Shown in pieces: positions 1 through 64,000 of a DNA stretch of 64,000 nt. Position 1 is the stretch's first letter. The number at the start of each line of letters is the position of its first letter. The DNA comes from Streptomyces sp. 840.1 (lineage in GTDB: Bacteria; Actinomycetota; Actinomycetes; Streptomycetales; Streptomycetaceae): NCBI RefSeq assembly GCF_003751445.1, contig NZ_RJUU01000003.1, positions 1,302,001-1,366,000 on the forward strand, written 5' to 3'. The translations under genes were made by a program, and so were the position numbers. A model generated the notes under the pieces. That model saw only the letters and a program-made list of their open reading frames with translations, ran no database searches and was not told the DNA's origin.

Positions 1-958
1 CGGCGGCCACCGCGTCCGTGGCGACCTCGGGGTCGATCCGCAGCTCGCGCGCGGCGCGCCGGAGCAGTGCGGGTTCCCCCGTCGGGTCGACCGCAGCGGC
101 AAGCAGGAACTCGCGGGTCGCCACCGGAAGTCCGGTGATCCTGTGGACATAGGTCTTCCGGATGCGTTCTCTGACGGGCCGCATGCTCGGAAGTCCGAAG
201 CCACCGGTCAGTGCCGCCGGAGTCGATGCCTTCGACAGTTCCAGCAGTGCGAGCGGATTGCCTTGCGACTCGGCAAGGACGCGTCTGAGGACGCTCTCGT
301 CCCACGGTCCCGGCAGTACGGACCGCAGCAGGGCGTCGGCCTCACGCTCGGGCAGACCCTTGATCAGCAGTTCCGGTAGACCTGCCGGTTCCGGAACGCC
401 CGGCGTCTCTTCGTCCGATGTCCGAGTCGCGAAGATGACGGTCACGGACTCCGCCTGCAGGCGCCGCGCCGTGAACGCCAACGCCTGCATGGACGCGCGG
501 TCCAGCCACTGGGCGTCGTCCACGACGCAGAGGAGGGGGCGGTCGCGGGCCACCTCCGACAGCAGCCCGAGGACGCCGAGGGCGACGAGGAAGGCGTCGG
601 GGGCCCGGTCCGAGCCCATCCCCAGAGCGCCGCCGACGGCATCGCGCTGCACTGCGGGAAGCCGATCGAGACGGTCCGTCATGGAGGCGCACAACTGGTA
701 CAGGCCCGCGTAAGGCAGCTCCATCTCCGACTGCACACCGGCGACGCGGGCGACCTGGAACCCCTCGGCCCTGGTCGTCACGTACTCCAACAGCCTGCTC
801 TTTCCCACCCCTGGCTCACCCCGCAGCACCAGCACCCGGCTGTCACCACCGCGCACAGCATCGAGCAGGCCGTCCAGCAGGTCGCACTCGCGGTTGCGTC
901 CCAGGACCGGCACGTGCTCGGAGGGGAACCCTTCCATCCGCTGAGACAGGTTGAACAC
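1..958 (-). CDS. LuxR-family/LAL-type ATPase transcriptional regulator, 5' part
   Basis: This frame stays open to the window edge, so about 319 N-terminal residues are seen. A Walker A motif GEPGVGKS lies at residues 47-54 and a Walker B-like stretch CVVDDAQWLD near 120, as in the AAA_16 module of MalT-like/LAL regulators. The DNA-binding HTH expected at the C-terminus would lie outside the window. The GTG start at 958 has GGAGG at good spacing. An in-frame GTG at 1006 also follows AAGGAGG, but only three bases away, and would add 16 residues. Family is well supported; the regulated genes are unknown. Confidence 0.85.
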   Translation of the reverse strand, partial: MFNLSQRMEGFPSEHVPVLGRNRECDLLDGLLDAVRGGDSRVLVLRGEPGVGKSRLLEYVTTRAEGFQVARVAGVQSEMELPYAGLYQLCASMTDRLDRLPAVQRDAVGGALGMGSDRAPDAFLVALGVLGLLSEVARDRPLLCVVDDAQWLDRASMQALAFTARRLQAESVTVIFATRTSDEETPGVPEPAGLPELLIKGLPEREADALLRSVLPGPWDESVLRRVLAESQGNPLALLELSKASTPAALTGGFGLPSMRPVRERIRKTYVHRITGLPVATREFLLAAAVDPTGEPALLRRAARELRIDPEVATDAVAA

Positions 959-1385
959 CCATCCACCTCCGTCGTGAACCAAGTCGTTCTCCGATGACGC
1001 ATACACCGGCCTCCTTGTATCGTGCCACCGTCTCCGAGATCGACGGGGCAGCTGACGGCACACCGAGTGGTAGTGGGAGCCCCGCGCGGCGGCAAGCGGC
1101 ATCCGCCGAAGAAGGGACGGTGGAGCCAGATCCGGAATGGCCACCCGTCGGCGCACGTACTCCGGCCCACCCTGGACGCTGAGCGGCACAGAGTGGTGAC
1201 GGAGGCGTCGAAGAGGCGCACGTCGCAGCACCGGCCGTCGTCCGCGCCGACACCGGCGACGACCGCATCACCGTGACCAGAGGCGCGGCCGTAGTTCTGT
1301 CGCTGCCGAGTGGGTTCTGGTACAGATCTGGGGGGGGTGGTCACGGCGGACGATGCCGCTGTTCGAATCGAGGTAGGGCGCGGAC
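959..1385. other. intergenic, no convincing gene
   Basis: Upstream region of the ATPase regulator up to the left end of the IS. All frames are short or lack family resemblance. It presumably holds the promoter of the regulator on the minus strand, but no clear -10/-35 pair is visible. Confidence 0.5.
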
Positions 1386-2276
1386 AATGAGCCGTTTCCA
1401 ACCTGACGGGTGGTTGGACGGGCGACCCCGGCAGCGGGCGTGAAGAAAGCTCCTGGTAGACGGGTTCACGACCAAGATCACCAGTCCGCCAGGAGCTTTC
1501 GCGTGCTTGTCTACCCGTCCGGTATCGATCTGTCCAGCCGCGCCCTGCAACACCTCTCCAGCCTCCTCGCAGGTCACCGCCGTCGGATCGGCTCCCGATG
1601 GCGTCGCCTGAACTGCGGCCGGCAGGCCCTGCTCGTCCTGGCCCACCTGCGCTGCGGCGACACCTACGCCCGCCTCGCAGCAGGTTTCCGCGTCGGGATC
1701 GCGACGGTCTACCGATACATACGCGAGGCCGTCGACCTCCTGGCCGCTCTGGCGCCCACGCTGGAACAGGCAATGACGGCCGTGCGGAAGAAGGCGTACG
1801 TGATCCTCGACGGCACCGTGCTGCCGATCGACCGCATCGCCGCCGACAGGCCGTACTACTCGGGGAAGAAGAAGCACCACGGGATGAACGTGCAGGTCCT
1901 CGCAGATCCAGCCGGCCGCCTGATCTGGGCCTCGGACGCGCTGCCCGGAGCCGTGCACGATCTGACCGCGGCCCGGACCCACGGCATTCCCGCCGCTCTC
2001 GCCGCCGCGGCATCAAGTGCTGGGCGGACAAGGCGTATCAGGGCGCAGGCCCCGCTGTCCGCGTCCCGTTCCGGGGCAAGAATCTGCGCGGCTGGCGCCG
2101 ACGTCACAACCGAGATCACACCAAGATCCGCTGCCTCGGTGAACGTGCCATGGCCACCCTCAAATGCTGGCGGCTCCTGCGGAAGCTCCGCTGCAGCACC
2201 ACCCGGATCACAGTCGTCGTCCGTGCCGTCGTCGCCCTCGAACTCGCCACCTGATCAAGATGGAAAAGGCTCAATG
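1386..2276 (+). mobile_element. IS5-type insertion sequence with frameshifted transposase
   Basis: Imperfect terminal inverted repeats bracket the transposase: the left end reads ATGAGCCGTTTCCAACCTGA and the reverse complement of the right end TTGAGCCTTTTCCATCTTGA. A 12-bp inverted repeat (GAAAGCTCCTGG/CCAGGAGCTTTC) lies between the left end and the transposase start. Target duplication is not clear. Confidence 0.6.
1503..2254 (+). pseudogene. DDE_4-type (IS5 superfamily) transposase, frameshifted
   Basis: The N-terminal part, from GTG 1503, carries an HTH_Tnp_4-like region (residues about 30-75) and the first catalytic aspartate in AYVILDGTVLPIDR. The frame is lost near 2008, after GIPAALAAA. 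The rest of the domain (IKCWADKAYQGAG to VVALELAT) continues in another frame to the TGA at 2254. One missing base in the alanine-rich stretch explains this. A programmed frameshift is possible, but no canonical slippery heptamer is seen, so a decayed gene is the simpler reading. Confidence 0.75.
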
Positions 2277-2365
2277 GCGGTTCGCCGCCGTGCCCGCGCC
2301 CGGGCTGCTTTATATCGCCCGTAACGCCCACGGTGCACATAGCGCACACCATTCAAACCTGCAGG

Positions 2366-2440
2366 TCAGACCGCCTTTGCGACCGGTTCAAGGATCGCCA
2401 CGCACTCCACATGGCGCGTCGTCGGAGTCATGTCGACCGG
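2366..2440 (-). pseudogene. C-terminal stump of a TrmA/RlmD-family RNA methyltransferase
   Basis: About 24 codons read PVDMTPTTRHVECVAIL then EPVAKAV and a TGA. This matches the conserved end of class I uracil-5 RNA methyltransferases (FPMTxHVECVxxLEP). Nothing of the catalytic domain precedes it; the intact dihydropyrimidinase gene ends just upstream. It looks like a breakpoint scar of the rearrangement that created this segment. Confidence 0.55.
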
Positions 2441-2457
2441 AGAAGCATCACGAACCC

Positions 2458-3849
2458 TCAGTTCGCATACTGACAGATCCCTCGCGGAACATAGGTCCCG
2501 TGCCCCGCGTGACCCACGTAACTGCGATTCTCGATCACCGAAACGCCGCGGGAGAGCACCGTCTCCACCCGCCCCTTCACACGCTTGCCCTCGTAGGCCG
2601 AGTAGTCGACGTTCATGTGGTGCGTCTCAGCGGAGATGATTTGCTCGGCATGCGGGTCGTAGACAACGATATCGGCGTCGCTCCCTGGGGCGATCGTTCC
2701 CTTCTTCGGATACACGCCGAACATCCGCGCCGGCGTCGCGCACGCGATTTCAATCCAGCGCCGACGGCTAATGTGCCCGTCCACAACCGCCTGGTGCAGT
2801 AGGTCCATACGGTTCTCGACGCCCGGCATGCCGTTCGGAATCTTCGAGAAGTCCCACCGGCCCATCTCCTTCTGCCCCTTGAAACAGAACGGGCAATGGT
2901 CCGTGGAGACCACCTGCAGATCGTTCGTACGCAGTCCGCGCCACAATGCCGCCTGATGCTCCTTCGGGCGTAGAGGAGTGGAGCAGACATACTTCGCACC
3001 CTCGAACTCAGCTTCCGCCAGGTTGTCAGTCGAAAGGAAGAGGTACTGCGGGCAAGTTTCTCCGAAGACAGGAAGACCCTCGTCCCGAGCTCGCACCAAC
3101 TCGGCCAGGGCCTCCTGTGCCGACACGTGCACCACGTAGAGAGGAGCTCCCGCCACCTGGCTCAGCCTAATCACTCGATGCGTCGCCTCCGCCTCAAGAA
3201 GCGCGTTCCGAACCTCACCGTGATAGCGCGGGTCCCTCTCGCCACGTGCTAGCGCCTGTTCCACCAACACATCGATTGCAAGCCCGTTCTCCGCATGAGC
3301 CATGATCAGGCCACCGTTCGAGCTGGCTCGCTGCATCGCCCGGAGAATCTGGCCGTCGTCGGAGAGAAATACCCCTGGGTACGCAGTGAAGAGCTTGAAC
3401 GAACTAACTCCGGCCGAAACGAGCCTGTCCATCTCCTTGAGTGAGGACTCATTCACATCCGACATGATCATGTGGAACGCATAGTCGATGGCGCACTTTC
3501 CATCTGCCTTCTCGTGCCACGCATCGAGCCCCTCGCCGAGCGATCCACCCTTGGGCTGAATAGCGAAGTCGATGACGGTTGTCGTGCCGCCCCAGGCCGC
3601 GGCCCGTGTACCCGTCTCGAACGTGTCGGAGGCGAACGTGCCACCGAAGGGCATCTCCATGTGGGTGTGCGCGTCGACTCCCCCAGGGATCACGTACTTC
3701 CCCGCAGCGTCGATGACACGGTCCGCCTGCCACTCATGGCTGTCCGGAGTGGCCATCGCCACGACGCGACTGCCGTCGACGAGCACGTCGACATGCAGCT
3801 CGTCGGAAGCCGTAATGACCAGTCCGCCTGAGATCAGAGTCCGTGCCAT
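2458..3849 (-). CDS. hydA: dihydropyrimidinase / D-hydantoinase, intact copy
   Basis: Predicted zinc cyclic amidohydrolase that opens dihydrouracil/dihydrothymine (5-substituted hydantoins) to N-carbamoyl amino acids. It has 463 residues, normal for the family. Metal ligands are visible: H61 and H63 (DAHTH), carbamylated-lysine candidate K152 (SSFK), H185 (AHAEN), H241 (VVHVS) and D317 (STDHCPF). ATG 3849 has GGAG eight bases upstream; an in-frame ATG 18 bases earlier lacks a site. Codons are visibly less G/C-biased at third positions than in the truncated paralogue next door. This suggests a separate, possibly transferred origin and replacement of the damaged copy. Confidence 0.93.
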   Translation of the reverse strand: MARTLISGGLVITASDELHVDVLVDGSRVVAMATPDSHEWQADRVIDAAGKYVIPGGVDAHTHMEMPFGGTFASDTFETGTRAAAWGGTTTVIDFAIQPKGGSLGEGLDAWHEKADGKCAIDYAFHMIMSDVNESSLKEMDRLVSAGVSSFKLFTAYPGVFLSDDGQILRAMQRASSNGGLIMAHAENGLAIDVLVEQALARGERDPRYHGEVRNALLEAEATHRVIRLSQVAGAPLYVVHVSAQEALAELVRARDEGLPVFGETCPQYLFLSTDNLAEAEFEGAKYVCSTPLRPKEHQAALWRGLRTNDLQVVSTDHCPFCFKGQKEMGRWDFSKIPNGMPGVENRMDLLHQAVVDGHISRRRWIEIACATPARMFGVYPKKGTIAPGSDADIVVYDPHAEQIISAETHHMNVDYSAYEGKRVKGRVETVLSRGVSVIENRSYVGHAGHGTYVPRGICQYAN

Positions 3850-3925
3850 AGCTTCTGCTCCATTCACGTCGGATACGGGGGGCTCACTCGTGAGCCGTTC
3901 TGTGGTCCTGTTGCGTCCGCCGGGT

Positions 3926-3968
3926 CCTGCTGGCGGGGCAGGTGAGGGAGTCCCGCCCCGCCAGCAGG
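3926..3968 (-). terminator. strong hairpin between the two dihydropyrimidinase genes
   Basis: Perfect 14-bp inverted repeat CCTGCTGGCGGGGC / GCCCCGCCAGCAGG with a 15-base loop. It lies downstream of the truncated copy and upstream of the intact one, both on the minus strand. It would end transcription of the truncated gene, so the intact copy probably needs its own promoter. There is no U-tract, which is usual in Streptomyces. Confidence 0.6.
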
Positions 3969-3992
3969 CTTAGATCAGCACGTTCTTGCAGC

Positions 3993-4508
3993 TCAGTCGC
4001 CTACTCGGGCTGAACTTTCCTGGTCACCCGAGCCAATGAAACCCTTGAAGGAGGTGACGCCCTCCGCCACCAGCAGGTCCATCTCCTTGAGCGAGGAGGC
4101 GTTCACATCGGCGAGGATCATGTGGAACGCGTAGTCGATCGCGCAGTTGCCGTCCGCCTTCGCGTACCAGACATCGAGCCCCTCGCGCACGGAACGCCCG
4201 ACGGACTGGATGGCGAAGTCGACGATGGTGGTGGTGCCGCCCCAGGCCGCCGCCCGGGTCCCGGTCTCGAAGGTGTCGGCGGCGTAGGTGCCGCCGAACG
4301 GCATCTCCATGTGGGTGTGCGCGTCGACGCCGCCCGGGATGACGTACTTCCCGGTGGCGTCGATGGTCCGGTCGGCGGTCCAGCTCGCTGCGGCGTCGGT
4401 GCCGTGCGCGGCGAGTGCGGCGATGCGGCCGCCCTCGACGAGTACATCGGCGTGGATCTCGTCGGATGCGGTGACGACGAGGCCGCCGTGGATGACGGTG
4501 CGGCTCAT
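3993..4508 (-). pseudogene. hydA: truncated dihydropyrimidinase (N-terminal third)
   Basis: Residues 1-155 align with the intact neighbour, including DAHTH (64-66) and the SSFK-equivalent TSFK (K155). Then a 16-residue unrelated tail (GFIGSGDQESSARVGD) runs to a stop. Two-thirds of the enzyme, including three metal ligands, are missing, so it cannot be active. Its promoter region keeps the operator shared with the nitrilase gene, which marks it as the original member of the catabolic regulon. The break lies immediately after the catalytic lysine motif. Confidence 0.85.
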
Positions 4509-4541
4509 GTACCCCTCCTCACTGTGGACTGTGGCGGAACG

Positions 4542-4582
4542 GGTCTACGCACGTAGACCGGTGCGTGGTGAAGAACGTAGAA
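4542..4582 (-). promoter_or_regulatory. operator upstream of truncated hydA
   Basis: Inverted repeat GGTCTACG-CA-CGTAGACC (4542-4559), followed by GTGCGT and GAACGTAGAAG. The same order of elements occurs upstream of the nitrilase gene. It lies 34 bases before the hydA start codon, a position suitable for a repressor or activator site. The cognate regulator is not in the window. Confidence 0.6.
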
Positions 4583-4795
4583 GTGGGCTGCCCACTGTGG
4601 CAATACCGCTGCGGTCAACCGCTGAAGACGTTTCCGTTTCATCCGTCCGGCACTCCACCGGCCCAGCGCGCGGCGCCGCGACGGTCCGCGCCGGGCTCCG
4701 GACGGACGAGTGGGGCGAGTCCGTGCGGGGGAACCCGCCGGACGGCGGGCGGCGCTCGGCCCCGGACCCGCCCGGCCACACCCTAGCTTCGCTCC

Positions 4796-5731
4796 ATGAT
4801 CAGAATCGCAGTCATCGCCTCGGTCGCCCTCTGCGCCTCCCTCGCCGCTCCCCCGCCCGCCGGCCCGTCCGACGGCTGGCAGCGGGTCGGCTCGGGCACC
4901 GTGGGCGGGGTGAGCGGCATGGCACCGGCCGCGTGGGCGCCCGAGAGAAACGGCCTGGCCGACCTGGTCGTCGTACGGGACAACAGCGGGGACCGCGAGT
5001 CCAGGGCGGCAACGGTCCTTCTGCGGCCCGGCCGCGCCCCGGCCGTCCGGGAACTCCCCTGGTTCGGCGCGCTCCCCGCCGGCCTGCAGGCGATCGACGC
5101 GGTCCCCGGCCGCCCCGGCCACTACGTCGCCGTCACGGGCGGGGGCGACGCCTTCCACCTGATCGTGGCGCACGGCCGGGCGACGGCCGAGGGCGCCCCC
5201 GTCGCGCTGCCCGGCCGGCTCGACGGCGACAGCTACGAGAGCTTCGCGCTGCACCGAGACAGCTCGGGCCGCACCTTCGCCGTCTGGGCGACACGCGGCA
5301 GCGGCGAGCTCCCGGCCGTCGCGCGCGCCTCCTCGGTGCGCGTCGGGGCGGACGGCCCGGAGTTCGGCACTGTCAGCGCCCGGCAGGAGTTCACCGTCCC
5401 GTACCCGGACCGGCCCGGGGTCCGGCACATCAGCGATCTGAAGGTCCTGACGGACGGCACCGTCATGGTCTCGTCCTCCTCCGGCCCGGAGGAGGACGAC
5501 GGGCCGCCCACCTCCGCCGTCTACGAAGCCGGCCGGCTCACCGTCAACGCGGCCCATGACGCCGTGCTGCGCCTGAGGCCGCGACGCGAACTGACGCCGC
5601 TGAGCCTGTTCACCGAGCGGGACAACCGGAGGGTCGAGGCCATCGCCGTCCTGCCCGGAGGACGCGCGGTCTGGGGCACCGACGACGGGAGCGACGGCGG
5701 CTCCCTGCGGTTCGAGCGCCTCGGCGGGTAG
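4796..5731 (+). CDS. secreted protein of unknown function
   Basis: A 311-residue product. A short signal peptide occupies residues 1-18 (MIRIAVIASVALCASLAA). The rest has recurring short aromatic/glycine-rich strands (DLVVVRDN, HYVAVTGGG, SDLKVLTDGTVMVS) suggestive of a beta-propeller, but no catalytic motif is recognised. It interrupts the pyrimidine-catabolism genes on the opposite strand. Its start is supported by the signal peptide rather than by a strong ribosome-binding site. Likely extracellular; no function is proposed. Confidence 0.7.
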   Translation: MIRIAVIASVALCASLAAPPPAGPSDGWQRVGSGTVGGVSGMAPAAWAPERNGLADLVVVRDNSGDRESRAATVLLRPGRAPAVRELPWFGALPAGLQAIDAVPGRPGHYVAVTGGGDAFHLIVAHGRATAEGAPVALPGRLDGDSYESFALHRDSSGRTFAVWATRGSGELPAVARASSVRVGADGPEFGTVSARQEFTVPYPDRPGVRHISDLKVLTDGTVMVSSSSGPEEDDGPPTSAVYEAGRLTVNAAHDAVLRLRPRRELTPLSLFTERDNRRVEAIAVLPGGRAVWGTDDGSDGGSLRFERLGG

Positions 5732-5826
5732 TCCGGCGGCCGGAGCCGGCGCCGTCCGGCGGCAACGGGCGCGCCGCCCCGGCGGCGCTCCCCCGCCGGT
5801 ACCGGGAGCGCCGCGCCGCCCGGTGC

Positions 5827-7110
5827 TCAACCCGCCGCTCGCAGCGCGTCGGCGAGGATCACCGCGCCCTCCTCCGCCTCCGGGATGGAGAGCGAGAGGG
5901 GCGGGGCGATACGCAGCACGCTGGTGTTGTGGCCGCCGCCCTTGCCGATGAGCAGGCCGCCCTCGCGGGCCGCCTCCAGCACGGCCGAGGCCGCTTCGGG
6001 GTCCGCCTCGTCCGTGCCGGGCTTCACCAGCTCGATGCCGATCATCAGCCCCCGGCCACGCACCTCCCGGACGCGGTCGGAACCGGCCGTGATCGCCCGC
6101 AGCCGCTCGATGAGCAGGCCGCCGACCCGGCGGGCGTTGCCCTGGAGGTCGTGTTCGAGCAGGTACCCGAGGTTGGCGAGACCGGCGGCCATGGTGACCG
6201 GCGAACCGCCGAACGTCGAGATGGAGTTGGCGTCCAGGCAGTTCATGACCTCGGCGCGGGCGATGACACCGCCGATCGACATGCCGTTGCCGATGCCCTT
6301 GGCGAAGGTGACGATGTCCGGCGGCCCGTTCTCCGCGTGCGCCTGCCAGCCCCAGAAGTGTTCACCGGTGCGGCCCCAGCCGGTCTGTACCTCGTCGGAG
6401 ATCCACAGGATGCCGTGCCGGTCGAGGACTTCACGGAAGGCGGCGTACAGACCGTCGGGCGGCGAGGTGAACCCGCCCACGCCCTGGATGGGTTCGGCGA
6501 TCAGCGCGGCCGCGTCCCGGGTGTGCCCGAGCAGGTCCTCCAGGTCCGCCACGCAGGCCGCGATGAACTCCCCGTCGCTCAGGTGCGCGTACGGTCCACG
6601 GCCGCGGACGCCGCCGTGCACGTACAGCGTCTGGAGCGGGGACAGCGCGGTGGGCGACCAGGCGTGGTTGCCGGTGATGGAGACGGCGGAGAAGGACCGG
6701 CCGTGGTAGCTGTTGCGCATCGCGAGGATCTGGTTCGACCTGCGGTACGCGGTGGCCAGCAGCAGCGCCGTGTCATTGGCCTCGGTGCCCGAAGTGGTGA
6801 AGAAGACCCGGGCGTCCGGGATGCCGGAGAGGCTGACCACACGCTCGGCGAGTTCGACCATGGGCCGGTTCAGGTAGAGCGTGGAGGAGTGGATGATCCG
6901 CTCCGCCTGCTCGGTGACCGCCTTGGTGACCTCGGGCAGCGCGTGGGCGGTCATGGTGGTGAGGATGCCGCCGAAGAAGTCGAGGTAGCGGTTGCCGTCC
7001 GCGTCCCAGACGTGGCGGCCCTCGCCATGGGTGATCTCCAGCGGATGCCGGTAGTAGAGGGCCAGCCAGTCCGGGCTGACGGCGAGATGGCGGTTGTGCA
7101 GACTGCTCAC
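5827..7110 (-). CDS. class III PLP-dependent aminotransferase (beta-alanine/omega-amino acid type)
   Basis: A 427-residue fold-type I aminotransferase. The Schiff-base lysine is K271 (TFAKGIGNG), D239 lies in ISDEVQTGWGRTG, and the phosphate-binding TSGTEAND is at 107-114. It probably moves the amino group of beta-alanine or 3-aminoisobutyrate produced by the upstream nitrilase-type enzyme. The GTG start at 7110 overlaps the upstream stop (GTGA), so the two are translationally coupled. A longer frame to 7164 would run deeper into the neighbour and is not preferred. Substrate is inferred from context. Confidence 0.88.
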   Translation of the reverse strand: MSSLHNRHLAVSPDWLALYYRHPLEITHGEGRHVWDADGNRYLDFFGGILTTMTAHALPEVTKAVTEQAERIIHSSTLYLNRPMVELAERVVSLSGIPDARVFFTTSGTEANDTALLLATAYRRSNQILAMRNSYHGRSFSAVSITGNHAWSPTALSPLQTLYVHGGVRGRGPYAHLSDGEFIAACVADLEDLLGHTRDAAALIAEPIQGVGGFTSPPDGLYAAFREVLDRHGILWISDEVQTGWGRTGEHFWGWQAHAENGPPDIVTFAKGIGNGMSIGGVIARAEVMNCLDANSISTFGGSPVTMAAGLANLGYLLEHDLQGNARRVGGLLIERLRAITAGSDRVREVRGRGLMIGIELVKPGTDEADPEAASAVLEAAREGGLLIGKGGGHNTSVLRIAPPLSLSIPEAEEGAVILADALRAAG

Positions 7111-7949
7111 GGCTCCACCAGTCCCTCGTACGCGTCGGGACGGCGGTCCCGGTAGAAGGCCCACTGCTGACGGACCTCCTCGATCAGCCCGAAGTCGAGG
7201 TCGCGGACGAGGAGTTCCTCCTCCTTGTCGCCGGCCACGTCACCGACGAACTGACCGCGCGGGTCGACGAAGTAGCTGGTGCCGTAGAAGTCGTTGTCGC
7301 CGTACTCCTCCTCGCCGACGCGGTTGATCGCGGCGATGAAGTATTCGTTGGCGACGGCGGACGCCGGCTGCTCCAGCTGCCAGAGGTGGGCGGAGAGACC
7401 GCGCGAGGTCGCGGACGGGTTGTACACCAGCTGGGCCCCGTTGAGCCCGAGTTGGCGCCAGCCCTCGGGGAAGTGCCGGTCATAGCAGATGTATACGCCG
7501 ACCTTGCCCACCGCCGTGTCGAAGACCGGCCAGCCGACGTTGCCGGGCTTGAAGTAGTACTTCTCCCAGAACCCCTTGACCTGCGGGATGTGGTGCTTGC
7601 GGTACTTGCCGAGATACGAGCCGTCGGCGTCGATCACCGCTGCGGTGTTGTAGTAGAAGCCGGACTGCTCGATCTCGAAGACCGGGACGACGATCACCAT
7701 GCCGGTCTCCCGGGCCAGCTCCCGCATCCGTTGCACGGTCGGGCCCTCGGGCACAGCCTCTGCCCAGCGGTAGTGCTCGGGTTCCTGTACCTGGCAGAAG
7801 TAGGGGGCGTTGAACACCTCCTGGAATCCGATGATCTTCGCCCCCTGCCGGGCGGCCTCGCGGGCGTGTTCCTCGTGCTTGGCGATCATGGATTCGGTGT
7901 CGCCGGTCCAGGTCGCCTGGACGAGTGCGGCGCGTACGACTTGGGACAT
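7107..7949 (-). CDS. beta-ureidopropionase-like nitrilase superfamily hydrolase
   Basis: A 280-residue carbon-nitrogen hydrolase with the full Glu-Lys-Cys triad: E44 (FQEVF), K118 (YRKHH) and C155 (ICYDRHFPE). The family member found with dihydropyrimidinases hydrolyses N-carbamoyl-beta-alanine to beta-alanine, CO2 and ammonia, the third step of reductive pyrimidine degradation. The ATG is preceded by AGGAG. It is the first gene of an operon with the aminotransferase. The shared operator 44 bases upstream links it to the truncated hydA. Confidence 0.88.
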   Translation of the reverse strand: MSQVVRAALVQATWTGDTESMIAKHEEHAREAARQGAKIIGFQEVFNAPYFCQVQEPEHYRWAEAVPEGPTVQRMRELARETGMVIVVPVFEIEQSGFYYNTAAVIDADGSYLGKYRKHHIPQVKGFWEKYYFKPGNVGWPVFDTAVGKVGVYICYDRHFPEGWRQLGLNGAQLVYNPSATSRGLSAHLWQLEQPASAVANEYFIAAINRVGEEEYGDNDFYGTSYFVDPRGQFVGDVAGDKEEELLVRDLDFGLIEEVRQQWAFYRDRRPDAYEGLVEP

Positions 7950-7992
7950 GAGCTGCTCCTTCGACGCGGCGTCAGAGAGCCTCTTGGCAGTT

Positions 7993-8030
7993 TCTACGCC
8001 CGTAGACACGTGCGTAGAGGAGAACGTAAG
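7993..8030 (-). promoter_or_regulatory. operator upstream of the nitrilase-aminotransferase operon
   Basis: Inverted repeat TCTACG-CC-CGTAGA (7993-8006), then GTGCGTAGA and GAACGTAAG. This reproduces the arrangement at 4542-4582 in the same orientation relative to the gene. The conservation over almost 40 bases between otherwise unlike upstream regions argues for one regulator. Confidence 0.65.
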
Positions 8031-8227
8031 CCCCGTCACACAGCGGGGCAAGACCATCGCCGTGAACCAGCGGAGTCGATCTTGTTTCGCACCCGTGCGG
8101 TCCAGCCCGGGAGCGCGGGACGGACCGTTCCCGGCCGTGCGTACGAGCCCGGCGCGCACCGGGACGCCAGGACACGCCGGACGGACCTCATCCGATCCCC
8201 GCTCCTCTCCGCCGGTCCCCGCGCCCC
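8031..8227. other. intergenic, no gene seen
   Basis: GC-rich spacer between the nitrilase operon promoter and the end of the next minus-strand gene. No open frame with family resemblance. Confidence 0.4.
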
Positions 8228-9523
8228 TCAGCCGATGCCCGCGACCCTCAGTGCGTGCACCACGTCCCGCTCCCTCGCCCCGGACACCTCCCGGGCGGCC
8301 GCGAGCAGTTGCGGTACGAGGCGGCCCGGATCGCTCTCGGCGACCCTGGCCGCGTCCTGCGGTGTCCGGACCCGGACGAAGGCGCCGAGCAGCGCCCGTG
8401 CCTGCGGGCCACGGCCGGCCCGCTCCAGTGCGGCCACGGCGTCGGCGATCTCGGCGGCGGGCCGGGCCACGCCTTGGCGCAGCAGCCGGTCGCAGTCCTC
8501 CGGCCGTCCCGCCCCGGACAGTGCGGCGGCCGCCGCGGCGAGTGCGGCCGGCGGCAGCGAGGAGATCTCCCACAGCAGGGTCGCCCAGTCCGCGTCGAGC
8601 CCCGCCAGCCGCAGCTGCGCCGCGAGCACCGGCAACCGGTCCGCAGGCCGCGCCGCCGCCTCGCAGAGCACCCCGTGCGCCTCGCCGCTGCGGCCCTCCG
8701 CCCGCAGCCGGAGCAGCGCCGCGACGGTGTCCCGGGCGGCCTCCAGCGCCTCGGCATCCACCGGGACCTCGGCGGGGCCCCGGTCCGCGCCCGGCGACGC
8801 GCCGCCGAACCGGGCGCCGCGCGGCACGGCGACCGCGACCGGCGGCACGGGCAGGACGGGCGCCACGGACGCGGGGCTCTCGTCGTCCACGTCCAGCCCG
8901 GCGAACCGGGCACCGCGCGGCCTCCTGCGCACGGGCGGTGCGGGGGCGGAAGCGGATGCGGCGGGAGCGGGGGCGGGTGCCGCTGAGGTCTCCGGTGGCG
9001 GCGGGGCGTGCGGTGGCGGCGGGGATTCCGGGGCGGCGTCGCGCACCGCCGCGAGCCGCCGGCGCAGCTCCGCGCAGCGGGCCGAGGCGCGTTCGTGGTC
9101 GTCCCGGGCCCAGGCGGCCGTCTGGGCGTCGACCGCGTCCGCCGCATCGCGCTCATGGGCCGCGAGCAGCCGCTGGGCGGCGTGCGCCTGCTCCCGCAGC
9201 ATCAGTTCCAGCCGCTCCACGAGCTGCTGCCGCCCGCCGGGGCGGCGGTCGTGACCGGCGGCCGAGGCGGCGTGGAGCCCGGCAGCGCGTACCGACTCCC
9301 GTTCGGCGAACGCGGCGCCGCGCGCCGGCACGAGATCCCGCAAAAGCGAGTCCACCACGTCCCAGGGCGGGATCTCAACACCCTCCAGGCAGGCCCGCAT
9401 CCCCTCCGGATCGCGTTCGCAGAAGACGCCGTACCAGCCCTGGGCGGGATCGAGCAGCCGGGTCAGATACCGCAGGTAGCGCGCGAACTCGCTCAGGGAC
9501 ACCGCATGCTGATGCACTGTCAT
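8228..9523 (-). CDS. actinobacterial protein of unknown function with Pro/Ala-rich linker
   Basis: A 431-residue protein in three parts. An N-terminal conserved-looking domain (residues 1-65) has aromatic motifs RYLRYLTRLL, GWYGVFCERDPEG and PPWDVVDSLL. A charged helical segment (about 80-165) suggests coiled coil. A Pro/Ala linker (about 170-260) precedes a helical repeat-like C-terminus. No signal peptide is present. The ATG at 9523 has GAGGGCGGA just upstream; an earlier ATG 48 bases away has no site. It stands alone between oppositely transcribed or unrelated genes. I do not recognise a function. Confidence 0.7.
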   Translation of the reverse strand: MTVHQHAVSLSEFARYLRYLTRLLDPAQGWYGVFCERDPEGMRACLEGVEIPPWDVVDSLLRDLVPARGAAFAERESVRAAGLHAASAAGHDRRPGGRQQLVERLELMLREQAHAAQRLLAAHERDAADAVDAQTAAWARDDHERASARCAELRRRLAAVRDAAPESPPPPHAPPPPETSAAPAPAPAASASAPAPPVRRRPRGARFAGLDVDDESPASVAPVLPVPPVAVAVPRGARFGGASPGADRGPAEVPVDAEALEAARDTVAALLRLRAEGRSGEAHGVLCEAAARPADRLPVLAAQLRLAGLDADWATLLWEISSLPPAALAAAAAALSGAGRPEDCDRLLRQGVARPAAEIADAVAALERAGRGPQARALLGAFVRVRTPQDAARVAESDPGRLVPQLLAAAREVSGARERDVVHALRVAGIG

Positions 9524-9669
9524 TTCCGCCCTCGGGCCGCCGTCGGCTGGAGCCTTCCAGTCCGCAGGCATTCGACCGCAGGCGTGTTACGGGACGGCTA
9601 CGCGCTCTTTTCGGTACCGGTGCGAGCGCCGCACGACCCCGCCGGTGAGCGCCCCACGCGTACCCGTCG

Positions 9670-9729
9670 AGCAAGTACGCATGGAGCGAGTACGCATGGA
9701 GGGAGTGCCTGTCGAGCGAGCGCGCGCGG
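9670..9729. repeat. degenerate 15-bp tandem repeat
   Basis: Four 15-base units: AGCAAGTACGCATGG, AGCGAGTACGCATGG, AGGGAGTGCCTGTCG, AGCGAGCGCGCGCGG. The first two differ at one base. They lie in the spacer just downstream of the PPOX gene. Confidence 0.6.
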
Positions 9730-9736
9730 GCGGGGT

Positions 9737-10117
9737 TCAGAAGGTGATGGCGATCCCGGTGTGCGGCCGCTTGCCGAGGCGGAAGACCAGCGCCGGGTAG
9801 TCGAGCAGCCAGTACTTCCAGGTGTACTTGCGGCCGATGGCCTTGCGCACAGCGGCCATGTCCTTGACGTCGAGCAGCCGGCCGGTGCCCTCGGCGCTCG
9901 GGGCGCCTTCCGCGATGCGCCCGCGCACGTCACAGACGGTGACGAGGACGCGGGTGTCGTTGCGCAGCCGCTTGACCTTCCACGAATCGGCTTTGGTCCA
10001 CACCAGCAGCTCGTCCCCGGCGGCGGCGGCCCACACCGGCGTGGCGACGGGGGTGCCGTCCTTCCGGTACGTGGTGAGGCTGACGTACTCACTTCGGGCG
10101 AACTCCTGGAGGCTCAT
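9737..10117 (-). CDS. PPOX-class (split beta-barrel) F420/FMN-dependent enzyme
   Basis: A 126-residue single-domain protein of the pyridoxamine 5'-phosphate oxidase-like fold. It opens with strand motifs YVSLTTYRKDGTPVATPVWAA and ends with YPALVFRLGKRPHTGIAITF, typical of small actinobacterial F420-binding oxidoreductases. Length is normal. It is monocistronic; the next gene upstream is a TetR regulator transcribed the same way but separated by about 170 bases. Cofactor (F420 versus FMN) cannot be decided from sequence inspection alone. Confidence 0.82.
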   Translation of the reverse strand: MSLQEFARSEYVSLTTYRKDGTPVATPVWAAAAGDELLVWTKADSWKVKRLRNDTRVLVTVCDVRGRIAEGAPSAEGTGRLLDVKDMAAVRKAIGRKYTWKYWLLDYPALVFRLGKRPHTGIAITF

Positions 10118-10288
10118 GGCGCAACCTTACGCACCTCACGCCCCAGTTCCGCGCACGGCCGGGGCATCCCCAATCAGCCCCCGCCCGCCGCCGGTTCGGC
10201 CAGAAGCCGTCCGGCCGGTCACGCGTACAGCCGCATGACGCGCGCCGCCGCGGGGCCTCCGCAGCCGGACGGCCCGACCGGCGCCGGC

Positions 10289-10864
10289 TCAGGGCGCGGT
10301 GGCTTCCCATGCGGCCTCGATCATCCGGAAGACCTCGTCGACCGTGGCCGCGGGATCGTCCGCCCGGCAGGCCAGCGCGTACGCGTCGATGGTGAACCGC
10401 GCGGTCGCCCGGCAGGCCGTCGCGCTCCGGGACAGGTGGGGGTCGGCGGCCAGCGCCGCGGCCAGCGCGCCCGCGTGACGCAGGCTCATCGCGTCCTCGT
10501 ACTCCCGCAGGGCGGGTGACTCCTCGATCAGGCGCCGGACGGGCGCACTGCCCTGCGCCGTGCAGTGCCGCACCAGGGCCTCGACCTCGCGGCGCAGGGC
10601 CGGGACGAGCGGCCCGCGCGGCGGCCGGCCGGTCACCGCCCGCGTGAGGCGCTCCTCGAAGTCCTGGTCGCGCTCGAACACGAGCGCCTCCTTCGAGGCG
10701 AAGTGAGCGAAGACGGTGGTGACGGCCACATCGGCCTCGGCCGCGACGTCCCGGATGCCCACGGCGTCGTATCCGCGCTCCAGGAAGAGGCTCAGCGCGG
10801 TGTCGGCGATCTTCCGGCGGGTCGCGGCCTTCTTGCGTTCACGGCGTCCGGGCGGCTCGGTCAT
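10289..10864 (-). CDS. TetR-family transcriptional regulator
   Basis: A 191-residue protein with an N-terminal HTH (residues 15-60): TRRKIADTALSLFLERGYDA, then VGIRDVAAEADVAVTTVFAHFASK. The C-terminal ligand domain is helical and unclassified. It is divergent from a quinone-oxidoreductase-like gene, and a 13-bp hyphenated palindrome lies between them. It is therefore likely to repress both itself and that gene. Confidence 0.88.
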   Translation of the reverse strand: MTEPPGRRERKKAATRRKIADTALSLFLERGYDAVGIRDVAAEADVAVTTVFAHFASKEALVFERDQDFEERLTRAVTGRPPRGPLVPALRREVEALVRHCTAQGSAPVRRLIEESPALREYEDAMSLRHAGALAAALAADPHLSRSATACRATARFTIDAYALACRADDPAATVDEVFRMIEAAWEATAP

Positions 10865-10906
10865 ACCAGGACACTACCAGGTACGAATTCCTCACCACTA
10901 TGAAAT

Positions 10907-10919
10907 CCTAACGGTTAGG
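10907..10919. promoter_or_regulatory. putative TetR operator CCTAAC-G-GTTAGG
   Basis: Perfect hyphenated palindrome with 6-bp arms between the divergent TetR and oxidoreductase genes, 16 bases before the oxidoreductase ATG. Centre position and symmetry fit a TetR dimer. Confidence 0.6.
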
Positions 10920-10934
10920 GTTATCTTCGACGGC

Positions 10935-11828
10935 ATGAGAAAAATCAGCTTCGCCGAGTTCGGCGGTCCCGAGGTCCTGCAACTGGTGGAAGCCGAGGAG
11001 CCGCACGCGGGCCCCGGCCGGATACGCATCGCCGTACGGGCGGCGGGCGTCAACCCCGTCGACTGGCGGATCCGGGAGGGCCAGGTCCTGGGAGCCCACC
11101 CGGTCGAACTGCCCTCGGGGGTCGGGCTCGATGCCGCCGGGGTGGTGGACGAGATCGGCGAGGGCGTTGAAGGGGTCACCGTCGGCGACCGCGTGTTCGG
11201 CGAGGGCGCCGACACGTACGCCGATTTCGCCGTGCTGTCGGCCTGGGCCCGGATGCCGGAGCGACTGACCTTCGAGGAGGCGGCCGGGTACCCGTCGGTG
11301 GTGGAGACCGCGCTGCGCATCATCCGCGAAGCCGGCGTGCGCCCCGGCCAGACGCTGCTGGTCAGCGGGGCGTCCGGTGGCGTCGGGTCGGCGGTGCTGC
11401 AGATCGCCCGTGCGCGCGGCATCAAGGTGATCGGCACGGCCGGGGCCGCGAACCAGGACTACCTGCGGAGCATGGGCGCCCTCGCCACGACGTACGACGA
11501 GGGCTGGGTCGAACGGGTGCGGCACCTGGGCCGGGTCGACGCGGCCCTCGATCTGGCCGGCTCGGGAGTGATCCGCGAGCTCGTCGGGCTCACCGGGGAC
11601 CCGCACAAGGTCGTCTCCATCGCCGACCTCGACGCCCCGCAACTGGGCGTCCGGTTCTCCGGCGTGGCCGGGAGCGTGCCGGACGCGCTCGCCGAGGCCG
11701 TCGACCTCATCTCCGGGGGCAGGCTCCACATCCCGGTCGAGAAGTCGTACCCGCTCACCGGGGCAGCGGCGGCGCACGCCGACAGCCGGGCCGGCCACAC
11801 CCGGGGCCGCCGGGTCCTGATCGTCTGA
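10935..11828 (+). CDS. zinc-free MDR-superfamily NADP-dependent quinone oxidoreductase
   Basis: A 297-residue medium-chain dehydrogenase/reductase. The GroES-like N-terminus contains VNPVDWRIREG, and the nucleotide-binding domain has VSGASGGVGSAVLQIA. Catalytic and structural zinc cysteines are absent, as in quinone reductase-like members. ATG 10935 is chosen because the protein begins at the canonical MRKISFAEFGGPEVL; a longer frame overlaps the TetR gene and is rejected. Probably induced by electrophiles or quinones through the adjacent TetR protein; the inducer is unknown. Confidence 0.88.
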   Translation: MRKISFAEFGGPEVLQLVEAEEPHAGPGRIRIAVRAAGVNPVDWRIREGQVLGAHPVELPSGVGLDAAGVVDEIGEGVEGVTVGDRVFGEGADTYADFAVLSAWARMPERLTFEEAAGYPSVVETALRIIREAGVRPGQTLLVSGASGGVGSAVLQIARARGIKVIGTAGAANQDYLRSMGALATTYDEGWVERVRHLGRVDAALDLAGSGVIRELVGLTGDPHKVVSIADLDAPQLGVRFSGVAGSVPDALAEAVDLISGGRLHIPVEKSYPLTGAAAAHADSRAGHTRGRRVLIV

Positions 11829-11883
11829 GCCGCAGCCCGCCCGGCGTCGCGCCACGCCGAACGTTCTGCGCCGTACGCCGCTA

Positions 11884-12054
11884 GGCCTGTCTTCAAACTG
11901 CCGTCGTCGCCCGAAGGGCGGCCGGGCGGCGTCAGGTGCGTACTCTCGGCGTGCCGGCCCCAGGCCCCTGTACTGGACGTACCGGGGTCTGGGGCCGGTG
12001 CGGCGAGAGAGCGTGCATGGCGCCGCACGGCAGAAGGCAGCTTGAAGACAGGCC
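11884..12054. repeat. long imperfect palindrome 1
   Basis: The ends are inverted: GGCCTGTCTTCAA at 11884 and TTGAAGACAGGCC ending at 12054. The arms continue inward through GGCCCCAGG..CC and GTAC-TGGAC-GTAC with mismatches. It is noncoding, and it abuts a second palindrome of similar design. Confidence 0.7.
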
Positions 12055-12224
12055 CCAGGGCCTGCCCGGCGGATCTACGTGGAGCAGCCCGCGGCGTCTG
12101 GTGCGCGCTCTCGGCGTGCACCCGAGTCGCCCTCGTACTGGATGTACTTGGGCGATTCGGGCGTGCGGCGAGAGTGCATGCCAGACGCCGCGGGCCCGCG
12201 AAGATCCGCCGGACAGGCCCTGGG
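12054..12224. repeat. long imperfect palindrome 2
   Basis: Nested inverted repeat from CCCAGGGCCTG to CAGGCCCTGGG. Internal pairing includes GGCGGATCT/AGATCCGCC, GCGGCGTCTGG/CCAGACGCCGC, GGGCGA..TCGCCC and a GTAC-TGGAT-GTAC apex. The whole 171 bases could fold into one cruciform-like stem. Confidence 0.7.
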
Positions 12225-12228
12225 CCAT

Positions 12229-12270
12229 GTCCGCGAAGTCCCGTCGGACCAGGCGGGACTTTCCGGACAC
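12229..12270. terminator. bidirectional terminator hairpin
   Basis: GTCCGCGAAGTCCCG / CGGGACTTTCCGGAC with a 10-base loop, positioned between the convergent oxidoreductase and XRE genes, directly after the XRE stop. Confidence 0.65.
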
Positions 12271-12273
12271 GGT

Positions 12274-12543
12274 CTAACCGGCCAGCGGGACGGCGAGCGG
12301 CTCCTCGGCGCAGCGCAGGAGCAGTTCATCCATCGAGATGCCTAGCGCCCCGGCCAGCGCCGCGACGGTGAAGAAGGCGGGGGTGGGGGCGCGACCGGTC
12401 TCGATCTTGCGCAGCGTCTCGGCCGAGATCCCGGCGCTGCCGGCGATGTCGACCATGCTGCGACGGCCGCGCGCCTCGCGGATCAGGCGGCCGAGCCGCT
12501 CGCCGCGCAGGTGCTCTTCGGGGGTCAGGGGCGTTCGTACCAT
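12274..12543 (-). CDS. XRE-family small HTH regulator
   Basis: An 89-residue Cro/CI-type regulator: HTH from about residue 18 to 75 (LGRLIREARGRRSMVDIAG, then GISAETLRKIETGRAPTPAF). No ligand domain. It is divergent from a type I methionine aminopeptidase gene with only 41 bases between starts, and an inverted repeat occupies that gap. Probable autoregulator and regulator of the aminopeptidase. Confidence 0.85.
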   Translation of the reverse strand: MVRTPLTPEEHLRGERLGRLIREARGRRSMVDIAGSAGISAETLRKIETGRAPTPAFFTVAALAGALGISMDELLLRCAEEPLAVPLAG

Positions 12544-12555
12544 GCCGTCATTCTA

Positions 12556-12574
12556 ATACCGCTTGAACCGGTAT
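12556..12574. promoter_or_regulatory. putative XRE operator between xre and map
   Basis: ATACCG-cttgaac-CGGTAT inverted repeat lying in the 41-base divergent promoter. A TATAGT hexamer partly overlaps it, so binding should block transcription toward the aminopeptidase. Confidence 0.55.
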
Positions 12575-12584
12575 AGTAATTGGC

Positions 12585-13352
12585 ATGGTGCAACTCAAGA
12601 CAGACACATCCATCGAAGCCATGCGCGAGGCCGGCCGGGTCGTGGCGCAGGTACTGACGGCCGCCCGGGAGGCGGCGGCGCCCGGCGTCACGCTGCGCGA
12701 GCTCGACGAGGTGGCCCGGGGCGTCCTGCGCGAGGCGGGCGCCGGATCCCCCTTCCTCAACTACCGGCCGGACTTCGCCCCGGTCCCGTTCCCCGGCGTG
12801 ATCTGCACGTCCGTCAACGACGCGGTCGTGCACGGAATCCCCACGGACCTGCGGCTGCGCGACGGCGACCTGGTGAGCGTCGACGCGGGCGCGACGCTCG
12901 ACGGCTGGGTCGGTGACTCGGCGATCAGCTTCACCGTCGGCCGCGCCCGGCCCGCGGACACCCGGCTGATCGAGACGGCGTTCGCGGCGCTGGACGCGGG
13001 CATCGCGGCGGCCGTCGTCGGCAACCGGATCGGTGACATCGCGCACGCGATCGGCCGGGTGTGCCGCACGGCCGGCTACGGCATCCTGGAGGGCTTCGGC
13101 GGCCACGGCGTGGGCCGGTCCATGCACGAGGACCCGGGCGTCCCCAACGAGGGACGACCGGGCCGCGGGATGCCGTTGCGGCACGGCATGGTGCTCGCCA
13201 TCGAACCGATGCTGCTCGGCGGCGGCCTCGACACGTTCCACACCGACCGGGACGGCTGGACGCTGCGCACGTCCGACGGCAGCAGGGCCGCCCACGCCGA
13301 GCACACGGTGGCGATCACGGACGACGGCCCCAGAATCCTGACCGCACTGTGA
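12585..13352 (+). CDS. map: type I methionine aminopeptidase
   Basis: A 255-residue metallopeptidase that removes initiator methionine. All five metal ligands are present: D100, D111, H174, E207 and E239, in SVDAG, VGDSA, GGHGVG, AIEPML and AEHTV. Length matches the short bacterial form without an N-terminal extension. A paralogue with a dedicated XRE regulator is not the usual housekeeping arrangement beside secY/infA, so this is probably a regulated accessory copy. That the genome has another map is expected but not visible here. Confidence 0.92.
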   Translation: MVQLKTDTSIEAMREAGRVVAQVLTAAREAAAPGVTLRELDEVARGVLREAGAGSPFLNYRPDFAPVPFPGVICTSVNDAVVHGIPTDLRLRDGDLVSVDAGATLDGWVGDSAISFTVGRARPADTRLIETAFAALDAGIAAAVVGNRIGDIAHAIGRVCRTAGYGILEGFGGHGVGRSMHEDPGVPNEGRPGRGMPLRHGMVLAIEPMLLGGGLDTFHTDRDGWTLRTSDGSRAAHAEHTVAITDDGPRILTAL

Positions 13353-13357
13353 CAGGC

Positions 13358-14197
13358 TCAGTTGTTCTGCAGGAACTTCTTCGCCAGCGCGTCCCCGGCA
13401 CTCACGGCGGCGTCGTGGCTCTCGATCGGTGACGCCTGCGAGTTCTTGAACAGGATGTACGTGACGCCGGACTCGGCGCCGCCGGTCTCCGGATCGGGGT
13501 CGATCCCGAGGGCCTTCGCCGTGGCGTACGAGGCCTCGCCGATGATCTTGGCGGGGCCGGTGTCACCGACGACGGCGTACTCCACCTTGCCGTTGTAGAT
13601 GACGGCGACGACGCCACCGCCCTTGATGCCGGCGCTGCCGTAGTTCCAGATGGAGCTGCTGCTCGGCACGACGACGTACGGCAGCTTCTCGGCGTTGAGC
13701 GGCTGGTCGCCGGAGGTGTGGAACGCGGTGTCGTCCTGGAACCACGGGTCGGTGTCCTCGTTGCAGGCCGTGGTGACCTGTCCGTCGCAGTCGACGTCCA
13801 TGTCGGCCTTCCAGAACACGGCGCCGTTCGCGCCGCAGACCGGCACCGTGGCCGAGGTCTCCTCGTCCGTACGGTACTTGCCGTTCGAGATCTGCGAACA
13901 GGACGAGACCTTGGCCAGCAGGTCGGCCGCGCTGACGGAGCCCTCCTTGATTCCGGAGGACGGCTTTTCGCCGGACGCGGCTCCCTCGGACGAGGCGGTG
14001 CCGGAGGGGCCGTCGTGGGACAGCCGGGTGGTGTGGGCCACGGGCGCCAGGTGCACCGTCGTCCGGGGGGTGCTCCGCGCCGCCGCGGCTGCGGCGGCGG
14101 GAGTGGGGGAGCCGCCGGGGGCGGCCGGTGTGAGCGATCCGGCCGCGAGGAGAGCGGCGCCGGAGGCTGCGGCGAGGGCAAGCGCTTGCATACGCAT
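13358..14197 (-). CDS. secreted GH75-family chitosanase
   Basis: A 279-residue exported protein. The signal peptide covers residues 1-28 and a Ser/Thr/Pro-rich linker runs to about 85. The catalytic domain has the GH75 hallmarks FWKADMDVDCDG and VVGDTGPAKIIGEAS, which contain the acid residues used in family 75. It would cut chitosan outside the cell. The gene is monocistronic. A 13-bp palindrome AGGAAA-G-TTTCCT lies 21 bases upstream of the start, resembling the operator of actinomycete chitosanase genes. Confidence 0.88.
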   Translation of the reverse strand: MRMQALALAAASGAALLAAGSLTPAAPGGSPTPAAAAAAARSTPRTTVHLAPVAHTTRLSHDGPSGTASSEGAASGEKPSSGIKEGSVSAADLLAKVSSCSQISNGKYRTDEETSATVPVCGANGAVFWKADMDVDCDGQVTTACNEDTDPWFQDDTAFHTSGDQPLNAEKLPYVVVPSSSSIWNYGSAGIKGGGVVAVIYNGKVEYAVVGDTGPAKIIGEASYATAKALGIDPDPETGGAESGVTYILFKNSQASPIESHDAAVSAGDALAKKFLQNN

Positions 14198-14217
14198 GGT
14201 GGGGGTGCCCTTCTATT

Positions 14218-14230
14218 AGGAAAGTTTCCT
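14218..14230. promoter_or_regulatory. CsnR-like chitosanase operator AGGAAA-G-TTTCCT
   Basis: Perfect hyphenated palindrome extended by TT/TA on the flanks, directly upstream of the chitosanase gene. Streptomyces chitosanase promoters are known to carry a palindrome of this type bound by the ROK-family repressor CsnR. The assignment here is by resemblance. Confidence 0.6.
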
Positions 14231-14344
14231 TACCGAGATGCCAAGATGCTCCCCCGGTCATGTCCTCGTCAAGACCCCCGAGGCCGGCCACCGCGGCTCC
14301 CCCCGCGGCGACCGGCCCCCTGCGCGACAGTTATTGACGGGTCG

Positions 14345-16153
14345 TCAGGACCGCCCGGCGGGCCTCACCACCATTGCCGAACCGCCGCCCCGGCGCACCG
14401 TCTCGGCGGCCGCGAGCCAGCGCCCGTCCGGCAGCCGCTGCACACCCGTCGCCGCTCCGATCTCCGGATTCGGCGTGAAGACGTGCCCCAGCGCTTCGAG
14501 GCGGGCCCGCACCGGGCTGTTCCACAGTCCCGGTTCCAGCTCCGTCTTCGCCGCGTTGCGCTGGCTGGCGCGGGGCGCCGCGATGGCGTCCACCAGCGGC
14601 AGCCCCCGGTCGACCTTGCCGATCAGCGACTGCAGCACGGTCGTGATGATCGTGGCGCCGCCCGGCGAACCCAGTGCCAGCACCGGCTGTCCGTGCTTGA
14701 GCACGATGGTCGGGGAGATCGACGACCTCGGCCGCTTGCCCGGACCCGGCAGGTTCGGGTCGTGGACGGCCGGGTCGGCGGGTGCGAACGAGAAGTCCGT
14801 CAGCTCGTTGTTGAGCAGGAACCCGCGCCCAGGGACCGTGATCCCGCTGCCGCCGGTCTGCTCGATCGTCAGCGTGTACGCGACGACGTTGCCCCACTTG
14901 TCGGCGGTCGTCAGGTGGGTGGTGTTCTCCCCCTCGTACGTGGTCGGCGCGGCCTTCCCACCGGTCGCGCAGTCGGCCGGACGGCGCGGGTCGCCCGGCG
15001 CGAGCGGGCTGGTCAGCACCGCGTCGTCCTTGATCAGGCACTCCCGCGAGTCGGCGAAGCGCTGGCTGAGCAGCTCCTTCGTCGGCACGTCCTCGAACTT
15101 CGGGTCACCGACCCAGCGCCCTCGGTCGGCGAACGCGATCCGGCTCGCCTCGATGAACCGGTGCAGGTACCGCGTCTCGCTCGCCCTCGACAGGTCGGTC
15201 GACTCCAGGATGTTCAGGGCCTCGCCCACCGTCGTACCACCGGAGGAGGACGGCGCCATGCCGTACACGTCGAGTCCCCGGTAACCGGTCTTCGTCGGCG
15301 CCTGCCGCAGCGCCCGGTAGGAGCGCAGGTCCTTGGTGGTCAGGTCGCCCGGCCGCACCACCCGGGAGGACTTGGGGTCGACGGGCGGGTTGCGTACCGT
15401 CCGCACGACGTCCTCGGCCAGCTCGCCCCGGTAGATCTCGTCGAGACCCTTGCGGCCGACCTCGTCGTAGGTGCGTGCCAGGTCGGGGTTCTTGAACACC
15501 GATCCGACGACCGGCAGTTGGCCGCCCGGCAGGAAGAGCTTCCGGGTCGCCGGGAAGTCCGCGAACCTGGCCTGATTGCCCTCGGTCTGGGACCGGAACG
15601 TGCTGTCCACGACGAACCCGTCCCGGGCGAGCCGCTCGGCCGGCTTCAGCACCTGCCGGAGCGATCTGCTGCCCCAGGTGTCGAGCGCGGTCTCCCAGGT
15701 GGCCGGGGTGCCGGGCGTGCCGACGCCGAGTCCGCTGGTGACGGCATCGGCGAAGGCGAGCGGCTTGCCGTTCTCCATGAAGAGCGAGGAGTCCGCGCTG
15801 TGCGGCGCGGTCTCACGCCCGTCGATGGTCTGCACGGTGCGGGTCCGCGCGTCGTAGTGGACGAAGTAGCCACCACCGCCGAGACCCGCCGAGTACGGCT
15901 CGGTCACCCCGAGCGCCGCCGCTGTCGCCACCGCCGCGTCCGCCGCATTGCCGCCCTTGCGGAGCACCTCGATACCGGCGGCGGTCGCGTCGGCGTCGAC
16001 GCTGGAGACCGCTCCCCCGTATCCCACCGCCACCGGGGACTTGGCTGTCGGCGCTGCCGGTGGCGCGGACGAGGACGGGGCCGCCGCCCCGACCGACACC
16101 ACAGCGGCGAGAACACCTAAGAACGACACATTCCGCGCGACGGAACGTCGCAT
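14345..16153 (-). CDS. ggt: gamma-glutamyltransferase (secreted proenzyme)
   Basis: A 602-residue Ntn-hydrolase precursor. A signal peptide occupies residues 1-24. The large subunit runs to about 410 and the small subunit begins at the autoprocessing nucleophile T411 in GENTTHL. The glycine-rich oxyanion segment (SSSGGTTVGE near 302-311) and the C-terminal SPGGAT motif are present. It cleaves gamma-glutamyl bonds of glutathione or related peptides outside the membrane. Start 16153 has GGAGG seven bases upstream; the longer frame to 16249 lacks a site and a signal peptide at its N-terminus. Confidence 0.92.
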   Translation of the reverse strand: MRRSVARNVSFLGVLAAVVSVGAAAPSSSAPPAAPTAKSPVAVGYGGAVSSVDADATAAGIEVLRKGGNAADAAVATAAALGVTEPYSAGLGGGGYFVHYDARTRTVQTIDGRETAPHSADSSLFMENGKPLAFADAVTSGLGVGTPGTPATWETALDTWGSRSLRQVLKPAERLARDGFVVDSTFRSQTEGNQARFADFPATRKLFLPGGQLPVVGSVFKNPDLARTYDEVGRKGLDEIYRGELAEDVVRTVRNPPVDPKSSRVVRPGDLTTKDLRSYRALRQAPTKTGYRGLDVYGMAPSSSGGTTVGEALNILESTDLSRASETRYLHRFIEASRIAFADRGRWVGDPKFEDVPTKELLSQRFADSRECLIKDDAVLTSPLAPGDPRRPADCATGGKAAPTTYEGENTTHLTTADKWGNVVAYTLTIEQTGGSGITVPGRGFLLNNELTDFSFAPADPAVHDPNLPGPGKRPRSSISPTIVLKHGQPVLALGSPGGATIITTVLQSLIGKVDRGLPLVDAIAAPRASQRNAAKTELEPGLWNSPVRARLEALGHVFTPNPEIGAATGVQRLPDGRWLAAAETVRRGGGSAMVVRPAGRS

Positions 16154-16257
16154 GCGCACCTCCAGTGAAGGATCGTCCGCGCAGGGTAGCGCCGCCCCGG
16201 CCACCCCGTCAGGACCGCCTCGAACTTGAGGCCGAATGCCCGCTGACATGCCCGCCC

Positions 16258-16595
16258 CTGACTGACGACGTACGCAACATCGCGCTGGGCGTGATAGCCG
16301 CCGGCATCAGTGCCGCCCTCGGCCGGCTCGCACGCACCTACCTCTGGCGCCGCAGACTCCGCCGCAGGCAGGCGTTCTTCGGACTGCCCGGGAACTCGGA
16401 GTGCCTGCTCGTCGTCAACCGCGACGCGGGCGGCGACGGTGCCGTCCACCGGCACGATGAATTCGCCCTGCTGGAACTGGCCGCGCTGATCAAGGACTGC
16501 TCGGCGCACGCCCAGATCCTGTCGCACGACGTCGCCCAGCAGGGGTTCGGCGAACGGACCGAGTTCTGTGCCGGCGGGCCGGTCTCGAACCCTCG
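16258..16595 (+). pseudogene. truncated conserved membrane-anchored protein of unknown function
   Basis: An open stretch begins LTDDVRNIALGVIAAGISAA: an N-terminal hydrophobic anchor followed by RTYLWRRRLRRRQAFFG. A folded-looking domain with FALLELAALIKDCSAHAQIL and QGFGERTEFCAGGPVSN follows. The first codon is CTG rather than ATG/GTG, and the reading breaks where a transposase fragment on the opposite strand begins. I take it as a gene cut by a transposition event. The pattern is that of an actinobacterial hypothetical family; no function is known to me. Confidence 0.45.
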
Positions 16596-16599
16596 CGTT

Positions 16600-16879
16600 C
16601 CTCATCCCCCACAATCAACTCACCGACCAGCGGCTTCAGACTTACCTGGATCTCCACCGGCTCCGGCTGCCAGGCAGGCATCGCATTCACGGTCTGCAGC
16701 TTCGTCATGGCCTTGGCCCAGACACCTGACTTCAGCCAGCGGTGGGCTTGCGTCTGCGGGGTGTTCGAGCCAACGTCGTACCGCAGTGCCAGGTCCTCAA
16801 AGCGGTCGCCCGAGACTGCTTTCTCCAGCAGCGCCTCGACCATCGTGCGGCGGTCCACGGTGAACCGGGAGCCGCCCAT
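16600..16879 (-). pseudogene. N-terminal fragment of an IS5-type transposase
   Basis: Starting from ATG 16879, about 65 residues resemble the DUF4096 N-terminus of IS5 transposases: RRTMVEALLEKAVSGDRFED, ALRYDVGS, then HRWLKSGVWAKAMTKLQ. Afterwards the frame runs into unrelated sequence that overlaps the truncated plus-strand gene. No DDE residues remain, so it is inactive. Confidence 0.5.
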
Positions 16880-17313
16880 GAGGGGCTTTACTCGCAGCCA
16901 CGCCTCGTCGGGTCAGAACAGGAAAGTCCTGGCCCTCCTTGACGAACCATTCTCGAATCGCGCAGGCGACGCCCGTGCGTCGCGCGGAGCACCTGACAAC
17001 TCTGGCGCGAAGGCCCATCATGTGCAGCGGCTCTGCCTTCTCTGCGAGCTTGATGTTCTGCAGTTTCTGCCGCGCCGCCTTCGCAAGGCGCTCCAGCTCC
17101 TGCAGACGCCGGCCCGCCTCGGCGGCCCTCTCTCTGCCGGGCTTCCGCCTCCAGGCGCCGTCTCACCGAGCCCACGCGTGCCTCTTCGTGAGGCTGTGTC
17201 GCCCGGGTAACGGCTTGTTGAGCCTCCTCCCGAGACAGGCCTCGACGGAGCGCTCTTTGGGCTACTGCGGAGGCAGTGACGTCGATCGGATCGTCAGTCT
17301 CTGCAATCTGCAC
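16880..17313 (-). pseudogene. frameshifted small coiled-coil protein
   Basis: From ATG 17313 the product MQIAETDDPIDVTASAVAQR, then ALRRGLSREEAQQ, looks coding for about 60 residues. Near 17130 the coding signal moves to another frame (RERAAEAGRRLQELERLAKA, then RQKLQNIKLAEKAE), giving a charged coiled coil. It continues to AIREWFVKEGQDFPVL before meeting the transposase fragment. One indel explains the change. The family is not recognised. Confidence 0.4.
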
Positions 17314-17319
17314 GTCTAA

Positions 17320-17739
17320 CGAGTCCGTGCAGGGATAGCGGTGAGACGTCGAAGGCGTCGGCGGGCACCGGTGCAGCCCTACTCCGGAGCTCGAGGGGCC
17401 TGACGGTGCGAGAGCCCTCCTCCTTCTGTGTCTGGCCGGTGCCGCTGCGACGCTGCCGTCGACCGCGAGGCGGTGAAGCCGACGCTCCGGCGCCTACGGA
17501 AGCGGGAACGCACGATCCTCAGTGCACAGTGCGAACTCGGTCGCCCCTCACATGCCTAAAGCGGGGTGCATGCCGCAGCCGCAGGAGAGCTAACCGGTGA
17601 CGCTGCGGCAGCCCATCATTCCCCCTCGGAAAAACACCGGTCTTCGTGACGACGCGACCGTTCTCATGCTCGAACGGAAAACCCGCAGAGGTGAATACCG
17701 GTGGCACTCCCCCGGGGCGACGACCTGCCTGAATGAGAG
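17320..17739. other. intergenic, no convincing gene
   Basis: About 420 bases without a frame of recognisable coding character, between the degraded segment and a small membrane-protein gene. Confidence 0.4.
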
Positions 17740-17895
17740 CTACCAGTAATGCCGACGACCGCCCACGGCATGGCCTACAGCTCCGAGCACCCAGAGAACG
17801 GCCCCGATGGCCAGCAGAATGATCCCGATAGTCCAGAGGATTGAAATCCCGGCGATCAATCCTATGATGAGCAAAATGACGCCTAGAACGATCAT
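17740..17895 (-). CDS. DUF6131-type small membrane protein
   Basis: A 51-residue product: MIVLGVILLIIGLIAGISIL followed by WTIGIILLAIGAVLWVLGAV and a basic tail GHAVGGRRHYW. Two hydrophobic helices with a cytoplasmic C-terminus are predicted. GGAGGG precedes the ATG by five bases. A close paralogue lies at 47669-47824 with the same length and tail pattern. Function unknown. Confidence 0.85.
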   Translation of the reverse strand: MIVLGVILLIIGLIAGISILWTIGIILLAIGAVLWVLGAVGHAVGGRRHYW

Positions 17896-18074
17896 GACGC
17901 CCTCCATTCAGCTCTCCAGCACATATTCATGCTAGTTGCCATGTGAGCCAAAAGCTCGTCAGGGACGGCCCGAGCTGCCCGGTCGAGGTGCGGAGGCCCG
18001 GCGTCGGGCCTCAACGCCACTAGGTCGTGTCTGACAAATGACCTCTGAGAAGCTTCGTTGTCCGAAGGGGGGGC

Positions 18075-18407
18075 ATGGGGATTGAGCTGGAACTGCACTC
18101 GGGGCGACCGACGCGAAAGGGTGCGTCCCGGGACACACTGCTGCGGGGCTCTTACGAGCACGGTGAGGCGTTGGCGAGGGTGCTGAGCACCCTCGACCGG
18201 CATGGTTCGGGCAAGCTCGGCTGGGTGGATCCGTACGGCGACACACTGTTTAACGAACAGGAAGCTCAAGTCGCCCGCCAAGAAGTCGCCACCCTCACAC
18301 GGGGGTGTGGTGACGACCACCAGAAAGCGGCCCTGGTCGACCTTGCCGAGCTTCTTGAAGCGTGTGCGGCGACGCCGGGCAGCTACTTGTGGTTCATGGG
18401 TGACTAG
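18075..18407 (+). CDS. passenger protein of unknown function inside the IS
   Basis: A 110-residue protein with good coding character: MGIELELHSGRPTRKGASRD, HGEALARVLSTLDRHGSG, GWVDPYGDTLFNEQEAQVAR, ending in the defined C-terminus SYLWFMGD. It is acidic, soluble and without signal peptide or membrane segment. GGGGGGC precedes the ATG. It lies within the IS boundaries, so it would move with the element. Function unknown; a small immunity-like or host-derived cargo protein is possible but unproven. Confidence 0.6.
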   Translation: MGIELELHSGRPTRKGASRDTLLRGSYEHGEALARVLSTLDRHGSGKLGWVDPYGDTLFNEQEAQVARQEVATLTRGCGDDHQKAALVDLAELLEACAATPGSYLWFMGD

Positions 18408-18428
18408 CCATACCTGATCATTGATCTT

Positions 18429-19312
18429 GTGGTTGGCCGGAGTGAATTGACGGATGCGGCGTGGAAGCAAATTGGCCCACTGCTGCCGCGCATTGATGGC
18501 CGTGGGCGACCGTGGCGGGATCACCGCCAGGTGATGAACGGCCTGCTCTAGCGGTTGCGGACCGGGGCACCCTGGCGTGACCTGCCCGAGCGTTATGGTC
18601 CCTGGCAGACCGTCTACGAACGCTTCGCCCGCTGGGAGAAAGACCGAACCTGGGCAAGACTGCTGGAGTACGTGCAGGTCGAAGACGATGCGTTGGGCAC
18701 GGTGGAGTGGACCGTATCGGTGGACTCCACCATCAACCGTGCCCACCAGCACGCCGCTGGAGCTCGCAAAAAGGGGCACTGGCACAGGACGACCTGGAAG
18801 ATCCGCCACATCCGACGCTTGGCCAAGCACTTGGCCGGTCCCGCGGCGGGCTGACCACCAAGGTCCACCTCGCAGCCGACGGCCGCGGCCTGCCTCTGGC
18901 CATCGTCGTCACCCCAGGCAACGTCAACGACTCAACGGTCTTCGACACGGTGCTGGATGCGGTGCGTGTGCCTCGCCTGTCCGCAGGCCGACCACGTCGC
19001 AGGCCCGAGACTGTCATCGCCGACAAGGCGTATTCGTCACGAGCCATCCGGACCGGCTTACGACGACGCGGCATCCGAGCGGTCATCCCTGAACGGTCCG
19101 ATCAGATCGCTAACCGAAAGCGCCGAGGATCGGCCGGCGGGCGGCCGCCAGCCTTCGATCCAGAGCAGTACAAGGCCCGCAATGTGGTCGAACGCTGCTT
19201 CAGCAGGCTCAAGCAGTTCCGGGCCATTGCCACCCGCTTCGACAAGTTGGCTGCCCGCTACCTCGCCGGTCTCCGACTCGCCTCGCTCATCCTCTGGCTC
19301 CGCCAGCCGTGA
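18429..19312 (+). pseudogene. IS5-family transposase with amber codon and frameshift
   Basis: The N-terminal DUF4096 part (SELTDAAWKQIGPLLPRIDG) reads to a TAG at 18549 exactly where the family has tryptophan (NGLL-W-RLRTGAPW). It then continues (RDLPERYGPWQTVYERFARW, SVDSTINRAHQHAAGARKKG). A -1 shift near 18800-18840 moves to ALGRSRGGLTTKVHLAADGR, VITPGN-like NVNDSTVF, and VVERCFSRLKQFRAIATRFD. All DDE elements are still recognisable, so the two lesions look recent. Confidence 0.85.
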
Positions 19313-19333
19313 TCATTTGTCAGACACGCCCTA

Positions 19334-19797
19334 GCGGACCCGCGCTCCCAGCGCCGTGAGAGCCGAAACGCCACCTGCGCACGGCGGCGGCGAGGGCGGG
19401 GCGCCGGGAAGCCCACCGCTGGGGTCATACGGACACAACTCCTCGCCGAAGGAGCCGTGCGCCCCGCGATCGGCGTTGCCTGCCCTCCTCACCCGTCAGC
19501 CGGTCCATCAGGCAGTTCCTGCCGGCCGACATGGCGCCCGAACTGGAGGGGGAGATAACGACCGGCTTGCAGCGGCCTGCACCCGCCGGCCCAGTCGCTT
19601 CGGCGCGTCAGCTCTCCGCCCTTCCTAGCCCCCGCTGCCCTCAGGGGGGCATAAGACCGTGCCGGTATGGCCCCTCAACGAGTATCGCGAGCCCGTTCAC
19701 GAGACGCCGCAGAAGGCACGCGTGGAGGTCCCCTTCCGTGATGACCACGGCCGGTGGTGGCTGACGGCGAGTTTGGCCCTGGCGTCATCACATCCGC
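19334..19797. other. intergenic, no intact gene
   Basis: Region between the IS and the LacI gene. A short plus-strand open stretch near 19659-19790 (PVWPLNEYREPVHETPQKAR, WWLTASLALASS) may be a gene remnant, but no family is recognised. Confidence 0.35.
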
Positions 19798-20823
19798 TCA
19801 ACCTGTCGAACCGCTGCTGGCACGTCTGTCCAGTTGGTGGGAGATCACGATATCGAGGGGCGGCACCGTCGAGGCGGGGCTGTATATCCGGTCAGCGAGG
19901 CATTGCAGGGCCCGTTCGGCGATCTGACGCTTGTCCGGGACCACCGTGGTCAGGGGTGGATTGGCGTACCGTCCATCCTCGATCCCGTCGAATCCCACCA
20001 CGGCGATGTCCTGCGGAACGCGTACGCCTCGTGTGACGGCGGCATGCAGCGCCCCCAGGGCGAGTTCGTCACTGAACGCGAAGACGCCGTCAGGCCGCTG
20101 GCCCGCCTTTAGAAGCGCGGTCATCGCCTCCGCTCCGTCCTTGCGGTGCAGGGTTGTCACCGGCCGTTCCAGAGTGGGGTCCGGCTTCAGTCCGGCGCGA
20201 TGCAGTGCCTGTCGGTAGCCCGCCAGCCGCTGCCGGGCGGTCTCGTTACGCAGATGGGGCTGCACGCCGATTGCCGCGATGCGCCTGCGCCCGCTCCGGA
20301 GCAGGTGCGTCGTGGCCTCATCAGCGGCGAGAACGCTGTCGACGGCGACACGGTCGGCGACTCCATGAGCCTCCTGCTCACCGAGCAGCACGACCGGCAC
20401 CTCCCGGGAGCGGCCGGTCAGTTCCTCCGGGCCGAGTGACCATGGACTGATGATGAGGCCATCGACCAGGCGGTCGCCGGCCCCTTCCAGCAAGCGCCTT
20501 TCCGCCTCGCGGTCACCGAAGGTCTGATCGATGACAACGGTCCACGACCGTTGCTGAGCAGCTTCGACGATCAGACCGGCGAGCTCGCCGAAGTAGGGCG
20601 AGTGGAGCTCCGGGATGACCAGACCGATCAGCCCGGTACGGCCGGCACGCAGGTTGCGGGCAGCGACGTTCGGCCGATAGCCCAGTTCGTCCAGGGCGGC
20701 CTGCACCCGCGCCCGCGTCTCGTTGGCCACGGCCCCCGAACCGCTGACCACGTTTGAAACAGTACGCGTCGAGACCCCGGCGAGGGCGGCGACATCTTTC
20801 AGACGACTACTCACGGTTGGCAT
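19798..20823 (-). CDS. LacI-family transcriptional regulator
   Basis: A 341-residue repressor. The N-terminal LacI HTH and hinge span residues 7-60 (LKDVAALAGVSTRTVSNVVS, then YRPNVAARNLRAGRTGLIGL), followed by a periplasmic-binding-like effector domain with DRAxxD-type motif VAVDSVLAADEAT and GFDGIEDGRYANPPLTTV. It is divergent from a PhyH dioxygenase gene, with an inverted repeat TGCAACGT-N8-ACGTTGCA between them. The effector is not evident. Confidence 0.92.
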   Translation of the reverse strand: MPTVSSRLKDVAALAGVSTRTVSNVVSGSGAVANETRARVQAALDELGYRPNVAARNLRAGRTGLIGLVIPELHSPYFGELAGLIVEAAQQRSWTVVIDQTFGDREAERRLLEGAGDRLVDGLIISPWSLGPEELTGRSREVPVVLLGEQEAHGVADRVAVDSVLAADEATTHLLRSGRRRIAAIGVQPHLRNETARQRLAGYRQALHRAGLKPDPTLERPVTTLHRKDGAEAMTALLKAGQRPDGVFAFSDELALGALHAAVTRGVRVPQDIAVVGFDGIEDGRYANPPLTTVVPDKRQIAERALQCLADRIYSPASTVPPLDIVISHQLDRRASSGSTG

Positions 20824-20868
20824 CTTCGCACGTGACGATCACGGACACCAGAACTTCGAGCCAACTAT

Positions 20869-20892
20869 TGCAACGTCGCATTCCACGTTGCA
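20869..20892. promoter_or_regulatory. LacI-type operator TGCAACGT-N8-ACGTTGCA
   Basis: Perfect 8-bp arms with the GCAACG/CGTTGC core that LacI-family proteins prefer, located 38 bases upstream of the dioxygenase ATG and in the divergent promoter. Confidence 0.65.
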
Positions 20893-20929
20893 GCATGAAC
20901 GCAGTCATCGCAGCGCAAGGAGGCGCAAC

Positions 20930-21781
20930 ATGAGCGCGCAGGTCTTCTCGGGAATCGCCGTCAGCGAACTGGACGTCGACGTCTTGCCGGATGTGGAGGC
21001 CCTCTACAGGGACGGGATCACCGCACGTAAAGGTGCCTTCACGAAGGCGTGGGCGGATCGGCTCGGTGAAGACGTGCACGCGGCGTTCGAAGACGCACTG
21101 AGCCGCCCCGGTGGCGCCGTCGGCCGTGGCCCCAACCGGTTCTACGTCGAGATTCACCCCGAGCAGATCAGGGGCTTCGTGGACCTGGTGGAGCACCCCT
21201 GGGTACGGTCACTGTGCACCGCGACGCTGGGCCCGGACTACCGCATCGTGGAGCTCGGATTCGATGTCCCGCTGGAGGGGGCCGTCAACCAGCCGTGGCA
21301 CCGCGACTTCCCCATCCCCGACGAAACGCGTCGCGAACGGCGGCTCACCTCCCTCGCGTTCAACGTGACCGTCGTCGACACAGCGGAGGACATGGGGCCG
21401 TTCGAGATCGCTCCGGGAACCCAGTGGGACGAGAGCCCGGAGTTCGAGCACGGCATGTTCCCGCCCAGGTCGCACTACGGCCGTTACCAGGGGCGAGCGG
21501 TCCGCAAGTTCCCTCAGCGCGGCGACATCTCCGCCCGGACCGCGCTGACGATCCACCGCGGGACCACCAATCGCTCCGCCAAGCCCCGCCCCGTCCTGAT
21601 TCTGGGCATCGACGGGCCAGAGGCGAACAATGGGAACCGGCACGACACCGCTGTCACCCGCGCCTACTGGGACGCTCTGCCCGAGCGGGTACGCCGTCAC
21701 CTCGACTGCCCCGTCGTGGACGAGCTGACGCCCTTGACGCAGAAGCACACCATCGAGGGTCTGGTCATGGGAGATGCCTGA
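20930..21781 (+). CDS. PhyH-family Fe(II)/2-oxoglutarate dioxygenase
   Basis: A 283-residue phytanoyl-CoA dioxygenase-like protein. The iron facial triad is H124 and D126 (PWHRDF) with H209 (LTIHRG); R215 or R220 may bind 2-oxoglutarate. ATG 20930 has AAGGAGG six bases upstream. It is controlled presumably by the divergent LacI protein. The substrate is unknown; the family hydroxylates lipids, secondary metabolites and phosphonates. Confidence 0.87.
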   Translation: MSAQVFSGIAVSELDVDVLPDVEALYRDGITARKGAFTKAWADRLGEDVHAAFEDALSRPGGAVGRGPNRFYVEIHPEQIRGFVDLVEHPWVRSLCTATLGPDYRIVELGFDVPLEGAVNQPWHRDFPIPDETRRERRLTSLAFNVTVVDTAEDMGPFEIAPGTQWDESPEFEHGMFPPRSHYGRYQGRAVRKFPQRGDISARTALTIHRGTTNRSAKPRPVLILGIDGPEANNGNRHDTAVTRAYWDALPERVRRHLDCPVVDELTPLTQKHTIEGLVMGDA

Positions 21782-22446
21782 GGCGACCGCAGCGACGCCG
21801 GAGGTCACTCACGTCGGCACCGGCCGTCAGCCCCCGCAGGTCTACGCGGTGGAGCCGTGAGCACGGTAGCCGGGCGCCGCCGAGGTCCTGGCGGGCCGGT
21901 CTACGGGTGTACCGCGCCCGAAGGCTGACATTCTTCCGACACCACCCCGGCCCGCCGACGAGCACACCCAAGCACCTTCGTCGACGAGGAGCGGGACCGG
22001 CTGACGGGGCTCGGCCGGCGTCGGGGCGGCCATGCCGGTTGATGAGCTGGTGGTGGCGCCCCGGATTGTGGCACGGGCTGGTTTCCCTCGACGGGCTCGG
22101 GCTGACGGTGCGGGAACACCCCATGGGTTCGGTGAGCAGGTAGTGGTGCACGGCTCCGGGTTCACCGGGGCCGCGGGGGTATGGGGGGGGCAGACAATGT
22201 CAACGAAGTGCTGGCAGGTGTCCCCCAGGCCATGGCGGCCGGGATCCGCACGGGTGCGGCGATCAACATGAACCTGCTGATGACCCACGCGGGCCGCGCG
22301 GCTGAGTCCATGCCACGGCCGCAGGCAGCAACGTGTTCGACGAGGCGGTGGAGACCGAACGGTGGAGACCGAGGTGTCCCGGCCGCTGCTGGGCCGTCGA
22401 CGCGGAGTCTCGACGGCCGCGGTACACCCCGTCGGTCTCGACGCGG
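21782..22446. other. degraded spacer with a possible enzyme remnant
   Basis: No intact gene. A plus-strand stretch near 22181-22310 reads GADNVNEVLAGVPQAMAAGI then RTGAAINMNLLMTHAGRAAE, which looks coding but has no recognisable start, family or continuation. Confidence 0.35.
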
Positions 22447-23019
22447 TCAGGTGGTGCGGGCCTTGAGGTGGGCCCGTTCTCCCTGCGTGCCGAAGAGGAT
22501 CAGAAGTTCCACGGTTCGGTCGTCGTCAGGGCCGAGCCAGTGCGGCACGTGGGTGTCGAACTCGGCGGCCTCCCCGGGCTTGAGGATCACCCTCTCGTCG
22601 CCGAGCAGCAGGCGCAGCCGGCCGGCGAGGACATAGACCCATTCGAAACCCTCATGGGTGCTCAGGTGCGGCGCGACGTCAGGCCGGGGCGGGATGAGGA
22701 GCTTGTGTGCCTGGACGCCGCCAGGCCGGCTCAGCGGCACAAAGGTCATGCCGTCGCGGGTGACCGGCTTCAGGTGGATACGCGGGTCCCCGGTGCGGGG
22801 TGCGCCGACGAGCTCGTCCAGGGGCACGGCGTGGACCTCGGCCAGGGGAAGCAGCATTTCCAAGGTCGGTTTGCGGGTTCCGCCTTCGAGACGGGACAGC
22901 GTGCTCTCGTTGATCCCGGTCCGTGCGGCGAGCTCGGCCAGCGTCAGACCGCGTTGCAGTCGCAGCTGCCGCAGGCGGGGGCCGACGGCGGCCAGCAGGT
23001 CCTTCTTCGCGGTGCTCAC
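22447..23019 (-). CDS. XRE-cupin transcriptional regulator
   Basis: About 190 residues: N-terminal HTH (LRQLRLQRGLTLAELAARTG, then INESTLSRLEGGTRKPTLEM) and a C-terminal cupin_2 barrel (HEGFEWVYVLAGRLRLLLGD, LKPGEAAEFDTHVPHWLG). The GTG at 23019 follows GGTGGGT. An in-frame ATG at 23031 lacks a site and lies in the palindrome CATGCTG-AAA-CAGCATG (23029-23045), which is probably the autoregulatory operator. It is divergent from a methyltransferase unit, a pairing that suggests control of that enzyme. Confidence 0.85.
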   Translation of the reverse strand: MSTAKKDLLAAVGPRLRQLRLQRGLTLAELAARTGINESTLSRLEGGTRKPTLEMLLPLAEVHAVPLDELVGAPRTGDPRIHLKPVTRDGMTFVPLSRPGGVQAHKLLIPPRPDVAPHLSTHEGFEWVYVLAGRLRLLLGDERVILKPGEAAEFDTHVPHWLGPDDDRTVELLILFGTQGERAHLKARTT

Positions 23020-23028
23020 ACCCACCAG

Positions 23029-23045
23029 CATGCTGAAACAGCATG
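23029..23045. promoter_or_regulatory. putative operator CATGCTG-AAA-CAGCATG
   Basis: Perfect 7-bp arms immediately upstream of the XRE-cupin coding region; suited to dimer binding and autoregulation. Confidence 0.5.
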
Positions 23046-23337
23046 AAGTTTTGCAACGCCGGCAGCGCGGGGCGCAGGGTCGGACCAGCAGCCTGCAGCT
23101 GTATCCGGCGGACCGCCTGTGACGTGCTGCTTTCCGGGGAACCTGCTGAGAACTGGACTCTGATGACGATGCGAACCGATGCCGTGCACGGCGGCACGGA
23201 CGTTCACGGCCCCCGGCGCCGGCTGGCGCCGACGATGATCTCGGTGACGACGCTGATGTTGGTACGCGACGCCCCCTCATCAACATCGCCTTTGCCGGCC
23301 ACACCGGAGCCGTGGCGCAGGCAGTCCGGCTGAACGG

Positions 23338-23451
23338 ATGCGTGCACGGCTACGGGCCGCCTTCCTCGCCGGCGCCGCCCTGTTCGTGCTCGCCCTCCTT
23401 GCCTCCGGCCTCCTCATCCGGAGCCGCCCGTCCCGTACCGCCACCTCCTGA
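23338..23451 (+). CDS. small single-pass membrane peptide
   Basis: A 37-residue frame MRARLRAAFLAGAALFVLAL, then LASGLLIRSRPSRTATS, with one hydrophobic helix and basic ends. It ends 24 bases before the methyltransferase ATG, so the two could be co-transcribed. No strong ribosome-binding site; could be chance. Confidence 0.3.
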   Translation: MRARLRAAFLAGAALFVLALLASGLLIRSRPSRTATS

Positions 23452-23475
23452 CCACCCGCACCGAAAGGCCCTCAC

Positions 23476-24105
23476 ATGAACACCACCGAATCCGCCGCCT
23501 TCTGGGAGAAGCACTACACCGGCATGGACGCGCAGTGGGGCACCAGGCCCAACACCGTCCTCACCACCCTGCTGGCCGACCTGGCCCCCACCCCGGGCAC
23601 CGCCCTGGATCTGGGCTGCGGCCACGGCGGCGACGCTCTCTGGCTCGCCACCCAGGGCTGGGACGTCACACCCGCCGATGTCTCACAGACCGCCCTCGAC
23701 CGCGTCGCCGCAGGCGCCGAGGCCACCGGCGTCACCAGCCGGATCCACCCCCAGCAGCACGACCTCTCCGAGACGTTCCCCGACGGCGCGTGGGACCTGG
23801 TCACCGCCACCTACTTCCACACCCCCGTCACCATCCCCCGCGAAGAGGTCCTGCGCCGAGCGGCACGAGCCGTAGCACCGGGTGGACTGCTGATCGTGAT
23901 CGAACACGCCTCCACCGCCCCCTGGTCCTGGCAGGCCGGCCAGGCCATCCACTACCCCACCCCCGATGAGGTCATCGCCTCACTCCAGCTCGACAACACC
24001 TGGACGGTCGAACGAAACGCCGCCCCCTCGCGCACCGCCACCGGCCCCGAAGGCCAGACCGCATTCGTCACCGACAACATCATCGCCGTCCGACGAACCT
24101 GTTGA
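23476..24105 (+). CDS. class I SAM-dependent methyltransferase
   Basis: A 209-residue Rossmann methyltransferase: motif I ALDLGCGHGGDALWLA (residues about 42-57), acidic post-II region VTPADVSQTALDR and post-motif APGGLLIVIEHAS. The N-terminus FWEKHYTGMDAQWGTRPNTV resembles the thiopurine/tellurite-type methyltransferases, so the acceptor may be a small molecule. It is divergent from the XRE-cupin regulator. A hairpin follows the stop. Confidence 0.87.
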   Translation: MNTTESAAFWEKHYTGMDAQWGTRPNTVLTTLLADLAPTPGTALDLGCGHGGDALWLATQGWDVTPADVSQTALDRVAAGAEATGVTSRIHPQQHDLSETFPDGAWDLVTATYFHTPVTIPREEVLRRAARAVAPGGLLIVIEHASTAPWSWQAGQAIHYPTPDEVIASLQLDNTWTVERNAAPSRTATGPEGQTAFVTDNIIAVRRTC

Positions 24106-24113
24106 TACAGATA

Positions 24114-24134
24114 CGGAAGATCAGCCATCTTCCG
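24114..24134 (+). terminator. hairpin after the methyltransferase gene
   Basis: CGGAAGAT-cagcc-ATCTTCCG, 8-bp perfect arms, nine bases after the stop codon. Confidence 0.65.
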
Positions 24135-24395
24135 GCTGCATGTCACCCTGACGGCCGCCGACGATGCAGCCAGAGCCGCTCCAACCCGCTCCGTCCGCGT
24201 CTAGCTCAGGCGCTTCCGGCCCGCGCAGCCGAGCCGGCCGCCCCGGGCAGTAGAAGCCCGCTTCGCCACATCCAGACGACTGACGGTTCAGTCTTCTGCC
24301 TGGCTCTCCGTCCTTCGGCACGGTCGCCGAGGGCGTTCGACGCCCACTCGGCAGCCAACCGTCGGCCGCGATTCCGTCGCCTCACGACTACCCGT
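24135..24395. other. intergenic, no gene seen
   Basis: Spacer between the terminator and a degraded membrane-protein gene on the minus strand. No convincing frame. Confidence 0.35.
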
Positions 24396-24725
24396 GCAGC
24401 GGGCACCGAGCAGCCTGAAGAGCCCGGCCCGCAGGTAGTAGAGGTTGGTGACCAGGTTGATCAGAACGAGGGCAACCGGCCACAACAGGCCCCCGAGCCA
24501 CAGCACCTGATCGACCGGAAGCGCGTAGGCCATGACCCCGCGGGTCACGGCGTCGGCGAGGAGCGCCCCGCCCCAGATCGGACTTGGAGGCGCGCCAGAT
24601 ACGGCGAAAGGCCGGCTCGTCGGCCCACAGGGTGCCCCAGGACGCCACGGCGAACACACGCCGGCCCTCCATCAGCGGACGTGCCGTGGAGAACGTGATC
24701 ACACCCGCGGAGTAACGCGAGGAGC
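24396..24725 (-). pseudogene. fragment of a VC0807-type membrane protein
   Basis: Two frames carry consecutive parts of one protein. The upstream part reads ITFSTARPLMEGRRVFAVAS then WGTLWADEPAFRRIWRAS. The downstream part reads IWGGALLADAVTRGVMAYAL, WLGGLLWPVALVLINLVTNL and YYLRAGLFRLLGARCTG. The order and membrane helices match the C-terminal half of the actinobacterial VC0807 family. The N-terminal half is missing and a frameshift lies near 24585. Confidence 0.6.
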
Positions 24726-24820
24726 CGCCCCGACGCGGTGCCGGTGTTTCCCGACTGGACCGGGGGTGCCACCGGACTTGCCTCGCTGTCCTGCCCGCGG
24801 GCCATCCAAATTGCTCAGCC

Positions 24821-24895
24821 GGGCCAACTATCGCGCTCAGGGGCCAACTACAGCGCTCAGTCACAACTGCTGCGACTGAGCGCGATAGTTGGCCC
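24821..24895. repeat. 20-bp element present three times (two direct, one inverted)
   Basis: GGGCCAACTATCGCGCTCAG at 24821-24840; a near copy GGGCCAACTACAGCGCTCAG at 24841-24860; and the exact reverse complement of the first at 24876-24895. The outer pair can form a perfect 20-bp stem. It sits between two decayed elements and may be the ends of a deleted transposon. Confidence 0.75.
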
Positions 24896-25159
24896 CGACA
24901 GACACCGGCGATGCACGGAACGCCGGCAGGTGCGCGCATGTCATGGTCGACGGTCAGCCACTCGTCGTTCAGGCCCACGGACCCACGGGGCGTCGTACGG
25001 TTCGGCCTCTTCCGAGTGGAGCATGCGGCGGACGCAGCCACGAGAACGGGTTCTGGCTCAGGTTGTGTGATCCGTGCACTCTGAGTGACAGCGGAACTCG
25101 TTGAGTGGCTTGGGAAGTTGCCTCAAAACGAGCAGTGGCAGGAGTGACTGGGCCGACAG

Positions 25160-26760
25160 TTCGGGGCTGTGAAAGAGATCTTACTCCGGCTGGAGGAGTT
25201 GCTGTTCCCCTCGATCGCGGACGTCGCGGTGCTGTCGGTGAACGTGGACATCGCGGTAGTGCGGGTTAATGCGCGCTGCACTGCTGCGGGCGCCTGACGT
25301 CCGGGGTGCGGAACTTGGTCCGACCAGATTCACGGCTCCTACCTGCGGTTTCCCGCTGATGTTCCGAGCGCGGGACGATGCGTGGTACTCCGTTTGCGAG
25401 TCCGCCGGTTCACCTGCCGGAACGCCGAGTGCCCGCGCCGCACGTTCGTCGAGCAGATACCCGGCCTGACCCGAAGGCACAGTCAGCGGACCGAGCGGCA
25501 GCGCTCGACCCTGGCCGCGATCGGGCTCGCCCTCGCCGGTCGGGCAGGCGCCCGCCTGGCCGACATCGTCGGCGTTCCGGTCAGCCGCAGCACGGTCCTG
25601 CGGCTGGTCGACGCACTTCCCGAGCCGGAGGCACCCGTTCCACGGGTGGTCGGTGTCGACGAATACGCCACGCGCAAGGCCCGCCACTACGGCACCGTCC
25701 TCGTGAACGTCGAAACCCGCCGGCCGATCGGCCCGACCGGGAATCATCTAGTCTGGCCGCGTGGCTGGCCCAGCGCCCGGGAATCGAGGTCGTGTGCCGG
25801 GACCGAGCACCGTTCTTCGCCGAGGGAGCCACCGTCGGTGCCCCGCAAGCCGTGCAGGTCGCGGACCGGTGGCACCTCTGGCACAACCCCAGCGAGGCCG
25901 CCGAGCGGAGCATCGCTCAGCACCGCCAATGTCTGCGCGTCCTGGTCCCCGAGATGCCTGAACCACCCAAGACTGAGCCTGGCCCCGCGGAGAAGCCGTC
26001 CGGCTCGCCATGGCCGACCGGCCACCGATTCGCCGACCGAACCCGGACCGTGCACGCCACCGTCCATGCTCTGGTGAAGGCAGGGCATAGCCGTCGCGCG
26101 ATCCAACGGCAGTGACGAGCCGAACCGTCAAACGGTACGCGGACGCCGCCAGGCCGGAAGACCTCTTCACTGGTCAGTGGCAGACCCGGACCTCGGTCCT
26201 TGACGAGTACAAGCTCTACCTCGACGACCGCTGGAACGGGGGGCGGCACCAACGCCTGGAAGCTGTGGGAAGAGATCGTTCCGCTAGGCTACAAGGGCAG
26301 CTACCAGCGAGTTCGCGCCTACATACGTCAGAAGCGCACGTCGCCACGGCCCGTGACAGCCCGGCCGCCTTCGCCCCGGAGTGTTGCCGGTTGGGCCCTC
26401 CGAAGTCCGGAAACCCTTTCCGCGACCGAGCAACTCAACCTGAAGAGCGTCCGGGCCAACTGCCTCGAAATCGACGCACTTACCAGGCACGTCCGGTCCT
26501 TCGCGACCATGCTCACCGAACGCCAGGGGGAGCGCCTGCTGGACTGGCTCGACGCCGTCAGACAGGACGACCTCCCCAGCCTCCACACGCTCGCCGCAGG
26601 CATCGACCGCGACCGTGAAGCCCGTCATCGCCGGCTCACCCTCCCCTGGAGTTCGGGTGTCGTTGAAGGACATGTCAACCGGATCAAAATGCTCAAGCGC
26701 CAGATGTTCGGGCGCGCAGGCTTCGCCCTCCTCCGCAAGCGCGTCCTGCCGGCAGGCTGA
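25160..26760 (+). pseudogene. ISL3-family transposase, multiply frameshifted
   Basis: Successive frames give a complete ISL3 protein. The N-terminus is LLFPSIADVAVLSVNVDIAV and RVNARCTAAG, where a stop breaks a zinc-finger region. RRTFVEQIPGLTRRHSQRTE and VVGVDEYATRKARHYGTVLV (catalytic Asp) follow. Then come AVQVADRWHLWHNPSEAAER, RTVKRYADAARPEDLF, YLDDRWNGG and the C-terminal LPWSSGVVEGHVNRIKMLKR. At least four breaks exclude activity. IS ends are not certain; the segment 25109-25127 weakly resembles the inverse of the end near 26760-26780. Confidence 0.8.
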
Positions 26761-26791
26761 GAGCTTCCCTGACCGGCCATCGGCAGAGATC

Positions 26792-27274
26792 ATGGTTGGT
26801 ATGAAGAACCGGTCCGGGCAGAACGCAAGCGACGACAGCAGCGTTCCTCAGACCAAGTGGACCGAGGAGATCGACCTTCAGACCGTTGACGCTGCCGGCC
26901 TGGTGCATCACGTCACCATCTGCGTCAGCGGCCCCTCCACCGCTCTCATCGCGCTCATCGACGCTCACTCACGCACCGAGTTCAGCGGGACCGACTATCT
27001 TGACTGCCTTTCCCAGGCCCGCCGACAGCTCGAACTTGATGGCCGCCTCTTGTGCTGCCAGGGAGCCCGCCCCAACGTTCACCCGTCCGGACAGCTCCGA
27101 CAATTCACCAACGGGCGGGAAGCGTATGTCCGCCATTCGGAACCCCGGAGCGAGGTCACTGCGACAGTTGACATCTTCGCCCCAGCAGCCACCGGAGACG
27201 TCGTAACTCTCGACGACCAGCGAGCAGCGATAATCAGCTCTTGGAACGCCCGGTACCCGGGAAAGCAAATCTGA
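26792..27274 (+). CDS. hypothetical protein, 160 residues
   Basis: Starts MVGMKNRSGQNASDDSSVPQ (a second ATG at 26801 is equally possible). The folded part reads WTEEIDLQTVDAAGLVHHVT, RTEFSGTDYLDCLSQARRQL and ELDGRLLCCQGARPNVHPSG. It ends SSWNARYPGKQI. No signal peptide, membrane segment or known motif. Third-position GC is lower than the chromosome norm here, suggesting imported DNA; it lies alone between two transposase genes. Confidence 0.6.
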   Translation: MVGMKNRSGQNASDDSSVPQTKWTEEIDLQTVDAAGLVHHVTICVSGPSTALIALIDAHSRTEFSGTDYLDCLSQARRQLELDGRLLCCQGARPNVHPSGQLRQFTNGREAYVRHSEPRSEVTATVDIFAPAATGDVVTLDDQRAAIISSWNARYPGKQI

Positions 27275-27480
27275 CGCCCTCGTAGTTTCAGTCACGCTGC
27301 GTAGATCCTTCACACAACTCGTGCCAGAACCCGAGAACGGACAGCACATGTTCACCACTCCGGGAGGCACAGCTGTCCAGCACTGTTCGATTGCTGCAGC
27401 ACTCGCACTTCGACCTCCGCGGGCGCCGCGCCAACTATTGCCGCTCTTCCACGCCATGAAAGCGGTGTGGCGGGAGCTAG
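27275..27480. other. short spacer, no gene seen
   Basis: Region between the hypothetical gene and IS701, ending with the CTAG target duplicate (27477-27480). Confidence 0.4.
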
Positions 27481-28860
27481 TAGGGCTTTGTTACGTCTCT
27501 GGGCAGGTGGTCGCCTTGGTGGTTTCCTGATGGTATGAGAGCGAATGAACTCGCTTCGTGTAGGGGGCGGTTGGAGGAGTTCGCTGGGGAGGTGTTCGCG
27601 CCTTTGGCGCGTGCTGACCAGCGGGTGAAGGGTGGGTTGTATCTGCGGGGTCTGTTGCTGGACGGGCGTCGGAAGTCGATGCAGCCGATGGCGGGGCGTC
27701 TGGGGGTGGACCATCAGCAGTTACAGCAGTTCATGACGTCGTCGACCTGGCCGGTGGACACCGTGCGCAACAGGTTGGCCCGCCGGGCGGTGGCGGTGGT
27801 TCGGCCGCAGGTATGGGTCGTGGACGACACCGGGTTCCCGAAGGACGGCACGTCCTCGCCCGGGGTGGCCAGGCAGTACTCCGGCACCCTGGGCAAGGTC
27901 GGGAACTGCCAAATAGGGGTCAGTGTCCACGCCGCGTCCGACACCGCGTCGTGCCCGCTGTCCTGGCGGCTGTTCCTGCCCGGCAGCTGGGACGGGAAGG
28001 AGGCCGCTGACCGTCGTGCCCGCTGCCGGATCCCCGAGGAAGAACATCACCGGCCGAAGTGGCAGCTCGCGCTGGACATGCTCGACGAACTGGCTACGGT
28101 CGGGCTGCGGCCCGCGGTGCTGGTCGCGGACACCGGCTACGGAGCGAACGCCGACTTCCGCCGCGGTCTGGAAGACCGGGGCCTGGCCTATGCACTGCAG
28201 GTCAAGGGCGAAATGACTGCCCATGCCGAGTCGGCCCCGCCGCACCAGCCGCCCTACAGTGGGCTCGGACCGCGTCCGCTGCCCCGCTACCGGACCCGAC
28301 CGGTCAGCCTGCGCGAACATGTCCTGGCCGCCGGACGTGCCCGAGCGGTCACGGTCACCTGGCGCAAGGGCTCCAAAGCAGCCATGTCCGCCCGCTTCGT
28401 GTTCCTGCGCGTCCGCATCGCCGGCCGCCGCCCCCAACCCGCCCCGGACGGTGCCATCGCACTGCGGTGGCTGATCGCCCAGTGGCCAGAAGGGGAGAAC
28501 GAGCCGGTCAAGTACTGGATCTCCAACCTGCCGGGCGACATCCCGGCCCGGGACCTTGTCCGGCTCGCGAAGCTACGGTGGCGCATCGAACACGACTACC
28601 GCGAGCTGAAGACGACGCTCGGCCTCGACCATTTCGAGGGCCGCTCGTTCACCGGCTGGCATCGCCACGTCACCCTCGTGACCGCCGCCTACCTCTTCCT
28701 GACCGAGCAGCGGTCCTGCCCAAAAGTCCCTGCCAGGGCCTGACTCTCTACCAAGCCCTGGCACTCCTTCAACACCTGCTGGCCACCTGGGCCGGCACCT
28801 GCCCCACCTGTCGCCAACCCACCCCATGGCAGCCCTACGACACCACCTAACAAAGCCCTA
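27481..28860 (+). mobile_element. IS701-family insertion sequence
   Basis: Inverted ends TAGGGCTTTGTTA at 27481 and TAACAAAGCCCTA ending at 28860, flanked by CTAG direct repeats (27477-27480, 28861-28864). The clean ends, target duplication and almost complete transposase gene make it the best preserved IS in the 16-36 kb region. Confidence 0.88.
27535..28743 (+). CDS. IS701-family transposase
   Basis: A 402-residue DDE transposase: RADQRVKGGLYLRGLLLDGR, first catalytic Asp in VWVVDDTGFPKDGTSSPGV, second in VLVADTGYGANADFRRGLE, and Glu in WRIEHDYRELKTTLGLDHFE. After ARA the gene stops at 28743, but another frame continues with family-like sequence (LTLYQALALLQHLLATWAGT, CPTCRQPTPW). A late single-base shift has therefore probably altered the last about 37 residues. 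The catalytic core is intact. Confidence 0.9.
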   Translation: MRANELASCRGRLEEFAGEVFAPLARADQRVKGGLYLRGLLLDGRRKSMQPMAGRLGVDHQQLQQFMTSSTWPVDTVRNRLARRAVAVVRPQVWVVDDTGFPKDGTSSPGVARQYSGTLGKVGNCQIGVSVHAASDTASCPLSWRLFLPGSWDGKEAADRRARCRIPEEEHHRPKWQLALDMLDELATVGLRPAVLVADTGYGANADFRRGLEDRGLAYALQVKGEMTAHAESAPPHQPPYSGLGPRPLPRYRTRPVSLREHVLAAGRARAVTVTWRKGSKAAMSARFVFLRVRIAGRRPQPAPDGAIALRWLIAQWPEGENEPVKYWISNLPGDIPARDLVRLAKLRWRIEHDYRELKTTLGLDHFEGRSFTGWHRHVTLVTAAYLFLTEQRSCPKVPARA

Positions 28861-29026
28861 CTAGGGCCTCTCGTTTGGATCATGCCGGGCTCGCGGTGTC
28901 CGGCACGCACATCTGCGGCGTTGTCGTCGGTCGCCAATGCTCCGCATTGACTCCCTCCTCCGCCTTGCAGCCGCACGCACCGGACACCGCTCCCTGATCC
29001 GGCCTGATCCAAACGAAAGACCCTAG
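28861..29026. mobile_element. MITE-like 166-bp palindrome
   Basis: Ends are inverted: CTAGGGCCTCTCGTTTGGAT on the left and, read in reverse complement on the right, CTAGGGTCTTTCGTTTGGAT. Pairing continues inside (CGGTGTCCGG..ACGC). There is no coding capacity. IS701 inserted at the CTAG of its left end. Confidence 0.7.
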
Positions 29027-29113
29027 GGCCCGTTGTATCAGTGCACTTGAGGAGCGGTGCCGCGCTAGGGACGGTGGCCGCAGGTGTTCGCACCCGTCCC
29101 GGGCGGTTTGGGC

Positions 29114-29839
29114 TTACGGCATACCGGCGTCCCGTACGGACAGTTGCGGGTACAAAAGGGCCGGGTCCTCGCCGAGCCGGGACTTCCACTGGGCCGTCCG
29201 CACGTCGGCCAGCACTTCGAGAGAACCGGCCTCGAGGCCGTCCAACGCCGCCTTGACGATCGCGTCGGGGGCCGATTTCTCATCCTCGATTCCGGCCATC
29301 ATGTCGGTGTCGACGCTGGCCATGGCCAGTGCCGTGACCTGGGTTCCCTGACCAGCGAGTTCGTACCGGATGCCGTTGGTCAGCGCCCAGGTTGCGGCCT
29401 TGGACGCCCCGTAGCTGTTGGAGTGTTCGTACGCCATCCACGCCATGACCGACAACACGTTCAGCACGGCACCGCCGCCATTGGCGCCCAGGACCGGCGC
29501 GAAGGCACGCACCATGCGCAGGGTTCCGAAGAAGTTGGTCTCCATCTCCAGCCGGATGTCCTCCTCCGCGCCGTCAGTGAGCCGGGCGAAGGTCGACACC
29601 CCTGCGTTGTTGACGAGCAGTGTCGTGTCGCCTGCCTTGGCCACGGCTCGGGCAACGGACGCGTCATCGGTGACGTCCAGCATCAGCGGGACGACGCCGG
29701 GGATCGCCGGGACCGTCTCGGGCCGACGAGCGGCCGCATAGATCTTTCTGACTCCCCTGCTGCGCAACTCGGTGACGAAGTCATGCCCGATACCCCGGTT
29801 CGCGCCTGTGACCAGCGCAATCTCGTTTCGAATGTCCAT
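29114..29839 (-). CDS. short-chain dehydrogenase/reductase
   Basis: A 241-residue classical SDR: cofactor motif TGANRGIG (residues 11-18), NNAG, catalytic Ser in NVLSVMAWM and YGASK. It acts on an unknown carbonyl/alcohol substrate. A -35-like TTGACT (29873-29878) and a -10-like TAGCGT (29847-29852) are separated by about 20 bases that contain an inverted repeat, and the ATG lies only about eight bases after the -10. This implies a leaderless transcript controlled by the divergent MerR protein. Confidence 0.9.
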   Translation of the reverse strand: MDIRNEIALVTGANRGIGHDFVTELRSRGVRKIYAAARRPETVPAIPGVVPLMLDVTDDASVARAVAKAGDTTLLVNNAGVSTFARLTDGAEEDIRLEMETNFFGTLRMVRAFAPVLGANGGGAVLNVLSVMAWMAYEHSNSYGASKAATWALTNGIRYELAGQGTQVTALAMASVDTDMMAGIEDEKSAPDAIVKAALDGLEAGSLEVLADVRTAQWKSRLGEDPALLYPQLSVRDAGMP

Positions 29840-29846
29840 GCCCGCT

Positions 29847-29878
29847 ACGCTAAAACCTCACGCCAACGTGAGAGTCAA
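29847..29878 (-). promoter_or_regulatory. MerR-type promoter/operator of the SDR gene
   Basis: TTGACT, then a 19-20 base spacer containing CTCACG-ttgg-CGTGAG, then TAGCGT. Overlong spacers with a central dyad are the hallmark of promoters activated by MerR-family proteins. Confidence 0.65.
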
Positions 29879-29900
29879 GTGCAGGGAGGGGAATGGGACG

Positions 29901-30266
29901 ATGAAGATCGGAGAGCTCGCTCGGCGGGCCGGTGTGAGCGTGCGCGCGTTGCGCTACTACGAGGAACAAGGCTTGCTCAGCCCGGAACGTACACCGTCGG
30001 GACAGCGCCGCTACACCGAGGAGACCATCGAGGTGGTGCGCCTGTTCCAGCAGTTCTACGCGGCCGGCCTCAGCAGCCGTTCCATCGCGGCACTGCTGCC
30101 CTGCATGAACCATGGCCGCATCACCGTCGAACAGCGCCGCATGCTGCACACCGAACGCGGCCACCTCGCGGCCAGAGTCGAGGAAATGACCCACGCACTG
30201 AGCCGACTCGACCAGCTCATCACCGCTGCCGACCACCGCGACGGGCAGGCTCACACCACTCGTTGA
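29901..30266 (+). CDS. MerR-family transcriptional regulator
   Basis: A 121-residue MerR protein: winged HTH MKIGELARRAGVSVRALRYY, EEQGLLSPERTPSGQRRY, then the dimerisation helix and a short tail. No cysteine cluster, so metal sensing is unlikely. ATG 29901 follows GGGAGGGGA. It is divergent from the SDR gene, whose promoter carries a MerR-type dyad. The last codons adjoin a transposase stump, so the C-terminus may have been slightly altered. Confidence 0.88.
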   Translation: MKIGELARRAGVSVRALRYYEEQGLLSPERTPSGQRRYTEETIEVVRLFQQFYAAGLSSRSIAALLPCMNHGRITVEQRRMLHTERGHLAARVEEMTHALSRLDQLITAADHRDGQAHTTR

Positions 30267-30345
30267 GGACTGCAACCAGCACGGTCGCCTCGTGGCGGAC
30301 GGCGAGCTCGTCGTACCGGGACGCGACCGCGCGGTGCCTCTTGAA
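30260..30345 (-). pseudogene. C-terminal stump of an IS5-type transposase
   Basis: Minus-strand sequence reads RFKRHRAVASRYDELAVRHE then ATVLVAVLNEW, the usual end of IS5 transposases. Nothing of the catalytic N-terminus is present. Confidence 0.7.
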
Positions 30346-30353
30346 GCGGGGGA

Positions 30354-30457
30354 ACCTGGGCCCGCTACGCCTCCGGCAACCACACACGGTGACGCCCGGA
30401 CCACCTCAGGAATACGCGGCACCTCAAACATGTGAGCCATCAGTCCCGAGACCGATC
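30354..30457 (+). pseudogene. integrase C-terminal tail with downstream repeat, copy 1
   Basis: Reads WARYASGNHTR and a stop, then about 65 bases that recur after the tail at 32753-32869 (CGGTGACxCC..CAxC..CACCTCA..GAGCC..CAGTCCCGAG). It is a remnant of a tyrosine-recombinase/integrase-like gene end. Confidence 0.5.
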
Positions 30458-31373
30458 ACTTGCGAAGCCGTGAGCGGTACTCGCCCGGGGCCGTGCCTCG
30501 GGCACGTCTGAAGGCACGGCTGAAAGCGTGCGGAGAGCCGTAGCCGACCGCGCCGGAGATCGACTCGACCGGCTCATCGGTATCGCGGAGCCGGACGGAC
30601 GCCAGGTCGATACGCCACTGCGTCACGTACGCGCCCGGTGTCTGTCCGAGGGCGGACCGAAAATGCCTGGACAGCGTCGCCCGGGAGACGCTCGTCGCGG
30701 CGGCCAGGGTCTGAGTGGTCCAGGGGTGCCCCGGTTGGGCGTGGACACATGCCAGGGCGTCGCGCACGACCGGATCACGCATCGCTCCCAGCCATGAGCC
30801 GGACTGCTCCTGCGGGTGGCGGGCCAGCCAGGCGCGTACGAACTGGACGAGGAGAAGGTCGACGATGCTGTTGATGGCGGCGGTGGTGCCGATCTGCGGC
30901 TGTGCGAGCTCCGCAGCGAGAAGTTCCACGGCCCTTCCGAACTGCGCGTTCTGACGGGCTGTGACGTGCATCGGCCGGGCGAGGGAGGTAAGGACCGGTG
31001 TGCGTACCTCCGGGTCCTGCCCGTAGTGCAGGACGATCACTTCCGTCTGCGCCGGTGCCGAGCCCAGCCGCAGGGCTCGGCCGTCGCCAATAGACCGGGC
31101 CGCTGCGTCACGGTCGCAGGAACCCATCGTCACGCCGGCGCTGCCGGCTATCCCGTGCTCGGTGCCCGGTGACACCAGTACGGCGTCTCCGGCCTGCACC
31201 TGAAGAGGTTTGTCGCCTGGAACGTGGAGCCACATGGTGCCGCGGGACACCACGTGCAGTGCCGCTCCCGGAAAGGAGTCCAGCCACAGGCCCCAGGTTC
31301 CTCCGGCCTTCAGCATGACCCCGAGCGCCCCCCGGGCACCCGAAACACGCAAGACCTCCGCCAGCACATCCAT
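30456..31373 (-). CDS. AraC-family transcriptional regulator
   Basis: A 305-residue regulator: N-terminal cupin_6-type ligand domain (LDSFPGAALHVVSRGTMWLH, DAVLVSPGTEHG) and C-terminal double HTH (TTQTLAAATSVSRATLSRHF, VGYGSPHAFSRAFRRARGTA). ATG 31373 begins the family-typical MDVLAEVLRVSGARG. The same-strand quinone oxidoreductase gene ends 85 bases upstream and may be its target. A CACCGCC tandem repeat lies in the gap. Confidence 0.9.
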   Translation of the reverse strand: MDVLAEVLRVSGARGALGVMLKAGGTWGLWLDSFPGAALHVVSRGTMWLHVPGDKPLQVQAGDAVLVSPGTEHGIAGSAGVTMGSCDRDAAARSIGDGRALRLGSAPAQTEVIVLHYGQDPEVRTPVLTSLARPMHVTARQNAQFGRAVELLAAELAQPQIGTTAAINSIVDLLLVQFVRAWLARHPQEQSGSWLGAMRDPVVRDALACVHAQPGHPWTTQTLAAATSVSRATLSRHFRSALGQTPGAYVTQWRIDLASVRLRDTDEPVESISGAVGYGSPHAFSRAFRRARGTAPGEYRSRLRK

Positions 31374-31391
31374 GGGCCCATTCTCGTCCAC

Positions 31392-31424
31392 CGCCGCGCA
31401 CCGCCCACCGCCCACCGCCCACCG
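31392..31424. repeat. 7-bp tandem repeat (CACCGCC)n
   Basis: Four near-perfect copies of CACCGCC in the promoter region of the AraC gene; slippage could vary promoter spacing. Confidence 0.55.
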
Positions 31425-31457
31425 ACGGCCGACGGCGCGTGTGTCCTCGTCACACCT

Positions 31458-32393
31458 TCAGGCCACGTCAAGCACGGCCTTTCCGAGCACCTTCCGCGCG
31501 AACAGCGCCTGGACGGCGTCGTGCACGTCCTGCCAGTCGCCTCGCAGTCCCACCGGTGCCGAGAGCCTCCCGGCGGCCATGAGGCCCAGCAGGTCTGTCA
31601 GCTCTCCGCCGGTCGGCGTCATGTCGCCGTAGGTGGCGATGCTGCGGGGTTCGCCGAAGCCGAACAACGCATCACTCGTCGGTTCGCCGGAGCGGCCCGC
31701 TGACGGGAAGGCGGTTTCCTGCCCCGAGGAGTAACCGACCAGGTGGATGGTGCCGCCTTCGGCGAGGGAACTCCACGCCTGGGCCACCAGCGGCCCGCCG
31801 ACCGTGTCCAGGACGAGGTCGAACCGGTCCCCGGTCTCGGCCAGGTCGGTCAGGACCTTGTCGGCGCCGAGTTCACGGAGTCCGGCGGCCCGCTCCGGCG
31901 AACCGACGAGTGCCGTCACCCGGGCGCCCGCCAGCGCGGCCAACTGGACGGCGAAGTGCCCCACGCCCCCGCTGGCGCCGGTGACCAGAACGTTGCGCGC
32001 CAGTAGGGAACGCTTGCGCAGCACCCGGAGTGCGGTGACTCCGGCGATCCCCAGCGCCGCGGCGTCGGCCAGGTCCACGCCCTCGGGGACGGTGCCGAGC
32101 GAGGCGGGGCTGACCGCCGCCCGCTCCGCCCACGCGTGGGGAGCCATTCCCAGTGCGACGCGCGTGCCTTCGGGCGGCCCCGAGCCGTCGGATGCGGCGC
32201 GCACCACGACGCCGGACGCGTCGTGACCGTGCACAGCGCCTGCCGGCCACTGGTGCACGTAATTCAGCTCTCCGAAGTTGAGACCGATGTGCCGTATCTC
32301 CACCACCGCCTCGCCGGTGGACGGTACGGGCTCCTCGACATCGGCGAACCGGATGGGTCCGGCGTCACTGTGATCGACCACAAGGGCGCGCAT
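31458..32393 (-). CDS. zinc-independent quinone oxidoreductase (MDR superfamily)
   Basis: A 311-residue MDR protein: GroES-like domain (HIGLNFGELNYVHQWPAGAV, HGHDASGVV) and Rossmann motif VTGASGGVGHFAVQLAALAG. Zinc ligands are absent. It probably uses NADPH to reduce quinones or alpha,beta-unsaturated carbonyls. It lies upstream of an AraC regulator on the same strand, a frequent pairing for such enzymes. Confidence 0.88.
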   Translation of the reverse strand: MRALVVDHSDAGPIRFADVEEPVPSTGEAVVEIRHIGLNFGELNYVHQWPAGAVHGHDASGVVVRAASDGSGPPEGTRVALGMAPHAWAERAAVSPASLGTVPEGVDLADAAALGIAGVTALRVLRKRSLLARNVLVTGASGGVGHFAVQLAALAGARVTALVGSPERAAGLRELGADKVLTDLAETGDRFDLVLDTVGGPLVAQAWSSLAEGGTIHLVGYSSGQETAFPSAGRSGEPTSDALFGFGEPRSIATYGDMTPTGGELTDLLGLMAAGRLSAPVGLRGDWQDVHDAVQALFARKVLGKAVLDVA

Positions 32394-32752
32394 AGGGGGT
32401 GTGTTTCCTTCTCTCGTGGATGGGCCTGCACACTCGGCGCGGCAACAGATCGAGTGTGCAAATGCCGTTCTGCCGCCTTCTTGGAACCCTACGCAGGACC
32501 GGGACAGCCACCAGAGCAGTGAGAATCAATCAGTTGACGATCTGTGTCAGTGCGACTCGCGGCGCGTCGCCCCGCACCCGTCCGGTGGATGGCGCTGTGA
32601 CGGGTACAGACATGCCCGGCAAGGTGACGATCTTGAGGCGTCAGCGCTTCCGTCGGGCGGGGTCGCGCCGGGCGACCGCCTCCAAGCCCACCTGCGGGGG
32701 GCGTCCCGCCACAGCGCGGCAGGACCTCCACGGTCCGCCAACTCGTCCTCCA

Positions 32753-32935
32753 GCCCCGGCTCCCGTCATCGCGAAGGTGCTCGGTTATCACGACAGGACA
32801 GTCACCCGCCTAGTCACTGAAGCGGGAGGAGCCTGGGGCCGATACGTGTCCGGCGACCACACACGGTGACCCCAGGCACAGCCCCCGCGAGGAATAGGCG
32901 ACACCTCACCATGCGAGCCCACCAGTCCCGAGGCC
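32753..32935 (+). pseudogene. integrase C-terminal tail with downstream repeat, copy 2
   Basis: APVIAKVLGYHDRTVTRLVT then EAGGAWGRYVSGDHTR and a stop resembles the C-terminus of Streptomyces tyrosine-recombinase-like integrases. The sequence after the stop is homologous to that after copy 1 (30389-30457). The N-terminal catalytic part is not present. Confidence 0.55.
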
Positions 32936-32954
32936 GGAGTCGCCGAGCGTTCCT

Positions 32955-33560
32955 GCGGCCCGCCGCACCGTCGCCCTCGCGCCGGCCTCGGTGCACCGTG
33001 ATGGGGGTGCCGAAGACGTCGTCGAGAACCTTCACCGGCAACGGAGTCGAGTCCAGCACCACCACCCGTCCCGGCCGGGAAGCGACCACAGCCCCCGGCA
33101 GGCGCCGGTACGGCGGCGGCCGAGCGGACGTACCGCTGGCGGGCCTCACCCGGCCCGAACCACTGCCGCCGTACCCGCGCCAACTTCGTCCGGTGCGGCA
33201 CCCGCACCACACGGCCCGGGAACACCTCCCGCACATACTGATGGACCAACCGCTCCCGCGACGCCATGCTGATCCGCGACCGGCGCAGACATTGCTTGTG
33301 CAGCGCCCGGATCGCCTCCTCCACCTCGGCTGTCACCGAGGGAGCACCACCGGCCCGGCCAGTCCACCGCCCATCGGCCAACCCGACCAGCCCGTAATCC
33401 CGATGCCGGGCGGCCATCCGCTTCAGCGTGCGTTCGCTCAACGATTCCAGTCCGAGTCGCGCAGCTTCGAGTTCCGACAGCCCGCCGGCCCCGCCGACTT
33501 TGGACCAGCGGCATTCGCCGACACCGGTCGTCACGGGACCGAACGCAGGCCGGGGCCCGC
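32955..33560 (-). pseudogene. Mu-type (rve) transposase fragment
   Basis: One frame gives SERTLKRMAARHRDYGLVGL, VEEAIRALHKQCLRRSRISM and LARVRRQWFGPGEARQRYVR. After a shift near 33100 another gives PGRVVVLDSTPLPVKVLDDV then FGTPITVH, the start of an rve catalytic domain with its first Asp. The rest of the domain is missing. It is oriented against the integrase tail, and both may derive from one larger mobile element. Confidence 0.65.
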
Positions 33561-33639
33561 CCGGCCGGGCCCAGCAGCGGCTGCCGCTGCGAAATCCGCT
33601 CTCGACTCTGGCGTGTGCGCGTCGTCCGGGTTCGGCCGG

Positions 33640-33790
33640 CTGCCCGCCCAATCCGGCCTTGGATCGGGACGGCCAGCTGTACATCGCCACTGAATTCGGT
33701 GTCATCGTCGTGACGCCCAAGGGCGAGAACATTGGGACCACCAGGTGGTCCCCCGGTCCACACCGGAGTGCACGGCCGTGGTTACCGCCC
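33640..33790 (+). other. possible gene fragment, low confidence
   Basis: Open stretch LDRDGQLYIATEFGVIVVTP then KGENIGTTRW looks like a strand pair of an SMP-30/gluconolactonase-type beta-propeller. Too short to call. Confidence 0.25.
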
Positions 33791-33893
33791 CACGAACCGG
33801 CTGACACACTCCGCCCTCGCGCTCACGCCGACGCAGCGATCCGATCGCCAACCGAGGCGGCTTCGCGAAGGCGCTCTGTTCGACCTATAACGG

Positions 33894-34172
33894 TCAGAAC
33901 CTGGCGGGCTCCGGGCAGGTGACGACGAGGTCGATGTTCTTGCCCGCACCCAAGCGGGCTTCCGTCCGGCTGCCGATGTCGGCGAAAGAGACCCTTCCCA
34001 GGTCGACCGGGATGTTGTCGGCTGAACCGCCTCCCGATGCCACATCACAGGAGGCGTTGGCGAGTGCTCCGGTGAAGTTCAGTGTGCCGCCGTCTGCCGC
34101 TTCAGCAGAGGGCGTTACGACCAGCGCAGCAGCTGCGGCAAGAAGCACCGGTGCCAGGATATTTGTGATCAT
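33894..34172 (-). CDS. exported protein resembling fimbrial (type 1 pilin) subunits, short
   Basis: A 92-residue product with a clear signal peptide (MITNILAPVLLAAAAALVVT, PSAEA-ADGG). The mature part GTLNFTGALANASCDVASGG, VDLGRVSFADIG and IDLVVTC recalls the Fimbrial domain of chaperone-usher pilins, including the cysteine pair. It stops after PEPARF, at about half normal pilin length, so it is probably truncated. No chaperone or usher gene is nearby, and such pilins are not normal for Gram-positive bacteria. Confidence 0.55.
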   Translation of the reverse strand: MITNILAPVLLAAAAALVVTPSAEAADGGTLNFTGALANASCDVASGGGSADNIPVDLGRVSFADIGSRTEARLGAGKNIDLVVTCPEPARF

Positions 34173-34196
34173 GGACTGATCAACGACCCTCATCAC

Positions 34197-34605
34197 CAGG
34201 CGTCACTCACGCCCTCGACCAAACCGTCCGGATAGACCGATCCCGCTCGCTCTGACCCATGCCAGCACGGGGGCGGAAACGGTCGTTTACCCCCGCCGGG
34301 CCAACGGGCAGAGATGGCGCAACCGGGGCATGTCGGCTTGCCGATCCGATCAGTCCACTCCGCGGTTTCGCCTCCCCGTCGCGCCCTTTCCGCGGTGGAG
34401 TCAGTTCACGCCGGTCAGGCGGCGAGGAGAAGACCAGTTCACCCTTGGAGGTCAACCTATGCAGCACCAAACTGAACTCCCTGCGTGGTTCCTACTCGAC
34501 CGCCTACTCCTCGGAGCGGGGCGCAGCCGAGCGATGTCGGAGCAGGGTGGTTCCGCCGTCGCACCGGGCACCGTCCTGTCGGGGTGTGAGGTGCTCGACA
34601 CCGGC
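34197..34605. other. intergenic with one strong hairpin
   Basis: No gene is convincing. A hairpin at 34268-34295, CGGGGGCGGAAACG-gt-CGTTTACCCCCG with minor mismatch, may terminate or regulate one of the flanking minus-strand genes. Confidence 0.4.
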
Positions 34606-35481
34606 TCACGTCTCGGCCGGCAGATGGATCGAGGCGAGTTTGGCCGGGTCGACGACGATGTGGATGCCGGTGATCCGGCCTTCGGTGACGGTGAAGGCGA
34701 TGAGGGAGAGAGGGGTTCCGTCAGGGCGCCAGGACATGTGGCCGGGGACGCCATTGACCAGCACAGGCCGATTTCGGGCAACCTCGCCAGAGAACATGCG
34801 GGCCCCAGAGGCAACCTTGGTGGCGCCGAGGGTGACGACCACCCCGTCGGAAGTGTCGACGGTCAGCTCCACGTTCGGGTCGAGTACGCGCAAAAGCGCT
34901 TCGAAGTCGCCACTGCTGGCGGCGGCACCGAATGCCTGGACGACCTCTCGGTGCTCGCGGCCGGAGCCCGCCGGCCGGTCCGTGGAGTGGACCTTGCGGC
35001 GGGCACGGCTTGCGACCATCTTGGTGGCAGCGGTGGACTTGCCCAGGATCCGGCCGATCTCCTGGAACGGGACGGCGAACATGTCGTGCAGAACGAACGC
35101 CAGGCGCTCGCTCGGGGTGAGCGAGTCGAGCACGACGAGCAGAGCGAAGCCGACCGAGTCGGCCAGCGCCGCCTGCTCGTCCGGCGCGGGGTCATCGTCG
35201 GGTAGCACCACGAGGTTCGCGAACTCCTGCTCGTAGGCAACTTCGGGGTGGGATCGGCGGGATCTCAGGAGGTCCAGACTGATACGGCCGACCACCGTGG
35301 TCAGCCAGCCCGCCAGGTTGCCGATGGTCGCCGCGTCCTGACGGACGAGGCGCATCCAGGCTTCCTGGACCACGTCCTCCGCGTCGGCGTGCGACCCCAG
35401 CACGCGGTACGCGACGGCGCGCAGCCGATCACGCTGGGCTTCGAACGCCTCGGTCACAAGGCCGGACGGGTGGGCGGTCAC
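34606..35481 (-). CDS. ECF41-type RNA polymerase sigma factor (SigJ-like)
   Basis: A 291-residue sigma factor. Region 2 contains RVLGSHADAEDVVQEAWMRL, region 4 LTPSERLAFVLHDMFAVPFQ and EIGRILGKSTAATKMVASRA. A SnoaL-like C-terminal extension (from about 185; VVQAFGAAASSGDFEALLRV) ends in IHIVVDPAKLASIHL, equivalent to the NPDKL motif that controls ECF41 activity. No anti-sigma gene is needed in this group. The start overlaps the stop of the upstream VOC gene (ATGA), so the two form one operon. Confidence 0.92.
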   Translation of the reverse strand: MTAHPSGLVTEAFEAQRDRLRAVAYRVLGSHADAEDVVQEAWMRLVRQDAATIGNLAGWLTTVVGRISLDLLRSRRSHPEVAYEQEFANLVVLPDDDPAPDEQAALADSVGFALLVVLDSLTPSERLAFVLHDMFAVPFQEIGRILGKSTAATKMVASRARRKVHSTDRPAGSGREHREVVQAFGAAASSGDFEALLRVLDPNVELTVDTSDGVVVTLGATKVASGARMFSGEVARNRPVLVNGVPGHMSWRPDGTPLSLIAFTVTEGRITGIHIVVDPAKLASIHLPAET

Positions 35482-35861
35482 GGCTTCGGCTGCTGCCGGA
35501 GCGAGACCCGGTTGCCGTCCGGGTCCACCGCCTCGATGCGGACCCCGAACGGATAGTCCTCGGGCTCGGACTCTTCGAAGACGACGCCGCGCTGACGCAT
35601 GATCTCAAAATCCCTTCGCAGATCGTCGGACTCGAGGATCAACGGACCGGGCGCGCCCGCTTCCCCCGGCTGCCCCGCAGCCGCCGCATGCGACCACAGG
35701 ATGATCTGCACCGGGCTGTCGGGAACACCGACTGTGAGGAACCGCCGGTCGGGACCCGGGAAGTCGAGCCGCTTCTCCAGGCCCAATCCCTCGCTGTAGA
35801 ACTCCAGTGCGCGGTCCTGATCGGTGACGTAGATCGTCACGTACATGATCTGGTTCAACAT
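35478..35861 (-). CDS. VOC-family (glyoxalase/bleomycin resistance-like) protein
   Basis: A 127-residue protein of two beta-alpha-beta-beta-beta units: MLNQIMYVTIYVTDQDRALE, FYSEGLGLEKRLDFPGPDRR and FGVRIEAVDPDGNRVSLRQQ. The terminal Glu of each repeat is only partly kept, so metal chemistry is uncertain. It is the first gene of a two-gene operon with the ECF41 sigma factor, and ECF41 factors typically sit beside the small enzyme whose expression they drive. It may detoxify a reactive carbonyl. Confidence 0.88.
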   Translation of the reverse strand: MLNQIMYVTIYVTDQDRALEFYSEGLGLEKRLDFPGPDRRFLTVGVPDSPVQIILWSHAAAAGQPGEAGAPGPLILESDDLRRDFEIMRQRGVVFEESEPEDYPFGVRIEAVDPDGNRVSLRQQPKP

Positions 35862-36062
35862 CCAGCTCTCGATTCACTCGTTGATGCGACCGTTCGTATG
35901 CGGTCGCCGCTCTCATGACGAGTGCCGACGGGAGAAGGTAACAAGCCCGATCGCACCTCACCGCTGATGCCTGAGAAGCACGGTGAGGGCTTCGACCAAC
36001 TCTGTCGTCCTCTGGGCCGGCCAAAGTCCACGTGCCGCAGGAGGAGGACATCACAAGCGCAC

Positions 36063-36260
36063 CTACAGGAATTCGCGACGTGCGAAGTCCGCCGCATAGC
36101 CGAGCCGTGTGTTGCCAGCGTCATGGGACCAGGCCACCACGCAGGTGACGGAGATGCCCAGGACGTCGCTCAACACCGACGCCGGGATCTGAGCCGCAAG
36201 GTCCAGCAGGGCCGTGTTGCGGCTGGCACGAGCCGCCGTACCGGGTGGGCCGGCCGCACT
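36063..36260 (-). pseudogene. integrase C-terminal tail, copy 3
   Basis: Minus-strand reading RNTALLDLAAQIPASVLSDV, LGISVTCVVAWSHDAGNTRL, GYAADFARR matches the end of the tyrosine-recombinase-like integrases whose tails also occur near 30.4 and 32.8 kb. No catalytic residues remain. Confidence 0.6.
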
Positions 36261-36364
36261 GTCCGCGCCCTCCCCGCGACTTCTTACCGCCCGCCCCGCG
36301 CCGCTGGCTGCCCTACGCTCCGCGGCAGCGCACCGCTGACCGCTCACAGAAAGGATTCGCCTCT

Positions 36365-36569
36365 GTCAGACCACTTCCGCTCCGGCGCCCATCCCGACCA
36401 CGGCTTCGTGGCCGCCGCCACCGCGAACATCCCCGCGCACCTCGCCGACTGGTTCCTGGTCGTCAACTCGCAGGCGTACGGCCCCGATGTAGTGGAGCTG
36501 GTGGGCGATGTGACCAGGGCTGTCCAGGCGCCGGCACCCGCGCCGCGCACCTCGCACCGCGCGGGCTGA
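36365..36569 (+). other. open fragment of unknown origin
   Basis: Plus-strand frame LSDHFRSGAHPDHGFVAAAT, ANIPAHLADWFLVVNSQAYG, PDVVELVGDVTRAVQ ends at a stop just before the MurJ gene end. It looks protein-coding but has no proper start codon or recognised family. Confidence 0.25.
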
Positions 36570-36583
36570 GCCGCTGAGGGGGC

Positions 36584-38344
36584 TCAGCCCCGCCGCAGCC
36601 GGCTCCGTACGGCCGCCAGCGCGGTGCTGACCTCGGTCAGCCGCAGCGGCCGGGCCAGCAGCGCGACGACCAGGAGGAGGACCGCCGTCCCGGTGCCCGC
36701 CGCGCCGAAGTCCGCGAGCCCGGACCCCGCCGTGTCCACGGCACGGGCCGCCGCGTACGCCAGCAGCCCCGCCGGCACGCAGGCCGCCACCAGCCTCGCG
36801 TGCGCCCGCACTCCGGGTGAGCGCGGCAGCGACGGCCGCCGCGCGCCGCTTCCGGAGAGCCTGCGGTGCAGCACGTACGCGGTGACGGCGAATCCGGCGA
36901 ACAGCGCGACGGAGTACGCCCCGGCCATCCCGGTGACCGCCCAGCGCGCGGGCAGCAGCAGATAGGCGGCGACCGCGAGGCCGGCGTTGAGCGCCGCGAT
37001 GACCAGGTTCAGGAGGAACGGGGTACGGGTGTCGCTCATCGCGTAGAACCCGCGGGAGAGCACGTACTGCCCGGAGTAGGCGATGAGCCCCGGCGCGAAG
37101 GCCGCCATCATGCCCGCCATCACGGTGATGTCGGCCGGGCCCGTCTGTCCGTAGCCGAACACCGCCCCCATCACCCACGGCGCGAGCGCGAGCAGCGCGG
37201 CGGCGGCCGGGACCACCACCGCGGCCGAGGTCCGCAGCGCGTACGAGACGTCCCGCCGCACCCCGGCCAGGTCGCCCCCGGCCGCCGCCCGGCTCATCCG
37301 GGGCATCAGGGCCGTGACGAGACTGACGGTCACGATGCCCTGCGGCACCACCCACAGCTGGAAGGCGTAGCTGTACGCGGTGTAGCCCGCGCCGCCCGCC
37401 ACGTGCTGGTCCACGGCGTGCTGGCCGCTCGCGGTGGAGAGCCGGGTCACCACCCAGTAGGCGGCCTGGTTGGTCAGCACGAGCATGACGAGCCAGCCGG
37501 CCGCGCGCAGCGGCCGGGTGAGACCGCTGCCGCGCCAGTCGAACCTCGGCCGCCAGCGGAACTTCGCGGCGCGCAGGGCGGGTACGAGCGCCAGGGTCTG
37601 CGCGGCGATCCCGGCCGTGGTCCCCCAGCCGAGCAACCGGGCCTGCGTGGAGGTGAGGCTGCCGTCCGAGTCCGCCGCGGTCCAGAGGTAGAGCCCGAAC
37701 ACGGCGATGATCACGACGTTGTTGAGGACCGGGGTCCACATCATCGCCCCGAACCTGTTGCGGGCGTTGAGGACTTGACCCAGGAGGGTGAAGAGTCCGT
37801 AGAAGAGGATCTGGGGCAGGCAGTAGCGGGCCAGGGCGATGGTGAGTTCGGCCTGGTCACCGTCGTAGGTGGGCGCGTACAGGGAGATGATCAGCGGCGC
37901 GGCGACGACGGCGAGTGCGGTGAGGGCGAGGAGCCCGGCCGTGCAGAGGGTGAGGAGCCGGTCGGTGTAGGCGGCCCCGCCGTCGGTGTGTTCCTTGGCG
38001 ACTCGGACGAGTTCGGGGACGAACACGGCGTTGAGGGCGCCGCCGATCAGCAGCATGTACAGGATGTTGGGCAGGGTGTTGGCGACCGTGTAGCCGTCGG
38101 CCCGCAGTCCGGTGCCGAGCGCGGCGACGACGACCGCCGAGCGTATGAACCCCGTGGCCCGCGAGACGACGGACCCGGCGGCCATGACGGCGCCGCTGCG
38201 CAGCACCGAACGGGAGGCCGGCTGCTCGTGCTCCTGGGTGGCGGCACGGGTGGTCGCGTCCGAGGCCGTCACCGGCGCGCCGGGCGGGCCCGGGACGTCC
38301 GGGGCCGGGTGTTGCCGAATGCTGCGCGCACCGATGTCTCCCAC
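36584..38344 (-). CDS. murJ: MurJ/MviN-family lipid II flippase paralogue
   Basis: A 586-residue polytopic protein of the MOP exporter superfamily. About 14 membrane helices begin at residue 50 (SVLRSGAVMAAGSVVSRATG) after a polar N-terminal extension. The family motif region RADGYTVANTLPNILYMLLI and the later PQILFYGLFTLLGQVLNARN are present. It moves lipid-linked peptidoglycan precursors or related polyprenyl-linked substrates. The GTG at 38344 follows GGAGA closely. Streptomyces carry more than one MviN protein, so this may be the second paralogue. Confidence 0.85.
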   Translation of the reverse strand: MGDIGARSIRQHPAPDVPGPPGAPVTASDATTRAATQEHEQPASRSVLRSGAVMAAGSVVSRATGFIRSAVVVAALGTGLRADGYTVANTLPNILYMLLIGGALNAVFVPELVRVAKEHTDGGAAYTDRLLTLCTAGLLALTALAVVAAPLIISLYAPTYDGDQAELTIALARYCLPQILFYGLFTLLGQVLNARNRFGAMMWTPVLNNVVIIAVFGLYLWTAADSDGSLTSTQARLLGWGTTAGIAAQTLALVPALRAAKFRWRPRFDWRGSGLTRPLRAAGWLVMLVLTNQAAYWVVTRLSTASGQHAVDQHVAGGAGYTAYSYAFQLWVVPQGIVTVSLVTALMPRMSRAAAGGDLAGVRRDVSYALRTSAAVVVPAAAALLALAPWVMGAVFGYGQTGPADITVMAGMMAAFAPGLIAYSGQYVLSRGFYAMSDTRTPFLLNLVIAALNAGLAVAAYLLLPARWAVTGMAGAYSVALFAGFAVTAYVLHRRLSGSGARRPSLPRSPGVRAHARLVAACVPAGLLAYAAARAVDTAGSGLADFGAAGTGTAVLLLVVALLARPLRLTEVSTALAAVRSRLRRG

Positions 38345-38735
38345 TCTCCGAGGCTCTCCACGACCTCTCCTCGGTGGCCGCCTGCGGGGCGAGGAGGGTG
38401 GTCGTCGGGACCGAAGGGGGGAGACTACCGGACGCGGGGAGCCCGGATCGGCTCCGGTGCGCTCGCTCGGGCTCGATCGGTCCGCGGTCCCGGCGGGGTG
38501 CCACGGGCGGACGCCGGGCCGGCCGTTCCCCGTGGGCCCGGAGTGGTTCTCCGGCTCCCACGGCGACCCGGCCGGTCACCGACGCGCCCCGATGGCCGAC
38601 ACCGTCGGCCCGTTGCGCACCGAGCACAGCCCGGCCGGCTCACAGCTGACCTTCCCCTCGCAGGCGCGGACCGTCGTGCGGTCCGTGCCGTGGCGCGAGA
38701 AGTGATCACCGGCTGCTGCCGGGCGGGCACCGCTC
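38345..38735. other. intergenic, no gene seen
   Basis: About 390 bases between the murJ start and the end of the glutamate transporter operon. Frames here are shadows with biased composition. Confidence 0.4.
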
Positions 38736-38763
38736 CCGGGTACCACCGCGAGGTGGTACCCGG
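38736..38763 (-). terminator. terminator of the glutamate transporter operon
   Basis: CCGGGTACCACC-gcga-GGTGGTACCCGG, a perfect 12-bp stem directly after the last stop codon of the operon. Confidence 0.85.
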
Positions 38764-39636
38764 CTACTGCGCTCCCGGCGGGAGCGTTCCTGGGCCGGCC
38801 GGTGCGACGTCCACCGCCTCCGTCTTCGGATTGCGCCGCTGTCGCTTGGCCACCCAGGTCGCGAACCAGGAGAGCAGCATGCACATCCCGATGTAGATCG
38901 GCGAGATCACCATCACCACGGGGATGAAGGGAAGATCGTAGTCGAGGTTGGAGGCGATGAGCTTCCCGGCGTGGAGGAATTCCTCGTAAGTGATCAGATA
39001 GCCCAGCGAGGTGTCCTTCAGTGCCACCACCAGCTGGCTGATGATGGTGGGCAGCATCGCGCGGATCGCCTGTGGGCCCAGGACGAAGGTGGTGACCTGC
39101 GTCTTGCGCATGCCCAGGGCGAACGCCGCCTCGTGCTGGCCGCGTTCCACCGAGTTGATGCCGGTGCGGAACACCTCGGCGAGCACCGAGCCGTTGTAGA
39201 GGGTCAGTCCGGCGACGAGCGCAGGCAGCGGCTGTACCTTCAGGGCGACGAAGACGAAGAAGATCATCACCAGCACGGGCATGGCGCGGAAGAACTCGAC
39301 GAGGACCGTGGCCACCCACCGCACCGGCCGGTGGTCGGAGAGCCGCCCGACGGCCAGGACGGCCCCGAGGGCCAGGGAGAGCACCGCGGCGTACGCGAAC
39401 GCCTTGAGGGTGTTGCCGAGGCCGCGCAGCAGCAGTTCCTGGATGCCCTTGTACTCGAAGGGTGTCCATTTGGCGCTGGTGAACTGGTCGGTGTCGAAGA
39501 GCAGGTAGATGACCCAGCCGACGAGGGCGAGGATCAGGACGGTCGAGACGACTCCGTAGACGAGGTGCCGTTTTCGGGTCAGTGGTCCGGGGATGTCGTA
39601 GAGGGCGGTGGCGGAGGGTGCGGAGTGGGTGGTCAT
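38764..39636 (-). CDS. gluD: glutamate/polar amino acid ABC transporter permease
   Basis: A 290-residue inner-membrane permease of the HisMQ type: about five helices and the EAA loop EAAFALGMRKTQVTTFVLGP that contacts the ATPase. The N-terminal helix (YGVVSTVLILALVGWVIYLL) and long charged ends match GluD of Corynebacterium/Streptomyces. It is the last gene of gluABCD, with a 4-base overlap with gluC. A strong terminator follows. Confidence 0.9.
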   Translation of the reverse strand: MTTHSAPSATALYDIPGPLTRKRHLVYGVVSTVLILALVGWVIYLLFDTDQFTSAKWTPFEYKGIQELLLRGLGNTLKAFAYAAVLSLALGAVLAVGRLSDHRPVRWVATVLVEFFRAMPVLVMIFFVFVALKVQPLPALVAGLTLYNGSVLAEVFRTGINSVERGQHEAAFALGMRKTQVTTFVLGPQAIRAMLPTIISQLVVALKDTSLGYLITYEEFLHAGKLIASNLDYDLPFIPVVMVISPIYIGMCMLLSWFATWVAKRQRRNPKTEAVDVAPAGPGTLPPGAQ

Positions 39637-40277
39637 CGGTCGACCCCCCAGCGCTTCTCCATCACGTTGAAGACCGCGCTGATGGACAGCGTGATGATCA
39701 GGTAGCCGACGGCGATCCAGACGAAGGTCCAGATGATGCTGTATCCCAGCTCGTTGAGGGTCTTGTAGGTGCCGAGCAGTTCGGTGACGCTGAACGCCCC
39801 GGCGATCGCGGAGTTCTTGGCCAGTGCGATGAGCGTCGAGCCGATCGGAGGGATCACCGACCGGAAGGCCTGCGGGAGCACCACGTTGCCGAGCGTCTGC
39901 CCGAACGTCATCCCGAGGCTGCGGGCGGCCTCGCCCTGGCCGGTGGGCACGGTGTTGATGCCGGAGCGCAGTACCTCGCAGATGAAGGCGGAGGTGTAGC
40001 AGCCGAGTGCGATGACCGCGAAGACCTTGAACGGCAGTACGAGGCCGAAGCGCGGCAGGCCGAGCAGTACGGCGAAGAAGAGCAGGGTCAGCGGGGTGTT
40101 TCGCAGCACGGTGACCCAGACCGTGCCCAGTACCCGGAACGAGCCGACGGGCGCCACCCGGCAGGAGGCCATCACGAAGCCGAGGACCATCGCCAGGACC
40201 GAGGCGTAGACGGTGAGTTCGAGGGTTCCGAGGAAGCCCTTGCCGTAGAGCGAGAAGTTCTCGGTGAGTACGTCCAT
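39633..40277 (-). CDS. gluC: glutamate/polar amino acid ABC transporter permease
   Basis: A 214-residue HisMQ-type permease with the EAA motif [20 protein letters not shown] and about five helices. It forms the heteromeric channel with GluD. It lies between the binding protein and GluD and overlaps the latter by four bases. The start [20 protein letters not shown] matches family length. Confidence 0.9.
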
Positions 40278-40293
40278 GGTTCTGGTCGTCCTC

Positions 40294-41205
40294 TCAGGTC
40301 GCCGGGTAGCGGTCGATGGGCGGCGGCTTCGGCGCGGGCGCCCCGGAGAGACCGAGCGTGGCCTCGTAGGCCTTCTTCCAGTTGCCGTTCTTCTCGTTGG
40401 TCTCCAGCGCGTCGTTGAGTGCGGCCCGCAGGGCGTTGTCGCCGCGCGGGACGCCGATGCCGTACGGCTCCTCGGAGAACGGTTTGCCGACGACCTTCAT
40501 CTCGTCGGGCGCCTTGGCGGCGAAGCCCAGCAGGATCGCGTCGTCGGTGGTGACGACGTCGACCTGGTAGGTCAGCAGGTTGTCGACGCAGATGGAGTAG
40601 GTGTCGTAGGAGACGAGATCGGCCTTGGGGTAGTCGGCGGCGATCCGCTGGTACGGGGTCGAGCCCGCAGCCGAGCAGACCGTCTTGCCGGCCAGGTCCT
40701 GCGGGCCGTGGATGTCGTTCTCGTCGGTGCGGACCAGCAGCCCCTGCCCGGCCATGTAGTAGGGCCCGGCGAACCCGACGAGCTTCTTGCGCATGTCGTT
40801 GATCGTGTAGGTGCCGACGTAGTAGTCGATCTGGCCGTTCTGCAGCGCCGTCTCGCGGTTGGCGGAGGCGATCGTCTTGAACCGGATCGTCTTCGGGTCG
40901 AAGCCGAGCGAGGCCGACATCATCCGGGCGATCTCGATGTCGAAGCCGGAGTAGACCCCGGTGGCGGGGTCCTTCTCGCCCAGGTAGGGCTGGTCCTCCT
41001 TGGCGCCCACCCGCAGGTATCCGCGCTTCTTCGCCTTGGTCCAGGTGCTGGAGTCCGGCAGCCGGAAGCCGGTGTCGACGCGGTACACGGGCAGCGCCTC
41101 GGCCTTCGGCCCCTTCACCGGGGGGCTGCCGTCCTTGCCGCAGCCGGCGGCGAGGACGGCCAGCAGGAGGGCGGCACAGGCGGCCAGTACTTTTCTCGTA
41201 CGCAA
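40294..41205 (-). CDS. gluB: glutamate ABC transporter substrate-binding lipoprotein
   Basis: A 303-residue SBP_bac_3 protein. The lipoprotein signal ends in LAAGC with lipidated C22. The binding domain includes [20 protein letters not shown] and the ligand arginine region. The start is TTG at 41205 after GGGAGG, with no better ATG. Expressed from the gluABCD operon, it delivers glutamate or a related acidic amino acid to GluCD. Confidence 0.92.
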
Positions 41206-41219
41206 CGCGGGACCTCCCG

Positions 41220-41963
<744 letters not shown>

Positions 41964-42121
41964 ACGCTGCCCTACCCACTTGTCGCTTGGTCCAGGTCAG
42001 CGCAAACTATCCATCCCGGCAAGGGACTTCACACCCGACACGCGTAAATGGGGCATAAGGCTTTTTATCGCGCCGGACCGCGAAGTGGCCCGGCGACCCC
42101 CCGGTCCGGGCGGCCGCCGCC

Positions 42122-42562
42122 TCAGCCCTCGGCCGACTCCGAGTAGAGCTGGGACAGCTCGGGACTGCCGGACATCGCCCAGCCGAGACCGGCCTCGACC
42201 ACATCGATCTCACGGCCGGACGCGAGCCGCACCACGGGCTGACCGCTCGGCCAGATGTGCCAGTGCGCGCCGGGAACGTTGCGGACCAGCACGGTGCCCA
42301 GGTAGAGGCCCGCGTCGTTGCCCAGCCAGGGCAGCTCCTCCGGATCGTCGCGCCAGCGCGGCGGAAGCTGGTCCAGCGCTGCCAACGAGGCAGGGCTGTC
42401 GTCCAGTTCGAGCCCGCGCTCCCCCGCCCGGACACGGAGGAGGTCACATTCGGCGAGCATCTGGGCCACGCCTTCCGGATCGGCGTCGACGGCGGCGGCG
42501 AGCCCCGCCTCCGGCCTACCGTCGTGACGCTTCCGCCAGTTGTCCAAGAAAGGGATGTTCAT
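42122..42562 (-). CDS. DUF6278-type protein
   Basis: A 146-residue soluble protein: MNIPFLDNWRKRHDGRPEAG, WRDDPEELPWLGNDAGLYLG and GAHWHIWPSGQPVVRLASGR, the pattern of actinobacterial DUF6278. No catalytic motif. A frame extending far upstream is rejected because it lacks coding character. Function unknown. Confidence 0.8.
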   Translation of the reverse strand: MNIPFLDNWRKRHDGRPEAGLAAAVDADPEGVAQMLAECDLLRVRAGERGLELDDSPASLAALDQLPPRWRDDPEELPWLGNDAGLYLGTVLVRNVPGAHWHIWPSGQPVVRLASGREIDVVEAGLGWAMSGSPELSQLYSESAEG

Positions 42563-42766
42563 ACCGCTCAGGGTCGCATCCCGGCACTCATCCGCACTAC
42601 AGGACGCGCGGCCTGCCGTTCGAGCGCTGAACACCTGAAGTACGCCGCGAATTCGCCCGGCACACCCCGTCACTCCAGCGGACGCGGGTGGCTGCCGCTG
42701 CCCGTCCGCCCATTGAACCGGTAATGCGGTGGTGGCCGCCCGGCACCCGCTGATACCTTCGCCGTC

Positions 42767-42826
42767 ATGCGCAGCCCCGAGTCCGACAGAACCTAGCCAC
42801 CGGTCCCCGGTGGCTTCCGGACCGGC
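42767..42826 (+). promoter_or_regulatory. possible attenuator: leader peptide and alternative hairpins
   Basis: A nine-residue frame MRSPESDRT ends in TAG at 42796. It is followed immediately by CCACCGG-tcc-CCGGTGG. An overlapping stem CCGGTCC..GGACCGG uses half of the first, so the two structures exclude each other. A -10-like TGATAC lies about ten bases before the ATG. The arrangement resembles ribosome-mediated attenuators before actinomycete resistance genes, but nearly 240 bases still separate it from the exporter start. Confidence 0.4.
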
Positions 42827-43064
42827 CGGACCCCGTCCGCCCGGTCGCCCACGGCTGCCGCCCCGGACCCATGCGGTTGCGGGTTGCCTTCTCGGTATAC
42901 GCGCCGGGGTGAGGATCCCCCGGCGGTCCCGGCTCCACCGGTGCGCCGTCTCTCGCGGCCACCTTGGCGCCGGCCGTTCCGCCGCGTTGCCGCTCGCCGA
43001 TGCGAGCGGGTGCGGCCCGCTTCCCCGACCGGTTCTGTCCATCAGCCGTCCATGGGGTTCCTTC
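42827..43064. other. long leader region of the MFS gene
   Basis: GC-rich, no gene. Together with 42563-42766 it separates the DUF6278 and MFS starts and should hold both promoters. Confidence 0.4.
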
Positions 43065-44279
43065 ATGCCATTTTCCGTATACGCGCTCGGGCTCGCCGTC
43101 TTCGCCCAGGGCACCTCCGAGTTCATGCTGTCCGGCCTGCTCTCGGGCATCTCCGCCGACCTGCACGTCTCCATCCCCGCCGCAGGGCTGCTGACCTCGG
43201 CGTTCGCCCTCGGACTCGTTATCGGCTCGCCGCTGATGGCGCTGCTGGGACGCAACTGGCCCCGGCGGCGTGCCCTGTTGTTCTTCCTCTGCGTCTTCGC
43301 GGCCGTCCATGTCATCGGCGCGGTCACCTCCAGCTACGGCCTGCTGCTCGCGACGCGCGTCGTCGGCGCGCTGGCGAACGCCGGCTTCTGGGCGGTCGCC
43401 CTGGTGACCGCGGTCGCCCTGGCCGGGCCCGGGGCGCGGGCCCGCGCCACCTCCGTGGTGGTCGGGGGCGTCACCGTCGCCTGCGTGGCGGGGGTACCCG
43501 CCGGGGCGTTGCTGGGCGGGCAGTGGGGGTGGCGGGCGGCGTTCTGGGCCGTGGCCCTCGTGTCGCTGCCGGCCATCGCCGTGATCGCGGCGGCGATTCC
43601 GGCGGGGCGGCCGCCGTCCGCCCTGCCGAGCGCCCGCTCCGAACTGCGCAGCCTGGCGGGGCGCGGGCTGCGGCTCACGCTGCTGACGAGCGCCCTGGTC
43701 CAGGGTGCGACCTTCTGCGCGTTCTCGTATCTGGAACCGCTCGCCACCCACGTCACCGGGTTCGGCTCCGCATGGGTGCCGGTACTGCTCGCCCTGTTCG
43801 GGACCGGCTCGTTCATCGGGGTCACCGTCTGCGGCCGGGTCATCGACTCCCGGCCGGCCGCGCTGACCGCCGCCGGGCTGGTGTCGCTCACCCTGGGCTG
43901 GGTCCTGCTCGCGTGCACGGCGGGGAGCCCTGTCGCGGTGACCGCGCTCGTTACGGTCCAGGGGATGCTGGCGTTCGGCACCGGCACCGCGCTGATCTCG
44001 CACGTGTTCCGGCTGGCGGACGGGGCGCCGAGTCTGGCGGGCTCGTTCGCCACCGCGGCCTTCAACGTGGGCGGCGCGCTCGGGCCCTGGCTCGGCGGGC
44101 TCGCGATCGGTGCGGGGTACGGGTTCCGGGCACCGCTGTGGGTGAGTGCGCTGCTGATGCTCCTGGCGCTCGGTGCCGCCGTGGCCGCGCATGCCTGCCG
44201 CCCGGCACCGTCCTCGTCACCGGCACTAGGATCCGACGCACACGCACAGACGCACGAGCAGGGGAGTTCGAGTGGCTGA
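43065..44279 (+). CDS. Cmx/CmrA-like chloramphenicol-type MFS exporter
   Basis: A 404-residue drug:proton antiporter with about 12 helices. The start MPFSVYALGLAVFAQGTSEF followed by MLSGLLSGISADLHVSIPAA is characteristic of Streptomyces chloramphenicol exporters. Motif A-like GRNWPRRRAL and motif C-like GGQWGWRAAFWAVAL are present. ATG 43065 is chosen by family alignment; GGGG is about nine bases upstream. The glutaredoxin-like gene overlaps its end. Substrate specificity is inferred. Confidence 0.83.
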   Translation: MPFSVYALGLAVFAQGTSEFMLSGLLSGISADLHVSIPAAGLLTSAFALGLVIGSPLMALLGRNWPRRRALLFFLCVFAAVHVIGAVTSSYGLLLATRVVGALANAGFWAVALVTAVALAGPGARARATSVVVGGVTVACVAGVPAGALLGGQWGWRAAFWAVALVSLPAIAVIAAAIPAGRPPSALPSARSELRSLAGRGLRLTLLTSALVQGATFCAFSYLEPLATHVTGFGSAWVPVLLALFGTGSFIGVTVCGRVIDSRPAALTAAGLVSLTLGWVLLACTAGSPVAVTALVTVQGMLAFGTGTALISHVFRLADGAPSLAGSFATAAFNVGGALGPWLGGLAIGAGYGFRAPLWVSALLMLLALGAAVAAHACRPAPSSSPALGSDAHAQTHEQGSSSG

Positions 44280-44538
44280 GGACCGTGCCGGGGTTGTCGT
44301 CTACTGGCGCCCCGGCTGCCCGTACTGCATGAAGCTTCGCCTGCGGCTGCGGTTCACGAAGCTGGAGTACACCGAGGTCAACATCTGGCGCGACCCCGAC
44401 GCCGCCGCGTTCGTCCGCTCGGTGGCGGACGGGAACGAGACCGTGCCGACGGTGACCGTGGGCGGGAAGGCCATGGTCAACCCGTCGAAGCGCCAGGTGA
44501 TGGCGGCTGCGGCTCGGGCGCCCGGGTCGGGCGCCTGA
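44272..44538 (+). CDS. glutaredoxin-like protein (mycoredoxin type)
   Basis: An 88-residue thioredoxin-fold protein with the redox motif CPYC (C16, C19) in VYWRPGCPYCMKLRL and the cis-proline TVPTVTVGG. In mycothiol-producing actinobacteria such proteins reduce mycothiol-mixed disulfides. The GTG start at 44272 follows GGGGAG and overlaps the exporter stop codon by eight bases, so translation is coupled. Confidence 0.88.
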   Translation: MAEDRAGVVVYWRPGCPYCMKLRLRLRFTKLEYTEVNIWRDPDAAAFVRSVADGNETVPTVTVGGKAMVNPSKRQVMAAAARAPGSGA

Positions 44539-44551
44539 GCACGGGCCGTGC

Positions 44552-45331
44552 TCAGAGGTCGAGGTCGACGACGACCGGGGCGTGGTCGGACGCGCCCTTG
44601 CCCTTGCGCTCCTCGCGGTCCACATAGCTGTCCGTAACGGCGGCGGTGAAGGGGGCGTTACCGTAGACGAGGTCGATCCGCATGCCCTTGTTCTTCGGGA
44701 AGCGCAGCTCGCGGTAGTCCCAGAAGGTGTACGGGCGGTCGTACTTCAGGGGGCGCGGCACGACGTCGGAGAGGCCCTCCTCGCGCAGCGCCGCGAGGGC
44801 GGCCCGCTCGGCGGGCGTGACGTGGGTGGCGCCCTCGAAGAGGGCCGGGTCCCAGACGTCCTCGTCGGTCGGGGCGACGTTGTAGTCACCGATGACCGCG
44901 AACGGCAGCGCCCCCGCCGCGTCCGCCGCGACCGCCTTGCGCAGCGCCTCGAACCAGCGCAGCTTGTACGCGTAGTGCTCGTGCTCAACCTCGCGGCCGT
45001 TGGGGACGTACACCGACCACAGGCGCAGCGGGCCGCAGGTCGCGCTGATCGCGCGGGGCTCCTGAACGCCGTCGTACTCGGGGCCGTCCGGCAGCCCCGT
45101 CACGACGTCGGACAGGCCGGCCCGGGAGACGATCGCCACCCCGTTCCACCGGCCGGTGGCGTTGACCGCGGACTCATAGCCGAGCTCGCGGAGCGCCTCG
45201 GCGGGGAACTGCTCGGCGGTGCACTTGGTCTCCTGGATGCACAGCACGTCGGTGCCGGTGCTCTCCAGCCAGGCGAGCAGCCGGGGCAGGCGGGCGGTGA
45301 TCGAGTTGACGTTCCAGGTGGCGATGCGCAT
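44552..45331 (-). CDS. xthA: exodeoxyribonuclease III / AP endonuclease
   Basis: A 259-residue EEP-superfamily nuclease for base-excision repair: MRIATWNVNSITARLPRLLA, E34 in CIQETK, VIGDYNVAPTDEDVWDP and the terminal GASDHAPVVVDL. The ATG at 45331 has a TAGGTT hexamer about eight bases upstream and no ribosome-binding site, so the mRNA may be leaderless. The longer frame to 45373 is not needed. Confidence 0.92.
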   Translation of the reverse strand: MRIATWNVNSITARLPRLLAWLESTGTDVLCIQETKCTAEQFPAEALRELGYESAVNATGRWNGVAIVSRAGLSDVVTGLPDGPEYDGVQEPRAISATCGPLRLWSVYVPNGREVEHEHYAYKLRWFEALRKAVAADAAGALPFAVIGDYNVAPTDEDVWDPALFEGATHVTPAERAALAALREEGLSDVVPRPLKYDRPYTFWDYRELRFPKNKGMRIDLVYGNAPFTAAVTDSYVDREERKGKGASDHAPVVVDLDL

Positions 45332-45379
45332 GTACGTAAACCTAGCGGCTCCCACTGACAGCCGCCGGAGCACCGCCCC

Positions 45380-46042
45380 TCACACGCCCGTGGAGTCCCC
45401 CGGCGCCAGCCGTCCGTGGTCGGTTCCGCCGAGGCCGCCGATCTGGCTGTCGTAGATCGGGCGGGCGAGATCGGTGAGCAGCGCGTCGTGGATGTCGATG
45501 GCGCGGCGCGGCGCGACCTCGCGTACGTAGTCGATGACCTCGGAGATCTTGTTCCACGGTGCCATCACGGGGAGCATCAGCGTGTCGACCGGCCGGTCGG
45601 GCACCGTGAGCGCGTCACCGGGGTGGAAGAGCGAGCCGTCCACCAGGAAACCGATGTTGGTGATCCGCGGGATGTCCGGGTGGATCACGGCGTGGAGTTC
45701 GCCGTGCACCTGCACGTCGAACCCGGCAGCCGTGAACGTGTCGCCGTGGCCGACGGTGTGGACGCGCCCCGGGAACGCCGCGCCCAGCTGATCGGCCACG
45801 CTGCGCAGGGTCCAGATCTCGGCACCCGGACTGGCCTCCAGGCCGGCCCGCAGCCGCTCCTCGTTGAAGTGGTCGGGGTGCTCGTGCGTGACCAGGATCG
45901 CCTCGGCGCCGACCGCGGCGTCCTGCTCCGAGAAACCGCCCGGGTCGATGACGAGTGTGCGCCCGCCCTTCTCCAGCCGGATGCAGGAGTGGGATTTCTT
46001 GGTCAGCGTGAGCGCGAACGGCTCGGGGTTCACAGCGTTCAT
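45380..46042 (-). CDS. metallo-beta-lactamase-fold hydrolase
   Basis: About 220 residues. The metal motif is THEHPDH, with later ligands in FHPGDALTVPD and the terminal SQIGGLGGTDHGRL region. It resembles UlaG/YfnE-like MBL proteins. The ATG at 46042 starts MNAVNPEPF; another ATG nine bases earlier is possible. It lies head-to-tail with xthA and the PcaL-like gene. Substrate unknown. Confidence 0.87.
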   Translation of the reverse strand: MNAVNPEPFALTLTKKSHSCIRLEKGGRTLVIDPGGFSEQDAAVGAEAILVTHEHPDHFNEERLRAGLEASPGAEIWTLRSVADQLGAAFPGRVHTVGHGDTFTAAGFDVQVHGELHAVIHPDIPRITNIGFLVDGSLFHPGDALTVPDRPVDTLMLPVMAPWNKISEVIDYVREVAPRRAIDIHDALLTDLARPIYDSQIGGLGGTDHGRLAPGDSTGV

Positions 46043-46055
46043 GTGCCCCATCCTG

Positions 46056-47357
46056 CTATGCGGGCGGTGTCGTTTCGGCCTGAATCACCGACTGCGCGAT
46101 CGTGAAGGCCGCGCTCGCCGCCGGAATGCCGCAGTAGACGGCCGTCTGCAGCAGGACCTCCCGGATCTCGGCCGGGGTGAGGCCGTTGCGCAGGGCCGCG
46201 CTGACGTGTGCGGCCAGGCTCTCCAGGTGACCGGAGGCGACCAGCGCGGTGAGCGTGACGGTACTGCGCATGCGCCGGTCCAGCCCCTCCCTGCTCCACA
46301 CCTCGCCCCAGGCGTAGCGGGTGACGAGCTCCTGGAAGTCGTCGGTGAAGCCGTCGGAGGCGGCCGTGACGCCGTCCACGTGGGCGTCCCCCAGCACCTC
46401 GCGGCGGATCCGCATGCCCTGCGGGTACGGATCGGTGCGCCCCTGCGAGGGGTCCGCGGGCCGCGCGGTGGCCGCGGTGATCTCCGCGACGGGCAGTACG
46501 GGGGCGGAGAGCCGCGGGGCGTGGGTGAGCGCCGGAATGGCCGCCTGGGTGTCCTGCCAGGCGGCGGAGAAGTGGGTGAGCAGCAGGTCGGTGACGGCTC
46601 CGGGCTGCTCGACCGGGGCCAGGTGCGAGGCGCCGGGGACCAGGGCCAGCCGGGCGTCGGGTATGCCGGCGACCAGGGTGCGGGCGTCGCCGGGGCCGGT
46701 GACCTTGTCCTCGGCCCCGACCAGGACGAGTGTGGGGACGCCGATCCGGCCCAGTGCCCCACGGATGTCGAAGGCGGCGAGGGCCTCGCAGGCCGCTATG
46801 TAGCAGCCGGGGTCGGTGGTCCGGACCATCTGGACGGCCCACTCCACGATGGCGGGCTGCGCGGCGGCGAACCCTGAGGTGAACCAGCGCTCGGGGGCGG
46901 CGCGGGCCATCGGCTCCAGCCCGTTGGTGCGGACGATGACCCCGCGCTGCCGGAACTCGTCGGCGCTGCCGAATCTGGCCGATGAGGCAACCAGGGCCAG
47001 CGAAGCGACCCGGTTCGGGTGCCGCAGCGCCAGTTCGGCACCGATCGCGCCGCCGATGGAGCAGCCCGCGTATCCGAAGCGCTGGACGCCCACGCCGTCG
47101 AGGGTCGCGAGCAGCCGGTCGGCGAGTTCGCCCACGGCGGTGGCCGGGCGGGCGGGTGCGCCGCCGTGGCCCGGGAGGTCGAAGCGGAAGACTCTCCAGT
47201 GCTGGGTGAGCTCGGCTATCTGCCGGTCCCACATGTGCCAGGTGGTGCCCAGGGAAGGGCCGATCACCAGGACCGGAGCGTCTTCTGGCCCGTCAAAGCG
47301 GTATTGGAGGGTGTTCGGTAGTGTCTCGCTCACCCGCCCGACCCTCTCATCTGTCAC
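46056..47357 (-). CDS. pcaL: fused 3-oxoadipate enol-lactonase / 4-carboxymuconolactone decarboxylase
   Basis: A 433-residue two-domain protein. The N-terminal alpha/beta-hydrolase (residues 20-270; nucleophile Ser in GYAGCSIGGAIG, His in PGASHLAPVE) corresponds to PcaD. The C-terminal about 120 residues (GFTDDFQELVTRYAWGEVWS, VASGHLESLAAHVSAALRNG) match the AhpD-like decarboxylase PcaC. The fusion is known from Streptomyces and Rhodococcus and converts 4-carboxymuconolactone to 3-oxoadipate. No other pca genes are adjacent, so the pathway is split or the enzyme has another role. Confidence 0.9.
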   Translation of the reverse strand: MTDERVGRVSETLPNTLQYRFDGPEDAPVLVIGPSLGTTWHMWDRQIAELTQHWRVFRFDLPGHGGAPARPATAVGELADRLLATLDGVGVQRFGYAGCSIGGAIGAELALRHPNRVASLALVASSARFGSADEFRQRGVIVRTNGLEPMARAAPERWFTSGFAAAQPAIVEWAVQMVRTTDPGCYIAACEALAAFDIRGALGRIGVPTLVLVGAEDKVTGPGDARTLVAGIPDARLALVPGASHLAPVEQPGAVTDLLLTHFSAAWQDTQAAIPALTHAPRLSAPVLPVAEITAATARPADPSQGRTDPYPQGMRIRREVLGDAHVDGVTAASDGFTDDFQELVTRYAWGEVWSREGLDRRMRSTVTLTALVASGHLESLAAHVSAALRNGLTPAEIREVLLQTAVYCGIPAASAAFTIAQSVIQAETTPPA

Positions 47358-47668
47358 GAGATGTCACACCGCCGGGGTGGACCCGGCCGAGGTGGACCGG
47401 CCGAGCTTGCTGCGCTCCGGCACCGGCAGGTCTGCTCGCAGTGGTCCGAGCGCGAGACGCTCGAGGCACGGGGCGTGGTTCACCGCCCAGGCGAGTACGA
47501 CTCAGCGTCTCACCGGCCCGGTACGTTCCTGGCGGCCCCGGATCGCACCCCCACCGGGGGTCTCCGGGGCCGAGCCCGGCAGCGTCCCTGCCGGGCGCCA
47601 GGATTCCGCACCGCGCAAATAACTTGGTTCCTGTCACCGAATCGACGAGAACTCATGGAAGGCCGGGT
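47358..47668. other. intergenic, no gene seen
   Basis: Upstream region of the PcaL-like gene and end of the DUF6131 gene. Contains a GC hairpin CCCCC-a-CCGGGGG-like segment near 47550. Confidence 0.4.
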
Positions 47669-47824
47669 CTAGAAGTAATGCTTGCGCCCGCCGACCTTGC
47701 GTCCGGTGGAGCCGAGGATCCACAGTACGGCGCCCACGACGACGAGAATTCCACCGACGGTAGTCAGCAGCGAAACGCCGACGAGCAGGCCGACTATGAG
47801 CAGAATCGCACCGAGAAGAATCAT
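47669..47824 (-). CDS. DUF6131-type small membrane protein
   Basis: A 51-residue product MILLGAILLIVGLLVGVSLL, TTVGGILVVVGAVLWILGST, GRKVGGRKHYF. It has two hydrophobic helices and a basic tail, and the same length as the paralogue at 17740-17895. It is upstream and divergent from the PP2C signalling cassette. Function unknown. Confidence 0.85.
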   Translation of the reverse strand: MILLGAILLIVGLLVGVSLLTTVGGILVVVGAVLWILGSTGRKVGGRKHYF

Positions 47825-48196
47825 GTCATTTCCCATCATCAGTTTCTTGTGCCGCGTACGAGAATCCGCTGTGCAGCGGGCTCAGCGCAATCGGCCGGTT
47901 CATTCTGGCTGTCTTCGCATCGAAAGTAACTGGATTACTGTCTCGCCCTCCGTCTGCCCTGCGCCTGCGGGCTCACACATCCCTTTCCGATCCAAAGCCG
48001 AGTCGGGGTGAATCACGGTGCCGGGAAGCGGGCCCCGTCGCGGGGCCGACCGCCGGCCTGCCCCCCGTTTCGCAGCCCCCCGGCTACCCCGTCCCAGGGC
48101 GGTTGCAAACTTCGTAGATCGTGCGGGAGTGTTTCCGTACAGCAAACTTTCTCCGAGTTGATGAGGTGAGGGATTCGCGCAGCGGGTCCTCTGTGT
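47825..48196. other. divergent regulatory region
   Basis: About 370 bases between the DUF6131 and PP2C genes; no gene. AT-richer patches near 47920-47945 and 48105-48170 are the likely promoters. Confidence 0.4.
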
Positions 48197-49849
48197 ATGG
48201 GTATTTCGACCCAAGGTGCAGTCGGCGTGGGCGGTCGGGCGAGCTCCCCGTGGAGTGCCGTCCCCTGGCCGGTGTTGATCGTGGACGCCGGGGGCGCCCT
48301 GGTGCTCGTGAACGACACAGCGGGGGCCCTCCTGCCCCGGGCCCGGCCGGGTGCCGTAATGGCGGATGCCGTTCCCGCCTGGTTGTGGCGTGCGCACGAG
48401 AGAGTCAGTGCACGGTCCCAGGAGTCCACCGAACGCGAGGTGTTCTCGGGCGCCGTGAGCGGGCGGACCTTCGAGGCGCATCCGACCGTTCACGCTGATG
48501 ACACCGTGGCGTGGTGGCTGATCGATGACACGGACTGCCGCCTGGCGCGTGAAGCGCTGGCGATGGAGCGCGAGCGCACCGCGTTTCTGACGCATTCGTC
48601 GAACCTGTTGCTCTCGTCCCTCAACCTGGACCGGTGCATGGACGTCACCGCGCAGATGGCTGCCGAACACCTCGCCGACGCGGCCCTGGTCATCGTCCCC
48701 TCCCGGGTCCACCACCTGCCGATGGTGACCTGTCTGCGCGGTGGTAACTCCTCGATGTCGCACCCTCGGGTCGATCCGGCTGAAGTGCCGGGCCTGGCAG
48801 AGGCGTTGCAGGGGTTCCCGCCGGTGCCGTCCCGCTGGCTCGACCCTGCCGTCGCCCCTGCGTGGCTGGTGCCCGAGGGGTTCGGGCAGGTCGGTTCGAT
48901 CGTGATCACGCCGCTGCCGGGGCACGGGGTGCCGGCGGGAGCGCTCGTGCTGCTGCGGCATTCGGAGAACCCGGCGTTCACCGAACGCGAGGAGGTGTTC
49001 GCCCGGCTGTTCGCCGCGCGGGCGGGGGCCGCCATGTCGGCCGCCCGCCTGTACGCGGAGCAGTCGGCGATCACGGAAGTCCTGATGCGTGAACTGCTCC
49101 CGCCCGCCCTCCAACAAGTGGCCGGGGTCGATTACGCCGGTGGGTACCGGCCTTCCGAGGACCACGAGCGGATCGGCGGCGACTTCTACGACGTACACCC
49201 TTCGGTGACCGAGGGTGAGGCTTCGCTGGTGGTGCTGGGGGACGTGTGCGGCAAGGGGCTGGAAGCCGCGGTGCTGACGGGCAAGATCCGCAACACCCTG
49301 CACGCCCTGCTGCCCATGGCCGGTGACCACCAGCGGATGCTCAGTCTGCTCAACACATCGCTCCTGAACTCCCACCACACCCGCTTCGCGACGCTGGTCC
49401 TGGCCTCGGCGATCCGTGAGGGGCACGAGGTGCGGCTGACGCTGACCAGTGCCGGGCACCTCGCACCGCTGATCCTGCGGACCGACGGCGAGGTGGAGGA
49501 AGCGGAGACGCTGGGCACTCTGGTCGGGGCGATCCCCGACGCCCGCTCCAGCAGCACGGCGCTCACGCTGGCGCCCGGGGAGACCTGCGTCCTCTACACG
49601 GACGGGATCACCGAGGCCCGCGGCGGGCCCCTCGGCGAGACACTGTTCGGTGAGGAGCGTCTGCGCCGCTCGCTGTCCGAGTGCACGGGCATGCCGGCGG
49701 AGGGGATCGTGGAGCGGATCCAGATGCTCGCCTCGGAGTGGGTCGGCAAGGGCCGCCACGACGACATGGCCATCGTGGTGATCTCCGCTCCCCGCTCCCA
49801 CCACCTGAGTGCGGTGAACGGTCACACTCGGGGCAGGTACACCGCATGA
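48197..49849 (+). CDS. PP2C/SpoIIE-family phosphatase with PAS-like and GAF-like sensor domains
   Basis: A 550-residue protein. A PAS-like N-terminus (residues 15-115; WSAVPWPVLIVDAGGALVLV) and a GAF-like domain (about 130-300) precede the SpoIIE catalytic domain (about 320-535). The PP2C metal acids are present: IGGDFYDV, LVVLGDVCGKGLEAAV, VLYTDGITEARGG, GRHDDMAIVV. It should dephosphorylate a STAS anti-sigma antagonist, and one is encoded two genes downstream. It is coupled by ATGA overlap to the cobalamin-binding gene. Confidence 0.92.
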   Translation: MGISTQGAVGVGGRASSPWSAVPWPVLIVDAGGALVLVNDTAGALLPRARPGAVMADAVPAWLWRAHERVSARSQESTEREVFSGAVSGRTFEAHPTVHADDTVAWWLIDDTDCRLAREALAMERERTAFLTHSSNLLLSSLNLDRCMDVTAQMAAEHLADAALVIVPSRVHHLPMVTCLRGGNSSMSHPRVDPAEVPGLAEALQGFPPVPSRWLDPAVAPAWLVPEGFGQVGSIVITPLPGHGVPAGALVLLRHSENPAFTEREEVFARLFAARAGAAMSAARLYAEQSAITEVLMRELLPPALQQVAGVDYAGGYRPSEDHERIGGDFYDVHPSVTEGEASLVVLGDVCGKGLEAAVLTGKIRNTLHALLPMAGDHQRMLSLLNTSLLNSHHTRFATLVLASAIREGHEVRLTLTSAGHLAPLILRTDGEVEEAETLGTLVGAIPDARSSSTALTLAPGETCVLYTDGITEARGGPLGETLFGEERLRRSLSECTGMPAEGIVERIQMLASEWVGKGRHDDMAIVVISAPRSHHLSAVNGHTRGRYTA

Positions 49850-50940
49850 GCCCTAACGCCTTCCACTCCGCACAGAACGGCCGAACACCCCGACGGTGGG
49901 TGGATGAGTTGTGGAAGGCCGTCACGGACGGGGACGAGCACGCCGCGACCGAGGTGGTGACGAGCGCCCTGGAAGAGGGCCTCGACGCGGAGAGCGTACT
50001 GCTCGACGTCATCGCCCGGGTGCAGGGCAGGGTGGGCGAGGAATGGGCCGCGAACCGCCTCAGCGTCGCCTCTGAACACACCGCCACCGCGATCAACGAC
50101 CGCGCCGTGGCCGCACTGGCCCTGCACCCCGCCTCCCGCACCACCGCCGATCGGGGAAGGATCACGGTGGCCTGCGTCGACGGCGAGTGGCACGCCCTGC
50201 CGGCCCGCATTCTGGCCGAGGTACTGAAACTGAGGGGCTGGCACGTGGACTACCTCGGAGCACAGGTGCCCACTCCGCACCTGATCGCGCATCTGCACCG
50301 CACCAACTGCGACGCGGTCGCGCTCTCCAGCTCGATCGCCACCCGGCTGCCCACCGCTCACGCCGCGATCACCGCCTGCCAGGCCGTCGGCGTACCCGTG
50401 CTCGTCGGCGGTGCCGCCTTCGGGGCCGACGGCCGCTACGCCCGCCTGCTGGGCGCCGATGACTGGGCACCCGATGCCCGCGCCGCCGCCGAACGTCTCG
50501 CCCTCGGCCCGCTGCCCCGTCCACAGCCGCACCACCAGCCGATCGACGACCTGCCCCACCTGGCCGACCAGGAATTCACCCTGGTCGCCCGCAACAGCAC
50601 GACCCTGGTCCGTGCGGCCTTCACCGGACTGGAGTCCCGCTTCCCCGCGATGCGCGCCTACAGCGACCAGCAGCGTGAACACACCGCGGCGGACCTCGTC
50701 CACATCGTGGAGTTCCTCGGTATCGCCCTCTACACCGGCGACGACGACCTCTTCGCGGACTTCCTCGCCTGGACCAGCGGCATCCTCGCCGCTCGCAACG
50801 TTCCGCCGCACAGCCTGCCGCCGGCCCTGCAGATCCTCGCCGACGAGTTGAGGGACTTCCCCCGCGCCACCCGGATCCTCCGGCTCGGCATCGAACGCCT
50901 CACCTCCGCCGCCCTCGTCCCTGCCGGGAACACCGCATGA
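49846..50940 (+). CDS. cobalamin-binding sensor protein with CarH-type W-x9-EH motif
   Basis: A 364-residue protein. Residues 18-95 form a B12-binding-2 helical cap with W67, E77 and H78 (EEWAANRLSVASEHTA), exactly the W-x9-EH pattern of CarH photoreceptors. Residues 105-220 are the Rossmann-like B12-binding domain, with candidate lower ligand H116 (DGEWHALPARIL) and VLVGGAAFG. The C-terminal about 140 residues are helical and unclassified. There is no MerR DNA-binding domain, so output is likely by protein contact. Its start overlaps the phosphatase stop and its end overlaps the STAS start, forming a tight operon. Confidence 0.88.
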   Translation: MSPNAFHSAQNGRTPRRWVDELWKAVTDGDEHAATEVVTSALEEGLDAESVLLDVIARVQGRVGEEWAANRLSVASEHTATAINDRAVAALALHPASRTTADRGRITVACVDGEWHALPARILAEVLKLRGWHVDYLGAQVPTPHLIAHLHRTNCDAVALSSSIATRLPTAHAAITACQAVGVPVLVGGAAFGADGRYARLLGADDWAPDARAAAERLALGPLPRPQPHHQPIDDLPHLADQEFTLVARNSTTLVRAAFTGLESRFPAMRAYSDQQREHTAADLVHIVEFLGIALYTGDDDLFADFLAWTSGILAARNVPPHSLPPALQILADELRDFPRATRILRLGIERLTSAALVPAGNTA

Positions 50941-51356
50941 CTACGACGCCCCCCAGCCACCTGCGCCTGACGACCGTGGACTCCGAGACCACTGTCCGCA
51001 TCGAAATCCAGGGCGACCTCGACTTCGACAACGCCGACCAGCTCCTGGCCACGGCCAACGGCAAGCTCGCCGACAACCCCCACCTGCTCGACCTCCACCT
51101 CCACTTCGCGGGACTCGGCACCACCGATTCCATGGGCCTCTCGATCCTGTTGATGATCCGCCGCCGCGCCACCGAGGCCGGCGTCCGCCTCCACCTGGAC
51201 GAGCGCCCTTCGGCCCTGGACCGCATGCTGAGGATCACCGGCACGCTCGCCCACCTCACGGCCCTGCCCACCGGCGGTGCCGACGACTCCGCCGGCGCCG
51301 AAGAACAGCACCTCAGACGCGGACCGGGCGACGCGGGGCCGGACCACAGCGCCTGA
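50937..51356 (+). CDS. STAS-domain anti-anti-sigma factor
   Basis: A 139-residue STAS protein: VRIEIQGDLDFDNADQLLAT, and the phosphorylation-site segment GLGTTDSMGLSILLMIRRRA with S65 as candidate. It is the expected substrate of the SpoIIE-type phosphatase and of an anti-sigma kinase encoded elsewhere. ATGA overlap with the cobalamin-sensor gene suggests fixed stoichiometry. Confidence 0.9.
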   Translation: MTTTPPSHLRLTTVDSETTVRIEIQGDLDFDNADQLLATANGKLADNPHLLDLHLHFAGLGTTDSMGLSILLMIRRRATEAGVRLHLDERPSALDRMLRITGTLAHLTALPTGGADDSAGAEEQHLRRGPGDAGPDHSA

Positions 51357-51408
51357 TGCCCGCGCCCCGGGGCATGGACAGGTCACCAGCTGAGCCGATG
51401 GGAATCAC

Positions 51409-51885
51409 GTGCCGCAAGAACCCGCCGCGCAAGCACTCACCCGGGACGCCGCCCGCGCCGTCTCCCGTGTCATCGAACTCCTCGACATCCCGCTGGAACG
51501 CGTTCGCGGAACGACACATCCGGCTCCCCTGTCGACCTCACAACTTCACCTGCTCTGTCTCGTCGACCGCGACGACGGAATCCGCATGCGCGCCCTCGGT
51601 CAGCTCCTCGACACGGCGCCCTCCTCGGTCAGCCGCATGTGCGACCGCCTGCAGACCATGGGACTCCTCGAACGACGCCCATGCCCGCACAGCCGCCGCG
51701 AAGTGGTCCTGCGCCTGACCGGAGCGGGAAAGTCCCACCTCGAAGCGGTCCGCACCCAACGCGAAACCGCGCTGCTCCACGTCATCGGGGCCCTGCGGAG
51801 CACGGAACGCCGGGCACTGACCAAAGGACTGACGGCCTTGCACACGGCTCTCTGCGCAGCCGCCGACACGAAGGCCGAGGGCTGA
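51409..51885 (+). CDS. MarR-family transcriptional regulator
   Basis: A 158-residue winged-helix protein: TSQLHLLCLVDRDDGIRMRA, LGQLLDTAPSSVSRMCDRLQ, TMGLLERRPCPHSRREVVLR. The start is GTG 51409. It follows the STAS gene by about 50 bases on the same strand and may be the transcriptional output or autoregulator of the cassette. Confidence 0.87.
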   Translation: MPQEPAAQALTRDAARAVSRVIELLDIPLERVRGTTHPAPLSTSQLHLLCLVDRDDGIRMRALGQLLDTAPSSVSRMCDRLQTMGLLERRPCPHSRREVVLRLTGAGKSHLEAVRTQRETALLHVIGALRSTERRALTKGLTALHTALCAAADTKAEG

Positions 51886-52234
51886 ACCCCGGCTGCTCCT
51901 GCCCGGACAGCGCGAACCGGGAATGGTGATTGCGCGCCAATACCGCCGCACACAAACAAATGGTTTCTATTATTCTCGTTCACCGCTGGTAGACCGCACA
52001 GCAGATTGTTCCGGACGCGCCCCGACGTGACTACGGCGCAGTGCGTACTGCACCGTCTCACTCTTCTCCCGTTCCTGGAGCTTCTCCCGTTCCTGGAGAA
52101 AAACCATGTGTGAGGGGAGCAGCACGGGGCACGCGATTTACACGGAACGCCGTCACTGCAATTCGGGTGACGCCGTACCGGCTCAACGGCCAATGCCCTT
52201 GAGTGAACCCGAGTCTCAATGAGGGAGCCGTTAT
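51886..52234. other. intergenic with tandem repeat
   Basis: No gene. AT-rich patch at about 51940-51985, then the 18-bp duplication and the promoter region of the PRC-barrel gene. Confidence 0.45.
52063..52098. repeat. perfect 18-bp tandem duplication
   Basis: CTTCTCCCGTTCCTGGAG occurs twice without spacer, upstream of the PRC-barrel gene. Confidence 0.85.
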
Positions 52235-52588
52235 ATGAGTGACAACATCTGGGGCTACCAGCCGACCACCGGCCACACCGCGGGCACCGACCTGATCGGT
52301 TACAAGGTCGAGGCGACCGACGGAAGCGTCGGCAAGGTCGACAAGCACTCGGACGACGTCAACTCCGCGTACCTCGTGGTCGATACCGGTGTCTGGATCT
52401 TCGGCAAGCACGTACTGCTGCCCGCCGGCACGGTACGCACCATCGACACGGCCGAGCGGAAGATCCTCGTCGACCTCACCAAGGACCAGATCAAGCACTC
52501 GCCCGAGTTCGACAAGGACAAGCATGTGGGAGACGCGGGATACCACGAGCAGGTCGGCGGCTACTACCAGAGCCACCGCCGCTCCTGA
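52235..52588 (+). CDS. PRC-barrel domain protein
   Basis: A 117-residue protein whose core (residues 18-85; DLIGYKVEATDGSVGKVDKH, AYLVVDTGVWIFGKHVLLPA) is a PRC barrel. The tail is charged and Tyr/His-rich (GDAGYHEQVGGYYQSHRRS). GGGAG precedes the ATG. Such proteins are often stress-induced in Streptomyces, which would fit its place behind the partner-switching cassette, but this is inference. Confidence 0.85.
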   Translation: MSDNIWGYQPTTGHTAGTDLIGYKVEATDGSVGKVDKHSDDVNSAYLVVDTGVWIFGKHVLLPAGTVRTIDTAERKILVDLTKDQIKHSPEFDKDKHVGDAGYHEQVGGYYQSHRRS

Positions 52589-52806
52589 GCGCACCGCACC
52601 ACGTCATGAGGCGGGGCCGGCCAGACTCGTTCTGCGCCGGCCCCGCTTCTGTTCCCGTGAAGGACCTATCGCCTCCTGCGGGCAGCTTCCGGTACGGAAC
52701 GCGGGAGGAGCGCCCGTGGGCGGAAGCGGACTGGAACGTCGGCTGATTGGTCTACGCCTTCTGGGGCACGAGGACGTTGGCAGCCCATACACCGAGAGGC
52801 ACTTCT

Positions 52807-53046
52807 GTGTTGATTGCGCACCCCATGATCCTGCGGAGTCTCGTCGGTCGGTACGAGAAGCTCCAGCTTCTGAACTCTCAGGAGCGCACGCCGCCGACGG
52901 ATCAGGAACTGCAGGACGTGTCCTACACGCTGTGCGTGACCACCGGCACGCGCACGGTGGAGGACGCGCTCGTGGCAGCGGAGCAACAGCTCGCCTCGCC
53001 GGCCGACGCGGAGGTCGCCTCCTCGGACGTACGGCTCACGGCCTGA
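52807..53046 (+). CDS. DUF5133-type protein
   Basis: A 79-residue protein: LIAHPMILRSLVGRYEKLQL, TPPTDQELQDVSYTLCVTTG, TRTVEDALVAAEQQL, typical of actinobacterial DUF5133. GTG 52807 is preceded by GAGAGG at good spacing; the longer frame from 52747 lacks a site. Function unknown. Confidence 0.8.
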   Translation: MLIAHPMILRSLVGRYEKLQLLNSQERTPPTDQELQDVSYTLCVTTGTRTVEDALVAAEQQLASPADAEVASSDVRLTA

Positions 53047-53464
53047 TGCCGGCAGGCATCGCAGTGCACCGGCTATGACCAGTTGGCCGAAGCACCTGGC
53101 AACGGCACCGCCGTGCCCCACTGCACGACGAAGCACGACGAAGCCTGCCCTGGTGCCGCCTTCACGTCCTCCTGGATCGCTCAGCAACGGCTGACGTCAC
53201 ACTCGTCGGCGGGACGAACGACGCGATCAGGCCGATCGCGTTGTTCGTCCCGCCGGCGTACACGTGGTGCGTGTCGGGGGCCATCGGCATCGTTCAGGTG
53301 CACCCCAAGCGGCACCACCGACACAGCGCCCCGTCATGCAACGCTGCGTGATTCGGGTTGGGGGTCTGGCCTGAGGTCGTGTCCTACATGGCAGTTCGTT
53401 GGTCCTACCAGCAAAAGGAGTGACTGCTGGTGGGGTGCGGCCGATGACGCTTTTCGTTTCCGAG
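53047..53464. other. intergenic with IS-end relic
   Basis: No gene. Contains the strong hairpin at 53208-53254 and, near 53373, GGTCGTGTCCTACATGG, which resembles an end of the defective IS5 at 55062-55676. Confidence 0.45.
53208..53254. terminator. 21-bp hairpin
   Basis: GGCGGGACGAACGACGCGATC-aggcc-GATCGCGTTGTTCGTCCCGCC, one mismatch in 21 pairs. Placed between the convergent DUF5133 and EamA genes; likely bidirectional terminator. Confidence 0.65.
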
Positions 53465-54361
53465 TTACGGGCGGTCGGTGCTGGTTGGCATCGGCGGAGC
53501 TGGGCGGCTTTCAGCACGCCAGGTCGCTGCGGCACCGGCTGACACGATCAGTCCCATGCCGACGAGTACCGGTGCGGAGAGACTCTCGGCGAGTGCGAGG
53601 GCGCCGATGAGTGCGCCCATCACTGGGTCGAGGGAGAACAACGTCGCGACCACTTTGGCCCCGGCCATCTTCACGGCCTGGAAATCCAGGGTGAAAGCGA
53701 GAGCCACCCCGACGACGCCGGAGACAACGACCAGGACCCGGTCGGATCCGTTGACGCTTGGGGCGGCGGGAAGGGAGAAGGGGAGGAGCAGGATCGCCGA
53801 TATGCAGACCGATACGGCCAGTCCCTCCAATCCGGAGGACGCCCTGCCCACGCGCTGAGCGAAGACGGTGTAGCAGGCAAGGGCCAGCGCGGAGAGCAGT
53901 CCGGAGGCGATTCCCGCCCACTCGTCCGTCCCGCCGGGTTCCGTTACCAGGACTACGCCCGCCAGGCCGACTGCCGGGAGGAGCGCTTCGCGCCAAGCGC
54001 GCGCCGAGGCGACCGCCACGACGAACGGACCGAGGAACAGCAGCGTCGCCGCCACGCCGAGTGGGAGGCGGCCCACCGTGCAGTAGTAGGCCACGTTCAT
54101 GACGGCCATCGCCGCGCCGTAGATGACCATGCCGGCCCAGTCCTGCCGCGTGTGGCCACGGACCCTCGGCCGCACCAGCACCATCAGGAAGAGGGCAGCG
54201 CAGAGCTGCCGCAGCCCGGCGACGGCGGGAGCACCCAGCCGGTCGAAGAGTGTCGAGGCGAGTGCTGCTGAGGCTTGCACACTCAGACAACTGACGAGGA
54301 CCAGGCCCGCGCCGATGAATGCTCGGATACGGGCAGGCCCCATGGTGGTCGGTTCGCTCAC
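53465..54361 (-). CDS. EamA-family (DMT) transporter
   Basis: A 298-residue membrane protein with about ten helices in two EamA repeats (AGLVLVSCLSVQASAALAST, LLSALALACYTVFAQRVGRA). It likely exports a metabolite or amino acid. GTG 54361 has GGAGG seven bases upstream. It is divergent from a TetR gene, with a palindrome between them, so TetR probably represses the exporter. Confidence 0.88.
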   Translation of the reverse strand: MSEPTTMGPARIRAFIGAGLVLVSCLSVQASAALASTLFDRLGAPAVAGLRQLCAALFLMVLVRPRVRGHTRQDWAGMVIYGAAMAVMNVAYYCTVGRLPLGVAATLLFLGPFVVAVASARAWREALLPAVGLAGVVLVTEPGGTDEWAGIASGLLSALALACYTVFAQRVGRASSGLEGLAVSVCISAILLLPFSLPAAPSVNGSDRVLVVVSGVVGVALAFTLDFQAVKMAGAKVVATLFSLDPVMGALIGALALAESLSAPVLVGMGLIVSAGAAATWRAESRPAPPMPTSTDRP

Positions 54362-54412
54362 GTGCGCACCTCCGGTAGAAGGCAGGAGGCGCTCAGTCTT
54401 CCCTTGCCTCAT

Positions 54413-54428
54413 TGAAACGATCGTTTCA
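54413..54428. promoter_or_regulatory. TetR operator TGAAACGATCGTTTCA
   Basis: Perfect 16-bp palindrome in the divergent EamA/TetR promoter. A second, shorter dyad TAACG-ct-CGTTA follows at 54432-54443. Confidence 0.65.
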
Positions 54429-54453
54429 CTGTAACGCTCGTTATGCTGGGCGC

Positions 54454-55062
54454 ATGGACCAGGACACCGCTGACACCGCTGAGGCCACGGCCAGACCGTC
54501 CGCCAGGGACCGATTGCTGGACGCAGCCGACGAGCTCTTCTCCCGGAACGGCATCGCCCGCACCAGCGTCGATCAGGTGCTGCACCAGGCCCACGTCGCC
54601 CCCGCCACGCTCTACGCGCACTTCGGGGGAAAGGACGGCCTGGTCGCAGCCGCGCTGCAACGGCGCCTGGACCGCTGGGAACAGGTATGGAAGGAAGCGG
54701 TAGACGCCGCAGCCGCACCCGCCGACAAGCTCCTGGCCCTGTTCGACGCTGTCTCCGCCTACCGGGACCGGTACACCCCGGGCCGCGGGTGCGCCTTCCT
54801 CGCGACCAGCATTGAGCTGCCTGACCTCGATCACCCCGCCCGCGCCGTGATCGAGGCGGAGTCCACGCTCCTTCTCACGCGGCTGAACCGGCTGGCGGAA
54901 ACTGTCACCCCCGAGAACCCCGCCGCCCTGGCAGGCAACGTGCTGCTCGTGTACGACGGAGCCATGGCCAACCTCCAACGCGGACGGACACCGGAGCCGC
55001 TCGGCCACGGCAAGGCGCTGGCGAGATGCCTGATCCAGAACGCGATCGAGACCGAACAGTGA
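54454..55062 (+). CDS. TetR-family transcriptional regulator
   Basis: A 202-residue protein with HTH ARDRLLDAADELFSRNGIAR, TSVDQVLHQAHVAPATLYAH, FGGKDGLV and a C-terminal ligand domain of the TetR_C_16-like kind. ATG 54454 is the first start inside the family alignment. It is divergent from the EamA transporter gene. Its stop codon coincides with the left end of the defective IS5, so the IS inserted exactly at the gene end. Confidence 0.87.
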   Translation: MDQDTADTAEATARPSARDRLLDAADELFSRNGIARTSVDQVLHQAHVAPATLYAHFGGKDGLVAAALQRRLDRWEQVWKEAVDAAAAPADKLLALFDAVSAYRDRYTPGRGCAFLATSIELPDLDHPARAVIEAESTLLLTRLNRLAETVTPENPAALAGNVLLVYDGAMANLQRGRTPEPLGHGKALARCLIQNAIETEQ

Positions 55063-55676
55063 GACCGCGCCCTACATGGCCAGTTGGCGGTTGGGCTGGT
55101 CATGGGAAGTGGACGGTGGGGATGGATCGTTGCGGACGGGCTGTGGGAGACAGCACGGCCGTTGCTGCCGCCGGCCCGAGTTCGTCCGCAGGGCGGTGGG
55201 CTCGCGAACATCGATGACGAGGCAGTCTTCGCGGCGATCATCTACGTGCTGGTCAGCGGGTGCGCCTGGCGGGCCTTACCGCCGTGCTTCGGTGCGTCGA
55301 AGCCCCACCGTGCACCGCCGGTTCGTCATCGAAGCCGATGCTGTCCCATTTCCACATGGGACACGAATCCCACGCGCGGGAATCGAAGCCCCGTCGCCTT
55401 CACTGCCGACACGGCGTATGACGTCCCTCGCCTGCGGCGGTGGCTCTGGGGCAAGCACATCGGAGTCCGCATCGCCCGCAAAGGCATTGACTCCAGCGAG
55501 CGGCTCGGCCGCCGCAGACGGGTGATCGAACGGACGATGTCGTGGCTGACCGGCTACCGCCGGCTCAACCACCGCTACGGAGCGGAAACCAGGCAACTAC
55601 CTGGCCTTTCTCGGACTCGCGGCCGCACTCTGCTGCTACAAACGATTCCACGAACTGACCATGCAGGACACGGTCT
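55062..55676 (+). mobile_element. defective IS5-family element
   Basis: Inverted ends AGACCGCGCCCTACATGG on the left and, in reverse complement, AGACCGTGTCCTGCATGG on the right. At 615 bp it is too short for a complete IS5; the middle has been deleted. Confidence 0.7.
55105..55676 (+). pseudogene. IS5-family transposase, internally deleted
   Basis: The N-terminus WIVADGLWETARPLLPPARV and AAIIYVLVSGCAWRALPPCF is followed, after a frame change and loss of the central catalytic region, by TADTAYDVPRLRRWLWGKHI and RRRRVIERTMSWLTGYRRLN. The last residues LAFLGLAAALCCYKRF are in a third frame. Confidence 0.8.
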
Positions 55677-55678
55677 AA

Positions 55679-56796
55679 GTGAGCGTTTGGTTCGCATATC
55701 AGGTGTTTGGCTGCGATTCTGAGCGGTCAAGCGAAGTCCCCTGAGCGGTGATTCGCCGGGGAAGTGGCTTATACGGCAATCCGTGGACCAGTAATGCACC
55801 GGGTTTCTGATGAGAGATCCCGTCTCATTCAGAAGCAACCTGGTTCATGCGGGTCTGCGCACTCGCGCCCTGGTGCCCCGGATGCCTCGCCGCACGCCCT
55901 GCCCAGGTCGGCTGCCGCCGCGTACCCAGGCATCATGCAGCCCTCACAGTCCTACCCCAGCGACCTGTCCGACGCCCGCTGGGAACTCATCCGCCCCACG
56001 CTGGAAGCCTGGCGCCAGGCCCGCGCCGGCATCCGCAAGCCCACCCACGACCTACGCACCCTGATGAACGCCATCCTCTACGTCGACCGCACCGGCATTC
56101 CCTGGCGCTACCTCCCCCACGACTTCCCACCCCACCAGACCGTCTACGGCTACTTCGCCCGCTGGGAAGCCGACGGCATCTTCGACCAGCTCACCAACAT
56201 CCTCCGCGGCAAGGTCCGCAAGGCCGAAGGCCGCGCGAGCCAGCCCAGCGCCTGCCTGATCGACAGCCAGAGCATCAAGACTTCCGCCACCGTCCCCCTG
56301 ACCAGCCAAGGTATCGACCCGGCCAAGAAGATCATCGGACGCAAACGGCACATCGTCACCGACACCCTCGGCCTCCTCCTGGCCGTCGCCGTCACCGCCG
56401 CGAGCGTCCACGACTCCGCGGCCGGCACCCAGCTCATGACCAAGGTCGCCGCACTCCACCCAACGATCAGCAAAGCCTGGGCCGACAACGGCTACAAGAC
56501 CAAAGCCGTCGAACACGCCGCCCACCTCGGCATCGACCTCGAGATCGTCCAACGCGACCCCACCACCAGAGGCTTCCACGTCCAGCCACGCCGATGGGTC
56601 ATCGAACGCACCCTCGGCTGGCTCATGCACCACCGCCGCCTCGCCCGCGACTACGAAACCCACCCCCACCGATCAGCAGCCATGATCCAGCTGGCCGCCA
56701 TCAACCTCATGACCCGCCGCCTCACCCACGAGACCACCCTCAACTGGCGCGACACCTAGACCAAATGAAACAGACATCGGAGAACGAAACGCTCAC
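55679..56796 (+). mobile_element. IS5-family element, tandem copy 1
   Basis: 1118 bp between inverted ends GTGAGCGTTTGGTTC and GAACGAAACGCTCAC (one mismatch). TAA precedes it (55676-55678) and follows it (56797-56799). Confidence 0.9.
55935..56759 (+). CDS. IS5-family transposase, copy 1
   Basis: A 274-residue DDE transposase: DUF4096 part YPSDLSDARWELIRPTLEAW, IPWRYLPHDFPPHQTVYGYF; catalytic residues in SACLIDSQSIKTSATVPLTS, AWADNGYKTKAVEHAA and RRWVIERTLGWLMHHRRLAR. ATG 55935 begins the family-typical N-terminus; an upstream in-frame ATG at 55764 would add 57 unrelated residues. Its protein sequence equals that of copy 2. Confidence 0.9.
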   Translation: MQPSQSYPSDLSDARWELIRPTLEAWRQARAGIRKPTHDLRTLMNAILYVDRTGIPWRYLPHDFPPHQTVYGYFARWEADGIFDQLTNILRGKVRKAEGRASQPSACLIDSQSIKTSATVPLTSQGIDPAKKIIGRKRHIVTDTLGLLLAVAVTAASVHDSAAGTQLMTKVAALHPTISKAWADNGYKTKAVEHAAHLGIDLEIVQRDPTTRGFHVQPRRWVIERTLGWLMHHRRLARDYETHPHRSAAMIQLAAINLMTRRLTHETTLNWRDT

Positions 56797-56799
56797 TAA

Positions 56800-57917
56800 G
56801 TGAGCGTTTGGTTCGCATATCAGGTGTTTGGCTGCGATTCTGAGCGGTCAAGCGAAGTCCCCTGAGCGGTGATTCGCCGGGGAAGTGGCTTATACGGCAA
56901 TCCGTGGACCAGTAATGCACCGGGTTTCTGATGAGAGATCCCGTCTCATTCAGAAGCAACCTGGTTCATGCGGGTCTGCGCACTCGCGCCCTGGTGCCCC
57001 GGATGCCTCGCCGCACGCCCTGCCCAGGTCGGCTGCCGCCGCGTACCCAGGCATCATGCAGCCCTCACAGTCCTACCCCAGCGACCTGTCCGACGCCCGC
57101 TGGGAACTCATCCGCCCCACGCTGGAAGCCTGGCGCCAGGCCCGCGCCGGCATCCGCAAGCCCACCCACGACCTACGCACCCTGATGAACGCCATCCTCT
57201 ACGTCGACCGCACCGGCATTCCCTGGCGCTACCTCCCCCACGACTTCCCACCCCACCAGACCGTCTACGGCTACTTCGCCCGCTGGGAAGCCGACGGCAT
57301 CTTCGACCAGCTCACCAACATCCTCCGCGGCAAGGTCCGCAAGGCCGAAGGCCGCGCGAGCCAGCCCAGCGCCTGCCTGATCGACAGCCAGAGCATCAAG
57401 ACTTCCGCCACCGTCCCCCTGACCAGCCAAGGTATCGACCCGGCCAAGAAGATCATCGGACGCAAACGGCACATCGTCACCGACACCCTCGGCCTCCTCC
57501 TGGCCGTCGCCGTCACCGCCGCGAGCGTCCACGACTCCGCGGCCGGCACCCAGCTCATGACCAAGGTCGCCGCACTCCACCCAACGATCAGCAAAGCCTG
57601 GGCCGACAACGGCTACAAGACCAAAGCCGTCGAACACGCCGCCCACCTCGGCATCGACCTCGAGATCGTCCAACGCGACCCCACCACCAGAGGCTTCCAC
57701 GTCCAGCCACGCCGATGGGTCATCGAACGCACCCTCGGCTGGCTCATGCACCACCGCCGCCTCGCCCGCGACTACGAAACCCACCCCCACCGATCAGCAG
57801 CCATGATCCAGCTGGCCGCCATCAACCTCATGACCCGCCGCCTCACCCACGAGACCACCCTCAACTGGCGCGACACCTAGACCAAATGAAACAGACATCG
57901 GAGAACGAAACGCTCAC
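56800..57917 (+). mobile_element. IS5-family element, tandem copy 2
   Basis: Second copy of the 1118-bp element, exactly 1121 bases downstream of the first. The single TAA at 56797-56799 separates them and TAA follows at 57918-57920. Confidence 0.9.
57056..57880 (+). CDS. IS5-family transposase, copy 2
   Basis: Identical 274-residue transposase to copy 1, with the same DDE residues and no lesion. Identity implies very recent duplication and probable activity. Confidence 0.9.
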   Translation: MQPSQSYPSDLSDARWELIRPTLEAWRQARAGIRKPTHDLRTLMNAILYVDRTGIPWRYLPHDFPPHQTVYGYFARWEADGIFDQLTNILRGKVRKAEGRASQPSACLIDSQSIKTSATVPLTSQGIDPAKKIIGRKRHIVTDTLGLLLAVAVTAASVHDSAAGTQLMTKVAALHPTISKAWADNGYKTKAVEHAAHLGIDLEIVQRDPTTRGFHVQPRRWVIERTLGWLMHHRRLARDYETHPHRSAAMIQLAAINLMTRRLTHETTLNWRDT

Positions 57918-59761
57918 TAAGGGCTGTCCCGTATCGGATTCCAGGCGGCCGCACACAGCGACTCGGCCACGGCGGCCGTGTAACGGGCCGCGGTGAGCCA
58001 GTGCAGGGCGAAGCCGTCGGTGTCGGCGGGGAGGAGGCGGCCGAAGTGGTCGCGGTCGCGCTGGGCCGCCGAGGCGCACAGCGCGGCCAGGAGTCCGGCG
58101 GCCGTGGGCAGGCCCGCGCGGCTGATGCGGCGGGTCTCGGCCGTGACGTCGCCGAGCATGCCGAGGGCGGCGCGGCCCGCCGGGACCGTCTGTTCGACCC
58201 GGCGCTCCAGGAGGTACAGGGGCGAGTGCGCGCCGGGCTCTCCGGGCGGTGACGGTGGAGGCGCGGGGTGTCCGGGGGCGGCCGGGCCCGGGAGGTCGGC
58301 GCGGCGCAGGCGGTCGAGGCCGAGGTCGATCGTGCCTTCGCCGGTGGGGTGGGCGCAGGCGAGGAGGGTGAGCCGGGGGTGCGGGGCGGGCACGAGGCGG
58401 CCGATGATCCTCAGCCGTGCCCCCGGCGCTGTGGCCAGCAGCATCAGGTTGTCGCGATGGGCCAGGGCGGGGTCGTCGTCGGCGACGGTGAGCCGGACGG
58501 GAATGTTGCCCTCGCACAGCGCGAGCAGGCAGGCGCCGCCCGGCTCCCGCACGGCGCCGAGGAGTTCGACGTCCAGGAAGATCAGGTCGCTGCCGCCGCC
58601 GTCCGGGTCGGCGTAGCGGGAGGTGGACCGCAGGGCGCGGGCGGCCTGTTCGGACGGCGGTGTCTCCCACAGAGCCGCGAGCGGCGGCTCCGTCCACGCC
58701 GCGCCCCGGGCGGTGACTGCCTTGACGCCCTTCCCGGCCCCCAGCCTGCCGTCCGGGGAGACCGTCGCCCCCGAGACCGCCAGGCCGGCCCGGCCCAGCT
58801 CGCGGTGGGTGAGCGCGCTGTCCCCCAGGCGCACGGCCCGGTCCGCCACGCCCAGCGCACGCGCCGCGCCGCCGGGCGCCACGTCGCCGACGGTGCAGAG
58901 GCGGCCGTCGGATCCGGCGACCCAGGTGCGGACGCCGCCGTGCCCCGAGTCGGTGACCACCGGTTCGGTGAACAGGCCGTACAGGCGCAGCGAGCCATCC
59001 GGAGTGTACGGGCGGCGCGCGCGGCCTCTGGCTGCGGCGAGCTCCGCCCCGGACGCGATCCCGAGCCGGTGCGCGGTGCCCAGGAGTTCGGCCAGGGCCG
59101 TGACGAGGCCGGCGGTGCGGTAGGACGGATCTCCGGCGCGGGCCGCCCGCAGCAGGGTGACGACGGACAGCGCGGCGCCCGCGGCGCGCGGCAGTTGACG
59201 GAGCCGGGCGGTGTGGGCGGCCCGGAGGAGGGCCGCCTGGGTGACGGCGCCCGCCCCGTCGACGCCGGCCTCCAGCACGGCGGCGCCCGCCGCCCACAGT
59301 GCGTCGGCCGCGACACGCTGGGCCGGGCTCGCCACCTCGGGCGAAGAGGCGGATTCGGGGGTGGAGTTGGAGGTGGGAACGGAAGCGGGATCGGGAGCGG
59401 GGGCTGAGCCCGTTGTGGCGGCGGGGTCGGGGCCCGCATGGGTGGCCCGGTCGTCCGGCTCCGGCGCGGGGTCCGCCGTGGGGGCGGCACAGGCGGCGGC
59501 CGCGCGGTGGACGCACGCCGGGGCGAGGAGGCAGGCGCAGTTGATGGCATCGGCCGACGCCACCACACCGCCAGGTGCGTGGAGGCGCAGCTCCGTCTCG
59601 TCGTCGACGGCGATCACCACCGTGTCCCCGTCGCGGTGCGTCGGGCGGGCGCCGAGCTTGGCGACCGCCGCGTCCAGCCGCTTGCGCAGCCGGGGCGAGA
59701 GGTTCTCCACCAGTGTCGCCGTGACCTCCGGCGCGACGGGTGGCAGTTGGGCGGCGGTCAT
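57917..59761 (-). CDS. SWIM zinc-finger protein (YehQ-like)
   Basis: A 614-residue protein. Its N-terminal SWIM motif has C75, C77, C83 and H85 (NCACLLAPACVH). An Ala/Pro/Ser-rich linker (about 92-145) and a long helical/beta C-terminal region with GLFTEPVVTDSGHGGVRTWV and LIFLDVELLGAVREPGGACL follow. The ATG overlaps the stop of the DUF5682-vWA gene (ATGA), so the two are coupled. The TAG stop falls at the junction with IS DNA, so the natural C-terminus may have been shortened. A much longer frame reading on to 62827 is not coding. Confidence 0.85.
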   Translation of the reverse strand: MTAAQLPPVAPEVTATLVENLSPRLRKRLDAAVAKLGARPTHRDGDTVVIAVDDETELRLHAPGGVVASADAINCACLLAPACVHRAAAACAAPTADPAPEPDDRATHAGPDPAATTGSAPAPDPASVPTSNSTPESASSPEVASPAQRVAADALWAAGAAVLEAGVDGAGAVTQAALLRAAHTARLRQLPRAAGAALSVVTLLRAARAGDPSYRTAGLVTALAELLGTAHRLGIASGAELAAARGRARRPYTPDGSLRLYGLFTEPVVTDSGHGGVRTWVAGSDGRLCTVGDVAPGGAARALGVADRAVRLGDSALTHRELGRAGLAVSGATVSPDGRLGAGKGVKAVTARGAAWTEPPLAALWETPPSEQAARALRSTSRYADPDGGGSDLIFLDVELLGAVREPGGACLLALCEGNIPVRLTVADDDPALAHRDNLMLLATAPGARLRIIGRLVPAPHPRLTLLACAHPTGEGTIDLGLDRLRRADLPGPAAPGHPAPPPSPPGEPGAHSPLYLLERRVEQTVPAGRAALGMLGDVTAETRRISRAGLPTAAGLLAALCASAAQRDRDHFGRLLPADTDGFALHWLTAARYTAAVAESLCAAAWNPIRDSP

Positions 59762-62700
59762 GCGGTCTTCTCCCCTATCCAGCGGGCCAGTTCGAGTGGG
59801 CTGAGGGCGGCCACGGGCATGCCTGCGGCCACGACCTGTCCGGCGACGCCCGTCGAGTAGCGCGGCCGGCCGGCGTCGTCGAGACTCGCGCACCCGAGGA
59901 CGTGGCAGCCGGTGTTCACCAGGGCCCGTACCTCGGCCAGCAGTCCGCCGAGCGGCGCGCCCTCCTCGAAGTCGCTGATGACGACGACGAGGGTGCGGCT
60001 GGGCACCGCGATCAGGCTGCGGGCGTGCCGCAGTCCGGCGGCGATGTGCGTGCCCCCGCCCACACTCACCTCCAGCAGGAGCGAGAGAGGATCGTGCACG
60101 TGACCGGTGAGGTCGACGACCTCCGTGGAGAAGGCGAGGAAGTGGGTGCTCAGCGTCGGCACCCCGGCGAGCACCGAGGCGGTCAGCGCCGACCAGATCG
60201 TGGACGCCTCCATGGATCCGGAGACATCGGTGACCAGGATCAGGCGCCAGTCGGCCGACCGGCGGACGCGACTGCGGAACACCGGGTGCTCCGGGATCAC
60301 CTGGACCGTGCCGTCGGCGGTCCGGCGGGCGGTGGCCAGGTTGGCGCGCAGTGTGCGCGGCAGGTCCAGCCGGCCGCCGGGGCGGCGGGTGGGCCGGGCC
60401 GCCATCGTGCCGGTGAGCGCGGGCCGCAGCCGGGTGGTGAGCTGCCGGGTCAGTTCTTCGACCAGGCGGCTGACCAGGGGCCGGAGGGCCGCGAGACGCG
60501 CTTCGGGGAGGCCGCCCGCGTACCGCAGGATCGTCCGGAGCAGTTCCACGGAAGGGGTGGCGGCAGCCGGGTCGAGCTCTGCGAGGACGTCCCGGCGGCC
60601 TGTCGCGGCTGCGGCGGCGAGTACCTCCTCGCGGATGCCGCCGCCGAACAGCGCGGCCAGTTCCTCGGACCACTCGCGGACGCCGGGGAACGACGGCTCC
60701 CGGCCGCCACGCCTGCCGGGTCCGGGCAGGTTGCCGCGGGACCCCTCGCCGTGTCCCGCACCGTAGAGCTCGTCCAGAGCGGTTGCCAGACGGGCGGAGC
60801 CTGCAGGCAGTTGTTCGGGACGCCGGCCGAGCACGAGCCTCCACCGGTCCGCTGGTGCGAGGGTGCGCGCGGGAGCGGGCTCGGTGGCGGGTTCGGGGGG
60901 CCGCGCGGCCGGCTCCGTGGTGGGCGCGACAGCGGGGCCCGGTGCCGCGCGGTGGCCGGACAGCGGTGCGAACCGGTCGTCGTGCACCGGGGGCGGGACG
61001 GGCAGGCCCAGGCCGGTCAGGAGCTCGCGGGCCGCGAGGTCGGCGGCCGTTCGGCGGGCCAGCTCGGCCGGATCGTCCCCGTCGAGGCTGTCCACCCGTT
61101 CGCCCAGCCGCTCCTCGATGGTGTCCAGCAGCCGGTCCCGGGCTGCCGGGCTCAGGGTGTCGAAGCCACCGCGCAGGGCAGGCAGCCGGGCCAGGAACGC
61201 GGTGTCGTCCAGCTCGACGACCCGGTGCAGCAAGGGGTCCAGGGTGCCGACGCCGACGGCCAGGAGCGGGCCCGCCACCGTCAGGACGCCGGTGAGGCGG
61301 GCGGTGAGCGCGGCCCGGGACGCGGTGTCGACGGCCCCGTCCACCCATGAGGCGACGCGGCCTCCGAAGGCCTCGGCCTCTTCGTGGCCCGTGAGCACCC
61401 TGACCGCACCGGCGGCCGCGGCGATCAACGGCGTCCCTTCGGCGGTCAGCCGGGCGAGGGCGCCGGTGAGCCGGATGCCGCCCACCCGGTCGGCCCGCTG
61501 CGAGAGTTCGAGCAGCGCACGGGCGTCCTCGGGCTCCTCGGAGCCGGTCAGACCGTCGACCTGGCGAACCGCGGCCGAGGTGAGGAGTTCGGCCACGTGC
61601 GCGGTGCGGGCGGCACGGGCGGAGCCAGTACCTGCAGCTGTGGCCGTGTCTGTGTCCGGGGTGTCCGAAGCCGCGGTAGAGGTCGGGGCCGGGCGGTCGT
61701 CGGGGGTGGCCGGGCCCGGCAGGTGGCCGGCGTCGATGCGGTCCAGCAGGTCGAGCCCGCCCAGGAGTTCGGGAAGGGTGCCGCTCGCGGGGAGTACGGC
61801 GGCCAGCTCCGTCAGTCGTTCGTCGACCAGAGCGGGCAGCCCGCACCCGGCGGCCTCCGTGAGACCACGGACGACCTGGGCGGGTGTCGGGCCGCCCTCC
61901 GCGCGCTCCGCCGCGTGCCGCTGCCGCAGCACGCCCTCGGCCGCCTGGACCGGGGTGACCCCGCGGGCCCCGGCCGCGGTGAGCATCGCGGCCGTCGCCG
62001 GGGTCCACCGCACCTGCCAGCGCGTCGTGAGCCCTTCCGTGCCCGCCGCACCGGTCACCCCCTGCTCCTGCGCGTAAGGGATGCCGCACACCGTCAGCCT
62101 GCGCAGCAGCAGTTCGCGGCGCCGGTCCAGGATGGAGCGGGCCGGGTCGAGCCGGAGGTCGCGCGGTGTCTTCTCGTGCGCGTGCTGCGGGCCGGGGAGG
62201 GTGAGCGCCTCGGTCTCGGCCTCGACTGCGGGGCCCAGTCCGCCGCGTGGAGCGGCGGGCGCGGGCCGTCCGGTGCGGGCTCCGACGAGTACGCGCTCCA
62301 GGGCGCCGGCGACGGCGCGGCCGGTGCCGTAGGTCTCGCCCCGCCCCAGCACCGTCTGCACGGCTTCCAGGAGTTCGCCCCGGCCGGGTGCGGGCAGGTC
62401 TCGCAGCCGGGCCAGGTCCCCGGCCACCCGGACGATCTCCCGGCCGTCCGCCGGGCCGTAGGGGTGGCCCTGTTCGCGCAGGGCGGCGCAGACGCGGACC
62501 GCGGTGCGGATCAGCGCCTCGTGCAGTGCGGCCGGGTCCCCGGCGGCGTCCAGGACGGTGTGCTGCCACTCCGGGTCCCGGATGCCGGCCGGGTAGCCGG
62601 ACCGTGAGTCGAGCAGCGGGTAGGTGTACGGGACCAGGGAGACCGTGCACGCCGCCGCCCCGGGGGCGACGTCCGCACCCGGCTCGGGCGCGGCGGGGGA

Positions 62701-63564
62701 TGCCTCCCCCGCCGGGCCCTCTGCGGATCCGGCGGGGGTCAGGAGCGCCGGGGTGTGGAACGCTCCCACCACCACGGCCGGCCGCCGCCCGCTCGCCAGC
62801 GCCTCGGCGACGTGTCCACGCATCCACGCCTCACGCGCCAGGTCCGTGCCGTGCACCCCGTCCCGCGCCTCGGCCTCGTGGCGCAGCGCCCAGCCCGTGA
62901 GCAGGGCGGCACGACGGAGCGCCTCGGGCGACGACCCGGGCGCGAGCGCCTCCACCAGCCGGTCCCACAGGTCGTCGCCGTCCCGGCCGGTGAGCCGGGA
63001 CCTGAGCGCGTCCGACAGCCCGAGCCCCTCCCCCGGCACGGGCGTGGAGTCGGCGCCCGGGACGGGGGCAGCAGTGTCCGGGCCGCCCCCGGCCCACGCA
63101 CGGTCGGCCAGCGGAAGGTCACAGGCCACCGCCGGGACCCCGTTTCTCGCCGCCCAGCGCAGAGCGGCCAGTTCGGGCGAGAAGTCCGCGAACGGGTAGA
63201 AAGCAGGCCCCCGTTCGCCGGCCGGACCGGACCCCGAGCCCTCGGCGAGTACGGCGGCCAGCGCCACCGGGGCCTCGGTCTCCTCATGGGCGAGCCAGCC
63301 CAGCCAGGGCTGGAACTCGGCGGGCAGTTCGACGAGGAGGACGTCCGGGGCCGCCGCGTCCAGCAGCGCCGGAAGGGCGGCGGCCAGCGAGGGCGCGTGA
63401 TGGCGCACCCCGATCAGGAACGGCAGCCCCGGTCCGGTCGCCGCGAGGGCTGCCACCGCGGCCTCCGGGGTGGCGGGCCCGGCCGCCCGGCCGGTGGACG
63501 GCTCCTGCGGGGTGGACGGTTGCTGGGCCGTGGCCCGCGTCCCGGAGGTGATCGGCTCGCTCAT
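59758..63564 (-). CDS. DUF5682-type protein fused to a von Willebrand A domain
   Basis: A 1268-residue protein. Residues about 40-860 match the DUF5682/YehM pattern (LPFLIGVRHHAPSLAAALPA, VLLVELPAEFQPWLGWLAHE, VVVGAFHTPALL). A Pro/Ala linker (about 865-905) joins a C-terminal YehP-like part whose vWA MIDAS is D1113-V-S-G-S (ILVTDVSGSMEAS), with VGGGTHIAAGL and VVVISDFEEGAPLGG. The two parts are separate genes in E. coli. It starts three bases after the stop of the upstream AAA-partner gene. Likely a cytoplasmic scaffold for the MoxR-like ATPase; the biological role is unknown. Confidence 0.88.
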   Translation of the reverse strand: MSEPITSGTRATAQQPSTPQEPSTGRAAGPATPEAAVAALAATGPGLPFLIGVRHHAPSLAAALPALLDAAAPDVLLVELPAEFQPWLGWLAHEETEAPVALAAVLAEGSGSGPAGERGPAFYPFADFSPELAALRWAARNGVPAVACDLPLADRAWAGGGPDTAAPVPGADSTPVPGEGLGLSDALRSRLTGRDGDDLWDRLVEALAPGSSPEALRRAALLTGWALRHEAEARDGVHGTDLAREAWMRGHVAEALASGRRPAVVVGAFHTPALLTPAGSAEGPAGEASPAAPEPGADVAPGAAACTVSLVPYTYPLLDSRSGYPAGIRDPEWQHTVLDAAGDPAALHEALIRTAVRVCAALREQGHPYGPADGREIVRVAGDLARLRDLPAPGRGELLEAVQTVLGRGETYGTGRAVAGALERVLVGARTGRPAPAAPRGGLGPAVEAETEALTLPGPQHAHEKTPRDLRLDPARSILDRRRELLLRRLTVCGIPYAQEQGVTGAAGTEGLTTRWQVRWTPATAAMLTAAGARGVTPVQAAEGVLRQRHAAERAEGGPTPAQVVRGLTEAAGCGLPALVDERLTELAAVLPASGTLPELLGGLDLLDRIDAGHLPGPATPDDRPAPTSTAASDTPDTDTATAAGTGSARAARTAHVAELLTSAAVRQVDGLTGSEEPEDARALLELSQRADRVGGIRLTGALARLTAEGTPLIAAAAGAVRVLTGHEEAEAFGGRVASWVDGAVDTASRAALTARLTGVLTVAGPLLAVGVGTLDPLLHRVVELDDTAFLARLPALRGGFDTLSPAARDRLLDTIEERLGERVDSLDGDDPAELARRTAADLAARELLTGLGLPVPPPVHDDRFAPLSGHRAAPGPAVAPTTEPAARPPEPATEPAPARTLAPADRWRLVLGRRPEQLPAGSARLATALDELYGAGHGEGSRGNLPGPGRRGGREPSFPGVREWSEELAALFGGGIREEVLAAAAATGRRDVLAELDPAAATPSVELLRTILRYAGGLPEARLAALRPLVSRLVEELTRQLTTRLRPALTGTMAARPTRRPGGRLDLPRTLRANLATARRTADGTVQVIPEHPVFRSRVRRSADWRLILVTDVSGSMEASTIWSALTASVLAGVPTLSTHFLAFSTEVVDLTGHVHDPLSLLLEVSVGGGTHIAAGLRHARSLIAVPSRTLVVVISDFEEGAPLGGLLAEVRALVNTGCHVLGCASLDDAGRPRYSTGVAGQVVAAGMPVAALSPLELARWIGEKTA

Positions 63565-63567
63565 CCG

Positions 63568-64000
63568 TCAGTTCTCCAGCACCGCGCGCAGGTCCCACAG
63601 GGCACGCCAGGTGGCCGCCCCCTGCTCCGCGCGCCTGCGCACCGGGCCGTCCCAATACCCCAGCAGCCGTGCCGCGTCGGCGGGGTCGTCCTTGCGGACG
63701 ACCCCGAGCAGATGGCCGGGCAGGAGGGAGAGCACGTCCCGGTCGCCGGGGAAGTAGGCGGCGGCCAGGCCCAGGGAGCCCGCGACGGAGACCGCCTCCG
63801 CCGTGCTCATCACCGTGGACGGGCGCTCGACCTCCCAGCCCTCCACGGAGCGGCCCTCGCGCAGGTCCCGGAAGGCGGTGACAAGGGCTTCGAGGACGGC
63901 GTCGTCCACCTGGTAGGCGGCGCCCACCCGTTCGACGGCCGCCCGCGACTGGCGCCGGACGAGCGCGGTCTCGGCGTCCACGTCGCCGATGGGGCCCACG
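63568..64000 (-). CDS. C-terminal part of a MoxR-like AAA+ ATPase (YehL-like), partial
   Basis: About 144 residues open to the window edge: LVTAFRDLREGRSVEGWEVE, RPSTVMSTAEAVSVAGSLGL, LLPGHLLGVVRKDDPADAAR. This is a helical lid/C-terminal region, as in YehL-subfamily ATPases; Walker motifs would lie outside the window. The assignment rests largely on its place directly before the DUF5682-vWA and SWIM genes. Confidence 0.7.
   Translation of the reverse strand, partial: VGPIGDVDAETALVRRQSRAAVERVGAAYQVDDAVLEALVTAFRDLREGRSVEGWEVERPSTVMSTAEAVSVAGSLGLAAAYFPGDRDVLSLLPGHLLGVVRKDDPADAARLLGYWDGPVRRRAEQGAATWRALWDLRAVLEN

Follow-up and report, generated by a model that had tools for sequence, protein, structure and literature searches.

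What does a protein with B12-binding domains do between two components of a sigma-factor partner-switching pathway? The question is raised by a 64-kb stretch of DNA from Streptomyces sp. 840.1 (the window), in which three plus-strand genes follow each other and each neighbouring pair shares 4 bases (ATGA). They encode an RsbU-type PP2C phosphatase of 550 amino acids (48197..49849; Pfam SpoIIE, 1e-40), a B12 protein of 364 amino acids with its ATG at 49846 (49846..50940), and a STAS protein of the anti-sigma-factor-antagonist type with 139 amino acids (50937..51356; Pfam STAS_2, 4e-11). A preliminary description had named these gene types, in agreement with the Pfam matches, and the overlaps, which are as claimed; its interval (48197..51885) covers the three genes, but its end takes in a fourth, plus-strand gene for a MarR-family regulator (51409..51885; profile match), which is kept in some relatives (30 of the 80 closest relatives' loci). 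The present analysis suggests that this is a photocobilin operon by which light controls a gene programme of the stress type. The parts of the literature available to us hold no description of a photocobilin-PP2C-STAS operon, apart from the interaction suggested for SasPcob, the standalone photocobilin of Saccharothrix syringae.

The middle gene encodes a photocobilin

Pfam recognized a B12-binding domain (7e-19) and a B12-binding_2 domain (4e-15) in the B12 protein, with no further domain matched. Photocobilins are a family for which crystal structures are available (PMC10979010), namely of SasPcob in the dark (8J2W) and in the light (8J2X) and of AbDPcob (8J2Y). Residues 20-348 of the window protein align to 8J2W/8J2X in phmmer (E 8e-78 for 8J2W), and its structure model matches 8J2W with a TM score of 0.91. 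On the basis of sequence and predicted fold, the middle gene therefore encodes a full-length, standalone photocobilin, homologous to SasPcob end to end. According to the model and phmmer, a four-helix bundle and a Rossmann B12 domain (about residues 15-220) are followed by a C-terminal globin domain for bilin (about residues 237-356). The protein had been presented as a CarH-like sensor with a helical tail. The predicted structure confirms the helical C-terminus, and the adenosylcobalamin (AdoCbl) photoreceptor type and the lack of a MerR domain stand, but the helices are a bilin-binding globin domain, and the protein is therefore a photocobilin.

Both chromophore sites are retained in the sequence. 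The codons of W67 and E77-H78 (50044..50079), aligned with W61, E71, and H72 of SasPcob at the adenosyl pocket and dimer interface, and that of H116 (50191..50193), the predicted lower axial cobalt ligand (SasPcob H108), lie where the translation had been said to place them, and the motifs W-x9-EH and E/DxH (E114-W-H116) are present. The predicted biliverdin contacts in the phmmer alignment are D283 (codon 50692-50694; SasPcob D270) and W309 (50770-50772; SasPcob W296). Of 121 aligned proteins, from the window and 120 related loci, 118 share W67, E77, and H78 (3 gaps) and 119 share H116 (2 gaps); a second set, made up of the window protein and 119 relatives from databases, retains all four in 120/120. 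Since this conservation extends across both sets, the fit is not due to chance. The Asp and Trp of the biliverdin pocket are nearly invariant among relatives, and the translated globin half contains no Cys. The protein is thus predicted to bind its cofactors as a B12 light sensor that is probably a bile-pigment sensor too, and red light may act on it in addition to the B12 light response. A haem oxygenase match is present in this genome, and among the genomes of the order surveyed below PF01126 is matched in 106/122 genomes with a photocobilin (16 have no match) and in 145/171 without one. Because it is about as common in both, haem oxygenase was rejected as a clue to bilin use and gives no support for it.

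The two-domain fold is shared with SasPcob over 342 alignment columns (43% identity), including all six chromophore residues checked; binding and photochemistry have been measured for SasPcob, whereas the window protein is known from sequence and model. The two probably belong to different subfamilies, because genes of three other Saccharothrix species are 69-72% identical to the window's photocobilin but only 47-49% to SasPcob. Locus L214, the nearest relative of SasPcob among six genomes searched (65% identity), has the order PP2C-Pcob-STAS-HATPase. AbDPcob has the same fold (32% identity, TM 0.86) and its sensor controls an enzyme, but the output is in cis (a diguanylate cyclase fusion, GGDEF) and a His replaces the biliverdin Asp that the window protein keeps as D283. 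CarH/LitR proteins have a similar B12 domain with the W, the EH, and the lower His. They also have an N-terminal MerR domain, which Pfam did not find in the window protein, and membership was rejected with an NCBIfam CarH match of 55.5 bits against a cut-off of 400. The residue after the Trp is, in CarH, the His that takes part in the bis-His light state; in the window protein, Ala follows W67. The proposal of a role unlike that of the CarH/LitR repressors is supported, as is that of an operon with phosphatase and STAS genes.

A near-obligate phosphatase partner

The gene neighbourhood was surveyed in 120 loci, grouped into 80 closest relatives, a further 20, and 20 mostly weak relatives. A PAS-GAF-PP2C gene lies directly upstream of the photocobilin gene in 118/120 loci, adjoining and in the same orientation (80/80, 20/20, and 18/20 by group). 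A STAS gene follows in 97/120 (75/80, 17/20, and 5/20); in the last group, of mostly weak relatives, it is not adjoining in 15 loci. Among 293 genomes of the order Streptomycetales (photocobilin, E<=1e-40; PP2C N-terminus, E<=1e-15), 122 contain a photocobilin, 120 the PP2C N-terminus, and 120 both; the PP2C N-terminus occurred without a photocobilin in 0 of the 293, and 128 of the survey's 133 photocobilins have it at a distance within 3.5 kb. As a partner of the photocobilin, the PAS-GAF-PP2C gene is near-obligate. A Fisher test on the genome counts takes no account of phylogeny, and its value is not used as a probability here. Distance correlations over 76 sequences (the window and 75 loci) were set aside as evidence of pairing: the Spearman coefficients were 0.71 for photocobilin and PP2C and 0.69 for photocobilin and STAS, but only 0.55 for the photocobilin's own two halves, and species kinship is still contained in these figures.

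The phosphatase appears to carry PAS and GAF sensors in its N-terminus. In the AlphaFold model (pLDDT 85.5), a PAS domain (about residues 20-111, from secondary structure) is followed by a helix (112-140), a GAF domain (144-262), and a long helix (263-299); since the pTM is 0.55, the domain arrangement is uncertain. The PP2C catalytic domain (residues 305-531; Pfam, model, and alignment) contains the metal-binding Asp residues 329, 349, 469, 522, and 523, kept in 117/119 phosphatases (2 gaps), and the best PDB match is to the RsbU-RsbW domains of Rv1364c (3ke6). The STAS protein exceeds the Pfam cut-offs for STAS_2 and STAS and stays below that of NCBIfam ant_ant_sig. Its candidate phosphorylated residue in the alignment, Ser65 in TDSMG (codon 51129-51131), which we take to be equivalent to SpoIIAA Ser58, is conserved in 94 of 98 sequences (window plus 97 loci).

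An RsbW-type kinase is encoded within 4 kb of the photocobilin in 29/80, 11/20, and 5/20 relatives and a sigma factor in the stretch examined in only 4/80, 0/20, and 4/20, and further in locus L215. Four loci (L189, L185, L075, and L215) unite the genes of all five components, from phosphatase and photocobilin through STAS and RsbW-like kinase to sigma factor, on a single strand, and the four sigma factors exceed the SigB/F/G family cut-off. The term sigma-factor operon used previously is hence true of some relatives but not of the window, whose 64 kb gave no match to an RsbW-type HATPase kinase and no Sigma70_r3 match to a SigB/F/G-type sigma factor, so that both were ruled out as members of its operon. 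Elsewhere in the genome there are 67 HATPase matches (HATPase_c_2), 54 of them above the family cut-off, and 11 Sigma70_r3 matches; among those listed on the window's contig, the nearest lie about 0.2 Mb (HATPase) and about 0.76 Mb (sigma factor) from the window edge. The HATPase matches are candidates for the kinase used in strain 840.1.

The neighbourhood bears directly on a second reading, in which the target of the photocobilin is the STAS protein or a kinase, as in a stressosome, and the PP2C, under control of its own PAS-GAF part, does no more than reset the system. The STAS gene adjoins the photocobilin gene, the phosphatase appears from its model to have sensors of its own, and RsbR, which belongs to the SigB pathway, has a non-haem globin domain that was taken as outgroup for photoglobins (PMC10151467). 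Yet a STAS gene was not found beside 23/120 photocobilins, whereas the PP2C is absent beside only 2/120, and the PP2C N-terminus tracks the photocobilin genome by genome across the 293 genomes. This second reading is accordingly considered unlikely.

The upstream region

A probable promoter region (48101..48146, plus strand) includes, as read from the sequence, GTTTCCGTACAGCAAA (48131-48146), a degenerate copy with 3 mismatches of the palindrome GTTGCCnnnnGGCAAC. With at most 2 mismatches, a cut-off that leaves out the window's own copy, 49/80 and 11/38 relatives have the palindrome in the 150 nt upstream, compared with 10/2380 mononucleotide shuffles. It may be a MarR operator, and the MarR regulator is a possible autoregulator of its own operon. 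A SigB-type promoter consensus was found upstream in 1/19 sequences, and this one was not the window.

Between a Shine-Dalgarno-like GAGG (48163-48166) and the start codon at 48197, RNAalifold predicts a 9-bp RNA hairpin on the plus strand (48170-48178 with 48182-48190). In an alignment of 48 sequences (47 distinct), evaluated by RNAalifold and pair counts, 99.5% of 423 cells are paired and 23 cells are changed on both sides. It is this covariation that argues for the hairpin, not single-sequence folding, which is unremarkable (z -0.6 and -0.8); one of five measures, further pair types, was no better than shuffles (401/500). Rfam gave nothing at the gathering threshold over 44000-56000, and a search of the genome with the hairpin returned one strong match, with 150 of 7906 candidates scored.

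A model for light input into partner switching

Together, the PP2C pairing, the STAS gene, and the kinase and sigma-factor clusters lead to the model of a SigB-type light switch. We consider it likely that the operon is a light-input cassette for partner switching, consisting of photocobilin, phosphatase in trans, STAS serine, and SigB-type factor. In the dark, the photocobilin would form a head-to-tail dimer loaded with AdoCbl, and with biliverdin if available. Excitation of B12 by green light or of biliverdin by red light would break the Co-C bond, and departure of the adenosyl group would open the dimer, both as in SasPcob. The changed photocobilin would then bind or release the PAS-GAF-PP2C phosphatase, resetting the helix between the enzyme's sensor domains and its catalytic dimer. 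Altered dephosphorylation of Ser65 would decide whether the STAS protein sequesters an RsbW-type kinase whose gene lies elsewhere in the genome, which would free the SigB-type sigma factor.

Several of these steps have precedents. AbPcob and holo SasPcob, once in their light states, switch on an enzyme in trans, and the photocobilin sensor fold regulates the diguanylate cyclase of AbDPcob (PMC10979010). Because of this cyclase control and the opposite sign of AdoCbl-only SasPcob relative to the holo form (PMC10979010), the direction of the light effect in strain 840.1 is not predictable. Control of a PP2C dimer through sensor and linker is documented for RsbU in the part of PMC12143880 consulted, and the part of PMC8346170 seen reports trans-acting antagonists and many kinases in S. 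coelicolor. The RsbU/RsbP-RsbV-RsbW-SigB pathway and S. coelicolor OsaC, BldG, and SCO7325 likewise combine an RsbU-type PP2C with N-terminal sensors and a STAS protein with phospho-Ser; here, in contrast, the partner conserved with the phosphatase is a B12/bilin photoreceptor encoded by a gene of its own. YtvA, a light sensor of the flavin type in B. subtilis, is located within the stressosome. As in our model, light there reaches a SigB-type factor by partner switching (blue light through the stressosome; PMC12143880). The sensor there is a flavin protein in the stressosome, whereas here it is a B12/bilin protein paired with the phosphatase.

Streptomyces live in soil, and this favours the idea that light is incidental and that the protein senses the supply of AdoCbl (or bilin), its loading making the dimer and setting phosphatase activity. 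AdoCbl binding alone indeed altered the activity of AbDPcob relative to the apo form (PMC10979010). However, the W and EH, which undergo rearrangement on illumination of SasPcob, and the biliverdin-side D and W are nearly invariant, and a pure loading sensor would have no need of a bilin pocket; supply sensing is thus rather improbable. A corrinoid methyl carrier of the MtbC/MetH kind, suggested by NCBIfam similarities to MtgC, MtbC, and MetH and by the name methanogenic corrinoid protein MtbC1 given to 3 of 120 listed relatives (JGI; one NCBI entry is similar), was rejected as extremely improbable, since the protein is far under every family cut-off, matches photocobilins end to end, and has conserved phosphatase and STAS neighbours.

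Significance

The photocobilin sensor type was already known, and Zhang et al. (2024) described the role of standalone photocobilins as less clear and named STAS, SpoIIE, and PP2C proteins as possible interaction partners of SasPcob. The current study established family membership by sequence and fold as well as the conservation of chromophore, catalytic, and phosphorylation sites, and it adds the near-obligate PAS-GAF-PP2C partner, the one-strand clusters reaching to the sigma factor, and the covarying hairpin. With some hesitation, we lean towards the broader view that actinomycete standalone photocobilins mainly drive one dedicated PAS-GAF-PP2C, as an obligate, broad-spectrum (B12 plus bilin) two-gene switch by which light acts on SigB-type sigma factors, with some clusters encoding every step between the chromophore protein and the sigma factor; in some Streptomyces, the conserved hairpin would bring a distant Shine-Dalgarno sequence to working distance as a second control point. 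The constant phosphatase partner makes the job of a standalone photocobilin testable with named partners, and the proteins are candidate green- and red-light parts for optogenetics. Since about 4 in 10 genomes sampled from the order carry a photocobilin (122/293), many bacteria that are usually seen as dark-living may feed light into sigma-factor control through a B12/bilin sensor.

A predicted photocobilin in a phosphatase-STAS operon

The operon in the window (G000:C3:1302001-1366000 of the 8.84-Mb genome) consists of genes for a PP2C phosphatase (48197-49849), a B12 protein (49846-50940) and a STAS protein (50937-51356), which are joined by a 4-base overlap at both junctions and followed by a MarR gene (51409-51885). 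The types of the three overlapping genes, already assigned in the preliminary description, were borne out by Pfam and NCBIfam. The middle protein, whose nearest named relatives are from Streptomyces, had been regarded as a CarH-like sensor. In a PDB sequence search, its residues 20-348 matched SasPcob, the standalone photocobilin of Saccharothrix syringae (8J2W, dark, E = 8e-78; 8J2X, light, 1e-77), and the GGDEF-fused photocobilin AbPcob (8J2Y) at 4e-42, and CarH/LitR chains ranked below the photocobilins at 1.6e-8 or weaker. The top structural match of the AlphaFold model (47 aligned sequences, pLDDT 85.4, pTM 0.77) was 8J2W (E = 4e-27, 43% identity, TM 0.91 by target length and 0.83 by query length); CarH covers the model over only about 210 columns. 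These matches identify the C-terminal helices as the photocobilin globin (biliverdin) domain. A few photocobilins bear the source name "methanogenic corrinoid protein MtbC1," probably a misannotation.

The key B12 residues of SasPcob are given as W61, E71, H72 and H108 and its biliverdin residues as D270 and W296 (PMC10979010). Mapped with a chain numbering offset of 6, their counterparts in the PDB-search alignment are W67, E77, H78, H116, D283 and W309, the first four at the positions previously named. In an alignment of 121 proteins, from the window and 120 loci, W67, E77 and H78 are each kept in 118 (3 gaps), H116 in 119 (2 gaps), and D283 and W309 in 115 each, with 2 gaps apiece and replacements in 4, which are Phe in the case of W309. 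All six occur in 120/120 of a second set, the window plus the 119 database relatives closest by score. We infer that the window photocobilin binds its cofactors. The weak biliverdin binding of AbPcob has been put down to His occurring where SasPcob has Asp (PMC10979010), and since the window protein has D283 there, the analogy suggests better biliverdin binding than in AbPcob.

Specific pairing with the phosphatase

Gene neighborhoods were compared, with profiles from the window genes and this genome's own HATPase (RsbW-type kinase candidate) and sigma proteins, in the best 80 of 358 relatives from a named genome collection (the closest set by construction), 20 loci sampled across the ranking of the 133 matches found in 293 genomes of the order, and a further 20 relatives, mostly weak. 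A co-oriented upstream PP2C gene (over 200 bits) was present in 80/80, 20/20 and 18/20 loci, respectively; in the two exceptions PP2C-like fragments score at most 61 and 132 bits, and the match in L195 is fragmented. Downstream STAS genes were found in 75/80, 17/20 and 5/20, MarR genes in 30/80, 4/20 and 0/20, HATPase genes at most 4 kb away in 29/80, 11/20 and 5/20, and sigma factors anywhere in the compared stretch in 4/80, 0/20 and 4/20. Distant photocobilins thus often lack an adjoining STAS gene, yet the phosphatase persists.

A reciprocal search of the same 293 genomes with phosphatase residues 1-298, leaving out the catalytic domain (E ≤ 1e-15), detected this N-terminus in 120 genomes, every one among the 122 with a photocobilin (E ≤ 1e-40), these being raw genome counts that ignore kinship. 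Within 3.5 kb of each other lie 128 of the 133 photocobilins and 128 of the 134 N-termini. Because the window's genome has 33 SpoIIE-domain matches and yet the N-terminus tracks the photocobilin, this phosphatase is a specific partner rather than any PP2C.

The domain order read from the phosphatase model (pLDDT 85.5, pTM 0.55) is PAS, helix, GAF, long helix and PP2C; Pfam reports SpoIIE alone, the PAS and GAF names being our own reading. Among solved structures, the RsbU-RsbW portion of Rv1364c (3ke6) matches best, and the five metal-ligand Asp residues are found in 117/119 sequences, the remaining two being gaps. In the STAS protein, S65 lies within TDSMG, with Ser in 94/98 sequences. N-terminal sensors, those of the GAF-PAS protein OsaC included, have been proposed to work via a crossing helical linker, and PP2C and GGDEF enzymes to exchange the same sensors (PMC12143880). 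A photocobilin that is GGDEF-fused in one lineage and PP2C-paired here would agree with this idea.

Complete modules in related loci

In four related loci all five gene types share a strand: L189 (PP2C, photocobilin, STAS, STAS, HATPase, HATPase, sigma), L185 (sigma, STAS, HATPase, PP2C, photocobilin, STAS, HATPase), L075 of S. diastatochromogenes (PP2C, photocobilin, STAS, HATPase, STAS, sigma) and L215 of the Actinokineospora bangkokensis genome (sigma, STAS, HATPase, PP2C, photocobilin, STAS). In L202, PP2C, photocobilin and STAS genes are followed by a sigma factor some 650 bases on. The sigma factors of all five loci pass the SigB/F/G cut-off (TIGR02980). The nearest relative of SasPcob among six genomes, L214 of Actinosynnema pretiosum (65% identity), has the order PP2C, photocobilin, STAS, HATPase, and Pfam confirms all but the photocobilin itself. 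The kinase and sigma factor of the window's genome would have to be encoded elsewhere; unlinked partners have precedents in S. coelicolor (PMC8346170). In L036, L042, L061 and other Streptomyces loci, a divergent STAS-HATPase pair lies upstream, some 2.3-2.8 kb from where the photocobilin gene starts, and may supply the cognate kinase. Genome G168, of the window's genus, harbors three photocobilin loci with differing neighbors (L188, L189 and L190), and one of the three is a complete module that includes a SigB-type sigma factor.

A leader hairpin and an upstream palindrome

The leader GAGGTGAGGGnTTCGCnCAGCGGnTCCTC precedes the phosphatase gene in the window, 47/80 and 4/38 relatives (≤4 mismatches) and in 0/2380 mononucleotide shuffles. 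For 48 sequences (window plus 47), RNAalifold gave a single covarying 9-bp hairpin, which, together with a Shine-Dalgarno-like GAGG (48163-48166), spans 48163-48190 and lies between this motif and the ATG at 48197. Pairing holds in 99.5% of 423 cells (shuffles 96.4%, 0/500 as high), a value inflated by picking sequences for likeness to the leader consensus; slid structures are 35-57% paired. Cells changed on both sides number 23 versus a shuffled mean of 2.8 (0/500), and two pairs are so changed (8/500 shuffles); further pair types showed no excess over shuffles (401/500), and the 20 sequences in which A-U has become G-C may reflect few events. Several steady G-U pairs favor an RNA element over a DNA palindrome. 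Once folded, the leader would have some nine unpaired bases between GAGG and ATG, a spacing usual for a Shine-Dalgarno sequence.

The hairpin has no Rfam match. Its model scored 69 bits at the phosphatase site and 21 bits at the next in the genome (150 of 7906 candidates scored). Because only 9 matches (E ≤ 0.1) occurred among 76 sources, namely the window and loci outside the building set, the hairpin is limited to part of the photocobilin-locus family; six matches, in Streptomyces-order loci and the window, are strong or moderate, and one is in Kutzneria (L034). Further upstream, the palindrome GTTGCCnnnnGGCAAC precedes the phosphatase gene in 33/33 other loci scored as carrying the operon MarR gene and in 27/85 scored as lacking it. 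Since the window copy (48131-48146) is degenerate, a MarR operator at the promoter is only a suggestion. Shortly 3' of the operon are genes for a PRC-barrel protein (52235-52588) and a DUF5133 protein (52747-53046), possibly part of the regulated set, and further on two IS4/5-type transposase ORFs (55084-56759), the first of which seems to have no match to a DDE domain.

Proposed mechanism

Light is reported to open the SasPcob dimer through release of adenosine, as the E71/H72 helix shifts. In their light states, AbPcob and holo SasPcob stimulated a diguanylate cyclase in trans, whereas with AdoCbl-only SasPcob the dark state was stimulatory and the light state appeared inhibitory (PMC10979010). 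Building on this dimer opening and these effects in trans, light would alter the contact between photocobilin and phosphatase, which would change STAS phosphorylation and so affect a SigB-type factor. As to the sign, we lean towards light turning the phosphatase on, as somewhat the more probable direction.

Photocobilins have already been published, and a tie of SasPcob to STAS, SpoIIE and PP2C proteins is a STRING-based suggestion in PMC10979010. In the literature searched, whose scope did not extend to the 2022 photoglobin paper, no earlier account of the quantified pairing, the one-strand modules or the hairpin was found. The function of this photocobilin is now better defined for testing.
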